DNA of 41,391 nt from Bacteroidales bacterium (lineage in GTDB: Bacteria; Bacteroidota; Bacteroidia; Bacteroidales; F082): NCBI GenBank assembly GCA_017439405.1, contig JAFSJF010000070.1:1-41391 (forward strand), written 5' to 3'. This document shows positions 1-41,391 of the stretch, one piece after another; within the stretch, counting starts at the first letter, position 1; the number at the start of each line of letters is the position of its first letter. The notes under the pieces were generated by a model. The model was not told where the DNA came from, searched no databases, and was given only the letters and a program-made list of their open reading frames with translations. A program made the translations under genes and the position numbers.

Positions 1-1
1 G

Positions 2-233
2 GGCGACCTGTTCCAGAAGTTCGTCGACTACCTGAACGGCAAGGGCTTGATATTCAACGAAGGTCGCGTGGTTGACGCGAGCTTCGTGAGCGTCCCGAAG
101 CAGCGGAACACACCCGAAGAGAACAAGCGCATCAAGGCGGGGGAGGGTGACGGCGGTGATTGGGCTGATCAACCTGACCTACAACATGTCGCGATACGAG
201 CAAATCGTCAGGCTTAACCTGCTGAAAGACTAA
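2..233 (+). pseudogene. IS5-family-like transposase remnant with internal deletion
   Basis: The window opens inside a DDE transposase gene. Frame 2 reads GDLFQKFVDYLNGKGL, then a VVDASFVSVPKQRNT stretch and EENKRIKAG, which resembles the segment around the first catalytic Asp of IS5/IS1182-type transposases (DDE_Tnp_1). From about 156 the frame at positions divisible by 3 reads VIGLINLTYNMSRYEQIVRL and ends NLLKD with a stop at 231-233, which resembles the extreme C-terminus of the same family. The roughly 150 residues that should lie between, including the rest of the catalytic domain, are missing, and the two parts are out of frame, with the junction at about 139-156. The element is therefore dead. 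Its 5' part lies outside the window and I could not recognise its terminal inverted repeat. Confidence 0.8.
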
Positions 234-295
234 CAAAAAAAACAACTCTCTGATACATACATACGAACAAACCCTCAAAAAAATGAACAAAAGGC

Positions 296-326
296 TTGTC
301 ATATAAAACTCAAATGCATACCTTTG
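296..326 (+). promoter_or_regulatory. Bacteroidota-type promoter (TTG - 20 bp - TACCTTTG)
   Basis: TTG at 296-298 is followed after 20 bp by TACCTTTG at 319-326. This matches the Bacteroides sigma-ABfr consensus (-33 TTTG/TTG, -7 TAnnTTTG). It would drive the secreted protein that starts at 432. Confidence 0.6.
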
Positions 327-329
327 CAT

Positions 330-377
330 CGGGTTGAAAGGATTGCCCCAACGGGACTTCGGCATCCTGACAACCCG
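330..377 (+). other. 5'-leader hairpin of the 432 gene
   Basis: CGGGTTG (330-336) pairs with CAACCCG (371-377). Inside it AGGAT (339-343) pairs with ATCCT (364-368) and GCC (345-347) with GGC (361-363), leaving a 13-nt loop. The fold would begin at or within a few bases of the predicted transcription start, so the mRNA would carry a 5'-terminal stem-loop. Function is unknown; transcript stabilisation is one possibility. Confidence 0.45.
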
Positions 378-431
378 AAAACAAGTAAATCAAGTATAAT
401 TAGAAGTCCCCACAATCAAAATCTATTGCAT

Positions 432-1886
432 ATGAACAGATTAAATCGTATCGCCCTTTTCGTTTTGATGACTTTCACAGCATCCTTCACCCAAGCCCAG
501 GAAATCGTGACCGACTTCCATCACGAAAACGGCAACTACTTCAACATCCACAATATTGTGGAGGCCTGTGACAACACGCTCATCGTGGAATGCCCGATGT
601 TTGATCCACCACCTTATGTGAACGACCTCGGCGACATGTTCTATAAGGTATCGTTGGAAGGCGAACTGCTGGATTCCTTGTTCATCGAATCCAACAACGT
701 CCCGCTGCGGACTTTGTTCGAACCTGTCCACGACGGGAACGGGGATTATTTCTATGCCCGTTTCGAGCAGGAAGAAAGCGACAGCACCACTTATCTCAGG
801 CTTACTTTCATCAATGCGGACTTGAACATCACAGGGAATATTGATGTGCCCATCGAGGATTTCCTTTATGACTACATCATTTCCTCGTCGGACCTTTTCA
901 CGGACACCCACGGCGACATTATCGCTTCCTATTGGTGTCGACAGAAGTTCTATATGGTTCGTGTCGGAATTGATGGGACGATAAAGTACCGTAAAATGGT
1001 GGAAGAATTATCTTCATCTGGCTTATGGCTACAGCCCAACCACACCAATGTGTTCTGCAATTCACCATTGACATATTACTATTTGGGGGCTAAAATTGAT
1101 GATGCTACAGGACTACAGGCTTATTTTATCGACTCCTTGTTTCAAGTGACGGGTGAGCATCAGTATTACCAAATGGACGATTCGGGATGGTTTAGTGGAG
1201 GGATGCAGGAGCACATCGTTCCCTTTGAAACGTCGACCTATCTACTGTCCTCGCGATTCAAAAAGGGCTATACCCAAGACGGAACAGCCTTGGCCATGTT
1301 TGACAGCCAGTTCAATCTACTGAAAATGAAATGGTTTGAGGAGGAAGACCCCTATAATAGCATAGCCCCTATTCAAACCATTGTCGCTGCTCCCGATACG
1401 ATTTATTACGGTTTCATGACAGGCTCGGGAAGTCCCAATCGGTTGGTGCTTGCCTGCCTTGACACCAATTTGAACGTCCGTTGGATGCGTTATTTCCTTG
1501 AGCCTGACATGATACATTGGGCCACTTGCATGACGTTACTCCGTGACGGCAAAGTGGCCGTCGGCTCTTATCGGTATGGACAAAACCCAGGAAGCATTTC
1601 CGTTGTGGTCATCGAGGACAAGCTATGGGATGTTCCTGAAAACCAAGACTGGGTCCGCCCCTACGCCTACTACCCCAATCCCGCCCAAGACCAGCTCCGC
1701 CTGCAATTCTCCCCCGACGTGACGCCAACGCGGATAGAACTCTACGACCTGCAAGGGCGCATGGTGAGAAGCCAAAGGAACGACCTCGAGAACCTTAATC
1801 TGCAAGGCTTGTCTTCGGGTACCTACACGATGCATGTCACGTTGGAAAACGGGAAAGTGTTTTCGGACAAGGTGGTGAAAAACTGA
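432..1886 (+). CDS. T9SS-secreted protein with type A C-terminal sorting domain
   Basis: The ATG at 432 is chosen over an upstream in-frame start at 324 because it begins a clean signal peptide (MNRLNRIALFVLMTF..., predicted cleavage TQA|QEIV), and because the upstream promoter and hairpin lie between the two starts. The product is 484 residues. The last ~77 residues (YYPNPAQDQLRLQF..., IELYDLQGRMV, SSGTYTMHV, KVFSDKVVKN) form a typical T9SS type A sorting domain, so the protein should cross the outer membrane and be released or anchored at the surface. The central ~400 residues match no family I recognise; repeated short beta-strand-like blocks suggest a beta-rich fold. A paralog lies at 38600-40132 on the minus strand, and about 61 of the final 77 residues are identical between the two. 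It stands alone and is convergent with the zinc-ribbon gene. Confidence 0.85.
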   Translation: MNRLNRIALFVLMTFTASFTQAQEIVTDFHHENGNYFNIHNIVEACDNTLIVECPMFDPPPYVNDLGDMFYKVSLEGELLDSLFIESNNVPLRTLFEPVHDGNGDYFYARFEQEESDSTTYLRLTFINADLNITGNIDVPIEDFLYDYIISSSDLFTDTHGDIIASYWCRQKFYMVRVGIDGTIKYRKMVEELSSSGLWLQPNHTNVFCNSPLTYYYLGAKIDDATGLQAYFIDSLFQVTGEHQYYQMDDSGWFSGGMQEHIVPFETSTYLLSSRFKKGYTQDGTALAMFDSQFNLLKMKWFEEEDPYNSIAPIQTIVAAPDTIYYGFMTGSGSPNRLVLACLDTNLNVRWMRYFLEPDMIHWATCMTLLRDGKVAVGSYRYGQNPGSISVVVIEDKLWDVPENQDWVRPYAYYPNPAQDQLRLQFSPDVTPTRIELYDLQGRMVRSQRNDLENLNLQGLSSGTYTMHVTLENGKVFSDKVVKN

Positions 1887-1902
1887 ACGTAGGGTCTTGT
1901 AG

Positions 1903-1923
1903 GGCTGTCACACCGTGGCAGCC
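1903..1923. terminator. Possible hairpin terminator between convergent genes
   Basis: GGCTGTCAC (1903-1911) pairs with GTGGCAGCC (1915-1923), with one G-U pair and a 3-nt loop. It lies 17 bp after the stop of the T9SS gene and between two convergent genes. There is no T tract, so termination is a weak inference. Confidence 0.35.
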
Positions 1924-1975
1924 GCCGGAAAACGGAACGCGGCTTGTTACCAAGCTCTTCTTGAGAGACTTACTA

Positions 1976-3079
1976 CTATCGCATCAAATAATACAACCCA
2001 ACACAAGCCCCGATGCCGAGCAGTATGGCCAAGATGACGCGGAAGGCCGACACCGGCGCCCTGCCGCCCACCTTGCCCGTCTGCCCGTTGACGGCAAACT
2101 GATAGGTCTTGTCCTTGAACTTGAAGGATGAGATCCATGCGGGGACGAGGATGTATTTATAGGTGATGTTGCTGTATATCGTCGAGAACCTTACCCTGTC
2201 AACACGGTCGCAGCGCCATTTCGACTTGATGTAGCTATTGATGTTTGAACGCAGCTTTGAACGGATGGAATCCTGGGCTGTTTCCCATCCTTCCTTCAGC
2301 CCGATGGAATAGCGTTCGGCGGCAAACCCGGCCAGCACCTGTGGGGAATAAGGCACAAGTCGGCTCAACTTGAAAGGCTCGCAGTCTTTCACGCCCGAGT
2401 CTTCCTGCCGCTTGGAGGCCATCACGGTCTCGTCGTCGATGAACTCTTGATAGACGCCGCTCACGTGCCGCCATTCGGTCTCGGTTTCGTAGTTCCCGTC
2501 TTTGTTCTTGACCTTACGGTCGTAGCCAGCCCGTGCAGTGAAGTTCGACGTGGTTTGCGCGTCGTAGGTCCAGTAGGGCAGATACATCCCATTGAAGGCA
2601 TCCGGGCGGGCGCTCTTCTTGGCTTTTTTCGGCGCAAACCACTTCTTCTTCAGCCATTTGGCGAAGCTTTCGCCAGCAGTTTCCTTCGTCACCTCGAAGG
2701 GGCAAACGCCGCCTGGGACGATTGTGTTGTTGGCCGCAGGCATCACGCTGGTGGAGCCGCAGAAGGGGCACACGGCGGCGGTTTCGAGCGCATCGTAGAT
2801 GGTGACTGCGCCGCATTGCTTGCATTCCACAGACTTCTTCTCCTCGCCCCAGTTGAGGCTCTCCTTGTGCAGCGCCGATTCAAAGTCCATCTCACAGATT
2901 TCGCTGTCGGTGTCGGGCTTGGGCAGATTTCGGCTGTAGCCGCAATACTCGCAGTGCAGCTTTCCCATGGCTGGGTTGAAAGTCACGGTGGCGCCGCAGT
3001 TGGGGCATTTCTTGTTGGTGATTTCTTCCGTATTCTCGGTGAAGAGCTGTTCTTCTTGGTTTTCGATGGGGTCTGACAT
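1976..3079 (-). CDS. Double zinc-ribbon protein with C-terminal membrane helix
   Basis: The start MSDPIENQEE at 3079 is preferred to the longer reading because a TATTTTTG promoter element lies just upstream of it. The 367-residue protein has two rubredoxin-like zinc ribbons near its N-terminus: C25-x2-C28 with C43-x2-C46 (CPNCG, CEYCG), and C86-x2-C89 with C104-x2-C107 (CKQCG, CPFCG). A middle region follows with a conserved-looking YLPYWTYDAQT block, and one hydrophobic segment lies at the very C-terminus (VILAILLGIGACVGLYYLM). This layout resembles bacterial 'TFIIB-type zinc ribbon' membrane proteins of unknown function, which may act at the cytoplasmic face of the inner membrane. There is no operon partner: it is convergent with the T9SS gene and divergent from susC. 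Confidence 0.8.
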   Translation of the reverse strand: MSDPIENQEEQLFTENTEEITNKKCPNCGATVTFNPAMGKLHCEYCGYSRNLPKPDTDSEICEMDFESALHKESLNWGEEKKSVECKQCGAVTIYDALETAAVCPFCGSTSVMPAANNTIVPGGVCPFEVTKETAGESFAKWLKKKWFAPKKAKKSARPDAFNGMYLPYWTYDAQTTSNFTARAGYDRKVKNKDGNYETETEWRHVSGVYQEFIDDETVMASKRQEDSGVKDCEPFKLSRLVPYSPQVLAGFAAERYSIGLKEGWETAQDSIRSKLRSNINSYIKSKWRCDRVDRVRFSTIYSNITYKYILVPAWISSFKFKDKTYQFAVNGQTGKVGGRAPVSAFRVILAILLGIGACVGLYYLMR

Positions 3080-3108
3080 GATTTCAAGTTTAGATGATTT
3101 GGCGGGGG

Positions 3109-3139
3109 CAAAAATAGGGTTTATCGAACGAAGTGCCAA
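3109..3139 (-). promoter_or_regulatory. Promoter of the zinc-ribbon gene
   Basis: Read on the minus strand, TTG (3139-3137) is followed after 20 bp by TATTTTTG (3116-3109), a full match to the Bacteroides -33/-7 consensus. It predicts a short leader of about 25 nt before the ATG at 3079 and supports that start. Confidence 0.65.
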
Positions 3140-3180
3140 GTAAATCACAAATTATTTATCTGACCTAAAGGATTATTTTC

Positions 3181-3188
3181 TATTTTTG
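3181..3188 (+). promoter_or_regulatory. -7 element upstream of susC-like gene
   Basis: TATTTTTG lies 27 bp before the ATG at 3215. I see no convincing -33 TTG at the usual distance, which would fit a promoter needing an activator (for example an ECF sigma factor or hybrid regulator encoded elsewhere). Confidence 0.45.
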
Positions 3189-3214
3189 CCCCAAAAGTTA
3201 AAAACCTATTGTTT

Positions 3215-6200
3215 ATGAACAGAAAACCGCTACTTTTTCTCATTGCCGTCGCCTTGCTGATGCCCTTCGCCGCCTTCGCGCAAAGCATCATGGTGAGCGG
3301 TAAGGTCGTCTCAAGCGACGACGGCCTCGGACTGCCAGGTGTCACCATTCAGGTGAAAGGCACTGCGACTGGCACCGTGACCGACATGGACGGCAACTAT
3401 TCCTTGAAGGCCGACAGCCAAGACGTGCTGGTTTTCAGCTATGTGGGCTACAAGACCAAGGAGGTGGCCGTCAAAGGCAAGAACAAGATCAACGTGACCC
3501 TCGAGACGGATGCGCAAATGCTCGACGACGTGGTGGTCACGGCTCTCGGCATCAAACGACAAAAACGCGAGTTGGGCTATGCCACCGAAGAAATCGGCGG
3601 CGAGATGATTGCCAAGTCTGGCTCGGGAAGCGTCATCAGCGCGTTGAGCGGACGCTCGGCGGGCGTGCAGATCATCAACCCGAATGGCGTTGACGGCGGC
3701 TCGTCGCGCATCACCATCCGTGGAAACAACAGCATCTTCGGCGACAACCAACCGCTCATCGTCGTCGATGGCGTTCCGATGACCAACGAGGGCGGCGTGA
3801 CCGACTGGAGCGGTGGTCGCGACTGGGGTACGGCCCTCAACAACATCAACCAAGAGGACATCGAGAGCCTCGACATCCTGAAAGGCCCCACGGCGGCGGC
3901 GCTTTACGGCTCGCGTGGCGGCAACGGTGTGGTGCTCATCACGACCAAGAAAGGGTCGAAACAACGGGGCTTAGGCATCAGCTATTCTGGTGGTTTCAAG
4001 ATCACTACGCCCTATTTGTACCGCTCCGTGCAGAACAAATACGGCGGTTGCGGCCCCGTCTCTTTCGACACCCCGACATTGACGCCCATCGAAGGCATGG
4101 TGGACGAGAACGGCAACCAAGTGTATGAATTCCCGTATGTTTACAACGTCGACAACGGTCCGGCGGGCGAACCCACCAACACCACCTTCGGCTACTACGG
4201 CGGCGCCCAAAGCTGGGGCCCTGCGATGAACGGCGAAAGCGTCCTTTGGTGGGACGGCAAAATCCGCTCCTATTCGCCCCAGCCCGACAATTTGAAGATG
4301 CTCTTCAAGAACGGCCTCACAATGAACCACAACGTGGCCTTCCAGAATGCCGGCGACTTCGGCAGCGTACGCGTGTCGTTCACCGACTCGCGCACCGACG
4401 CCATCATCGACAACTGCAATTTGAGGCAAACCACGGTCAACGTGGGTACCTTAATTAATGTGTCGGAGAAAATCAAGGTTGACGTGGCGTTCAACTATTT
4501 GGACTACTACCGCTTGAACTCGCCTGAAATCGGTGAGTCGAACAGCAATTTCAACAAGGGCTTGCTCTACAGCTGGCCTCGCAGCTGGCAAGGCATCGAG
4601 ACCACGACCTACGAGAACGAGGACGGCACGATGAACCAGTTTGACGGCTATCCCTATCCCTACATCTACAGCAGCACGTTCTGGACGTTCTACAACAACA
4701 ACACGACCTTAGACCGCGACAAGATGTACGGCTCGGTGAGGTTGCTCTACGACGTGACGCCTTGGCTCACCGCCACCGCCAAGGTCGCCTTGGACTGGAC
4801 TGCCGACAATTACATCACCAAGCACAAGCCCACCACCTTAGACGGCATGGCGGGAGGCTACTACTCGAAGAGCAAGTCGACCTCGCTCACCCGCGACATG
4901 GACTTCCTGCTGACCGCCTATAAGGACAAGATCTTTGGCTCGAAGTTCAACGTGCGCTTCTCGGCGGGCGGCGAGCAATACTACGGCTATCGCGACGGCA
5001 TGAACGGCACATCGGGCACTTGGGCCTACGCCAACCTATACACGATTTACAACTATTCATCGGCCACCGAGCGTGTGTTTGGCGAGTCGAAATGGGAGAA
5101 ACAGGTCAACTCGTTGTATGCCTTCTTCAACTTGAGCTACAGCGACTTCCTCTTCTTGGACGTGACGGGCCGCAACGACTGGTCGTCAACCCTGCCCATC
5201 AGCAACAACAGCTACTTCTATCCCTCAGCCACTTTGAGCTTTGTGCCTACTTCGGCTTTCAAGAACTGGAACTGGGGGCCTGTCAACTACCTGAAACTGA
5301 GAGGGTCGTGGGCACAAACCGCCAGCGATACCGATCCTTACCAGCTGACTTACACCTACAACACCGGCTCCTTCGGGCATCAGTTGTCGGCTTCCTTGCC
5401 TTCCGTGGTTCCGCCTTTGGAGCTGAAGCCCCAGCGCCAGCGCAGCTATGAACTCGGCTTCGACCTCGGCTTGGGCGCCCGATTCAACATGGACTTCACC
5501 TATTATGACATCTACAGTTGGGACCAGATTCTCTCGTCGCCCGTTTCGCCTTCGTCAGGATCCAACCATGTGACCATCAACACGGGTATCGTGACCAACA
5601 AGGGCATCGAGGCCATCATGACCTACGACATCGCCCAAGGCAAGGACTATGGCGTTCAGGTGGGTTTGAACTTGGCGCGCAACAAAAACAAGATCGTCGA
5701 TTTGGCCGGAGCCAACATGTACATGCTTTCCGAGATATGGGGATCGAACGGTCCGGCTGTGGCCGTGGAAGAAGGGGAGGAATACGGCACCATCTACGGC
5801 TGGGACTATGTCTATGAATACACCATGCCCGACGGTAGCACCGTGGGGCCTTTCTACGACGCCAACGGCAAGCCGCTGCCTTTGCTCAATGAGACGGGTA
5901 CGACCTATTTGATGACCGACAATCGTGTGCCGGTGGGCAACTGCGCTCCTTTGGTGACGGGCGGCGTCAACCTGCGAGCTTCCTACAAGAACTGGTCGCT
6001 CTATGCCTTGGTTGACGCGAAGTTGGGAGGCCAGATCTATTGCGCCTCATACGTGGTGGGCATGCAGACCGGCCAAAGCTTGGCGACCCTTTATGAACGC
6101 GACGGCAACGGCTTGCCCTACTACGATGCCGAAGGCAACTTCGTCGGCAACTACGGCATCATCCTGCCAGGCTACTGCATCAACACCGAGACGGGCGAAG

Positions 6201-6544
6201 CCCATGAGAACGAGAACGTGGTGCACTACCTTTACAAGTATCTGCCCAACTTTGGCGGCTGGGGTCCCGTCATCACCACGCCGGGCATTGTCAACAACAC
6301 ATGGGTCAAGATGCGCGAGCTTTCATTGACCTATGACTTCCCGCGCAAGTGGCTCGACAAGCAGAACCTCTTCAAGCAGGCTTCCATCTCCCTTGTGGGT
6401 CGCGACTTGTTCTATTTCTACAAGACCCTTCCCGACAACATCAACCCCGAAGGCACCCAAGGTTCGGGCAACGCCCAAGGCCTTGAATATGCCTCCTATC
6501 CCGGAACGCGGTCGTTTATGCTAACCCTAAAAGTCAGTTTATAA
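3215..6544 (+). CDS. SusC/RagA-family TonB-dependent outer-membrane transporter
   Basis: This 1109-residue protein imports ligands across the outer membrane using TonB energy, with a SusD-type lipoprotein as lid. The ATG at 3215 begins a signal peptide (MNRKPLLFLIAVALL..., AFA|QSIM); a TTG six bases earlier is less likely. A carboxypeptidase-D-regulatory-like domain follows (about residues 25-100: VSGKVVSSDDGLGLPGVT, FSYVGYKTKEV), then the SusC-type plug (LDDVVVTALGIKRQKRELGY, RITIRGNNSI, PLIVVDGVPM, LDILKGPTAAALYGSRGGNG), then a ~850-residue barrel ending in the aromatic-rich TRSFMLTLKVSL. The SusD partner follows at 6658 and a PNGase F-like enzyme at 8389, so the likely ligand is a product of glycoprotein deglycosylation; this is inference from context. 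No SusR-like, ECF sigma or anti-sigma gene is adjacent. Confidence 0.95.
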   Translation: MNRKPLLFLIAVALLMPFAAFAQSIMVSGKVVSSDDGLGLPGVTIQVKGTATGTVTDMDGNYSLKADSQDVLVFSYVGYKTKEVAVKGKNKINVTLETDAQMLDDVVVTALGIKRQKRELGYATEEIGGEMIAKSGSGSVISALSGRSAGVQIINPNGVDGGSSRITIRGNNSIFGDNQPLIVVDGVPMTNEGGVTDWSGGRDWGTALNNINQEDIESLDILKGPTAAALYGSRGGNGVVLITTKKGSKQRGLGISYSGGFKITTPYLYRSVQNKYGGCGPVSFDTPTLTPIEGMVDENGNQVYEFPYVYNVDNGPAGEPTNTTFGYYGGAQSWGPAMNGESVLWWDGKIRSYSPQPDNLKMLFKNGLTMNHNVAFQNAGDFGSVRVSFTDSRTDAIIDNCNLRQTTVNVGTLINVSEKIKVDVAFNYLDYYRLNSPEIGESNSNFNKGLLYSWPRSWQGIETTTYENEDGTMNQFDGYPYPYIYSSTFWTFYNNNTTLDRDKMYGSVRLLYDVTPWLTATAKVALDWTADNYITKHKPTTLDGMAGGYYSKSKSTSLTRDMDFLLTAYKDKIFGSKFNVRFSAGGEQYYGYRDGMNGTSGTWAYANLYTIYNYSSATERVFGESKWEKQVNSLYAFFNLSYSDFLFLDVTGRNDWSSTLPISNNSYFYPSATLSFVPTSAFKNWNWGPVNYLKLRGSWAQTASDTDPYQLTYTYNTGSFGHQLSASLPSVVPPLELKPQRQRSYELGFDLGLGARFNMDFTYYDIYSWDQILSSPVSPSSGSNHVTINTGIVTNKGIEAIMTYDIAQGKDYGVQVGLNLARNKNKIVDLAGANMYMLSEIWGSNGPAVAVEEGEEYGTIYGWDYVYEYTMPDGSTVGPFYDANGKPLPLLNETGTTYLMTDNRVPVGNCAPLVTGGVNLRASYKNWSLYALVDAKLGGQIYCASYVVGMQTGQSLATLYERDGNGLPYYDAEGNFVGNYGIILPGYCINTETGEAHENENVVHYLYKYLPNFGGWGPVITTPGIVNNTWVKMRELSLTYDFPRKWLDKQNLFKQASISLVGRDLFYFYKTLPDNINPEGTQGSGNAQGLEYASYPGTRSFMLTLKVSL

Positions 6545-6570
6545 TCATCACACAATATGGAAAACAAAAA

Positions 6571-6642
6571 GACACGAGACTTCGAGACACGAGACGCGAG
6601 ACTTTTGGATAACTCGCGTCACGCAGTCTCGCGTCACGCGTC
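6571..6642. repeat. 72-bp inverted repeat of GAGACGC units, copy 1
   Basis: The left arm (6571-6602) is built from 7-8 bp units of the type CACGAGA/CGCGAGA, and the right arm (6615-6642) from CGCGTCA-type units complementary to them, around a 12-bp centre. A second copy of identical length lies at 21030-21101: its left arm differs at 1 of 32 positions and its right arm at 3 of 28, while the centre is unrelated. This copy lies between susC and susD. Confidence 0.85.
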
Positions 6643-6657
6643 AAAAAAACGAGCTAT

Positions 6658-8349
6658 ATGAAACACAATATTTTGATCATCATCGGTGTAGCATTGGCTT
6701 TGGCCTCCTGCACCAAGAATTTCGAAGAGATGAACCAAGACCCGTTCTCGCCGACGGGAACGACCATCGAAGCCTTGTTTAACGGCGTGGTCAGTTCGTT
6801 GCAGCAGAGCATGAACGAGCAGTTCTACCTGCAAAACGAGATTTGGTATCCCGAAACGGAACTCGGCGCCTTGACCTCCGAGTCGTGGGGCAACTCCCAA
6901 ATCGGGACCTCGAATGTGTGGTCGGACTACTACCTCATGTTGGCCAACATCCGCGAGTTGGAAAAACGCTTCGATGCCTACGGCGAAGAACAGGCCGACC
7001 CGGCCGTTTGCGACAAGGTGCGCGCCCAACTCAACGTTTTGAAGGCCTACCAGACTTTCAAGGTCACGGACATCTTCGGCGACATGCCATACTCTCAGGC
7101 AGGCCGAATCTGGGAAAACGCCTCCTCGCAGGCCACCATGAAACCCGAATGGGACACCCAGGAGAGCATCTACAAGTCGCTGTTGGAAGAGTTGGTGTGG
7201 TCGCGCGACGTGCTTCACGCCGACTCCATCACCACTTCGAGCGGCAACGACTATTACAAGCTGCCCTACGACGTGCTGCTCAACAACAACTATGCACTCT
7301 GGGCCGAGTTTGCCAACTCGCTCATCCTGCGGCACGGCTTGCGCATGTACGACAAAGACCAGGAATTCGCCACACCGTTGTTGGTGGAAGCCTACAACTA
7401 TTCCTACTCGGTCATCAGTTCGACGGGCGGTATGGCCACGGGAGGAGCCGTTGCCTTGTGGCCCAGTGTGTTGGGTACGAACTGGGACACCAATTGGTCG
7501 TTCCGCGAGCACAAGCACCTCCGCATGGGCGAGACGGTTTGGAGTTGTATTTCCTCGACCGACGACTTGGACGGAAGCGGCATCTTCGACTACCGCGCCT
7601 TCCTTTTCTTCGACACGAGCCACAAGAACGACAGCTTGCCCGAAGGCGCTTGGCGGCCCTATCCGCAAATCCGCACCCTCGACACGCCCACCGAGGGCGG
7701 TTCGCCCTACGCCCAAAGCCGCGACGGAAGCTATACCTTCAAAGGCCCGTCGTGTCTCTTTGCGCCGTTCAACTACTACCTGACCCGCGATGAAAGGTAT
7801 GTGCCGCAAATCCTCGTGACCTACGCCGACGTGCTTTTCATGAAGGCCGAAATCGGGGCGCGTGGCATCGGAGGTATCACCCTATCGGGCATGGAACTCG
7901 ACCAGATGCTCTTCCAAGGCATCTACCAGTCGTGCCTCTTCTGGGCGCACCTGCCGCAAAACACCAGCCGCTGGACCTACCTCTATCCGCAATACACCAA
8001 CTTTGCCGGCAACCTCGACATCTGGGCCTTGGCCAACAACATGGCTTCCAACGTGATGAACTATGCCGTCTATATGAATCCCGACTTCGACGGCAGCAAC
8101 GAGTCCTACCTTACCCTTATCTACCAACAGCGTTGGATCAACCTGTTCCGCCAGCCTTGGGAAGCCTGGGCCTTGACGCGCCGCACCATGGCCACGCCCA
8201 CCACCACCAACCACGCCAAGCTGACCTCCTTCCGCATGGAATACCCCCAAAACGAGATAGAATACAATTACGAGAACTACACCGCACAGTTGGCAAGGAT
8301 GCCGCACGGCGACACGAGGCAGACCAAGGTTTGGTGGATGGACTTTTGA
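6658..8349 (+). CDS. SusD/RagB-family (SusD-like_2) nutrient-binding lipoprotein
   Basis: This 563-residue protein starts with a lipoprotein signal peptide (ILIIIGVALALASC, lipid-modified Cys18), followed by the TKNFEEMNQDPFSPTGTT motif typical of the SusD-like_2 branch. In this family the lipoprotein sits on the SusC barrel as a hinged lid and binds the ligand, using a TPR-rich helical core. Visible family features are the helical region with LKAYQTFKVTDIFGDMPYSQ, the YVPQILVTYADVLFMKAEIG helix, and the C-terminal QQRWINLFRQPWEAWALTRR block. It follows susC after a spacer filled almost entirely by a 72-bp inverted repeat, and precedes the PNGase F-like gene by 39 bp, so the three are likely cotranscribed. 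The repeat between susC and susD could modulate their relative expression. Confidence 0.93.
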   Translation: MKHNILIIIGVALALASCTKNFEEMNQDPFSPTGTTIEALFNGVVSSLQQSMNEQFYLQNEIWYPETELGALTSESWGNSQIGTSNVWSDYYLMLANIRELEKRFDAYGEEQADPAVCDKVRAQLNVLKAYQTFKVTDIFGDMPYSQAGRIWENASSQATMKPEWDTQESIYKSLLEELVWSRDVLHADSITTSSGNDYYKLPYDVLLNNNYALWAEFANSLILRHGLRMYDKDQEFATPLLVEAYNYSYSVISSTGGMATGGAVALWPSVLGTNWDTNWSFREHKHLRMGETVWSCISSTDDLDGSGIFDYRAFLFFDTSHKNDSLPEGAWRPYPQIRTLDTPTEGGSPYAQSRDGSYTFKGPSCLFAPFNYYLTRDERYVPQILVTYADVLFMKAEIGARGIGGITLSGMELDQMLFQGIYQSCLFWAHLPQNTSRWTYLYPQYTNFAGNLDIWALANNMASNVMNYAVYMNPDFDGSNESYLTLIYQQRWINLFRQPWEAWALTRRTMATPTTTNHAKLTSFRMEYPQNEIEYNYENYTAQLARMPHGDTRQTKVWWMDF

Positions 8350-8388
8350 TAGTAGATAGTTTTAAGTTTTAAACAAATAGTTAACATT

Positions 8389-11064
8389 ATGAAAAAGACA
8401 TTTTTATCCCTTGTGATGATGCTTTTGAGCATCGGGCTGATGGCCCAAGTCGAAAAGATCTTCGATTTCAACGATTATCAGGTTGGAAGTGGCCAACCCT
8501 ATCCTCCGCTGAACGGACAAGACGGTTGGTATGTCCGTGCACATAGTGCCGGCAACGGCGGAAGCACCATGGGCCCCATGTACACCGACTACATGGGCCA
8601 CTACTGGGGCAACACCCCCGTGACACCCACTGCCGACGAAACCTTGGGCGTGTTCTCGCACGCCTCGGGCACGGGCTTCGGCGACATCGCCACCCACGAC
8701 ATCACCCAATACGGCTTCGACTTCTCCGATGGCGGCATCATCGAGATCGAATGCGACGTGCTGCGCCAATGGTGGGGCACCCTCTTCGGCATCGGCTACG
8801 ACGGCAATGGCGACGGCTCGGTGCTTCCCCCAGTCCGCAAGGCGCCCAACCACAGCGCACTCTACGAGCCCATCTGGCCCGACGCAACCAGCACCTTGCC
8901 CGACGGAGGTATCTACATGCTGACCACCGGCAACACCGACGACACCGATTTCTTCTGTGGCGTGGTCCTGCCCGACAACACCCCTACCTGCGACATCAAC
9001 CCTGCTGTGCCCGACAACACCTGGATCCGCTGGAAGGTCTCCATCGACCTTGATGCCAACAACGGTGCAGGCGCCGTCACGCTCTACGTGAAATACGACA
9101 TCCTCCACGGCGAATGGGAAGCCGTGCCCGAATGCCAAGGCGTCAACGCGGGCCTGACTCCCGGCAGTGGCGACAAGAAAGACCCCGCCATGTGGACTTA
9201 CATCTTTATGCTCAACAGCGGCTGGTGCGGCTTCGACAACTTGACGATACGTCATACTCCTGGCGGCCTTGCTGCGCAGTTCATCGACTTTGCCGAAATC
9301 CCCGACCAGTTGGTCTACAACGGACCTATCACCCTGCAAGCCACAGCCACCTCGGGTCTGCCCGTGACCTTTGAGGTCGCCGAAGGCCCTGTCACCTTGG
9401 ACGGCAACATCCTCACCCTCACTGGCGAGGAAGGCACCGTCAGGGTTCGCGCCATCCAAGCCGGCGACGGCACGCAATGGCAACCCGCCCCTGTCGTGAC
9501 CCGTACTTTCTATGTGGTTGACCCCGAGAATTACGCTCCCGAAATCACCATCCGTCGTCCCTACGAAGGCACCAAAGTGTTCATGCCCGACTTCGAGAAC
9601 CCCGTGATGATTGTGCTGAGCGCCTACATCGACCATGCCAACGCCATCAAGTTCGAGCAAGTGAAATGCAACGTCGACGGACAGGAGCTGACCCTCAAGA
9701 CCGACTATCCCGACAACCCCGACAACGGCTATTGGTACACCACATGGACCCCTTCGGGCGAAGGCACCTACAACATGACCGTCAGCATCACCCAAACGGG
9801 CGGCAAGGTCACATCGGCGTCAAACACTTTCGAGGTGACCACCAACTATGACGACATGGTGGTTTCCGCCCTCAACGGCGAAGTGGTAGCCACCACACAG
9901 AACTTCACCGCCTACGGCGAGTTCCCCTTCCCGACCCACGTCAACGCCTTCAACGCCATCAACTTGCATTATCTCCACAACTGCGTGAACGGCGACTGCA
10001 ACACCTACGACCACATTAGCTACGTCCGCGTGAAGAACTACCGTGGCGAATGGGTGGAGCTTTGCCGCTACATCACCCCGTTTGGCGTGGAATGCAACGA
10101 CGACCTCGACGTGAGCGACTTCACCTCCGTGCTGCAAGGGCTCGTCGAATTCGAGTATTATAGCGAACAATATGCTACGGGTCAGGGCTACAACCCCACC
10201 GCCATCTTCGAATACACCAAAGGCACGCCTGAGTATCCCTACGTGGACATGCAGGAACTATGGTACGGAAACTATGCCTTCGGCGATTACGAAAACCCAT
10301 GCCCCATCCCGACCCGTGAGGTCGTTTTCGATCCCTGTGTCGAAAAGGCCAACTTGAAGATTGTCACAACAGGCCACAACTGGAGCGACGTCAGCAACGG
10401 TGCCTACAACACGGGCAATGCCGCCGAGTTCTACGAAGCCACGCACAACATCAAAATCAACGGTGGCACGACCTACACGCAGCATCTGTGGCGCAACTGC
10501 ACGCCCAACCCCGCAGGCTGCCAGCCTCAAAACGGCACATGGACCTATGCTCGCAGCGGCTGGTGCCCAGGCAGCATGGCTTTGGTGTGGGACTATAGCC
10601 TCGACGACTACCTGCCAGCAGGCAGCGCCAATCTCCTCTATGAGTTCGACCCGACCTACATCGACCAATGCCACCCCAACTACCCCGACTGCGTGAGCGG
10701 CCAGAACAGTTGCCCGGACTGCAACAATTCCAGCAACCCGATTTTGAGGGTTTCTGCCAAGTTGGTGACCTACAGCCACAACACTGACATTCTGACGGAT
10801 GTTCCTGAGCAGCCCGACGTGGACGCGGAGCCCTTCCAAGTGACCATCACCCCCAATCCCGCGAGAGGCCAAATGACCATCACCACGGACTACGAGAAGG
10901 GTGCAGCCAGCGTCGTCCTCATCAACCCGCAAGGAATCAAGGTGCGCGGCTTCAGCGTGAGAGGCTCGGCCACTGTCGATGTCAGCGACCTGCCGTCGGG
11001 CATCTACTTTGTCCATGTCATCGGAGGTAAGGTGGTGACGAGGAAAGTGGTGATTCAGAATTAA
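8389..11064 (+). CDS. PNGase F-like peptide:N-glycanase, T9SS-secreted (paralog 1)
   Basis: PNGase F cleaves the amide bond between the innermost GlcNAc of an N-glycan and Asn. This 891-residue protein has a signal peptide (GLMA|QVEK), an N-terminal beta-sandwich-like region (about 20-290: LNGQDGW, WWGTLFGIGYDGNGDG, GFDNLTIR), two Ig-like segments (about 300-485), the PNGase F N- and C-domains (about 495-790), and a T9SS type A sorting domain (about 812-891). The PNGase core is recognisable from CNTYD...VELCRYITPFGVE, KGTPEYPY, GNAAEFYEATH, NGTWTYARSGWCPG. Aligned from memory with the Elizabethkingia enzyme, catalytic D60, E118 and E206 correspond to D541, E593 and E680, all present. It follows a susCD pair. 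Activity is inferred; the long N-terminal extension is absent from the classical enzyme. The paralog is at 36008. Confidence 0.85.
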   Translation: MKKTFLSLVMMLLSIGLMAQVEKIFDFNDYQVGSGQPYPPLNGQDGWYVRAHSAGNGGSTMGPMYTDYMGHYWGNTPVTPTADETLGVFSHASGTGFGDIATHDITQYGFDFSDGGIIEIECDVLRQWWGTLFGIGYDGNGDGSVLPPVRKAPNHSALYEPIWPDATSTLPDGGIYMLTTGNTDDTDFFCGVVLPDNTPTCDINPAVPDNTWIRWKVSIDLDANNGAGAVTLYVKYDILHGEWEAVPECQGVNAGLTPGSGDKKDPAMWTYIFMLNSGWCGFDNLTIRHTPGGLAAQFIDFAEIPDQLVYNGPITLQATATSGLPVTFEVAEGPVTLDGNILTLTGEEGTVRVRAIQAGDGTQWQPAPVVTRTFYVVDPENYAPEITIRRPYEGTKVFMPDFENPVMIVLSAYIDHANAIKFEQVKCNVDGQELTLKTDYPDNPDNGYWYTTWTPSGEGTYNMTVSITQTGGKVTSASNTFEVTTNYDDMVVSALNGEVVATTQNFTAYGEFPFPTHVNAFNAINLHYLHNCVNGDCNTYDHISYVRVKNYRGEWVELCRYITPFGVECNDDLDVSDFTSVLQGLVEFEYYSEQYATGQGYNPTAIFEYTKGTPEYPYVDMQELWYGNYAFGDYENPCPIPTREVVFDPCVEKANLKIVTTGHNWSDVSNGAYNTGNAAEFYEATHNIKINGGTTYTQHLWRNCTPNPAGCQPQNGTWTYARSGWCPGSMALVWDYSLDDYLPAGSANLLYEFDPTYIDQCHPNYPDCVSGQNSCPDCNNSSNPILRVSAKLVTYSHNTDILTDVPEQPDVDAEPFQVTITPNPARGQMTITTDYEKGAASVVLINPQGIKVRGFSVRGSATVDVSDLPSGIYFVHVIGGKVVTRKVVIQN

Positions 11065-11077
11065 TTATCATTAAAGT

Positions 11078-11109
11078 CCACGTGTAGACAAGATCTTGTC
11101 TACACGTGG
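11078..11109. repeat. 32-bp perfect palindrome overlapping a promoter
   Basis: CCACGTGTAGACAAGA (11078-11093) is followed without a spacer by its exact reverse complement (11094-11109). It resembles the GTAGAGACG palindromes at 14515, 29584 and 38556 in size and in its TGTAGA...TCTACA frame, but has a different core. It starts 13 bp after the PNGase F-like gene and covers the -33 TTG (11096-11098) of the next gene, so it could serve as terminator, operator, or both. Confidence 0.85.
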
Positions 11110-11125
11110 AAAATTTATATCTTTG
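11096..11125 (+). promoter_or_regulatory. Promoter of the AAA-ATPase/PD-(D/E)XK gene
   Basis: TTG (11096-11098) is followed after 19 bp by TATCTTTG (11118-11125), 20 bp before the ATG at 11146. The -33 element lies inside the right half of the 32-bp palindrome. Confidence 0.6.
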
Positions 11126-11145
11126 CGGATGAAAACGAAAATGGC

Positions 11146-12699
11146 ATGAGAAAAAGATTCAACGTTACGGGTAGCTGCAACCCCGACAGGCATTATATGG
11201 TGAACACGGAAAAACGTTTCGAGGCCGTGAAGGAGTTGATAGATACGGGAGAATATTTCACCATCAACCGTGCGCGGCAGTATGGGAAAACGACCATGTT
11301 GCAAATGATTCGACGTAGGCTCTCCGACAAGTATTTGGTTATCAAGACGAGTTTTGAGGGCCTTGGCGACGAGTCGTTCAATGGCATTCCTGAATTTGTC
11401 AACACCTTTTGCAGCCTTATGACTCGTTTTCTGCAAAACATTGGTGCGGAAGAGAGTGTCTGGAGCGTTTTTGATCGCAAAGACTTGGTTTCTTTTGATG
11501 AATTGTCGAGGTTGATCACCAAGTTTTGTGAGTCAAGTGCAAAACCGACAGTGCTGTTGATTGACGAAGTGGATAAAAGCTCTGATAATCAGCTGTTCCT
11601 GGATTTTATCGGGATGCTCAGGAACAAGTATCTTGAACGTAACGAAGGCTTGGGTAGCACTTTCCACAGTGTTATCCTTGCCGGCGTTTACGACATAAAG
11701 AACCTCAAGCTGAAAATTCGTCTTGACGCAGAGAAAAAATACAACTCGCCTTGGAACATCGCCGCCGACTTCAACGTTGACATGACCTTCCATCCCGAGG
11801 AAATCGCCCAAATGCTCGACGACTACGAGAACGACGTGCATACGGGCATGGACATCGAGGCCGTCAGCGAGGAGATTTACAAGTACACTTCAGGCTATCC
11901 TTATATGGTGAGTGCCATCTGCAAGATTATCGATGAACGCTTGGAAGCGGAATGGACACTCGACAATGTGCAGAAAGCCGTGAAAATCATTTCGAAGGGC
12001 GAGAATGTCACCTTGCTTGACGACCTTTCCAAGAACTTGGAGAACATTCCCGAGCTGCGCGACTTCCTTTATTCCATCGTCGTCAACGGGCAAGAATACA
12101 CCTACACGATGGTTGACCCGATGGTGAAGTTGGCGAACATGTTCTCCTATATCAAGGAAAACCAGCGCGGCAAGACGATGATACACAACCTCATCTTCGA
12201 GGAGGCGCTGTTTGTCTATTTCGGCAACAAGACTATGCGCGAACAAGGAACGAGAATCTCGCCTTATGTGTTGAACTACGTGCAAAACGGAAAACTCAAT
12301 ATGGAGCATGTCGTCACCCGTTTCCGTGACCTCCTGCACGAGGAGTACCGCGAAAGCACCGTGCCTTTTCTCGAAAAGGAAGGCCGTCTGCTGTTCCTTA
12401 CCTTCTTGAAACCCATCATCAACGGCATCGGGTTCTACTATGTGGAGCCGCAGACCCGCGACAACCGCCGCATGGACTTGGTGGTGACCTACGACAAGCA
12501 GGAATACGTCGTCGAGCTGAAGATTTGGCACGGCGACAAGTACGAGGAAAAGGGCCGCGACCAGCTTTCAGGCTACCTTGCCACTCGTGGCATGGACGAA
12601 GGTTATCTCGTCACTTTCGATTTCTCGAAAGACAAGCAGGACACTGAGCCGCAGTGGATTGAATGGAACGGTAAACGGATTTTTGAGGTGGTGGTTTGA
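11146..12699 (+). CDS. AAA-ATPase-like / PD-(D/E)XK nuclease-like protein
   Basis: This 517-residue protein belongs by its features to the large Bacteroidota family with an N-terminal AAA-ATPase_like domain (PF09820) and a C-terminal PD-(D/E)XK nuclease-superfamily domain (PF08011). Visible are the family opening (RKRFNVTGSCNPDRHYMV), a shortened P-loop (INRARQYGKTTML, about residues 41-53), a Walker B-like PTVLLIDEVDKSSDN, the STSP-like YTSGYPYMVSAICKII segment, and near the C-terminus the nuclease-like MDLVVTYDKQEYVVELKIW (D...E-x-K). The biological role of the family is not established; members occur in many copies per genome and have been suggested to be mobile or defence-related. It has its own promoter and is not in an operon. 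Confidence 0.88.
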   Translation: MRKRFNVTGSCNPDRHYMVNTEKRFEAVKELIDTGEYFTINRARQYGKTTMLQMIRRRLSDKYLVIKTSFEGLGDESFNGIPEFVNTFCSLMTRFLQNIGAEESVWSVFDRKDLVSFDELSRLITKFCESSAKPTVLLIDEVDKSSDNQLFLDFIGMLRNKYLERNEGLGSTFHSVILAGVYDIKNLKLKIRLDAEKKYNSPWNIAADFNVDMTFHPEEIAQMLDDYENDVHTGMDIEAVSEEIYKYTSGYPYMVSAICKIIDERLEAEWTLDNVQKAVKIISKGENVTLLDDLSKNLENIPELRDFLYSIVVNGQEYTYTMVDPMVKLANMFSYIKENQRGKTMIHNLIFEEALFVYFGNKTMREQGTRISPYVLNYVQNGKLNMEHVVTRFRDLLHEEYRESTVPFLEKEGRLLFLTFLKPIINGIGFYYVEPQTRDNRRMDLVVTYDKQEYVVELKIWHGDKYEEKGRDQLSGYLATRGMDEGYLVTFDFSKDKQDTEPQWIEWNGKRIFEVVV

Positions 12700-12736
12700 G
12701 GAAAAAACTTTTTCCAAAACCAAACCTTATTTTCCG

Positions 12737-12744
12737 TACTTTTG
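12737..12744 (+). promoter_or_regulatory. -7 element of proS
   Basis: TACTTTTG at 12737-12744 lies 39 bp before the proS ATG and fits TAnnTTTG. The -33 region is T-rich (12709-12713) without a clear TTG. Confidence 0.5.
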
Positions 12745-12783
12745 CGCCCTTGAAAAACGACAACAAACAAAAGACAATCAAAT

Positions 12784-14511
12784 ATGAAAGTTGCAACCCT
12801 TTTAGGAGAAAGATTCAAGAAAGCCCCCGCCGACTGCGTGTTCGACAGTCAGGCACTGATGGTGCGCGGCGGCTATATCAAGTCGGTGGGAACGGGCCTG
12901 TTCTCGTTCTTCATGCCGGCCAAACGCATCGCGAAGAAGATAGAGAACATCATCCGCGAGGAAATGGACCGCATCGACGGCCAGGAAGTCATGTTCCCCG
13001 TCGTGATGCCTGGAACGCTCTGGCAAGAGTCGGGGCGCTATTCGAGCATCGGATCGGAACTGCTGCGCTTCAAGGACCGCAACGGCATCGACATGGTGCT
13101 TGGCATGACCCACGAGGAGGCTGCCGTGCAGCTGGCCCGTGACGCCGCGAAGAGCTACACGCAGTATCCCTTCATGATCTACCAAATCCAGACCAAGTTC
13201 CGCGACGAGCCCCGCTCGCGTGGCGGCCTCATCCGCACCCGCGAGTTCACGATGAAGGACGCCTACAGCTTCCACACCTCGCAAGAGGACTTGGAGCAAT
13301 ACTACGCCGAGGCTTACCATGCCTACGACCGCATCTTTGCCCGTGCCGGCGTGCCGCAAGTCGTGGCCGTCAAGTCCGACTCGGGCATGATGGGTGGCCG
13401 CGTGTCGCATGAGTTCATGCTGCTCACCGACATTGGCGAGGACACTATCGTCATCTGCCCAGAATGTGGCTACCGCTCCAACAGCGAAGCCGCCGACTGC
13501 ATCGTGCACAACGAGGAATACCCCATTGAGCCGCTGGAGGAGGTCTTCACCCCCGACCAAAAGACCATCGAGGATGTGTGTAACTTCCTGCACAAGTCGC
13601 CGCTGCAGTCGTGCAAAGCCGTGCTTTATCAGCGTAATATGGACGACTCGCTGGTCATCGTCTTCCTGCGTGGCGACCTTGAGGTGAACGAGACCAAGCT
13701 TCGCAACCTGCTGGGTGCCGAGGTTCATGCCGCCACTGTCACCCCCGACATGGGCATCTGCCCCGGCTTCATCGGGCCTAAGGGCTTGCCTGAAGGCATC
13801 ACCGTGGTCTATGACGAGTCCCTGAAGACCTTGAACAGCTTCGTGGCAGGTGCCAACAAGGTGAACTACCACTACAAGGGAATGAACATGGCCCGCGACC
13901 TGGGCGAGGTGAAGTACGACAGCGTGGCCAAGGCCACCGCTGGAGGCATCTGCCCAGTTTGCGGCAAGCACAGCATCACCATCAGCCGTGGCATCGAGGT
14001 GGGCAATATCTTCCAGCTTGGCACGAAATACACCGAGTCGATGAACATGCAATACTTAGACAGCGACAACACGCTGAAATACCCCATCATGGGCTGCTAC
14101 GGCATTGGCGTGGGTCGTTTGATTGCCTCGGTCTGCGAGGTGAGCCACGATGACTACGGCCCCATTTGGCCCATCACCATCGCCCCGTGGCAGGTGCAGG
14201 TGTGCGCCTTGCGCGTGGCCGACGAGAACGTGCGCCGCGTGGCCGACAAGGTCTACGAAGACCTGAAGAAGGCGGGTGTGGAGGTCATCTACGACGACCG
14301 CAACATCAGCGCGGGCGTGATGTTCTCCGATGCCGACCTGCTCGGTGTGCCGCTACGCATCGTGGTCAGCCCGAAGACGCTGGAACGCAACGCCATCGAG
14401 TTCGCCAGCCGCGACAAGAGCTTCAAGGCTGACCTCAGTCCAGACAGCTTCGTCGATGAGGTGAAGGCCAAGATCAATGCGATGATTGCGGCTTTGACGC
14501 CTGAGGATTAA
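12784..14511 (+). CDS. proS: Prolyl-tRNA synthetase, bacterial type with editing domain
   Basis: The enzyme charges tRNA-Pro with proline in the cytoplasm. The 575-residue length and order match bacterial-type ProRS. The catalytic core has MTHEEA and motif 2 (FRDEPRSRGGLIRTREFTMK). Then comes an inserted region of about 225-400 residues, with CPECGYRSNSEAADC at its start, corresponding to the YbaK-like editing domain that removes mischarged alanine. After it come the CPVCG...RGIEVGNIFQLGTKY block, motif 3 (MGCYGIGVGRLIAS) and the anticodon-binding domain (ITIAPWQVQVCAL to the end). Known Bacteroides proteins are mostly the shorter archaeal/eukaryotic-type ProRS without this insertion, so the type found here is notable. 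The gene stands alone behind its own promoter and ends in a palindrome. Confidence 0.95.
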   Translation: MKVATLLGERFKKAPADCVFDSQALMVRGGYIKSVGTGLFSFFMPAKRIAKKIENIIREEMDRIDGQEVMFPVVMPGTLWQESGRYSSIGSELLRFKDRNGIDMVLGMTHEEAAVQLARDAAKSYTQYPFMIYQIQTKFRDEPRSRGGLIRTREFTMKDAYSFHTSQEDLEQYYAEAYHAYDRIFARAGVPQVVAVKSDSGMMGGRVSHEFMLLTDIGEDTIVICPECGYRSNSEAADCIVHNEEYPIEPLEEVFTPDQKTIEDVCNFLHKSPLQSCKAVLYQRNMDDSLVIVFLRGDLEVNETKLRNLLGAEVHAATVTPDMGICPGFIGPKGLPEGITVVYDESLKTLNSFVAGANKVNYHYKGMNMARDLGEVKYDSVAKATAGGICPVCGKHSITISRGIEVGNIFQLGTKYTESMNMQYLDSDNTLKYPIMGCYGIGVGRLIASVCEVSHDDYGPIWPITIAPWQVQVCALRVADENVRRVADKVYEDLKKAGVEVIYDDRNISAGVMFSDADLLGVPLRIVVSPKTLERNAIEFASRDKSFKADLSPDSFVDEVKAKINAMIAALTPED

Positions 14512-14514
14512 TTT

Positions 14515-14546
14515 GTGTAGAGACGGTGTGCACACCGTCTCTACAC
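14515..14546. repeat. 32-bp perfect palindrome, GTAGAGACG family
   Basis: GTGTAGAGACGGTGTG (14515-14530) is followed directly by its exact reverse complement (14531-14546). The inner 30 bp are identical to the palindrome at 38556-38585. It begins 3 bp after the proS stop. Confidence 0.9.
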
Positions 14547-14584
14547 TATTACAAAACGGGAATCATCTCATTTTTACCAAAAAT

Positions 14585-14618
14585 CGGCTCAAATTTTCAT
14601 GGGTTTGAGCCGGTTTTT
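14585..14618 (+). terminator. Intrinsic terminator after proS
   Basis: CGGCTCAAA (14585-14593) pairs with TTTGAGCCG (14604-14612) over a 10-nt loop, followed by G and TTTTT (14614-14618). It lies about 70 bp after proS and just upstream of the next -7 element. Confidence 0.65.
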
Positions 14619-14619
14619 G

Positions 14620-14627
14620 TATTTTTG
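14620..14627 (+). promoter_or_regulatory. -7 element upstream of the truncated DUF1016 gene
   Basis: TATTTTTG lies 44 bp before the ATG at 14672. No clear -33 TTG is at the expected distance, and part of the T tract is shared with the preceding terminator. Confidence 0.4.
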
Positions 14628-14671
14628 TGTGCTGATTTTGATTTTGAAATGAAAAACGACATCCTTTTGGA

Positions 14672-15127
14672 ATGAGTGAACAGATAGTACATATTGAAGA
14701 CTCCGATTACAATTCCATGTTGCTTCAAGCCGTGACGTTCATAGATGAAGCACGTGCTTCAACCGCCAAAAGCGTTAGTGTCATTGTCAATGCTGCCTAT
14801 TGGAATATAGGGAAACTTCTTTATGAAAGGAAGCTGGAAAGTGTGCATGGTAATCGTGTTGTGGAAAGACTCTCCATGGATTTGAAGCAAATTTTCCCGA
14901 AAATGGGATTGTCGCCCCGCAACTTGTGGGACATGAAAAGGTTTTATGAGCGTTTTTGTGGCGGAAACGAAAAACTGCGACAGCCTGTCGCAGTTTTGCC
15001 TTGGTCTCATAATTTATTGATGCTCAATAAGAAACTTGACGACAAACAAGTCTTGTATTATGCTCATGAGGTAATCGCCAAGGGTTGGAGTCTTAATGAG
15101 AATGGGCAGCGAAAGTTCCCGCGTTAG
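14672..15127 (+). pseudogene. Truncated DUF1016 (YhcG-type) protein, N-terminal domain only
   Basis: The 151-residue reading frame matches the helical DUF1016 N-terminal domain (PF17761): SVSVIVNAAYWNIGKLLYER, VVERLSMDLKQIFPKMGLSPRNLWDMKRFYERF, LPWSHNLLML, YYAHEVIAKGWS. Full-length members are usually about 330-380 residues and carry a C-terminal PD-(D/E)XK nuclease domain (YhcG_C). Here similarity stops right after GWS, is replaced by a short unrelated tail (LNENGQRKFPR), and no nuclease domain follows downstream. It is therefore probably a remnant, although a functional short protein cannot be excluded. DUF1016 proteins often sit near restriction-modification and other accessory loci. It marks the left side of the AT-rich island. 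Confidence 0.7.
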
Positions 15128-15255
15128 CGTGGATTTTTTGTGCTTTTTTTGTGAGTTGGTACAATCCGCTTTCACGATTTTTGGTCAGAATTTTCGGTGA
15201 TATTACACATTTCATGATTTTATGCCGTTTTTTTCACCATAACCCAAAATTTTCC

Positions 15256-15263
15256 TATTTTTG
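15256..15263 (+). promoter_or_regulatory. -7 element for the structured RNA / HTH leader
   Basis: TATTTTTG at 15256-15263 is preceded by a TTT (15232-15234) at about the -33 position. Transcription would start near 15270 and run through the long hairpin at 15346-15463 toward the HTH gene at 15548. The stretch 15128-15255 holds no gene that I can see; its only notable content is a TTACACATTTCATG motif at 15203-15216 shared with the 18155 repeat. Confidence 0.45.
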
Positions 15264-15345
15264 TCCCACCAAAACAAAAAGTACTGCATAGAATAGAAAT
15301 TTGTATCTGACATAGTAAATTAACGGGCTTTACGCTCTTGTTCTC

Positions 15346-15463
15346 ACTTGGAAAAATCTGGTAAATTTTTGGCAACGAGAATAAGCAAGCGGAAAGTTTG
15401 CGTTTTATGGCGCAAACTTATTCGTGCTTATTAGTTGCAACGGTTTACCAGAGCCATCCAAGT
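15346..15463 (+). ncRNA. Long interrupted hairpin, candidate structured RNA or 5' leader element
   Basis: Five stems nest on one axis. ACTTGG (15346-15351) pairs with 15458-15463; TCTGGTAAA (15357-15365) with 15444-15452; GCAAC (15372-15376) with 15434-15438; AATAAGCA (15380-15387) with 15425-15432; and AAGTTTGCG (15394-15402) with 15411-15419, closing an 8-nt loop. That is 37 Watson-Crick pairs within 118 nt, with internal loops between the stems. It lies downstream of a promoter-like element and 84 bp before a small HTH gene, so it could be a long 5' leader or a separate RNA. There is no reverse transcriptase or transposase beside it. I do not recognise it as a named RNA family. A small MITE would also give a hairpin, but the stepwise internal loops look more like an RNA fold. 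Confidence 0.5.
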
Positions 15464-15547
15464 TAATAGGCAATCAAACGAAAGGTGAGCGCCTTTTCTG
15501 TTGCTTTTCGAGACAAGGCGACGGCCTCCAAAAACACGAAAAGCACC

Positions 15548-15844
15548 ATGGAAAGAGAAAAACGATACCCAACAAAGGATTTCCACATCGGGAAACTCAT
15601 CAAGGCCGAACTGACGCGGCAGGGTCGAAGCATCACTTGGTTGGCCTCGCAGGTGGACTGTTCGCGCGAGAACCTTTATAAGGTATTCCGCCACAAGTGG
15701 ATTTACACCGACCTGCTTTTCCAGATTTGCGAAGCCTTGGACTACGACTTTTTCCAAGTGTGCTCCGAGCGTTTCCAATCCAAAAAACGTGAACGAAACG
15801 GCCAATCCGTTGACAGTAATTTTCCAAAAGATTGGGATGAATAG
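15548..15844 (+). CDS. Small XRE-like helix-turn-helix protein
   Basis: The reading frame is open from 15485, but the ATG at 15548 (MEREKRYPTKDFHIGKLI) is the likely start because family members begin close to the IGKLI motif. The 98-residue product has a helix-turn-helix of the Cro/XRE fold (IGKLIKAELTRQGRSITWLASQVDCSRENLYKVFRHKWIYTDLLFQICEALDYDFF); the recognition helix is about SRENLYKVFRH. Such single-domain HTH proteins are common in Bacteroidales, often in several copies per genome, and their targets are mostly unknown. The C-terminal tail is charged (SKKRERNGQSVDSNFPKDWDE). It follows the long hairpin, with nothing else in between, suggesting that the hairpin RNA and the HTH protein form one unit; that is inference. 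Confidence 0.75.
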   Translation: MEREKRYPTKDFHIGKLIKAELTRQGRSITWLASQVDCSRENLYKVFRHKWIYTDLLFQICEALDYDFFQVCSERFQSKKRERNGQSVDSNFPKDWDE

Positions 15845-15858
15845 CACCGCTTAATTTG

Positions 15859-15888
15859 TTGATAATAAATCTGATTGGTGTATTTTTG
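15859..15888 (+). promoter_or_regulatory. Promoter of the 15938 gene
   Basis: TTG (15859-15861) is followed after 19 bp by TATTTTTG (15881-15888), a good match to the Bacteroides consensus, 49 bp before the ATG at 15938. Confidence 0.6.
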
Positions 15889-15937
15889 CGTGACAATATC
15901 AACAATTCATGTTTTTCCAATAAAAGGGATAAGAAGA

Positions 15938-16510
15938 ATGAGAAAGCTAATCCTATTAGTGCTACCTGCCATCTTTGCGTTGATGAAAGCCTCATACGGG
16001 CAAACGGTAACTACGAGTTTCAATTTAAGATACGAGTATCACCCTATTCGTTATAGTGTTTACGATAAAGAAATCGAGTTTCAAAATGCTCATATAGGTA
16101 AAATTGGTTTTGTTGGCAGACGTTATAAATTTGGAGTAATCTACTTTGAATGGCATCCTATAACCCTTACTTTATCATCGTTTAGAGAAGAACCTTGGGG
16201 CATTTCTTTTACGGATTTCGTCTTCAGGACAGGAAGAGGTAGATGCAAAGTCTGTTTGTATTTGGATCTTTTGGAAATTACAAGAAATCAATATATCTCC
16301 AAAACAATGGTATTACACCATAGCATTGCTGGAGGTATTGACTTATACCTCTCCAATCGACTGATGCTAACACTCAATGCAGGAGTCACTTATGAAAGAA
16401 ACAAGGTATTTGGTGAACACTACCTTTCTCCATGCGCGGGAATAGGTTTAAAATGCGATGTCAAAAAAGAGAAAACACAAAGAATCAACTGGGATCATGT
16501 CATTTATTAA
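15938..16510 (+). CDS. Secreted protein of unknown function, possible outer-membrane barrel
   Basis: I do not recognise this protein. The ATG at 15938 gives a clear signal peptide (MRKLILLVLPAIFALMKASYG|QTV); the in-frame start upstream would add a second hydrophobic stretch and overlap the promoter. The mature part (about 167 residues) alternates hydrophobic and polar residues in strand-like blocks (FNLRYEYHPIRYSVYD, YKFGVIYFEWHPITLTLSS, GIDLYLSNRLMLTLNAGVTYER, LSPCAGIGLKCDV), which would fit a small beta-barrel or other beta-rich envelope protein. Codon use is clearly AT-rich: the 60 bases from 16081 contain only 18 G+C. It probably shares a transcript with the gene 19 bp downstream. Confidence 0.7.
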   Translation: MRKLILLVLPAIFALMKASYGQTVTTSFNLRYEYHPIRYSVYDKEIEFQNAHIGKIGFVGRRYKFGVIYFEWHPITLTLSSFREEPWGISFTDFVFRTGRGRCKVCLYLDLLEITRNQYISKTMVLHHSIAGGIDLYLSNRLMLTLNAGVTYERNKVFGEHYLSPCAGIGLKCDVKKEKTQRINWDHVIY

Positions 16511-16529
16511 TTCAACCAATTTCAAACAA

Positions 16530-17921
16530 ATGAGAAAACTCGTAAAACAACTATTAATCTCAACAATTTGCCTGATATTTCCCATATCGGGAATCTGTCA
16601 GAATCAAACACGCCAAATAGTGGAAGGCAAGATAAAAAGCGGCAAATATGAGTTGAGAACAGTGAGGAACTCATACAAAACTTCAGACCACTTCGATCCA
16701 CACAAGGAATGTTGGTTTTCTGTATCCAATTGTGACATTGACATCTGGGATTTTCGGACGTTTTTCGCTAAAAACAGACAATATAAAGCAGAAGATGTCG
16801 TAATTCATTCGTGGCTCAAGTATGGGGATGAAGTTACTTTCGTTAAGAGTTTCAGCTTTCACAACAAACCTGATTTACTGAGTGCCTTCTTGCTTTGTGT
16901 CCGTTGTGAATGCAAGGATCCCAACCTCACAATGCCTCCCATCACTAATCTGAATGAATCAAACCTCTTTTATCAGAAATACGTCAAAAAGAATTCCAAA
17001 TTGGCAACAGAATACAAAGCAACGTTCAAGGCTGAGTTCAGCAAATACCTCAAGGAAAACCCCGAAGGCATGAAAACATTCTGTCAAGGTTCGCCTTACA
17101 CGAACAATGAGTTGGTAAAAGAGCTTGATGTATGGCAGATCCTCGGGGACTGTAACAGAAAATACGACTATGTGTATTACTTGACCCAGAGTAACGGATA
17201 CTATTTTGACAAACAAAAGAAATACGCTTACCAAGGAGACCTTAAATACGGGAAGCCCAACGGGAAAGGCAAGACCTTAGGATGGGAAGGTACTTTCAAA
17301 GACGGGAAAAAGGACGGGCGATTTACTTGGTCTAATACCGACAGGACATACAGCAAGTCTAACTTGGGCATAGGTGGATTTAGTCTTTATGAGTTTAATT
17401 TCAAAAAAACAGGAAAATGTGTGAATGACCAATGGGACGGCGAGGTGGTGTATGAGATTTTATGTCCCAACCGTAGCACACGCAAGGATGTAGTGAAAGA
17501 ATACTATTCAAAAGGCAAATGCACCAAAACTATGCTGGTATCTAAAGCTTTGTCAGATGACCTTAGAGAGCAAGAACGGCTTGCAATAGTGCGAGGCAAA
17601 GAAAGACAACGACAAGAAGCCGAAAGGCAACGGCAAAGAGAAGCAGAGAGACGGCAGTCGTCATCCGTCAATGAAAACAATATTATGGATTATGTGAAAT
17701 CCGAGAAGAGCGAAAAGTATTATAATGACATGTATTATTATATTACTTTTACAGACGGCATTAAAGGCACCATAAGATACGCATCTTACGGAAGATGGGA
17801 GTTTATCAACTCTGAGGGTCATGAGGTATATGGTTTATTCAACAGTTTTCATTATGCTCGTCCCAATACAAAATTAGGGGCATTGGTTGAGCTTTATAGA
17901 CAACTACATAGATATGAATAA
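16530..17921 (+). CDS. Secreted MORN-like repeat protein with charged coiled coil
   Basis: The ATG at 16530 starts a signal peptide (MRKLVKQLLISTICLIFPISGIC|QNQ); the frame is open further upstream but overlaps the previous gene. The 463-residue protein has a central segment with MORN-like repeats (YQGDLKYGKPNGKGK, WEGTFKDGKKDGRF, KCVNDQWDGEVVYEIL) at about residues 235-325. A highly charged Arg/Glu/Gln helix of about 40 residues follows (EQERLAIVRGKERQRQEAER), then a C-terminal globular part (YYITFTDGIKGTIRYASYGRWEFI). MORN-like repeats in Bacteroidota envelope proteins have no single known function. The sequence is AT-rich like its neighbour and is probably cotranscribed with it; both look like cargo of the island. 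Confidence 0.75.
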   Translation: MRKLVKQLLISTICLIFPISGICQNQTRQIVEGKIKSGKYELRTVRNSYKTSDHFDPHKECWFSVSNCDIDIWDFRTFFAKNRQYKAEDVVIHSWLKYGDEVTFVKSFSFHNKPDLLSAFLLCVRCECKDPNLTMPPITNLNESNLFYQKYVKKNSKLATEYKATFKAEFSKYLKENPEGMKTFCQGSPYTNNELVKELDVWQILGDCNRKYDYVYYLTQSNGYYFDKQKKYAYQGDLKYGKPNGKGKTLGWEGTFKDGKKDGRFTWSNTDRTYSKSNLGIGGFSLYEFNFKKTGKCVNDQWDGEVVYEILCPNRSTRKDVVKEYYSKGKCTKTMLVSKALSDDLREQERLAIVRGKERQRQEAERQRQREAERRQSSSVNENNIMDYVKSEKSEKYYNDMYYYITFTDGIKGTIRYASYGRWEFINSEGHEVYGLFNSFHYARPNTKLGALVELYRQLHRYE

Positions 17922-17941
17922 TAATTGATAACATTTTATAG

Positions 17942-18058
17942 AAGGTGTGTCAAAACTAAAAAACCTTCTTTGAGAATCGAATATTTGAGATTGCTTTCAT
18001 TCTGTACGAATAAATCATCCTCAAAAAAGTTGACTTTCGAGTTTTGACATATCACCTT
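17942..18058. mobile_element. MITE-like element with TGTCAAAACT inverted ends
   Basis: AAGGTG-TGTCAAAACT at the left end (17942-17957) is matched by the reverse complement AGTTTTGACA-TA-TCACCTT at the right end (18040-18058), with further imperfect symmetry inward around TTTGAG. The ~117-bp unit has no reading frame. The ends resemble those of some Bacteroidota insertion sequences, so this is probably a non-autonomous or internally deleted IS. No clear target-site duplication was found. The rest of the gene-free stretch 17922-18350 holds the 33-bp repeats and a promoter element. Confidence 0.55.
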
Positions 18059-18154
18059 TTTTACACCGAATTATCCCCTCTCTGCCAACCAACGTTTGAG
18101 CAAGAAAGCGCAGAAATACGGGAAACAAGATGTTTTATTCGCTTCATCATACTA

Positions 18155-18236
18155 TTTTACACATTTTATGAACAAAATTTTTGGCAAATTTACACATTTT
18201 CTGGACAAAATTTTCGATAGTTTTACACATTTCATG
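18155..18236. repeat. Three tandem copies of a 33-bp AT-rich repeat
   Basis: TTTACACATTT recurs at 18156, 18189 and 18222, exactly 33 bp apart, each copy followed by a related A/T-rich stretch (ATGAACAAAATTTT, CTGGACAAAATTTT, then CATGTTTCTGAC). A closely related single copy (TTACACATTTCATG) lies at 15203-15216. Read on the minus strand the repeats give an 11-residue period (MCK...NFV), but no convincing gene contains them. Confidence 0.8.
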
Positions 18237-18323
18237 TTTCTGACGGGAACGCCTTGAAGAAAGCCAGCGAAGGTTGATCCAAAATTCCGTTGGCAAAATC
18301 GAGATGGTTTTGCGCTTTTTGTT

Positions 18324-18331
18324 TATTTTTG
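18324..18331 (+). promoter_or_regulatory. -7 element of the glutaminyl cyclase gene
   Basis: TATTTTTG lies 20 bp before the ATG at 18351. A TTG at the usual -33 distance is not evident. Confidence 0.5.
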
Positions 18332-18350
18332 CAGCCCATACTTCAACCCT

Positions 18351-19364
18351 ATGAAACACCTATTTGCATTGATAACATTGGCCGCTGCCCTCACAATGGC
18401 CTCTTGCGGCGGCAAGCAACCCAAAGGCAACGACACCCCGTCGGAAAAGCCCAAGAAAACGGTTGACGTGCCTGACTTCAACGCCGATTCTGCCTACCGT
18501 TATGTGGCCCGGCAAACGGAGTTCGGGCCGCGTGTGCCCGAAACACAGGCTCATGCCCAATGCGCCGAATGGCTCGTCACAAAGCTGGGCGCTTGGGCCG
18601 ACACCGTCATCGTGCAGGAGTTCCGGACACGGCTCTACAACGGCAAGGGCATCGACGGGAAGAACATCGTGGCGGTGTTCAACCCCGAGGCCAAGAAGCG
18701 CGTCGTGCTGTGCGCACATTGGGACTCGCGCCCCTTTGCCGACCACGACCCCGACAAGGCCAACACGCACAAACCCATCGACGGCGCCAACGACGGCGCC
18801 AGTGGCGTGGGCGTGCTGATGGAATGCGCCCGACAGTTCGGCGTGCAGCCATTGCCGGAAAAACTCGGCATCGACATCGTATTGTTCGACCTCGAGGACT
18901 ACGGCCCGCACCAAGACCAAGCAGAGGCGTACTACGAAAACAACGAAAACTATTGGGCCTTGGGTTCGCAGTATTGGTCGAAACAGCCGCATGTGTATGG
19001 CTACAAGGCCTACTACGGCATCCTCTTGGACATGGTGGGCGGCCCTAACCCTAATTTCCAGAAGGAATACTTCTCTCAGGGCTATGCCGCTTGGGTGGTC
19101 AACAAGGTGTGGCGCAAAGCCGCCGACTTGGGCTACCGCCAGCAGTTCAGCAACGAACAAGGCACCGTCATCAGCGACGACCATGTGCCGATGAACCAAA
19201 TCGCGGACATCCCTACCATCGACATCATCGACCTGCACCCCGAAAGCAGCAACGGCTGTTTCCCCGAAACATGGCATACCGTGAACGACAACCTTGAACA
19301 CATTGACAAAGAGACACTTGGAATAGTTGGGCAGGTGCTGCTCCATGTGATTTATGAAGAATAA
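18351..19364 (+). CDS. Glutaminyl-peptide cyclotransferase (M28 family) lipoprotein
   Basis: Glutaminyl cyclase converts N-terminal Gln of exported proteins to pyroglutamate, protecting them from aminopeptidases. The 337-residue protein starts with a lipoprotein signal (LAAALTMASC, Cys19) and has the M28 fold signatures of the Porphyromonas/human type II QC: CAHWDSRPFADHD (H123), PIDGANDGASG (D148), DLEDYG (E182, D183), LLDMVGG (D227) and PETWHTVNDN (H309). By comparison with the family, D148, D183 and H309 are the likely metal ligands and E182 the general base. Relevance in the window: all eight non-lipoprotein secreted proteins here have Gln at the predicted +1 position. In oral Bacteroidota this enzyme is reported to be important for viability. 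It has its own promoter; the next gene belongs to a separate unit. Confidence 0.9.
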   Translation: MKHLFALITLAAALTMASCGGKQPKGNDTPSEKPKKTVDVPDFNADSAYRYVARQTEFGPRVPETQAHAQCAEWLVTKLGAWADTVIVQEFRTRLYNGKGIDGKNIVAVFNPEAKKRVVLCAHWDSRPFADHDPDKANTHKPIDGANDGASGVGVLMECARQFGVQPLPEKLGIDIVLFDLEDYGPHQDQAEAYYENNENYWALGSQYWSKQPHVYGYKAYYGILLDMVGGPNPNFQKEYFSQGYAAWVVNKVWRKAADLGYRQQFSNEQGTVISDDHVPMNQIADIPTIDIIDLHPESSNGCFPETWHTVNDNLEHIDKETLGIVGQVLLHVIYEE

Positions 19365-19388
19365 TGGATGTCGGTTTGATTTTTTTGT

Positions 19389-19396
19389 TACCTTTG
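19389..19396 (+). promoter_or_regulatory. -7 element of the 19456 gene
   Basis: TACCTTTG lies 60 bp before the ATG at 19456. No TTG was found at the expected -33 distance. Confidence 0.45.
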
Positions 19397-19455
19397 CCGC
19401 TCGGAATAGAACACAGAACAGAATTCACATAGTTATTAATCAAATACTTACAAAA

Positions 19456-19920
19456 ATGAAAAAAGTCTTGCTTATCATGGTTGCAGTCCTTGGCTTAGGC
19501 TTTGCTGCGAATGCACAGAATCTCGGCGTACGACTTGGGGGCAGCAATCATGGCGGTGGTGCCGAAATCTCGTGGCAACAAGGGATGGGCAGCAACAACC
19601 GCCTTGAACTTGATTTGGGATTCACGGGATTGTTCAGCAATTCCAACACCTACAGTTTCATTAACCTTACGGGTGTCTATCAATGGCATTGGTTCATTGT
19701 TGACAAGTTAGGCTGGTATGTCGGACCGGGCGCCACCGTTGGCCTTTATCCTAATGCGGACAGCAAGTTCGGTATTGCCGTTGGCGGCCAGATTGGTCTC
19801 GACTACGAGCTTCCTATCCCGTTGCAGATTTCGCTGGACGCCCGCCCGATGTGGAATTTCTTGGGAGCCTACACCGGATTCGGCTGGGGGGCTTGCTTGG
19901 GCATCCGCTACATGTTCTGA
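19456..19920 (+). CDS. Small outer-membrane beta-barrel protein
   Basis: The ATG at 19456 gives a signal peptide (MKKVLLIMVAVLGLGFAANA|QNL); the frame is open upstream but without one. The mature protein is about 135 residues of alternating strands rich in Gly and aromatics (NNRLELDLGFTGLF, YSFINLTGVYQWHW, LGWYVGPGATVGLYPN, FGIAVGGQIGLDYELP) and ends in Phe (GACLGIRYMF), the usual C-terminal residue of outer-membrane barrels. Size and pattern fit an OmpX/OmpW-like 8-stranded barrel. Its function is unknown. It is monocistronic, bounded by a promoter element and a strong terminator. Confidence 0.8.
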   Translation: MKKVLLIMVAVLGLGFAANAQNLGVRLGGSNHGGGAEISWQQGMGSNNRLELDLGFTGLFSNSNTYSFINLTGVYQWHWFIVDKLGWYVGPGATVGLYPNADSKFGIAVGGQIGLDYELPIPLQISLDARPMWNFLGAYTGFGWGACLGIRYMF

Positions 19921-19948
19921 CATCGACACCTAAGGTCGAAAAACGAAT

Positions 19949-19973
19949 AAACCGCACTCGTTGCGGTTTTTTT
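19949..19973 (+). terminator. Intrinsic terminator
   Basis: AAACCGCA (19949-19956) pairs with TGCGGTTT (19962-19969) over a 5-nt loop, and the T run extends to 19973. It lies about 30 bp after the barrel gene. Confidence 0.85.
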
Positions 19974-20039
19974 GTTGCCAATAAAGCGTTTTGTGAAACA
20001 AAACCAGTGTTTTGTGTAAGCGCGAATCGTTTTTTTCCC

Positions 20040-20047
20040 TATTTTTG
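20040..20047 (+). promoter_or_regulatory. -7 element of the tat operon
   Basis: TATTTTTG lies 29 bp before the tatA ATG. The nearest upstream TTTG (20011-20014) is 25 bp away, longer than the usual spacing. Confidence 0.5.
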
Positions 20048-20075
20048 CACCGACTAACCATAAATACAACGGATT

Positions 20076-20261
20076 ATGCAATTACTTTTTCTTTCGACGA
20101 CAGAAATCATCATCATCGTTGCCGTTGTCTTGCTGCTTTTCGGCGGCAAGAAGATCCCCGAGCTGATGAAGGGCTTGGGCAAGGGCGTGAAAAGCTTCAA
20201 GGACGGCGTGAACGGCGTGGAGGAGCCTGAAATCAAGGCGGACAAGGAAACCAAGGAATGA
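20076..20261 (+). CDS. tatA: Sec-independent translocase subunit TatA
   Basis: TatA oligomers form the membrane pore or weakened patch through which folded twin-arginine proteins leave the cytoplasm. The 61-residue protein has the usual layout: one N-terminal membrane helix ([16 protein letters not shown]), the [21 protein letters not shown] amphipathic helix and a charged tail. Its stop overlaps the tatC start by four bases (ATGA, 20258-20261), which points to translational coupling. No separate tatB is present; in minimal TatAC systems TatA serves both roles. Confidence 0.95.
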
Positions 20262-21067
20262 GCGCGACGGAGGCGAGGTCGTTTTGGGATCACCTTGAGG
20301 AATTCCGGAAAGTGCTGTTCCGTTGCCTCATAGCTTGGTTTGTTGGCGCGGTGTTGGCTTTTTGTTTCAAGAGCCATCTGTTTCGGGTACTTTTCGCACC
20401 CTCAACGGCAGATTTCGTTTCCTACCGTGGCTTGTGCCGTTTGGCGCAGGCGACGGGATGGACTTCGCTTTGTCCAGGCTCGTTTGAGGCACGGTTCATC
20501 AACACGGAATTGGCGGCGCAGTTCATGACGCACATCAAGGTCTCGCTTTGGACCGGGCTGGTGCTTGCCTTCCCGTTTCTGCTTGCGCAACTCTACGGCT
20601 TCGTGGCACCTGCCTTGTACGAAAAAGAGAAACGCTACACCGTGCCGCTGCTCTTGGCTGGGGCGCTGCTGTTCCTCGCGGGCGTGCTGCTCAACTATTT
20701 CGTCATCTTCCCGTTCTCGTTCCGCTTCTTGGCCAACTACCAAGTCTATGGCGCGGTGGTGAACCAAATCTCGCTCTCGTCCTACATCTCGGCTTTCGTC
20801 ATGCTGAGCCTCCTGATGGGCCTGATGTTCGAGATTCCCATCGTCAACTATTTCTTGGCGAAGATGGGCCTCTTGACCGCCGAGACCTTGAAGAAATACC
20901 GCCGCCACGCCATCGTGGGCATCGCGATTGTGGCGGCTGTCATCACTCCGACGGGCGACGCGGTGACGCTGATGCTCGTTACTTTGCCGATTTATTTACT
21001 TTATGAAGCCAGCATACTCATTGTCAAAAGACACGAGACTTCGAGACGCGAGACGCGAGACGGGTGA
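20258..21067 (+). CDS. tatC: Sec-independent translocase subunit TatC
   Basis: TatC is the receptor for the twin-arginine signal. This 269-residue protein has the conserved N-terminal [13 protein letters not shown] motif, six predicted membrane helices, and family blocks [21 protein letters not shown] and [21 protein letters not shown]. The first periplasmic loop is longer than usual ([20 protein letters not shown]...). The last 13 residues ([13 protein letters not shown]) and the stop codon are encoded by copy 2 of the 72-bp repeat also found at 6571, so the native C-terminus has been replaced or extended by a repeat. TatC C-termini are cytoplasmic and variable, so function is probably kept. 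Two genes with twin-arginine motifs follow. Confidence 0.95.
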
Positions 21068-21101
21068 TAGTCCCGCGTCCCGCAGTCCCGCGTCCCGCGT
21101 C
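21030..21101. repeat. 72-bp inverted repeat of GAGACGC units, copy 2, invading tatC
   Basis: The left arm (21030-21061) differs from copy 1 at 6571 at one of 32 positions, and the right arm (21074-21101) at three of 28. The first part is translated as the end of TatC and the tatC stop codon (21065-21067) lies in the repeat centre. Both copies are in the same orientation. Confidence 0.88.
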
Positions 21102-21146
21102 AAAAAAAAGAAAACTAACTCAAATATTAACTAACTCAAAAACATT

Positions 21147-22613
21147 ATGTTACGTAAAATCAGAATTTGCCTTCAGGTGGTCATGATGGCCTTGATCACC
21201 TTGCTGTTGCTCAACATCGGGTTCGAGGTCCACAACTGGGCGGGCTGGGTGGCCAAAATCCAGTTCCTGCCCGCGCTCATGGCCTTGAACTTCGGCGTGT
21301 TGGCAGTGCTCATCGTGTGTGCGCTGCTCTTTGGCCGACTCTATTGCAGCGTGGTTTGCCCCTTGGGCATCATGCAAGACTTCTTCTCGTGGCTCGGCGG
21401 CAAAGCCAAGAAGAACCGCTTCAGCTACGCCAAGGAAAACAAGGTGCTGCGCTACGGCTTTTTGGCCGTTTTCGTCATCTTGACAATCATCGGCTTTGCC
21501 CCAGTGACGACTTTATTTGCTCCGTATAGTGCCTACGGTCGTATCGTGAACAGCCTGTTCAAGCCGCTGTATGACATGCTCAACAACTGGCTCGCGGGCA
21601 TGGATGCCGCTAACGAGCGCTACAACTTCACCGAGGTGCAAGTGTGGATGCGCAGCGTGACGACTTTCGTCGTGGGTCTGCTCACCTTATTAATATTAGG
21701 CTTCCTCGCTTGGCGCAAAGGCCGCGTCTATTGCAACTCGATTTGTCCTGTGGGCACCGTGCTGAGTTTCTTCTCGCGCTTCTCGCTGTTCCGCGTGCGT
21801 TTCGACGAGAGCAAGTGCAAGAAATGCAGCCTTTGCGAAAAGAACTGCAAGGCGCAAGCCATTGATTTCAAGGCGGGTACAGTGGACTATTCGCGCTGCG
21901 TGGTGTGCGGCGACTGCCTCGAAAAATGCAAGTTTGACGCTTTGCATTACACCGCAAAGAAACCCGTTGCAGAGCCTAAACCCGTTGACGACGGTCGGCG
22001 CTCGTTCTTGGTTGGCGCGGCTATTGCTGGCACAACCGCTGCCATGGCGCAAACCCAAATGAAAGTCGATGGCGGCTTGGCGGTCATCGAGGACAAGAAA
22101 GCCCCGAAGCGCGACACGAAAATCACGCCTCCGGGTTCGGTTTCGGCCAAGCATCTGCAACGCCACTGCACGGCCTGCCAGCTTTGTGTTTCGCAATGTC
22201 CGAACAACGTGCTTCGTCCCTCCACCGACTTGCAGAACTTCATGCAGCCCACCATGTCGTTCGAGCGCGGCTACTGCCGCCCCGAATGCGTGAAGTGCAG
22301 CCACGTTTGCCCCGCCGGAGCCATCAAGCACCTCTCCCGCGAGGAAAAGACCACCATCCATGTCGGCCATGCCGTGTGGATCAAGGAAAACTGCGTTGTC
22401 TTGACCGACGGCGTTTCGTGCGGCAACTGCGCCCGCCATTGCCCGACAGGAGCCATACAAATGATTGACTATGAAGGACCTAACGGAACGGTGCAAGTAC
22501 CCGCCGTCGACGAGAACAAATGCATCGGCTGCGGTGCCTGCGAGCATCTCTGCCCCGCCCGCCCGTTCAGCGCGATTTACGTTGAGGGGAATGAAATGCA
22601 CCATATTGGGTAA
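21147..22613 (+). CDS. NapH-NapG-like fused membrane polyferredoxin with internal Tat signal
   Basis: The N-terminal ~270 residues match NapH-type quinol-oxidising membrane ferredoxins: four membrane helices, two C-x3-CP motifs (C67/C71 and C196/C200), and two 4Fe-4S motifs (C224-C234, C251-C261). Next comes GRRSFLVGAAIAGTTAAMAQ (residues 283-302), a complete twin-arginine signal with its hydrophobic segment, as at the start of NapG/MauM proteins. The C-terminal part carries four more 4Fe-4S motifs (around C341-C351, C377-C388, C416-C432, C459-C469), as NapG does. The likely topology is a cytoplasmic middle with a periplasmic C-terminal ferredoxin, passing electrons from menaquinol to a periplasmic acceptor. 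The gene lies 79 bp after tatC and is followed by a Tat-type reductase, a possible electron partner. No nitrate reductase genes are nearby. Confidence 0.85.
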   Translation: MLRKIRICLQVVMMALITLLLLNIGFEVHNWAGWVAKIQFLPALMALNFGVLAVLIVCALLFGRLYCSVVCPLGIMQDFFSWLGGKAKKNRFSYAKENKVLRYGFLAVFVILTIIGFAPVTTLFAPYSAYGRIVNSLFKPLYDMLNNWLAGMDAANERYNFTEVQVWMRSVTTFVVGLLTLLILGFLAWRKGRVYCNSICPVGTVLSFFSRFSLFRVRFDESKCKKCSLCEKNCKAQAIDFKAGTVDYSRCVVCGDCLEKCKFDALHYTAKKPVAEPKPVDDGRRSFLVGAAIAGTTAAMAQTQMKVDGGLAVIEDKKAPKRDTKITPPGSVSAKHLQRHCTACQLCVSQCPNNVLRPSTDLQNFMQPTMSFERGYCRPECVKCSHVCPAGAIKHLSREEKTTIHVGHAVWIKENCVVLTDGVSCGNCARHCPTGAIQMIDYEGPNGTVQVPAVDENKCIGCGACEHLCPARPFSAIYVEGNEMHHIG

Positions 22614-22695
22614 TGCGGAATGCGGAATGCGGAATGCGGAATGCAGAATGCGGAATGATGAATTTTGAATCTTAAATCTTAAATCACAAATCATG
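22612..22695 (+). repeat. Twelve consecutive 7-bp units (AATNNNN) between stop and start codons
   Basis: From 22612 the sequence reads in perfect register as heptads: AATGCGG four times, AATGCAG, AATGCGG, AATGATG, AATTTTG, AATCTTA twice, AATCACA, AATCATG. The upstream stop codon TAA (22611-22613) overlaps the first unit, and the last unit contains the ATG of the aldo/keto reductase gene. The whole 79-bp spacer is therefore repeat. Related heptads occur at 31780. Confidence 0.9.
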
Positions 22696-24096
22696 GACAG
22701 AAGAGATTTCCTAAAACATATCGGCGGCGCGGCGGTGGCCACTTCGGTGGTGCTTTCCGCCTGCAAGAACAGCGGCGACGAATCGCCAATTATCGTCAAA
22801 AACGTCATCGATGGCCAGGGCGAGATGACCTACCGAACCAACCCCAACACGGGCGACAAAGTCTCGATTTTAGGCTACGGCATGATGCGCCTGCCCGTTG
22901 AGGGCGGCGGATCGGCACGCGAAAACCCCAACGCCGACATCGACCAAGAGATGGTCAACGAGCAAGTGGACTATGCCCTCGCGCACGGCATCAACTACTT
23001 CGACACCTCGCCGGCCTATTGCAAAGGGCTGTCGGAACGTGCCACGGGCATCGCCCTTTCGAGGCACCCGCGCAACTCTTATTACATCGCCACGAAACTG
23101 TCGAACTTCAGCCCTTCCACATGGAGCCGCGAAGCCTCGCAAGCCATGTTCGAGAACTCGCTTAAGGAATTGCAGACCGACTACATCGACTACCTGCTGC
23201 TCCACAGCATCGGCGGCGAGACGCAGGAACTGGACAGCGAGCATCTTTTCAACACGCGCTTCATGGACAACGGCATCTTGGACTGGCTTGTCGAGCAAAA
23301 GGAGAAAGGCCGTATCCGCAACCTCGGCTTCTCGTACCACGGCGACGTGAAGATCTTCGACATGCTGCTGCGATGGATGGACGAGGGCAAATATCATTGG
23401 GATTTCGTCCAAATACAGATGAACTATGTGGACTGGCACTACGCCAAGCGCATCAACACGCGCAACACCGACGCCGAGTATCTCTACAACGAGTTGCACC
23501 GTCGCGGCATCCCCAGTGTCATCATGGAGCCGCTGTTGGGCGGACGCTTGGCCTCGTTGCCCGACTACATCGTCAGGCAAATGCAGGAACGCGAGCCCGA
23601 AAGCCCCGTGGCACGCTGGGCTTTCCGCTATGCCGGCACGCCCGAAGGCATCCTCACCGTATTGAGCGGCATGACCTACATGGAACACCTGAAGCAGAAC
23701 GTGGAGACCTACTCGCCCTTGCGCCCCATCACGGCGGAGGAAGACGCTTTCCTGATGAAAGTGGCCGAGCAATACGTGGACCTGAAAACAGTGCCCTGCA
23801 CGGCGTGCAACTATTGTATGCCATGCCCCTACGGACTGAACATCCCTGCCATATTCGGCTACTACAACAAGAGCATCACCGAAGGCAACATGCCGACGGG
23901 CAGCCGCGAGGCACAAGAATATTGGCAAGCCCGCAAGCGTTTCCTCGTCGGCTACGACCGCAACATTCCCGTTTTGCGGCAAGCCAGCCACTGCATCGGG
24001 TGCAACCAATGCGCACCACACTGTCCGCAGAACATTGAGATTCCGAAGCAACTGCACAGGATTGACGATTATGTGGAGCAGTTGAAGCAGGTGTAA
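22693..24096 (+). CDS. Tat-exported aldo/keto reductase with C-terminal ferredoxin domain
   Basis: The 467-residue protein opens with a twin-arginine signal that also has a lipobox-like end (DRRDFLKHIGGAAVATSVVL, SAC24), so it should be exported folded and perhaps lipid-anchored. The aldo/keto reductase barrel follows, with the catalytic tetrad D104, Y109, K135 and H171 (NYFDTSPAY, ATKL, LLLHSI). The C-terminal ~100 residues hold two Cys clusters (CTACNYCMPCPYGLNIP and CIGCNQCAPHCPQNIEIP) typical of 4Fe-4S aldo/keto reductases of anaerobes. Substrate is unknown. Because an NADPH-type barrel is unusual outside the cytoplasm, electrons may instead come through the iron-sulfur clusters, plausibly from the polyferredoxin encoded just upstream; this is inference. 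The spacer before it is a heptad repeat array. Confidence 0.88.
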   Translation: MDRRDFLKHIGGAAVATSVVLSACKNSGDESPIIVKNVIDGQGEMTYRTNPNTGDKVSILGYGMMRLPVEGGGSARENPNADIDQEMVNEQVDYALAHGINYFDTSPAYCKGLSERATGIALSRHPRNSYYIATKLSNFSPSTWSREASQAMFENSLKELQTDYIDYLLLHSIGGETQELDSEHLFNTRFMDNGILDWLVEQKEKGRIRNLGFSYHGDVKIFDMLLRWMDEGKYHWDFVQIQMNYVDWHYAKRINTRNTDAEYLYNELHRRGIPSVIMEPLLGGRLASLPDYIVRQMQEREPESPVARWAFRYAGTPEGILTVLSGMTYMEHLKQNVETYSPLRPITAEEDAFLMKVAEQYVDLKTVPCTACNYCMPCPYGLNIPAIFGYYNKSITEGNMPTGSREAQEYWQARKRFLVGYDRNIPVLRQASHCIGCNQCAPHCPQNIEIPKQLHRIDDYVEQLKQV

Positions 24097-24118
24097 GTAC
24101 AGTTCCAAAAAGCAGTTA

Positions 24119-24225
24119 TTGCCCAAAAAGTTTGTAATGGGTTTTTAATACTTGCTTTATTGTCAATATTTTACGATTTGTAATTTGCCAAAAAGCTTGT
24201 AATGGGCTTATTGGCTTGGTTTTAT
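24119..24225 (+). repeat. Two imperfect direct repeats upstream of a lipoprotein operon
   Basis: TTGCCCAAAAAGTTTGTAAT (from 24119) recurs as TTGCCAAAAAGCTTGTAAT (from 24185), each followed by GGG and a related T-rich stretch of about 20 bp. A weaker third match (CCAAAAAGCAGTTATTG) precedes them at 24104. The second copy overlaps the -33 region of the promoter at 24216, so a role as a binding site is possible. Confidence 0.6.
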
Positions 24226-24247
24226 CATGGAAAATGTGTTATTTTTG
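24216..24247 (+). promoter_or_regulatory. Promoter of the lipoprotein/ligase operon
   Basis: TTG (24216-24218) is followed after 21 bp by TATTTTTG (24240-24247), 37 bp before the ATG at 24285. Confidence 0.6.
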
Positions 24248-24284
24248 CGGCAGGAAATTTTCAGTCTAACAAAATCTAAAAGTC

Positions 24285-25175
24285 ATGAAGACATCCAAAT
24301 CATTAAGCCTTGTGTTGGGATTGGTTTTGACGGCCTCCCTCAGCGCTTGCCAAAAAGAAAAAACCGGCGTTTATCAGCCCACTAAGAAGATCCAGCAGAT
24401 TTACTACTCGTGGAGAAACAGCGAAAAAGAGCCTTTCCAACACTGGGAATGGAACGGCGACAAGCTCAGCATCATCACACACTACACCGACTACGACCTG
24501 AAAGACGATGCCTGGATTGAGAACTTCACCTACGAGAACAACCGCATCACCCGCATTGACAACTACACCCACTCCGAGTACATCACCTACGACTACGACG
24601 GCGACCACCTGAAGTCGGCCACCGTGTTCTACCGCAACGCCATCGCCTGCACCTGGGCGATAAGCTACGACGGCGACAAAATCAGCAAGATGACGGGCAC
24701 CTTCTTCGACACCTATAAAAAAGACGGCGCCAAGCTCCATCTGAATCCCTTGTCGCACCTGCTGCCTCCCGACGTTTGCACACGCATCGACAAATGCGAA
24801 CGGCAGATGGCGCAACAACGCCACGAGGAAGAGAGCTACACCATCGCCCTCCTGCTCACCTGGACGGGCGACAACATCAGCAAGATTGTCTTTACGGGCG
24901 ACGGCGAATATTTGGAATTCTTGCTGCAATACGACGACAAGAACTGCCCTTTGTACGGACTCATGGGCGGGATTGAAGACTATTTGGTCAGCTTCACTTA
25001 CGGGCACACCACCTTCAGCAAGAACAACGTGACCTCCATCATTATGAAGGAAGACGATTACGCTGACACCATTTGCTTCGCCTACCAGTACGACTCCGAC
25101 AAATACCCCGTCTTACAGACCTCGTACGAAGCCTACGACCCCGATGACAAACAAGTGTTTTACTTTGAATATTAA
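24285..25175 (+). CDS. Lipoprotein of unknown function with repeated YD-like strands
   Basis: The 296-residue protein has a lipoprotein signal (VLTASLSACQKEK, Cys22). The mature part is a series of about 20-residue units with the pattern Y-x-Y-x-G/N-x-x-I/L-x-x-I (WEWNGDKLSIITHYTDYD, FTYENNRITRIDNY, ITYDYDGDHLKSATVF, ISYDGDKISKMTG, LTWTGDNISKIVF), resembling the YD/RHS-like sheets of DUF4595-type lipoproteins in Prevotella and Bacteroides. Function is unknown; a surface or periplasmic location is likely. It is the first gene of a tight set: the next gene starts 12 bp after its stop. Confidence 0.8.
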   Translation: MKTSKSLSLVLGLVLTASLSACQKEKTGVYQPTKKIQQIYYSWRNSEKEPFQHWEWNGDKLSIITHYTDYDLKDDAWIENFTYENNRITRIDNYTHSEYITYDYDGDHLKSATVFYRNAIACTWAISYDGDKISKMTGTFFDTYKKDGAKLHLNPLSHLLPPDVCTRIDKCERQMAQQRHEEESYTIALLLTWTGDNISKIVFTGDGEYLEFLLQYDDKNCPLYGLMGGIEDYLVSFTYGHTTFSKNNVTSIIMKEDDYADTICFAYQYDSDKYPVLQTSYEAYDPDDKQVFYFEY

Positions 25176-25187
25176 AAACTTACGGAT

Positions 25188-26228
25188 ATGAAAACGACGA
25201 AAACATTAACCTTGATGGCATTGGCTATGCTTATGGCATTGACCTCATGCAAGCCTACCGAAGACCCGCAACAGGTGACCAAAAATGTGGTGGTCACCAC
25301 CGCCGACCCGGCATTCATCACAGGCAGCACCGCCACACTCGGCGCAGAAGTCGTTGCCGACGATGCTGGACTGCTGCTCGAACTTGGCGTGTGCTGGAGC
25401 CAAACTGCCAATCCAACCGTCGACAACCAAAGCTCGAAAACCTACAAGTGCTCGCAACCCTACCAATGTTTTGTTAGCAACCTCGAGCCCAACACACAGT
25501 ACCACGTGCGCGGCTATGCCAAATACGGCACCGAATACTGCTACGGCTGCGAAAAGACCTTCACCACCCTTAATGCCGATGCGCCTGCGGCCTCGCCCGT
25601 CACCACCATCGAGGCCACCGAAATCACCTACGAGAGTTTTTGTGCCGCCTACTCCCTTGTGCCTTTCGGCATGACCAACTATACGGCCGGCCTAATCTAC
25701 AGCACCCGCCCCGACCTCACTTTAGAGAACTGCGAAGGCATAAAAACCGGCTACTACGACAGCGAAACCGACACCTACCCGGTGTGTTGCTACTACTTGA
25801 CCCCCAACACAAAGTATTATTACCGCGCTTTTGTGGAGTATTATACGAACAACCAACCTGCCTATTTCTATGGCGAAGTCCTCAGCCTCACCACGCCCGA
25901 AATGCCCTTTGTGCTCAACCTTTACACGAGCGACCCACAATACTATTGGGGAAACTATTATGTCATCGCCCACGGCGAAGTAGAATGTACCATGCCAGAA
26001 GTGGTAAACCAGGTCGGTTTTTGCTACAGCATGGACAACGCATATCCGCAGTTTGAGTCGGACTTCCACACCACCGCCGCCACACCCACGGGCGACTGGC
26101 ATTGGTATGAGTTCAACAGCTACATCTACGACCTGTCGGCCCACACCAAATACTACATCCGCAGCTACGCCCGCTACAAGACCGACAGCATCAAGTACGG
26201 CAACGTCGTCTCCGTCGATATCAACTGA
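25188..26228 (+). CDS. Lipoprotein with fibronectin-type-III-like repeats
   Basis: The 346-residue protein has a lipoprotein signal (LMALTSCKPTED, Cys21). It then has about three Fn3-like repeats, each with the pattern typical of Bacteroidota surface lipoproteins: E-x-G-V/F-C-Y/W-S in one strand and L-x-P/A-x-T-x-Y-Y/H-x-R-x-Y/F-A/V in the next (LLLELGVCWSQ with LEPNTQYHVRGYAKYG; AGLIYSTRPDL with LTPNTKYYYRAFVEY; NQVGFCYSMDN with LSAHTKYYIRSYARY). Such repeats are structural spacers or adhesion modules; no enzymatic motif is present. Spacing of 12 bp upstream and 9 bp downstream indicates cotranscription with both neighbours. Confidence 0.82.
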   Translation: MKTTKTLTLMALAMLMALTSCKPTEDPQQVTKNVVVTTADPAFITGSTATLGAEVVADDAGLLLELGVCWSQTANPTVDNQSSKTYKCSQPYQCFVSNLEPNTQYHVRGYAKYGTEYCYGCEKTFTTLNADAPAASPVTTIEATEITYESFCAAYSLVPFGMTNYTAGLIYSTRPDLTLENCEGIKTGYYDSETDTYPVCCYYLTPNTKYYYRAFVEYYTNNQPAYFYGEVLSLTTPEMPFVLNLYTSDPQYYWGNYYVIAHGEVECTMPEVVNQVGFCYSMDNAYPQFESDFHTTAATPTGDWHWYEFNSYIYDLSAHTKYYIRSYARYKTDSIKYGNVVSVDIN

Positions 26229-26237
26229 TTTTGTGTA

Positions 26238-28157
26238 ATGAAAGGCGGTGGCACACGAACCCTACTCCTCGCTTTGGGTGTCGTGATTAGTTGTCTCGTT
26301 GGGCTACCCAACCTATACGATAAGTTTCTGGTTGCCAAGTTTGTTGCCACAGCAACAGGTCTGGCAATCCTTTTCTTTTTTGCCCTAGTCGGCAGAAAAC
26401 GTTGGCTCGTTCCCCACAGCCCTGTGTTCTACATTTACATGCTATTTACCCTTCTCTGCGGCTGTTCGATACTTTGGGCCACCAACACCGCCGAAGCCGT
26501 TTTCGCTTTTTCTACCCAACTGCTCAGCCCACTGATTATCATCGTCTTTTACGGCCTTTTGTCGACTAAAAAACAACTTACCCAAAAGGCATTATGGATC
26601 AGCGCAGCCACCGTCTTGGCCGTATATCTGTTTTTTACCCTTGTCCAACTATTTCACGTTGAGAGCTTTAGCTTCGACCAGCTTTACCGCGTGAGCGGTC
26701 TCAGCGGGCACAAGAACCTGTTGGCCGTCATGCTGTTTGTGCTCTCCGGCTTCCTGCTCACCTCCTTTGCCATTTTCGAAAACAAGGTCTTGAGATGGCT
26801 CTCTGCCGTCGTGTTTGCCATTGCTTTCATCGTCATTTTTTTGCTGAAATCGAGGGCGGTGTTGCTTGGTGTGCTCGTCGCTGGTGGTTGCTTTGGGATG
26901 ATGATGTTATTGCGTACACGTTGTTGCAATGAGGCACGACGAAGCCATTTACTGCTCGTCATGTCCATCATTGTTGTCTATGTCTTTCTCACAGTTGGGC
27001 TTCGCGTGTTTGCCGACCGTTCTGTGCCACATACAGCCGAAAAGAGCGAGATTGAGCATAAAATGCTGAGCACTTCTTCCTTGGCGGAACGTTGTTTGCT
27101 ATGGGAAAAGACCTATCATGTTGTTGACAATCATCCGTTTATGGGTTGTGGTATCGGCAACTGGCAAATACACTTCCCCGATGCGGGCCTGGACGGCCTC
27201 TACCGTGCCGACGTGTGGAACGTCAACTTCACCAAGCCGCACAACGAATATTTAGGCATACTGGCCGAAACCGGCTACCTTGGACTTCTCCTTTACGTTG
27301 CTTTCCTGACCTCCATAATCGTGCTTTCGTTTTTCGCCCTTCTCAGGACCGAGAATCGGAAAGACTTCCTTTATGGCGCCATCATTCTGAGCCTCTTCGT
27401 CGGATGTTGCGTCAACGCCCTTTTCGACTTCCCCAACAGCCGAATCGAACACGTCATTTGGATGGGCATACTCATCGCCAACCTATTGAAAACCATCGCC
27501 AACGGCCAACAGAAAACCCTCGGCATGGGTTGGAACATGGCGTTCATGGCCGTCGCCGTCGGGCTCGTCGTCGTAGGAGCCTTCCGCCTCAAAGGCGAGC
27601 GAAACACCTTCATGATGCAGCAAGCCCTGAAAGCCAACGACTGGAAAGCCGTGGAACGTTATGGCAACCAAGCCTTTTCGTTTTTCTACACAATCGACCC
27701 TGTGGGACTGCCTTTACATTGGTATATCGGCAAGGCCGAAAAACAAACGGGCAACCCAAAGGCCATCGACGATTTCCGCCGAGCGTATCATTACGCGCCT
27801 TTCTGCAAGGAAAACCTCAACGACCTTGGGCTGGCAGAATACTACGCCTCCCACGACCTTAAGAAGGCGGAATTCTACCTCAACGAAGCCATCCGCATCA
27901 GCCCGAATTACCTTTATCCCTCTCTCAACTTGGCCTATATCTACCTGAGCGAAAACCAACCGCAAAAGGCCAAGGCCGTGGCCGATGCCATCTATTTCGA
28001 CGAACATAAGCGCGACGTGCTGAAAACAGATGCCGCGTTTTTCGAACCGTTCAACGCCGAAGCCATCCGACACAAGATTGATGCAGATTATGAAGCCGTC
28101 ATGCAGTTGCGCAAGACCATTAATGACAAATCACAATCCCATCCTATGGATGAGTGA
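26238..28157 (+). CDS. O-antigen ligase/polymerase-like membrane protein with C-terminal TPRs
   Basis: The 639-residue protein has about ten to twelve hydrophobic segments (residues 1-440) and the Wzy_C/O-antigen ligase signature region in a large loop: LSGHKNLLAVML, CLLWEKTYHVVDNHPFMGCGIGNW and KPHNEYLGILAETGYLGL. After the last helix come about 190 soluble residues with TPR-like helices (PKAIDDFRRAYHYAPFCKEN, LKKAEFYLNEAIRISPNYLY, LAYIYLSENQPQKAKAVADA). Proteins of this fold transfer or polymerise lipid-linked glycans at the periplasmic face, for example WaaL-type ligases or O-oligosaccharyltransferases; the exact reaction cannot be told from sequence. In T9SS bacteria a ligase of this fold makes the anionic LPS that anchors T9SS cargo, which would fit the window, but the operon partners here are two lipoproteins, not LPS genes. 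Confidence 0.8.
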   Translation: MKGGGTRTLLLALGVVISCLVGLPNLYDKFLVAKFVATATGLAILFFFALVGRKRWLVPHSPVFYIYMLFTLLCGCSILWATNTAEAVFAFSTQLLSPLIIIVFYGLLSTKKQLTQKALWISAATVLAVYLFFTLVQLFHVESFSFDQLYRVSGLSGHKNLLAVMLFVLSGFLLTSFAIFENKVLRWLSAVVFAIAFIVIFLLKSRAVLLGVLVAGGCFGMMMLLRTRCCNEARRSHLLLVMSIIVVYVFLTVGLRVFADRSVPHTAEKSEIEHKMLSTSSLAERCLLWEKTYHVVDNHPFMGCGIGNWQIHFPDAGLDGLYRADVWNVNFTKPHNEYLGILAETGYLGLLLYVAFLTSIIVLSFFALLRTENRKDFLYGAIILSLFVGCCVNALFDFPNSRIEHVIWMGILIANLLKTIANGQQKTLGMGWNMAFMAVAVGLVVVGAFRLKGERNTFMMQQALKANDWKAVERYGNQAFSFFYTIDPVGLPLHWYIGKAEKQTGNPKAIDDFRRAYHYAPFCKENLNDLGLAEYYASHDLKKAEFYLNEAIRISPNYLYPSLNLAYIYLSENQPQKAKAVADAIYFDEHKRDVLKTDAAFFEPFNAEAIRHKIDADYEAVMQLRKTINDKSQSHPMDE

Positions 28158-28164
28158 CACAATT

Positions 28165-28215
28165 TCCCGAAAAGTTTTCCTATAAATTCCCGAAAAATTT
28201 TCCCATATTTTCCCG
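28165..28215 (+). repeat. Three TTCCCG repeats in the leader of the DUF4143-type ATPase gene
   Basis: TTCCCGAA starts at 28165, 28188 and 28210, i.e. with a 22-23 bp period, each followed by A/T-rich bases. The array ends 8 bp before the -7 element of the ATPase gene. The arrangement resembles the AT-rich tandem repeats at 18155. Confidence 0.6.
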
Positions 28216-28222
28216 AATTTTG

Positions 28223-28230
28223 TATTTTTG
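28223..28230 (+). promoter_or_regulatory. -7 element of the DUF4143-type ATPase gene
   Basis: TATTTTTG lies 20 bp before the ATG at 28250. The -33 region falls within the TTCCCG repeats. Confidence 0.5.
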
Positions 28231-28249
28231 CACTCAAATACAAAGTATT

Positions 28250-29539
28250 ATGTCGGAATACAGAAAAAGAATTGCAGACAGTCTTTTGGAAAGAAAACTG
28301 GCTGGGAAGGGTGCCGTATTGATAGAAGGGCCGAAATGGTGCGGCAAAACCACCACAGCAGAACAACATGCAAAAAGCATCCTTTATATGGACGACCCAA
28401 GGCGAATAAAAGAGAACTTGGTAACAGCCGATCTTGCTCCGCAAGACCTTCTTGCCGGCGACACGCCCAAGCTTTTGGATGAATGGCAAATCGCCCCTCG
28501 GTTATGGGATGCCATACGATTTGAAGTCGACCACAGGGAGGGTTGCGGCCATTTCATCCTGACTGGCTCTTCCGTACCCTTGGAAGACGACAACGAAGGA
28601 CAAACGACTCGACATCATTCGGGTACAGGTAGGTTTGCATGGCTTCGGATGCGACCTATGGCACTTTACGAATCGGGGGAATCGAATGGCACTATCAGTC
28701 TGGGAGACTTGTTTTTGGCTCCAGAAAAGATATATGCACACAACGACCTTATGCGAGAGGACATTGCGTTTCTCGTGTGCCGTGGCGGTTGGCCTGCCGC
28801 TGTGGGTATGGAAAAAGAGATTGCCCTCGACCAGGCATTTGACTATTGTGACGCCATCGCCGAAAGGGATATGTCGCGAGTGGACAAGGTGAAACGCAGT
28901 CCTGAAAGAGTGCGTCGGCTTATGCGATCGTATGCAAGAAACCAAGCGGCACAAGCCACTTTTGAGACCATAGCCGCCGATATGGCCGCCAACGAGCCAC
29001 AAACCATGGATACGGATACCATTTCCTCCTATATCAATGCCCTCAGAAAGATGTTTGTCGTGGAAGAATCGGAGGCTTGGAATCCAAATCTAAGGTCGAA
29101 AACGGCGGTACGCACTTCCAACACACGCTATTTCACCGACCCATCCATTGGCACAGCCATCATGCAGCTTGGACCTCAAGACCTGCTCAACGATTTCAAT
29201 ACCTTTGGCTTGTTTTTTGAGACCATGGCGGTTCGCGACCTAAGAACATACGCCGATGCCTTGATGGGTAAAGTGTTTCATTATAGAGACAGCGACAAGT
29301 TAGAGTGCGACGCTGTCATTCATCTGCGCAATGGCGATTATGGTTTAGTGGAAATAAAAATTGGTGGGGAAACCCTGATTGAGGAAGGTGCACAAGCCCT
29401 AAAGACGCTTAAAGACAAGCTCGACACCACAAAAATGAAAAAACCGTCTTTTATGATGGTCCTTATAGGCATAGGAAACACAGCCTATCGGCGCAACGAC
29501 GGAATCTATGTTGTTCCCATCGGCTGTTTGAAGGATTGA
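28250..29539 (+). CDS. AAA_14/DUF4143 ATPase with nuclease-like C-terminus
   Basis: The start MSEYRKRIAD at 28250 is chosen because the upstream extension (FPEKFSYKFPKNFP) only translates a tandem repeat and overlaps the promoter. The 429-residue protein has a P-loop (IEGPKWCGKTTTAEQH), the arginine-rich YMDDPRRIKEN segment, a Walker B-like KLLDEWQIAP, the HFILTGSS sensor motif and the R-x-x-x-M-x-L segment (RFAWLRMRPMALYESGE) that define AAA_14/DUF4143 ATPases. The C-terminus carries DSDKLECDAVIHLRNGDYGLVEIKIGG, a PD-(D/E)XK-like D...E-x-K. The role of this family is unresolved; multiple copies per genome are common in Bacteroidales. It is monocistronic, ended by a good terminator. Confidence 0.9.
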   Translation: MSEYRKRIADSLLERKLAGKGAVLIEGPKWCGKTTTAEQHAKSILYMDDPRRIKENLVTADLAPQDLLAGDTPKLLDEWQIAPRLWDAIRFEVDHREGCGHFILTGSSVPLEDDNEGQTTRHHSGTGRFAWLRMRPMALYESGESNGTISLGDLFLAPEKIYAHNDLMREDIAFLVCRGGWPAAVGMEKEIALDQAFDYCDAIAERDMSRVDKVKRSPERVRRLMRSYARNQAAQATFETIAADMAANEPQTMDTDTISSYINALRKMFVVEESEAWNPNLRSKTAVRTSNTRYFTDPSIGTAIMQLGPQDLLNDFNTFGLFFETMAVRDLRTYADALMGKVFHYRDSDKLECDAVIHLRNGDYGLVEIKIGGETLIEEGAQALKTLKDKLDTTKMKKPSFMMVLIGIGNTAYRRNDGIYVVPIGCLKD

Positions 29540-29546
29540 ATATGCA

Positions 29547-29575
29547 AAAAGGACGCCCAAAACGAGCGTCCTTTT
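29547..29575 (+). terminator. Intrinsic terminator after the DUF4143-type gene
   Basis: AAAAGGACGC (29547-29556) pairs with GCGTCCTTTT (29566-29575) over a 9-nt loop. The A and T ends make it usable in both directions, and it lies between convergent genes. Confidence 0.8.
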
Positions 29576-29583
29576 GTCATCCT

Positions 29584-29611
29584 GTAGAGACGTAGCGCGC
29601 TACGTCTCTAC
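29584..29611. repeat. 28-bp perfect palindrome, GTAGAGACG family
   Basis: GTAGAGACGTAGCG (29584-29597) is followed directly by its exact reverse complement (29598-29611). It shares the GTAGAGACG...CGTCTCTAC frame with 14515 and 38556 but has a different core. It lies 6 bp from the mutB stop between convergent genes. Confidence 0.9.
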
Positions 29612-29617
29612 CATTGT

Positions 29618-31759
29618 TTAGGCCTGCTTCCTTGCCTCGATCAGCAGTTCCAGCATCTTGATGGCCGACTCGCTGACGGGTGTGCCAGGACCGAAGATGG
29701 CCACAGCGCCGGCGTCGTAGAGGAACTGGTAGTCCTGCGCGGGAATCACGCCACCCACGGTGACCATGATGTCGGGACGCCCCAACTTCTCCAGCTCTTC
29801 GATGACCTGAGGTACGAGGGTCTTGTGACCGGCAGCCAGCGAACTCACGCCCATGATGTGGACGTCGTTCTCGACAGCCTGCTTGGCAGCCTCGGCGGGC
29901 GTCTGGAACAGGGGTCCCATATCCACGTCGAAGCCGATGTCGGCATAACCGGTGGCCACCACCTTGGCGCCACGGTCGTGACCGTCCTGGCCCATCTTGG
30001 CGACCATGATACGCGGACGGCGGCCTTCCATCTTGGCAAACTCGTCGGCCATCTTGCAGGCTTCCTCAAATCTTGCGTCGTTTTTCGTTTCCATAGAATA
30101 CACTCCTGAAATTGAACGGATAACAGCTTTGTAACGGCCAGCGACCTTCTCGCAAGCCATGGAAATCTCACCCAAGGAAGCGCGGCACTTGGCGGCTTCG
30201 ACTGCCAATGCCAGCAGGTTGCCCTCGCCCGTCTCGGCGCACTTGGTGATGGCGTCGAGGCAACGCTGCACGTCGGCCTCGTTGCGGTTGGCGCGGAGCT
30301 CTTTCAAGCGCTTGATTTGCGACTCACGCACGGCGGTGTTGTCGATTTCCAAAGTCTCAATCGGGTCTTCGTGGTCGAGGCGGTACTTGTTGATACCGAC
30401 GATGGTCTCGCGGCCTGAGTCGATTTGTGCCTGCTTGCGGGCCGAAGCCTCTTCGATACGCATCTTCGGCAGACCCGTCTCGATGGCCTTGGCCATGCCA
30501 CCCATGGCTTCCACCTCTTGGATGTGGTTCCAGGCGCGGTGGGCGATTTCATGGGTCAGCGACTCCACATAGTAGGAACCAGCCCACGGGTCGACGACAC
30601 GGCAAACGTTGGTCTCTTCTTGGATGTAAATCTGGGTGTTACGAGCGATACGGGCGCTGAAGTCGGTGGGCAGGGCGATAGCCTCGTCCAAAGCGTTGGT
30701 GTGCAGTGATTGGGTGTGACCCAAGGCGGCTCCCATGGCCTCGATGCAAGTACGAGCCACGTTGTTGAACGGATCCTGCTCGGTGAGGCTCCAGCCCGAG
30801 GTCTGCGTGTGAGTACGCAAGGCCAATGACTTGGCGTTCTTCGGGTTAAAGGTCTTCACGATCTTGGCCCACAGCATACGGGCGGCACGCATCTTGGCGA
30901 TTTCCATGAAGTGGTTCATGCCCGAGCACCAGAAGAACGACAGACGTGGTGCGAAAGCGTCGATGTCGAGGCCCGCCTTGACACCCGTGCGGAGGTAGTC
31001 CCAACCGTCGGCCAAGGTGTAGGCCATCTCAATGTCGGAGGTGGCGCCGGCTTCCTGCATGTGGTAGCCCGAGATGGAGATGCTGTTGAACTTCGGCATG
31101 TTCTGTGAGGTGAACTCGAAGATGTCGGCGATGATGCGCATCGAGAACTCAGGCGGATAGATATAGGTGTTACGCACCATGAACTCCTTCAGGATGTCAT
31201 TCTGGATGGTACCTTGCAACTCTTCGTATTTGGCTCCCTGCTCCAAGGCGGCGACGATGTAGAAGGCCAAAACCGGCAACACGGCACCGTTCATGGTCAT
31301 GGAAACGGACATTTTGTTCAGCGGAATCTGGTCGAACAGTACCTTCATGTCTTCGACGGAGCAGATGCTCACGCCAGCCTTACCCACGTCGCCCATGACG
31401 CGCTCGTGGTCGGCGTCGTAGCCACGGTGGGTGGCCAAGTCGAAGGCCACGGACAGACCCTTCTGACCAGCCGCGATATTACGGCGGTAGAAGGCATTGG
31501 ACTCCTCAGCGGTGGAGAAACCAGCATACTGACGGATGGTCCACGGACGCATCACATACATCGTCGAGTAAGGTCCACGGAGGAAGGGCGCAATGCCAGC
31601 GGCGTAGTTGAGGTGTTCCATGCCTTCGAGGTCTTTCTCGGTGTAGGCAGGCTTCACCATGATGTGCTCGTGGGTCTCCCACAGCTCGCCGTTCGGCAGA
31701 ATCAAGCCATTGTGTTTAGGTATAGCGTTGATGTTGATGTCTTTATAATTCGGTTTCAT
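29618..31759 (-). CDS. mutB: Methylmalonyl-CoA mutase large (catalytic) subunit
   Basis: MutB, with adenosylcobalamin, interconverts succinyl-CoA and methylmalonyl-CoA in the succinate-propionate pathway of anaerobic Bacteroidota. The start [12 protein letters not shown] at 31759 gives 713 residues, the usual length; further upstream the frame runs through a repeat. Visible are the TIM-barrel substrate domain ([62 protein letters not shown]) and the C-terminal B12 domain with the base-off ligand motif [11 protein letters not shown] (D-x-H-x-x-G, near residue 595) and [17 protein letters not shown]. It lies 106 bp after mutA in the same direction, separated by a heptad-repeat element with two small hairpins. 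No epimerase or cobalamin riboswitch is in the window. Confidence 0.97.
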
Positions 31760-31779
31760 CGTTTTATCCTTTCTGTTAT

Positions 31780-31868
31780 AATTCAGAATGTAGAATGCAG
31801 AATGATGTCGCAATGCGACGCTGGGCTTCGCCCCTATTCTTAATTCTGCATTCTTAATTCTGCATTCA
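31780..31868. repeat. Heptad-repeat element with two internal hairpins between mutA and mutB
   Basis: On the plus strand the heptads AATTCAG, AATGTAG, AATGCAG, AATGATG run from 31780 to 31807; on the minus strand AATGCAG and AATTAAG alternate twice from about 31866 down to 31837. AGAATGCAGAAT (31792-31803) pairs with ATTCTGCATTCT (31843-31854), enclosing two hairpins: GTCGC/GCGAC (31807-31819) and GGGC/GCCC (31823-31833). The mutA stop codon (TGA, 31868-31866) overlaps the first minus-strand unit. Confidence 0.8.
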
Positions 31869-33716
31869 TTTTGTTATACCTAATTGTTGTTGGAACTCCT
31901 TTAAGGTCTCAAGCACATTGCTCTTGACGTGGATGAAATACTTCAGTCCGGCCTCTTTTAGGATGTCGGCTGTGCCTTCGGGGTTGCCGGCCAGCACCAC
32001 GATGGTTTCGTTCTTCAATTCCTCGAAAATCTTAAGGGCGTTGCCTTCGCCATATTCCTCATCGGACGAGCAGATGACCACGATTTCGGGTTTCTCCTTG
32101 CGGGCAGCGGCGATGCCTTCGTCCAAAGTCTTGAAGCCAGGGTTGTCGACGACTTGGAAGCCGGCGCAGGCGAAGAAGTTGGAGGCGAAGTTGGCGCGGG
32201 CCTTGCGCATGGCGAGGTTGCCGTAGGTGAACATCCAAGCGACGGGACGCTTGTGGTCTTGGGCATAGACATCGGTGGCGTAGCGCAGCTTCTCGAACTG
32301 TTGCGCGGCGCGGAAGGTGACGATGGTTTCGACCTCGGCCTTCTCGTCGCGGCGGTCGTCGGCTTCCATCACCCAAGCCTCGGGCGTGAACTTGAGGCTC
32401 TCGGTGAAGTTCGGGAACTGGTTGGTGCCAAGGATGGTCTCGCGGCGGGTGGCCACGTTGCTGAACTTCTTGGCGGCGCTTTCCTTAATCAAGCCTTGGA
32501 TCATGCCCTTGCGGACGGCTTCGAGATAGCCACCTTCGTCCTGGATCTTGTTGAACAGGTCCCAAGCGGCCACGGCCAAGCTCTCGGTGAGGTTCTCGAT
32601 GTAGTAGGAACCTGCGGCGGGGTCGGCCACTTTGTCGAAGTGCGATTCCTCTTTGAGAATCAATTGCTGGTTTCGGGCGATACGGTCGGCGAAGTCGGTG
32701 GGCAGCTCAAACGGTGCGTCGAACGGCAACACGGTGAACGAGTCGACACCTCCCAGCACAGCTGACATCGTGCCAGTCGTAGTGCGCAGCATGTTGACGT
32801 AGGCATCATACAAGCTCATGCCCAACTCGGCGTTGGTGGCGTGGATGTGCATCTTGGCGTTCTCTTCCTTGCCGCCGTAGGCCTTCACGATGTTGGCCCA
32901 AAGCAGGCGGTAGGCACGCATCTTGGCCATCTCCATGAAGTAGTTCTGTCCGACAGCGACGTTGAAGCGCATCTTGGGAGCAATCTCATCGACAGTCAAG
33001 CCCTTCTCGGTCAGTTTGTCGAGGTACTCGGCACCTACCGAAAGGGCGAAGGCCATTTCTTGGACAATCGTCGAACCGGCGTTGGTGAACACATGCGCGT
33101 TGACTCCGATGGTCTGGAAGCCAGGCATCTCGGCTTTCACCACGATGTAGGCCAGTTCCATGTCGGCACCCTCGGTGATGTACCACACGCCACGGCGCAG
33201 GTAACGCGTCAGCGGGTCGTAGTTGAGTGAGCCTTTGATGTCTGGAATCTTGGAGAGCATCTCCAACAACGGGAGGTGATACTTGTTGTTGTAGAAGTTG
33301 ATTTCCACCGCCTTCTGGTCGATGCCGTTGAGCAGCGTCGAGATGGCGATGGTGTCGTAGGCCTTGTCCATCTCAAGCTTGAACCCGATGCTGTTGGCGC
33401 CACGGCTGATGGCGTTGAGGGCAACCTTGTTTGCCTCATGCACGTCTTTCACGGTGATGTCCTGACGGATGAGCCATTCGTTGCCTTCGGCTTTGTTGCC
33501 TCGAACGTAGGGGAACTCATTGGGTTGCTGACCCGTCCAAGGGATGTCGGCAAGGTTTTCGGCACGGTAGTAAGGCCTCACGTTGAAGCCTTCTGCGGTG
33601 CGCCAAACCAGCTTTTTGTTGTAGTCTGCCCCTTTGAGGTCTTTCTCGATGACGGCTTCCCATTCCTGGGTCGTCACCGGTGGAAATTCCTCGAAGAGTT
33701 TCTTTTTTTCTTCCAT
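31866..33716 (-). CDS. mutA: Methylmalonyl-CoA mutase small subunit
   Basis: This 616-residue protein is the non-catalytic partner of MutB. It has the same two-domain design: a TIM-barrel part ([70 protein letters not shown]) and a C-terminal flavodoxin-like domain ([39 protein letters not shown]). The domain lacks the D-x-H-x-x-G cobalamin ligand motif, as expected for the small subunit: the equivalent stretch reads [12 protein letters not shown]. Length and partner order (mutA then mutB) match the classical heterodimeric enzyme of Propionibacterium and Bacteroides/Porphyromonas. It is the promoter-proximal gene of the pair, but I could not identify its -7 element. Confidence 0.96.
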
Positions 33717-33759
33717 TTGTTGTTTGTTTGATTGATATTCTGTTATGTGTAGAGTCGAA

Positions 33760-34782
33760 TTACCTTTGCCTGAAGCCCCAATTCATGCCGATGAGGTCAA
33801 CTTGGGTCTTCGGCGATAGTGATGCCGTTCCGGTCAAGTTGATGCGCGACGAGAACACGCCAAAGCCGCCGTTGACGTTGGTGTAGTCGGGAATCGTTTG
33901 GGCGAAGCTCTCCGAAGGAGAGTTGACTTGGATGTAGTTGTAAAGCTCACGACCACCGGCTGCCACATGGATTTCGAACGGTCCGAAGACGCGGTCCACA
34001 TTGAGCGTGTCGGCTCCGATGGCCGAGCGCAGGGCGTTAAAAAGCGTATTCTGGTTATATCTGACCACGAAGAAGTTGTTTTCTGTTTCCAAGTCGTTGA
34101 TACTCAATGCTCCGTATGACCAGCTCACTTGCTTTTCGGTCATGGCTTCGTTGGGCTTCTGTTCCCTGTAATTGAACGTCATGGTCACCTCATAGACGGC
34201 AGCGTTGTCGGCGGGACGAAACGACACCTTGCCGTACTTGTCGTTGGCGTTGGGCGAAAAGGTCACCGACTGGGTGAGGATCTTGAATTCCTCGCCGCCC
34301 ACGATGCCCGTTTCGGAGGTGATGGTGTCGTTGCCCCTCACGATGGCAAGCCCGTACTTGTATTCGGCGTTGCCGATGTTCGTGTTGAATCTCTCGGTAG
34401 TGTAATAGACTTTCTGGTCGGGGGCATAGAATGTGCCCTCGTGCTTGTCGTGGATGGTGATTGTGTCAAGGACGATGACGCGCCCGGTCGGCTCGTAGGT
34501 GTTGCCATAGCCCTTTTTGTATTCGATGATTTGCGCATTGAGCTTGCCCGGATAGTTCGACGAGTCGGCAATCAGGGCCACCTGCGACGCGTCGATGGGG
34601 TTGTCGTTGCTGCCCGAAAAGGCCCTGACGATTTTCACGTAGTTCGTGTCTTGCGTGACGTCGATTAGTCCGTAAACCACCGGAACATCCTTATAGTCAG
34701 CGTAAAGTTCCACTTTGGTGTTGCAGGAAGCCAGGAATCCGATCAGCATTGCGCAAACAAAGAACAAGTTTGTTTTTCTCAT
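33760..34782 (-). CDS. Lipoprotein of unknown function, tandem paralog A
   Basis: The 340-residue protein has a lipoprotein signal (LIGFLASCNTKVELYADYKD, Cys20). I cannot assign it to a named family with confidence. It shares many blocks with the next gene upstream (34852-35907): YADYKDV, DTN-(Y/F)-VKI, GSNDNPIDA, ALIADSSNYPGKL, TFYAPDQK-(V/L)-YYTTERFNTN, GGHD/GGRELY and NxNGGxGxFSSR. These are clear paralogs from a tandem duplication. The pattern of short strands and absence of enzyme motifs suggest a structural or binding role at the outer membrane. It reads toward mutA and has its own -7 element. Confidence 0.78.
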   Translation of the reverse strand: MRKTNLFFVCAMLIGFLASCNTKVELYADYKDVPVVYGLIDVTQDTNYVKIVRAFSGSNDNPIDASQVALIADSSNYPGKLNAQIIEYKKGYGNTYEPTGRVIVLDTITIHDKHEGTFYAPDQKVYYTTERFNTNIGNAEYKYGLAIVRGNDTITSETGIVGGEEFKILTQSVTFSPNANDKYGKVSFRPADNAAVYEVTMTFNYREQKPNEAMTEKQVSWSYGALSINDLETENNFFVVRYNQNTLFNALRSAIGADTLNVDRVFGPFEIHVAAGGRELYNYIQVNSPSESFAQTIPDYTNVNGGFGVFSSRINLTGTASLSPKTQVDLIGMNWGFRQR

Positions 34783-34808
34783 GGTTGATGATGTTTGTTT
34801 AGAATTTG

Positions 34809-34816
34809 CAAAGATA
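34809..34816 (-). promoter_or_regulatory. -7 element of lipoprotein paralog A
   Basis: On the minus strand TATCTTTG (34816-34809) lies 26 bp before the ATG at 34782. A CAA (minus-strand TTG, 34833-34835) is 16 bp away, slightly short of the usual spacing. Confidence 0.45.
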
Positions 34817-34851
34817 AGGTTTTTTCGGGAAGCAACGCCTAAAATGATGAA

Positions 34852-35907
34852 TTATTCTTCCCTAAACCCCCACGCCGACTTTGAGAAAAGGTCTCTCTTC
34901 GTGGAGGCAGAAAGCGACAACGGCTTTTCGAGGATGGTGCGCGACGAGAAAAGACCAGTCCCTCCGTTGATGTTGGTGTAGGTGGAAATGAGTGAATAAG
35001 GGCTGTTCAGTTGGGCTTGATTTGCAAGATAATAGTAATACAGGTCGTGACCACCGGCACTGATGGACACGACAACACCATCCACGTGGCGAACCACGTT
35101 GGGATGATTGACATTCACTACGGTGTCGCCGCCGATAGCATTCTCAAGGGCATTGAACAGCCAGTTGACGGAGTATTCCAGATAATAGCAGTCGGAAGTG
35201 CCTTCGACGCGGGTAAACTCGTCGATGGGTTTTACGCCAAAGGAGCGGTGGACATTTTTGCGGGTCGCCGCATGGCCGGCATGTTGTTCGCGGTAGTCGA
35301 ATCGGATTCTGACATCGTAAAGCGAAGCGGCTCCGTCTGCCTTGAAGGTGATTTTCCCCACGGCATCGCTTGGTGCCAGCTGGAAAGCCATACTGCTCGA
35401 AAGGATACGAAACTCTTGGCTGCCAACCATGCTGGTTTGCGCCGTAAGCGTGTCGCCGTCGGGCTTCACTGCCACAAGCTTGTATTTGTATTTCTTACCG
35501 TCCTTGTTGGTATTGAACCGCTCCGTGGTGTAATAAAGCTTTTGGTCGGGGGCATAAAAGGTGCCTAACTCTTTATTGTGGATGGTCATCGTGTCCAAGA
35601 AGAACTCGCGGTTCGTGGGTTCGTAAGGGCCGCCGTTGGTGCTTTTCAGTTCGATGAAACGGGTTTCCAGCTTGCCTGGATAGTTGCTCGAATCGGCAAT
35701 CAGGGCGACTTCGTTGGCATCGATGGGATTGTCGTTCGACCCGCAAAAGGCGCGGATGATTTTCACGAAATTGGTGTCGGCCTGGGGGTCAATCAGCGCG
35801 TAAATGACAGCGACATCCTTATAGTCTGCATAGAGGTCCACTTTCGTGCTGCACGAGCCGAGAAACATGGGCAAAGCCACCAAAATCGCAAAGAATGGGT
35901 TTTTCAT
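34852..35907 (-). CDS. Lipoprotein of unknown function, tandem paralog B
   Basis: The ATG at 35907 starts a lipoprotein signal (MKNPFFAILVALPMFLGSC, Cys19); the longer reading upstream overlaps the divergent promoter region. The mature part of the 351-residue protein aligns over its whole length with paralog A. It begins STKVDLYADYKDVAVIYALI and has the same YAPDQKLYYTTERFNTN and NINGGTGLFSSRTI blocks, but a longer insert near HVDGVVVSISAGGHDLYYYY. No catalytic motif was recognised. It is divergent from the second PNGase F-like gene, with only 100 bp between the two start codons, so the two may be coregulated. Conservation of this pair beside a PNGase F gene in other genomes would be informative. 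Confidence 0.78.
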   Translation of the reverse strand: MKNPFFAILVALPMFLGSCSTKVDLYADYKDVAVIYALIDPQADTNFVKIIRAFCGSNDNPIDANEVALIADSSNYPGKLETRFIELKSTNGGPYEPTNREFFLDTMTIHNKELGTFYAPDQKLYYTTERFNTNKDGKKYKYKLVAVKPDGDTLTAQTSMVGSQEFRILSSSMAFQLAPSDAVGKITFKADGAASLYDVRIRFDYREQHAGHAATRKNVHRSFGVKPIDEFTRVEGTSDCYYLEYSVNWLFNALENAIGGDTVVNVNHPNVVRHVDGVVVSISAGGHDLYYYYLANQAQLNSPYSLISTYTNINGGTGLFSSRTILEKPLSLSASTKRDLFSKSAWGFREE

Positions 35908-35926
35908 GACGAAACAATTGACGCCA

Positions 35927-35934
35927 CAAAGATA
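35927..35934 (-). promoter_or_regulatory. -7 element of lipoprotein paralog B
   Basis: On the minus strand TATCTTTG (35934-35927) lies 19 bp before the ATG at 35907 and 40 bp from the divergent element at 35974. Confidence 0.45.
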
Positions 35935-35973
35935 GTATTTTTCTTTTCCTCCGCATTGTTTCACAATTATTTC

Positions 35974-35981
35974 TATTTTTG
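35974..35981 (+). promoter_or_regulatory. -7 element of the second PNGase F-like gene
   Basis: TATTTTTG lies 26 bp before the ATG at 36008. No TTG was found at the standard -33 distance. Confidence 0.5.
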
Positions 35982-36007
35982 TCACCGAAATACCAAAACA
36001 CAATCAG

Positions 36008-38551
36008 ATGAAAAAATCCTTCTTGCTTGCAGCGCTTTTCCTCTTGGCCTTCACCGCAAAGGCGCAGGTGGAATACGTTTACGACTTCAACAGCCTCAGC
36101 GAAGGCTCGCAAAACCTCAACGGCCAGGACGGCTGGCTGACGCATTACCACAACGCCCCCTCGTCACAGGACTTCGACGTCAGCTACGTTTGCGGATCCG
36201 ACATGGCCCCTGACGAGAGCCTCGCCGTTTGGTATCCCTACGGCGGCTCAGGCGTGGGTCGCACGGCCACGCGCAAGGCTTCCGGCAACTTCAACTTCAG
36301 CTTCCAAAACGGCGGCATCATGGATCTTGAGATGGACATGAACCGCACTTGGTGGGGCGCGTTTTTCGGCGTGGGTCTCGACGGCGACGGCGACGGCCAC
36401 ATCCTGCCCGGCATGACCGACAGTGATGGCGGCGTTTATCTTTTCGTGAAAAGCCAAGGCGACAGCGGCCATTCCAAAGTGTGCCTGCCCGACGGCTCGA
36501 GCATCGAGTTCGACTACGAGCAAGGCGGATGGAGCCGCTACAAGATGTCGTTCGACTTCGGGGCCTACGACGGCGCGGGCGCGGTGACGGTGTTCGTGAA
36601 GCCCGGCTGCCAAGGCGAATGGATCCAGATGGCGGGCTGCACCAACGTTTGCATGAACCTCACGCCCGGCAGCGGCGACAAATTGGACTACCAAGTGTGG
36701 GACGGCCTCTTCTTCCACTCGCAAGGCGGCACGGGCGGCTTCGACAACCTGCTTGTGCGCCAGCAGCCCGACGGCAACGCCCAACTCATCGAAATGGCCG
36801 ACATCCCCAACCAACTGATTTTCAACGGCCCAATTACCCTTGTTGCCACGGCCTCGTCGGGGCTGCCTGTCAGTTTTGAGATGATGGAAGGTCCCGCCAC
36901 GATTGACGGCAACATTTTGACCTTGACGGGCGAGACGGGCATCGTAAAACTGAAAGCCACGCAAGCCGGCAACGCCAACTGGCTTCCCGCCCCCGACGTG
37001 GTGAAGACCTTCGAGGTGGTCGATCCGTATGCCTATGAGCCAGAGGTGAAAATTCGCAGGCCGTATGAGGGAACAAAAGTGTATATGAGTGAAATTCATC
37101 CAGTTATGATTGTCGTTTCGGCCTACATCGAGCATCCCGAAGTCATCAAGTTCACCGGAGTCAAGGCAAGTGTGGACGGCATGGACATCCCTTTGCAGAC
37201 CGACTATCCCGACGACCCCGACAACGGCTATTACTACGGCTTCTGGACACCTTCGGGCTTCGGTGACTTCGACATGACCGTCAGCGTGACGCAATCGGGC
37301 GACAAAGTGACAACCTTCAGCAACAGCTTTGAGGTCACCGACCAGATTGACAACCAATTGGACGTGGTGACCATGAACGGCGACTTGGTTTGCACCCCGA
37401 CTGTCCACAGCGCGAAAGGCGAATACATGATGCCCTCGCACGTGGGCGCGTTCAACAACATCATGGCACACTACGACCACACCTGCGTGAACGGCCTATG
37501 CGATGGTTACGACCGCGTGGGCGGCGTGAAAATCAGGAACTATCGCGGCGAATGGGTGGAGCTGTTCCGCTACATCACGCCCTTCGGCGTGCAGTGCGAC
37601 GACGACGTGGACGTAAGCGACTACACATCCTTGTTGCAAGGGTTGGTGGAAATGGAGTTCTACATGGAAAGCTGGGCCGGCAGCGGCTACAACCCGACCT
37701 TGATTTTCAGCTTCACCAAAGGCGCGCCCGACTACCTCTATGCCGACATTGACGAGATTTGGTTCGGCACCTACGCTTTCGGCGACTATGCCAACCGGCA
37801 GCCTGTGCCCGTCGTGGATTACTCCTTCAGCGACCAAGCTGAAGCCGCCAAGCTGAAAATCACGACGACCGGCCACAATTGGAGTAGCGGCACAAACAAT
37901 TGCTACAATACTGGAAACGCCGCCGAGTTTTACGAAGCCACGCACCATGTTCTCGTGAACGGCCAAAACAAGTACGACCAACACCTGTGGCGCACCTGCA
38001 CCCCCAATCCGGCTGGCTGCCAGCCGCAAAACGGCACTTGGACCTACAACCGAAGCGGCTGGTGTCCGGGCAGCATCGGCATGGTGTGGGATTTCGACCT
38101 CACGGAATGCTTAGCCGCCGGCCAAGCCGAACTGTTCTACCAATTCGACCCGACCTATCTCGACCTATGCCATCCCAACCACCCCGACTGCATCAACGGC
38201 GTGACCTGCACCGAATGTGCCGCCCCTGACAATCCCGTGTTGCGCGTGGCAGGCAAGGTGGTCACTTTCAGCAATGACGAGAACCTATTGGTAAGCGTCC
38301 ACGAAGCCCATGCCGAACCTGCATTCCATGTGGAGATTTATCCCAATCCCGCCAAGGGACAATTCACTCTCCGCACCGACTACGACAAGGGCGCCGTCAG
38401 CGTGATGATGCTCAACATGCAGGGCCAGATGGTGATGTTCTTCACCGTCGAAGGCCAGCGCACCATCGACGTGAGCCGTTTGCCCGCCGGAGTTTATGCT
38501 TTGCAGATGCTGGGTGGCAGCGTGGTGACGGAGAAAATCGTCATTGAATAA
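36008..38551 (+). CDS. PNGase F-like peptide:N-glycanase, T9SS-secreted (paralog 2)
   Basis: This 847-residue paralog of the 8389 gene has the same domain order: signal peptide (TAKA|QVEY), N-terminal beta-sandwich-like region (LNGQDGW, WWGAFFGVGLDGDGDG, GFDNLLVR; about 20-250), two Ig-like segments (about 260-445), PNGase F N- and C-domains (about 455-750), and a T9SS type A sorting domain (about 770-847). Core motifs are CDGYD...VELFRYITPFGVQ, KGAPDYLY, GNAAEFYEATH and NGTWTYNRSGWCPG. The residues matching D60, E118 and E206 of the classical enzyme are D502, E554 and E640, all present. Unlike paralog 1 it has no susCD beside it. The two copies differ through most of their length, so the duplication is not recent; different glycan or protein preference is a reasonable guess. 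Confidence 0.85.
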   Translation: MKKSFLLAALFLLAFTAKAQVEYVYDFNSLSEGSQNLNGQDGWLTHYHNAPSSQDFDVSYVCGSDMAPDESLAVWYPYGGSGVGRTATRKASGNFNFSFQNGGIMDLEMDMNRTWWGAFFGVGLDGDGDGHILPGMTDSDGGVYLFVKSQGDSGHSKVCLPDGSSIEFDYEQGGWSRYKMSFDFGAYDGAGAVTVFVKPGCQGEWIQMAGCTNVCMNLTPGSGDKLDYQVWDGLFFHSQGGTGGFDNLLVRQQPDGNAQLIEMADIPNQLIFNGPITLVATASSGLPVSFEMMEGPATIDGNILTLTGETGIVKLKATQAGNANWLPAPDVVKTFEVVDPYAYEPEVKIRRPYEGTKVYMSEIHPVMIVVSAYIEHPEVIKFTGVKASVDGMDIPLQTDYPDDPDNGYYYGFWTPSGFGDFDMTVSVTQSGDKVTTFSNSFEVTDQIDNQLDVVTMNGDLVCTPTVHSAKGEYMMPSHVGAFNNIMAHYDHTCVNGLCDGYDRVGGVKIRNYRGEWVELFRYITPFGVQCDDDVDVSDYTSLLQGLVEMEFYMESWAGSGYNPTLIFSFTKGAPDYLYADIDEIWFGTYAFGDYANRQPVPVVDYSFSDQAEAAKLKITTTGHNWSSGTNNCYNTGNAAEFYEATHHVLVNGQNKYDQHLWRTCTPNPAGCQPQNGTWTYNRSGWCPGSIGMVWDFDLTECLAAGQAELFYQFDPTYLDLCHPNHPDCINGVTCTECAAPDNPVLRVAGKVVTFSNDENLLVSVHEAHAEPAFHVEIYPNPAKGQFTLRTDYDKGAVSVMMLNMQGQMVMFFTVEGQRTIDVSRLPAGVYALQMLGGSVVTEKIVIE

Positions 38552-38555
38552 ACGT

Positions 38556-38585
38556 TGTAGAGACGGTGTGCACACCGTCTCTACA
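38556..38585. repeat. 30-bp perfect palindrome, identical to the one after proS
   Basis: TGTAGAGACGGTGTG (38556-38570) is followed directly by its exact reverse complement (38571-38585). All 30 bp are identical to 14516-14545. It begins 4 bp after the PNGase F-like stop and lies between convergent genes, so it may terminate both. Confidence 0.92.
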
Positions 38586-38599
38586 GACACAACCGATTT

Positions 38600-40132
38600 C
38601 TATTCCTTCACCACCTTGTCCGCGAACACCTTGCCGTCTTCCATGATGACGCGCATCGTGTATGCGCCGGAGGCCAGGCCTTGCAGGTCGAGGCGCTCCA
38701 GGCCGTTGCGCTGGCTGCGCACCATGCGGCCTTGAAGGTCGTAAAGCTCTATCTGCGTGGGCGTCACGTCCGGCGAGTATTGCAGGTGCAGCTCGTCCTG
38801 GGCAGGGTTGGGCCAGTAGGCGTAGGGGCGCACGATGATGCCCTGCTCCTCCATGCCATCGTAGTCGTCGTGGACGATGACATAGAAGGCCTCCGTGTGG
38901 TCCACATAACCTGTTGGCGTCCGAAGCGTGTTGATGCCCATGACGGCCACGCTGTTGTCGTCAAGCACTTCCATCATGCCAAAATTCCTGCCGACCTCAC
39001 GCTCAAGGCAATGGCGCTGCCAAACGATGTTCAGGTCTTGGTCCATCTTCACCACCGACACTTGGGCCGGCCTGTACCAGCCTTGTGTGAAATAGGCGAA
39101 ATAGATGTGCCCGTCCTTGCTCCTCTCCAAGCCGATGGACTGCGCTCCATTCCCGTATTGCGTGTACGGCTCCGAGAGGAACTTCCTGCTTTCCAGCAGG
39201 TTGAAGTCGCTGTCGTATTTCATCACCGCAACGCCGTCGTCCTCGATATAAGGAACCAAGAGGGAAGGCCTGCTGTAGCTCCTTGCGACGAAAAAGCCGC
39301 CGTCCTCCATGCCAACTAGCTTTGTCCTAGACGCATCCATGCTGAATATCACATAGTGAGGCAAACTGGTCTCCCACGGCAGGACGTAGAGATTCGTGAC
39401 GTTGAACAGCGAGTCCAGCATATAGCAGTATACATAAGGATGTTGTGGTCTGCAAGTGTCGTCCTTGACTTCTTGTTGGAATTGGCCGTAAAGGCAATAC
39501 CTCAAGGGCGATTGGCTGAACACCCTGAAGCCTTTGGCCAATCTCGATTCTATTTTCAACGTGTCGTTGCAGACCCGGTATTTGATGGTGCCGTCGGTGC
39601 CGATTCTGGCAAAATGGTATGCCGGATAGGTGTGGGTATAATCATAATAAGCAAGGATGATGTCGCCGTTGGGGTCGAGGATGGGGCCGGCACAATGGCC
39701 CATGAAGCTGGCCAACGGAACGATGGTCTCTGTGGTGTCCAAAGCCAGATCGTCGCCCAGTTTCCGTATCCTCAACGCGCATCCTTCATTGTCGTTGTCG
39801 TTGTAGTACTCGGCAAGGATGTTTCCCTTGCCTTGAGGGTCTTTCGCAGTGAGGTGCCACGGAAGGTATTCATACGGAATGAACAAGGTGTCGGTCACGG
39901 CAAGCTGCGAGTCAAGCCGCGACGCCTTGTGCAACACATAGCCCAACGCGGCGAAAGGGTATTCGTCGGCCATCAGTATGCCTCCGAGGAGGCTGCCGTC
40001 CGACATTTCCATGAAGGTGGAGGACTGGGCGCTGTGCGGGCCCATGTTGTGGTGGGCGATGGTGTCGACCGTCTGGGCCGAAAGGCGGCAGAACGCAAAA
40101 ACGGCGACAAGGGTAACGATGTTTCTTTTCAT
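38600..40132 (-). CDS. T9SS-secreted protein, paralog of the 432 gene
   Basis: The ATG at 40132 (MKRNIVTLVAVFAFCRLSA|QTVD) gives a signal peptide; 15 further in-frame codons upstream run into the MITE-like repeat. The 510-residue protein has the same design as the one at 432-1886: an unassigned central region with shared blocks (GTIKYR; Y-D-S/Q-x-FNLL-x-x-x-x-F; DLN-x-x-W; VRPYAYWPNPAQDELHLQ) and a T9SS type A sorting domain at the end (IELYDLQGRMVRSQRNGLER, ASGAYTMRV). About 61 of the last 77 residues are identical between the two, more than in the central regions, as expected if the sorting domain is exchanged or more constrained. No enzyme motif was recognised. Confidence 0.85.
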   Translation of the reverse strand: MKRNIVTLVAVFAFCRLSAQTVDTIAHHNMGPHSAQSSTFMEMSDGSLLGGILMADEYPFAALGYVLHKASRLDSQLAVTDTLFIPYEYLPWHLTAKDPQGKGNILAEYYNDNDNEGCALRIRKLGDDLALDTTETIVPLASFMGHCAGPILDPNGDIILAYYDYTHTYPAYHFARIGTDGTIKYRVCNDTLKIESRLAKGFRVFSQSPLRYCLYGQFQQEVKDDTCRPQHPYVYCYMLDSLFNVTNLYVLPWETSLPHYVIFSMDASRTKLVGMEDGGFFVARSYSRPSLLVPYIEDDGVAVMKYDSDFNLLESRKFLSEPYTQYGNGAQSIGLERSKDGHIYFAYFTQGWYRPAQVSVVKMDQDLNIVWQRHCLEREVGRNFGMMEVLDDNSVAVMGINTLRTPTGYVDHTEAFYVIVHDDYDGMEEQGIIVRPYAYWPNPAQDELHLQYSPDVTPTQIELYDLQGRMVRSQRNGLERLDLQGLASGAYTMRVIMEDGKVFADKVVKE

Positions 40133-40152
40133 GTTTCTGCTTGGTTTTTGAA

Positions 40153-40262
40153 AGGGTGTGCCAAAACCCGAGTGCATGCCAAAGGTTGTTGTTCCCGTAT
40201 GGCGTCCGTATGTTCCCGAACATCCGGCTCTCAGGGAGGCACTTGGGGCATGGGCACACCCT
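40153..40262. mobile_element. MITE-like element with AGGGTGTGCC inverted ends
   Basis: AGGGTGTGCC (40153-40162) is matched by GGCACACCCT (40253-40262), and imperfect symmetry continues inward (ACCCGAGTGCATGCC against GGAGGCACTTGGGGCAT). The 110-bp unit has no gene. AGGGTGTGC-type ends occur on Bacteroidota IS elements, so this may be a deleted or non-autonomous copy. It occupies most of the spacer upstream of the T9SS gene, where its promoter should be. Confidence 0.5.
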
Positions 40263-40274
40263 CCCGTCGGTTTT

Positions 40275-41315
40275 TCAGTAGTTTATCGGATGGTCGTTTG
40301 AAGCGACAACCTGGCCGTAGGTCACATATAAAATATGGCAGAAGACATCCCATTTGTGTTGTTCCGGATACTCATACTGCATTCCTTGGATTTCCCAACG
40401 TACCGGACGTTGGTTCCCTAAGCTGGGGCCGCCGTTGCTGATGTATTCGAACCCCAGTCCCAAATAGGAATCAAGGCAGTAGCACATCTTGTTCAGGTCG
40501 AGAGTGGGCACGGCATAGGTGTCGGCCTCCACGGCAAAAATCCTCGAATTGCCGAGAAAGTCGGAACCGTACGGGTCGATGTGGTCTGTATAATTGAACT
40601 GTTGGGTTGACGCATAGACAAAGTACACCCTGACTGGGAGAGGCTCGCCCGGCATTACATATTCACGGCCTTCCAAAAGGTTGAGATAGTGTTCCAAGGT
40701 GTCTATTGCGCTGGTGTTCCAGACATATTGCATGTTCTGGTCGAAGTACTCATAGCAGTACAGGGAGGCTTCCCAATCGTCCTCGAAATACCACGTGTGG
40801 TCCAGGACGATGTACGAGGTGGTTAGCGTGGCCATGACCTGACCGTCTTCCGAAATGGAAGCCCCGATGTATCTGAAATGCTTTTCCTGCAGGTCGAGGC
40901 TCTGGTAGAAGGCGTCGATGTCGTTGGCCATGCTTGCGTAAACGGCGTTAAGGTCGGTCAGCGAAACCTCTCCGTTGGCCACGTCGATGTGGTAGCGGAG
41001 CGTGTCGTAGCGCAGGTCTGTGAACTTCACGTTGGCGTTGCAGAAGTCGTAGTTGGCCACGCTGGAGAGGTGCCAGGCGGCCTCCTCGAGGCTCAGCGTC
41101 TCGCCGTCGCCACGGGTGGCTGTCAGCATCCTCTGCTTGAAGTCCTCGAGGTAGGCGTTCATGTCGTCCACTTGTGGCGGAGCGAAGGCCTTTGAAGGTT
41201 GGGGGCTGATGCCCGGCAAGTTGGCTTGCGTTTCCTTCTTGCAGGAAACTACGGCGACCAATGTCGCCACGACCACCAAAACGATGGCCACGATGAATCT
41301 GTTGTTGGTTTTCAT
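40275..41315 (-). CDS. Lipoprotein of unknown function
   Basis: The 346-residue protein has a lipoprotein signal (LVVVATLVAVVSCKKE, Cys25). The mature part begins with a Pro-rich linker (LPGISPQPSKAFAPPQVDDM), then a helical stretch (MNAYLEDFKQRMLTATRGDG, LSLEEAAWHLSSVANYDFCN) and a mixed region rich in Tyr, Asp and Trp (HTWYFEDDWEASLYCYEYFD). The WHLSSVANYDFC pattern recalls short helical modules common in Bacteroidales lipoproteins of unknown function, but I cannot name the family. It is codirectional with the T9SS gene downstream but separated by a MITE-like element, so joint transcription is uncertain. The remaining 76 bp to the window edge show nothing I can assign. Confidence 0.8.
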   Translation of the reverse strand: MKTNNRFIVAIVLVVVATLVAVVSCKKETQANLPGISPQPSKAFAPPQVDDMNAYLEDFKQRMLTATRGDGETLSLEEAAWHLSSVANYDFCNANVKFTDLRYDTLRYHIDVANGEVSLTDLNAVYASMANDIDAFYQSLDLQEKHFRYIGASISEDGQVMATLTTSYIVLDHTWYFEDDWEASLYCYEYFDQNMQYVWNTSAIDTLEHYLNLLEGREYVMPGEPLPVRVYFVYASTQQFNYTDHIDPYGSDFLGNSRIFAVEADTYAVPTLDLNKMCYCLDSYLGLGFEYISNGGPSLGNQRPVRWEIQGMQYEYPEQHKWDVFCHILYVTYGQVVASNDHPINY

Positions 41316-41391
41316 TGTTGTTCAATTTTTAAAATGTTGTTTTATAGTTTATGGTGGACTTTCCCATGCGGCACAACGAGCCACCTAACCA

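Follow-up and report, generated by a model that had tools for sequence, protein, structure and literature searches.

In Bacillus subtilis, PhoD is served by TatAdCd, and the FbcH protein of Bradyrhizobium is a cytochrome b/c1 precursor that is exported by Sec and cut at an internal signal. The locus described here resembles the former in its minimal TatAC linked to a substrate, and the latter in one precursor that would yield two respiratory subunits, but the substrates differ in both cases and the FbcH route is Sec. Aldo/keto reductases (AKRs) with C-terminal ferredoxin motifs are presumably those grouped as COG1453. According to Tooke et al. 2017 (PMC5449189), NapGH proper is a quinol dehydrogenase, and reporters placed behind the five predicted helices of the NapH-NapG protein of strain MLMS-1, a homologue of the fusion studied here, were exported in a Tat-dependent manner. 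Proteins of this kind, in which a conserved RR precedes the fifth helix, are described there as five-helix proteins, and an artificial signal peptidase site was introduced to release the reporter. Insertion of NapH-NapG fusions by the two routes, Sec and Tat, is thus already published in that source. In Bacteroidetes, Q-rule substrates carry Ala|Gln after the signal peptide (Bochtler et al. 2018, PMC5837995; Szczesniak et al. 2023, PMC10653852). The rule was described for N-terminal Sec signals, the words ‘Tat’ and ‘twin’ are absent from the main texts of both papers, and inner-membrane proteins were listed as still to be tested (PMC5837995); the signal described here is internal and of Tat type.

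Layout of the locus and composition of the fusion

The window (the whole stretch of 41,391 nucleotides of Bacteroidales contig JAFSJF010000070.1 that was analysed) contains tatA, tatC, a gene for a NapH-NapG fusion and an AKR gene (Table 1). Profile matches agreed with the first-pass annotation on the places and families of all four. The 4-bp overlap of tatA and tatC that it reported is real and is kept in all 35 loci measured, including the window. Among 43 relatives, tatC lies 5' of the fusion in 34 (gap of -11 to 152 bp) and the AKR gene lies 3' of it in 40 (4-509 bp away); in the remaining three the contig stops inside the fusion or no more than 140 bp past it. The order tatC-fusion-AKR is not a matter of chance.

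Table 1. Positions of the features of the locus within the window
Feature	Positions	Strand	Description
Glutaminyl cyclase homologue, Peptidase_M28 fold	18351..19364	+	PF04389 121 bits; predicted lipoprotein (by eye)
tatA	20076..20261	+	61 aa; PF02416 55.6 bits; TIGR01411 64.6 bits, cut-off 53.9
tatC	20258..21067	+	269 aa; PF00902 228 bits; TIGR00945 187 bits, cut-off 132.7
NapH-NapG fusion (polyferredoxin)	21147..22613	+	488 aa
NapH-like part of fusion	21147..21992	+	residues 1-282; four helices, two C-x3-CP, two cytoplasmic 4Fe-4S motifs (location predicted)
Internal Tat signal of fusion	21993..22049	+	residues 283-301 (GRRSFLVGAAIAGTTAAMA); insertion energy predicted at +1.9 kcal/mol
Predicted signal peptidase I site in fusion	22047..22052	+	Ala301|Gln302; by analogy with the Q-rule papers
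NapG-like part of fusion	22050..22610	+	residues 302-488 (187 aa if cut as predicted); four 4Fe-4S motifs
Aldo/keto reductase (AKR)	22693..24096	+	467 aa; Tat lipoprotein signal RRDFLK...LSAC; two C-terminal 4Fe-4S motifs

The composition originally claimed for the fusion was found in full. The C-x3-CP motifs are C67-x3-C71P and C196-x3-C200P, the predicted cytoplasmic clusters of the NapH part are C224-C234 and C251-C261, and those of the NapG part are C341-C351, C377-C388, C416-C432 and C459-C469. The sequence GRRSFLVGAAIAGTTAAMAQ spans residues 283-302 exactly, with RR at residues 284-285 directly before the fifth hydrophobic segment. Domain content, motifs and the Tat export of NapG are shared with the NapG and NapH subunits, but here the parts are fused and both halves fall below the NCBIfam equivalog cut-offs (NapH half 85.9 bits against 234 for PRK09477; NapG half 69.9 bits against 269 for PRK09476). 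A close likeness is to the polyferredoxin (PFD) of delta proteobacterium MLMS-1 (Q1NSB0), also a NapH-NapG fusion, which has four Sec helices, four exported 4Fe-4S clusters (here predicted) and a fifth segment of weak hydrophobicity with RR directly in front of it and positive charges behind it. Three cytoplasmic clusters were counted in the MLMS-1 protein, whereas the window fusion has two motifs and four C-x3-CP cysteines that may correspond to the third; unlike its counterpart, its signal is short and ends in a conserved A|Q. With insertion-energy parameters for which a sanity check (a 19-residue segment containing 3 Leu) gave 0.01, helices 1-4 of the window fusion have predicted energies of -1.9 to -3.4 kcal/mol (helix 1, -1.87). 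Helices 1-4 are likewise predicted to be strongly inserting by group median in the representatives of both groups of fusions compared below, and the signal segment is predicted to be non-inserting in 36 of 36 representatives of group I and 20 of 20 of group II.

The glutaminyl cyclase homologue upstream matches PDB 6qro (‘Glutamine cyclotransferase’, E 1e-94), contains the motifs DGANDGASG, FDLEDYG and LLDMVGG and, compared by eye with PMC5837995, conserves D159, E201 and D248, with D for E202. Between it and tatA lies a terminator-like hairpin at 19949-19969, a kind of site counted 13 times against 10.2 expected. This hairpin, and a presence beside only L022, L025, L027 and L030 among all loci from L013 up, led to its rejection as a constant component of the module; its upstream position is limited to the sub-clade of the window.

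Internal signal and predicted cleavage

Group I comprises the fusions linked to an AKR (36 non-redundant representatives), and group II is represented by 20 fusions. The internal signal of the window fusion ends AMA|Q, an ending overlooked in the first-pass annotation. In 33 of the 36 group I representatives, [A/S]|Q lies 16-18 residues past the basic pair (32 Ala, 1 Ser), charged residues follow soon after, and most other signal columns vary; Gln is absent in L112, L114 and L197. The signature was picked up by script in nine of the 20 group II fusions, one of which (L130) is doubtful. By script the basic pair of group I is RR in 31 and RK in five, two of the latter being RRK by eye, which gives 33 RR and three R-K (L086, L048 and L106). 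Because [A/S]|Q is the signal peptidase I and Q-rule signature of Bacteroidetes, cleavage is predicted at this position, and in group I the outcome is probably separate NapH and NapG subunits instead of one protein held by a fifth helix. Such a site was also present in 50 of 93 crude signal-peptide candidates encoded around the loci, V, A, L, T, S and I being the commonest residues at -3; in the fusions themselves this position frequently holds L, I or V, which suits signal peptidase I only imperfectly.

Splits of the fusion were noticed in passing rather than searched for systematically, and the only convincing natural one is in genome G096, where the NapH-like and the NapG-like protein have separate genes with a 4-bp overlap and the NapG-like one has its own N-terminal RR signal; this pair sits in a DUF362-type locus and the signal has no A|Q. 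A split gene in G001 was discarded as an assembly break, each half lying at a contig end, and the fusion match in G047 has an in-frame stop. The Gln was also considered as a strictly class-Bacteroidia trait, and this was rejected: AQ is frequent in fusions outside the class but inside the phylum, where it mostly follows K-R (judged by eye; several of these sequences yielded no junction). This comparison was confined to one phylum. A plasmid search with the fusion gave matches over 80% of the query in three records, all Bacteroidales.

Reductase partner and linkage of tatAC

The N-terminus RRDFLK of the AKR is of Tat type, as first proposed, and the lipobox LSAC behind it had been overlooked; together, MDRRDFLK...LSAC forms a twin-arginine motif, a hydrophobic stretch and a lipobox Cys. 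A Tat pair and a lipobox-like Cys, matched with a loose pattern, occur in 77 of 82 AKRs. On these features the protein is a predicted Tat lipoprotein; like COG1453-type AKRs it joins an AKR domain (PF00248, 114 bits, cut-off 24) with catalytic tetrad to two 4Fe-4S motifs, but they differ in that its signal predicts export. D104, Y109, K135 and H171, which we take to be the catalytic tetrad, are conserved in all 82 sequences, as are the cysteines of the first cluster and, at the cofactor site, S214-Y/F215 and M278-E279. NADP-dependent AKRs presumably carry S-N and Y-S at the positions aligned with 214-215 and 278-279, a pattern from which the aligned L-galactose dehydrogenase 8scc also departs. 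In a profile comparison with the PDB, five of the 11 distinct sequences that reached E 1e-10, among them the top three, are L-galactose dehydrogenases, enzymes that oxidise their substrate. The similarity is distant, the highest score being 64 bits, and in no PDB match did the best stretch extend over the cluster domain. The AKR could equally act as a dehydrogenase.

In the order sample of 198 genomes, the 31 that have a group I fusion are the same 31 that have a strong AKR (600-bit limit, set after the scores were seen). The first-pass annotation had named conservation of the neighbourhood of tatAC, fusion and reductase as a check; such conservation holds for the fusion and the AKR, which besides following one another in the relatives above are adjacent in 28 of 30 fetched loci, and the AKR is a near-obligate neighbour of the group I fusion. 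The pair is annotated in records of the human gut species Bacteroides finegoldii and Parabacteroides distasonis. Recurrent neighbours are an exported flavodoxin, DUF1893, DUF362, a TonB receptor and a membrane protein of ~170 aa, each family name resting on one or two representatives; no substrate hint emerged from them, and there is no nitrate reductase among the annotated neighbours of the fusion. The conserved AKR partner and the predicted cut look new. The available text of PMC5449189 mentions neither an AKR partner nor Bacteroidales PFDs (‘aldo’ is absent and the lone ‘Bacteroid’ concerns YkuE), and no earlier description of the pair was found in the open-licence literature, a weak absence where ‘aldo/keto’ is poorly searchable.

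Conservation is narrower for tatAC, which lies within about 6 kb of the fusion, upstream or downstream, in eight of 31 group I loci (window included) and was not seen beside the other 23, some of them cut by contig ends. Upstream linkage is found at two distinct places in the TatC tree (the window clade with L087; L151), downstream linkage in six order-sample loci and L197, and one linkage adjoins a group II fusion (L123). A branch with 100/98 support divides the tree into 21 and 14 rows, and all 15 linked TatC representatives fall among the 21, none among the 14. The lineage that includes the linked TatC recurs beside these substrates. A second, unlinked TatC is present in the genome of the window. 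The genome is flagged as 5.21% contaminated, but contamination is not the simplest reading of the origin of this second TatC, because G591, G604 and G611, of the same genus, each carry a window-type TatC (69-74% identity) together with a 47-48% one, and contig C155 is like the window in tetranucleotide use.

Proposed relay and alternative readings

We modestly favour a reading in which the four genes encode an outward-facing electron relay and the exporter that the relay needs. Sec would insert the four NapH helices with the N-terminus in, and the weakly hydrophobic fifth segment would be let go into the cytoplasm, where the clusters would assemble. By homology to the published polyferredoxins, TatAC would export the folded NapG part via the internal twin-arginine signal; signal peptidase I probably cleaves at Ala301|Gln302, so that NapH would remain as a membrane subunit and NapG would become a subunit of 187 residues with a putatively cyclised N-terminal Gln. 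NapG would dock on NapH and exchange electrons with the AKR lipoprotein, which carries two clusters of its own, so that the quinone pool (or cytoplasmic ferredoxin) may be joined to a periplasmic carbonyl or alcohol substrate, outward flow being the more likely direction. With about even confidence, the fusion may be described as a respiratory polyprotein placed by two exporters and cut by signal peptidase I into NapH and NapG, subunits of a single complex at a fixed 1:1 ratio, the latter with a Q-rule N-terminus, that serves a conserved, undescribed periplasmic redox module with an Fe-S AKR lipoprotein, partly via a co-inherited TatAC. Dual Sec/Tat membrane insertion, the initial proposal, is well supported by the published homologue, its shared features and the insertion energies, but the accompanying idea of a last helix is not, the segment probably being a cleaved signal peptide. 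The link to the AKR, also proposed, gains from its conserved position and shared Tat route; flow from menaquinol to the reductase is putative, and electrons could move the opposite way.

Retention of the internal Tat segment as helix 5 of an anchored polyferredoxin, with no cut, is possible but rated well below cleavage. It would agree with the homologues of PMC5449189, which have RR before a fifth helix, and with the artificial site added there to release a reporter, with the positive charges that follow the segment there and here, and with the lack of a clear A|Q in most of group II. However, a stretch of only 16-18 residues between pair and A|Q, with charges soon after it, and a segment predicted not to insert in any group I representative argue against an anchor, which moreover does not explain the conserved Gln after Ala; the natural split in G096 points the same way. 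That Tat does not read the signal at all, both ferredoxin parts staying in the cytoplasm, is highly improbable: the three R-K representatives, and the four of 84 fusion-bearing order genomes without a TatC match (G052, G098, G154 and G157), would fit it, but the latter are 78-93% complete and incompleteness could account for them. TatC was matched in 80 of the 84 fusion-bearing genomes against 84 of the 114 others (Fisher 4e-5, ignoring relatedness), the partner AKR and DUF362 proteins bear Tat-type signals, and the published homologue is exported by Tat (PMC5449189).

Electron flow in the reverse direction, which is compatible with cleavage, is a tentative alternative of about the same standing as the anchored form. 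In this case the AKR would oxidise a periplasmic sugar or alcohol and pass electrons through NapG and NapH to menaquinone, as the L-galactose dehydrogenases among its best PDB matches suggest; those matches are too remote to fix a direction, however, and NapGH proper works as a quinol dehydrogenase (PMC5449189). It is rather unlikely that tatAC lies beside the fusion by an accident of local synteny, without a functional link. The 23 group I loci in which tatAC was not seen would be consistent with such an accident, as would the upstream linkage of the window clade, which is largely one inherited event, but linkage has arisen in several arrangements and separate parts of the TatC tree, also beside a group II fusion, and is confined to one side of the supported branch.

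If the favoured reading, an outward-facing relay with a cleaved fusion, is true, polyferredoxins, at least those of Bacteroidota, would no longer be seen as five-helix proteins that stay anchored, as published, but as precursors that yield two proteins. The Q-rule would then cover Tat substrates and also inner-membrane ones, which Bochtler et al. list as still to test (PMC5837995). The exported iron-sulfur AKR would gain a likely membrane partner, and these bacteria would be credited with a concrete redox module and one identifiable job for their Tat system.

Genes and setting of the locus

The window is contig C52 of a 3.53 Mb genome that is 98 % complete and 5.21 % contaminated. Family searches and sequence inspection found all four genes named in the first-pass annotation, a tatA-tatC pair, a NapH-NapG fusion (488 aa) with an internal twin-arginine signal and an aldo/keto reductase (AKR) with a Tat signal, and its descriptions of them were right. 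A terminator-like hairpin at 19949-19969, upstream of tatA, suggests that a new transcription unit starts there; such sites number 13 against 10.2 expected (sd 2.9), hardly more than chance. A contig scan gave 43 related loci, titled as uncultured Bacteroidales or Bacteroidia and one Prevotella, many of them from ruminant samples.

Genes of the fusion locus in the window
Gene	Position	Strand
tatA	20076-20261	+
tatC	20258-21067	+
NapH-NapG fusion	21147-22613	+
AKR	22693-24096	+

The Pfam Peptidase_M28 gene at 18351-19364 is a glutaminyl cyclase homologue (PDB 6qro, E 1e-94), which among the loci compared adjoins only in the window, L022, L025, L027 and L030; glutaminyl cyclases act on N-termini with Gln directly after a signal peptidase I cut. 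Upstream of it lies a 33-bp tandem repeat, TTTACACATTTTATGAACAAAATTTTCGACAAA, in 2.5 copies (18156-18236). Short tandem repeats with the 7-bp units AGACGCG, GTCCCGC and AATGCGG occupy 21029-21101, 22612-22663 and 6570-6643, thus lying at the end of tatC and behind it, behind the fusion, and elsewhere in the window, where similar repeats occur.

Insertion and predicted cleavage of the fusion

Dual Sec/Tat insertion of NapH-NapG fusions is already known (PMC5449189). Tooke et al. 2017 (PMC5449189) describe these "polyferredoxins" as having a twin arginine conserved before helix 5, report that in the MLMS-1 protein reporters placed behind predicted helices require Tat and the arginine pair, and argue that the fifth segment is freed from Sec by its low hydrophobicity and the positive charges after it. 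The window fusion is similar: its four helices have predicted insertion energies of -1.9 to -3.4 kcal/mol, whereas residues 283-301 score +1.9, which fits fifth-segment release from Sec. The sole check on the scale used was a 19-residue Ala segment containing three Leu, which came out at 0.01. The energy of this segment was positive in all 36 representatives of group I (AKR-linked fusions) and all 20 of group II (other fusions, mostly with a DUF362-type neighbour), and the loop charges of the window fusion point to an N-terminus in. The dual insertion claimed for it at first pass thus agrees with the published features and, judged by homology, is very probable.

The internal signal looks cleavable, with a predicted signal peptidase I site at Ala301-Gln302. 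The alignment began with 92 fusions, those shorter than 455 aa being removed before representatives were chosen, and 56 were kept at below 80 % identity. Ala or Ser followed by Gln stands 16-18 residues past the script-picked basic pair in 33 of the 36 group I representatives, a count inflated by shared descent; the others are L053 (ATA/Q, at 26), L112 and L114. Among the site-aligned 33, in which Gln is invariant by construction, the -1 residue is Ala in 32 and the hydrophobic columns vary. The linker ahead of the pair ranges by eye from about 22 to more than 50 residues across fusions, and the later-added L197 fusion reads ASA/K. Gln is exposed by most Bacteroidetes signal peptidase I substrates (Bochtler 2018), at about 71 % across the phylum (Szczesniak 2023). 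Such a site occurs in 50 of 93 crude signal-peptide candidates encoded around 55 fetched fusion loci (L086-L140), whose commonest -3 residues (V, A, L, T, S, I) cover most of those in the fusions (L, V, A, I and one M).

The signature is weaker in group II, where the script found it in nine of 20 fusions and found no motif in five in which a basic pair is nevertheless visible by eye; of the nine, the site in L130 was discounted, its S-Q lying well behind the hydrophobic stretch. AQ is also frequent in fusions of other classes within the phylum. Genome G096 encodes the NapH-like and NapG-like parts in separate genes with a 4-bp overlap. A DUF362-like gene adjoins them, as at group II loci, and the NapG-like protein has an N-terminal RR signal of its own, which lacks an A/Q site. 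The covalent link is therefore dispensable in at least one lineage, which is not of the AKR type. Cleavage of the fusion at its internal signal is rated as somewhat more likely than not.

Partner proteins and reductase chemistry

An AKR gene follows the fusion at 4-509 bp in 40 of the 43 contig-scan loci; in the remaining three (L017, L023, L054) the contig breaks off within the fusion or no more than 140 bp away from it. A sample of 198 genomes from across the order contained fusions in 84 and AKRs in 37, both counted at E 1e-40 or better, and TatC in 164. Group I fusions and strong AKRs, both at 600 bits or more (a limit fixed after the scores were seen), co-occur in the identical 31 genomes, the fusion set being 30 at that limit plus G001, in which the gene is broken across two contigs; the six further genomes have weak AKR matches only. 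The AKR directly adjoins the fusion in 28 of 30 fetched group I loci (upstream in one, L105), lies 2.7 kb away in L091 and is on a separate contig in L102. Within the genus, 19 of the 24 genomes searched, among them that of the window, have the fusion and a strong AKR, and five have neither, one of which (G602) has a weak AKR match. Directly upstream of the group II fusion, 19 of 20 fetched loci carry a gene of one and the same sequence cluster, all with an RR motif at the start by eye, and the one representative scanned belongs to DUF362; the exception, L122, has an AKR neighbour with no recognisable signal. A redox partnership of fusion and AKR is probable. In L179 (10001-15998; Parabacteroides distasonis NZ_OY725762.1) two adjacent pairs run fusion-AKR-AKR-fusion; this record is labelled a plasmid yet carries mdh, ftsK and others, and the label looks doubtful.

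A Tat pair with a lipobox-like cysteine, under a loose pattern, is found in 77 of 82 AKRs; the pair is RR in 78 and R-K in two (L106, L116), and no signal was found in two. All 82 share the catalytic tetrad (D104, Y109, K135, H171) and the first four cysteines of the cluster domain without exception, and the second cysteine set is present in 81, one row being gapped. The best solved relatives by profile are remote, namely L-galactose dehydrogenases (64 bits, E 1e-16). Several residues typical of NADP sites are substituted, and the cofactor may therefore be tightly bound NAD(H), or there may be none. Outward electron flow is somewhat favoured.

Other neighbours, surveyed in the same 55 regions of both groups and named from one or two representatives per family, give hints only: a flavodoxin cluster and DUF1893 (seven regions each), a TonB receptor cluster (nine, some merged with DUF1893 by simple gene calling) and a membrane-like protein of about 170 aa without a Pfam match (ten). 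The flavodoxin-cluster proteins have signal-like N-termini and so are apparently exported; their genes lie immediately ahead of the fusion-AKR pair in L093, L095, L104, L105 and L107, and just behind it in L088.

Linkage to tatAC and overall reading

Of the 43 contig-scan loci, 34 have tatA-tatC ahead of the fusion, and one of the other nine (L043) starts inside the fusion. At the order-sample group I loci the pair lies within about 6 kb in eight of 31, upstream in two (the window, L087) and downstream in six (L092, L096, L099, L100, L104, L111), L092 being counted as the continuation of L091 because an AKR gene spans both contig ends. A lone tatA occurs in L093 and L112; tatA-tatC was not seen at the rest of the 31, some of which are ended by contig ends. 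In 20 further regions and L137 and L147-L149, the TatC of pair-bearing genomes is located elsewhere, except in the linked L197 and L200. Among other samples or groups, tatAC is linked upstream in L151, downstream in L197 and at a group II fusion in L123 (G108, 5202-8810), where a DUF362-type gene, fusion, tatA and tatC run consecutively.

In a midpoint-rooted tree of 35 TatC representatives (from 67, 85 % cut), one branch (100/98) sets 21 rows, including all 15 linked, apart from 14 that are all unlinked (Fisher 2e-5 for linkage against tree side, relatedness ignored); the sample is non-random, every unlinked TatC coming from a genome with a fusion-AKR pair. The second tatAC of the window's genome (L137) is unlinked and falls among the 21. 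The linked TatAC may have a dedicated role, a reading rated at somewhat below even. R-K replaces R-R in both fusion and AKR of G101 (L106) and in the AKR of G020 (L116), and the TatC of these genomes (L149, on a very long branch, and L192) share a three-row group (100/99), as if TatC and motif had changed together; the third member, L190 (G178), is in that group yet its fusion and AKR retain R-R.

Taken together, the window module is marginally favoured to be one in which the fusion would be exported by Tat, cut at its internal signal and partnered with the AKR, a rating that holds because this core is independent of outward electron flow and of a dedicated linked TatAC.
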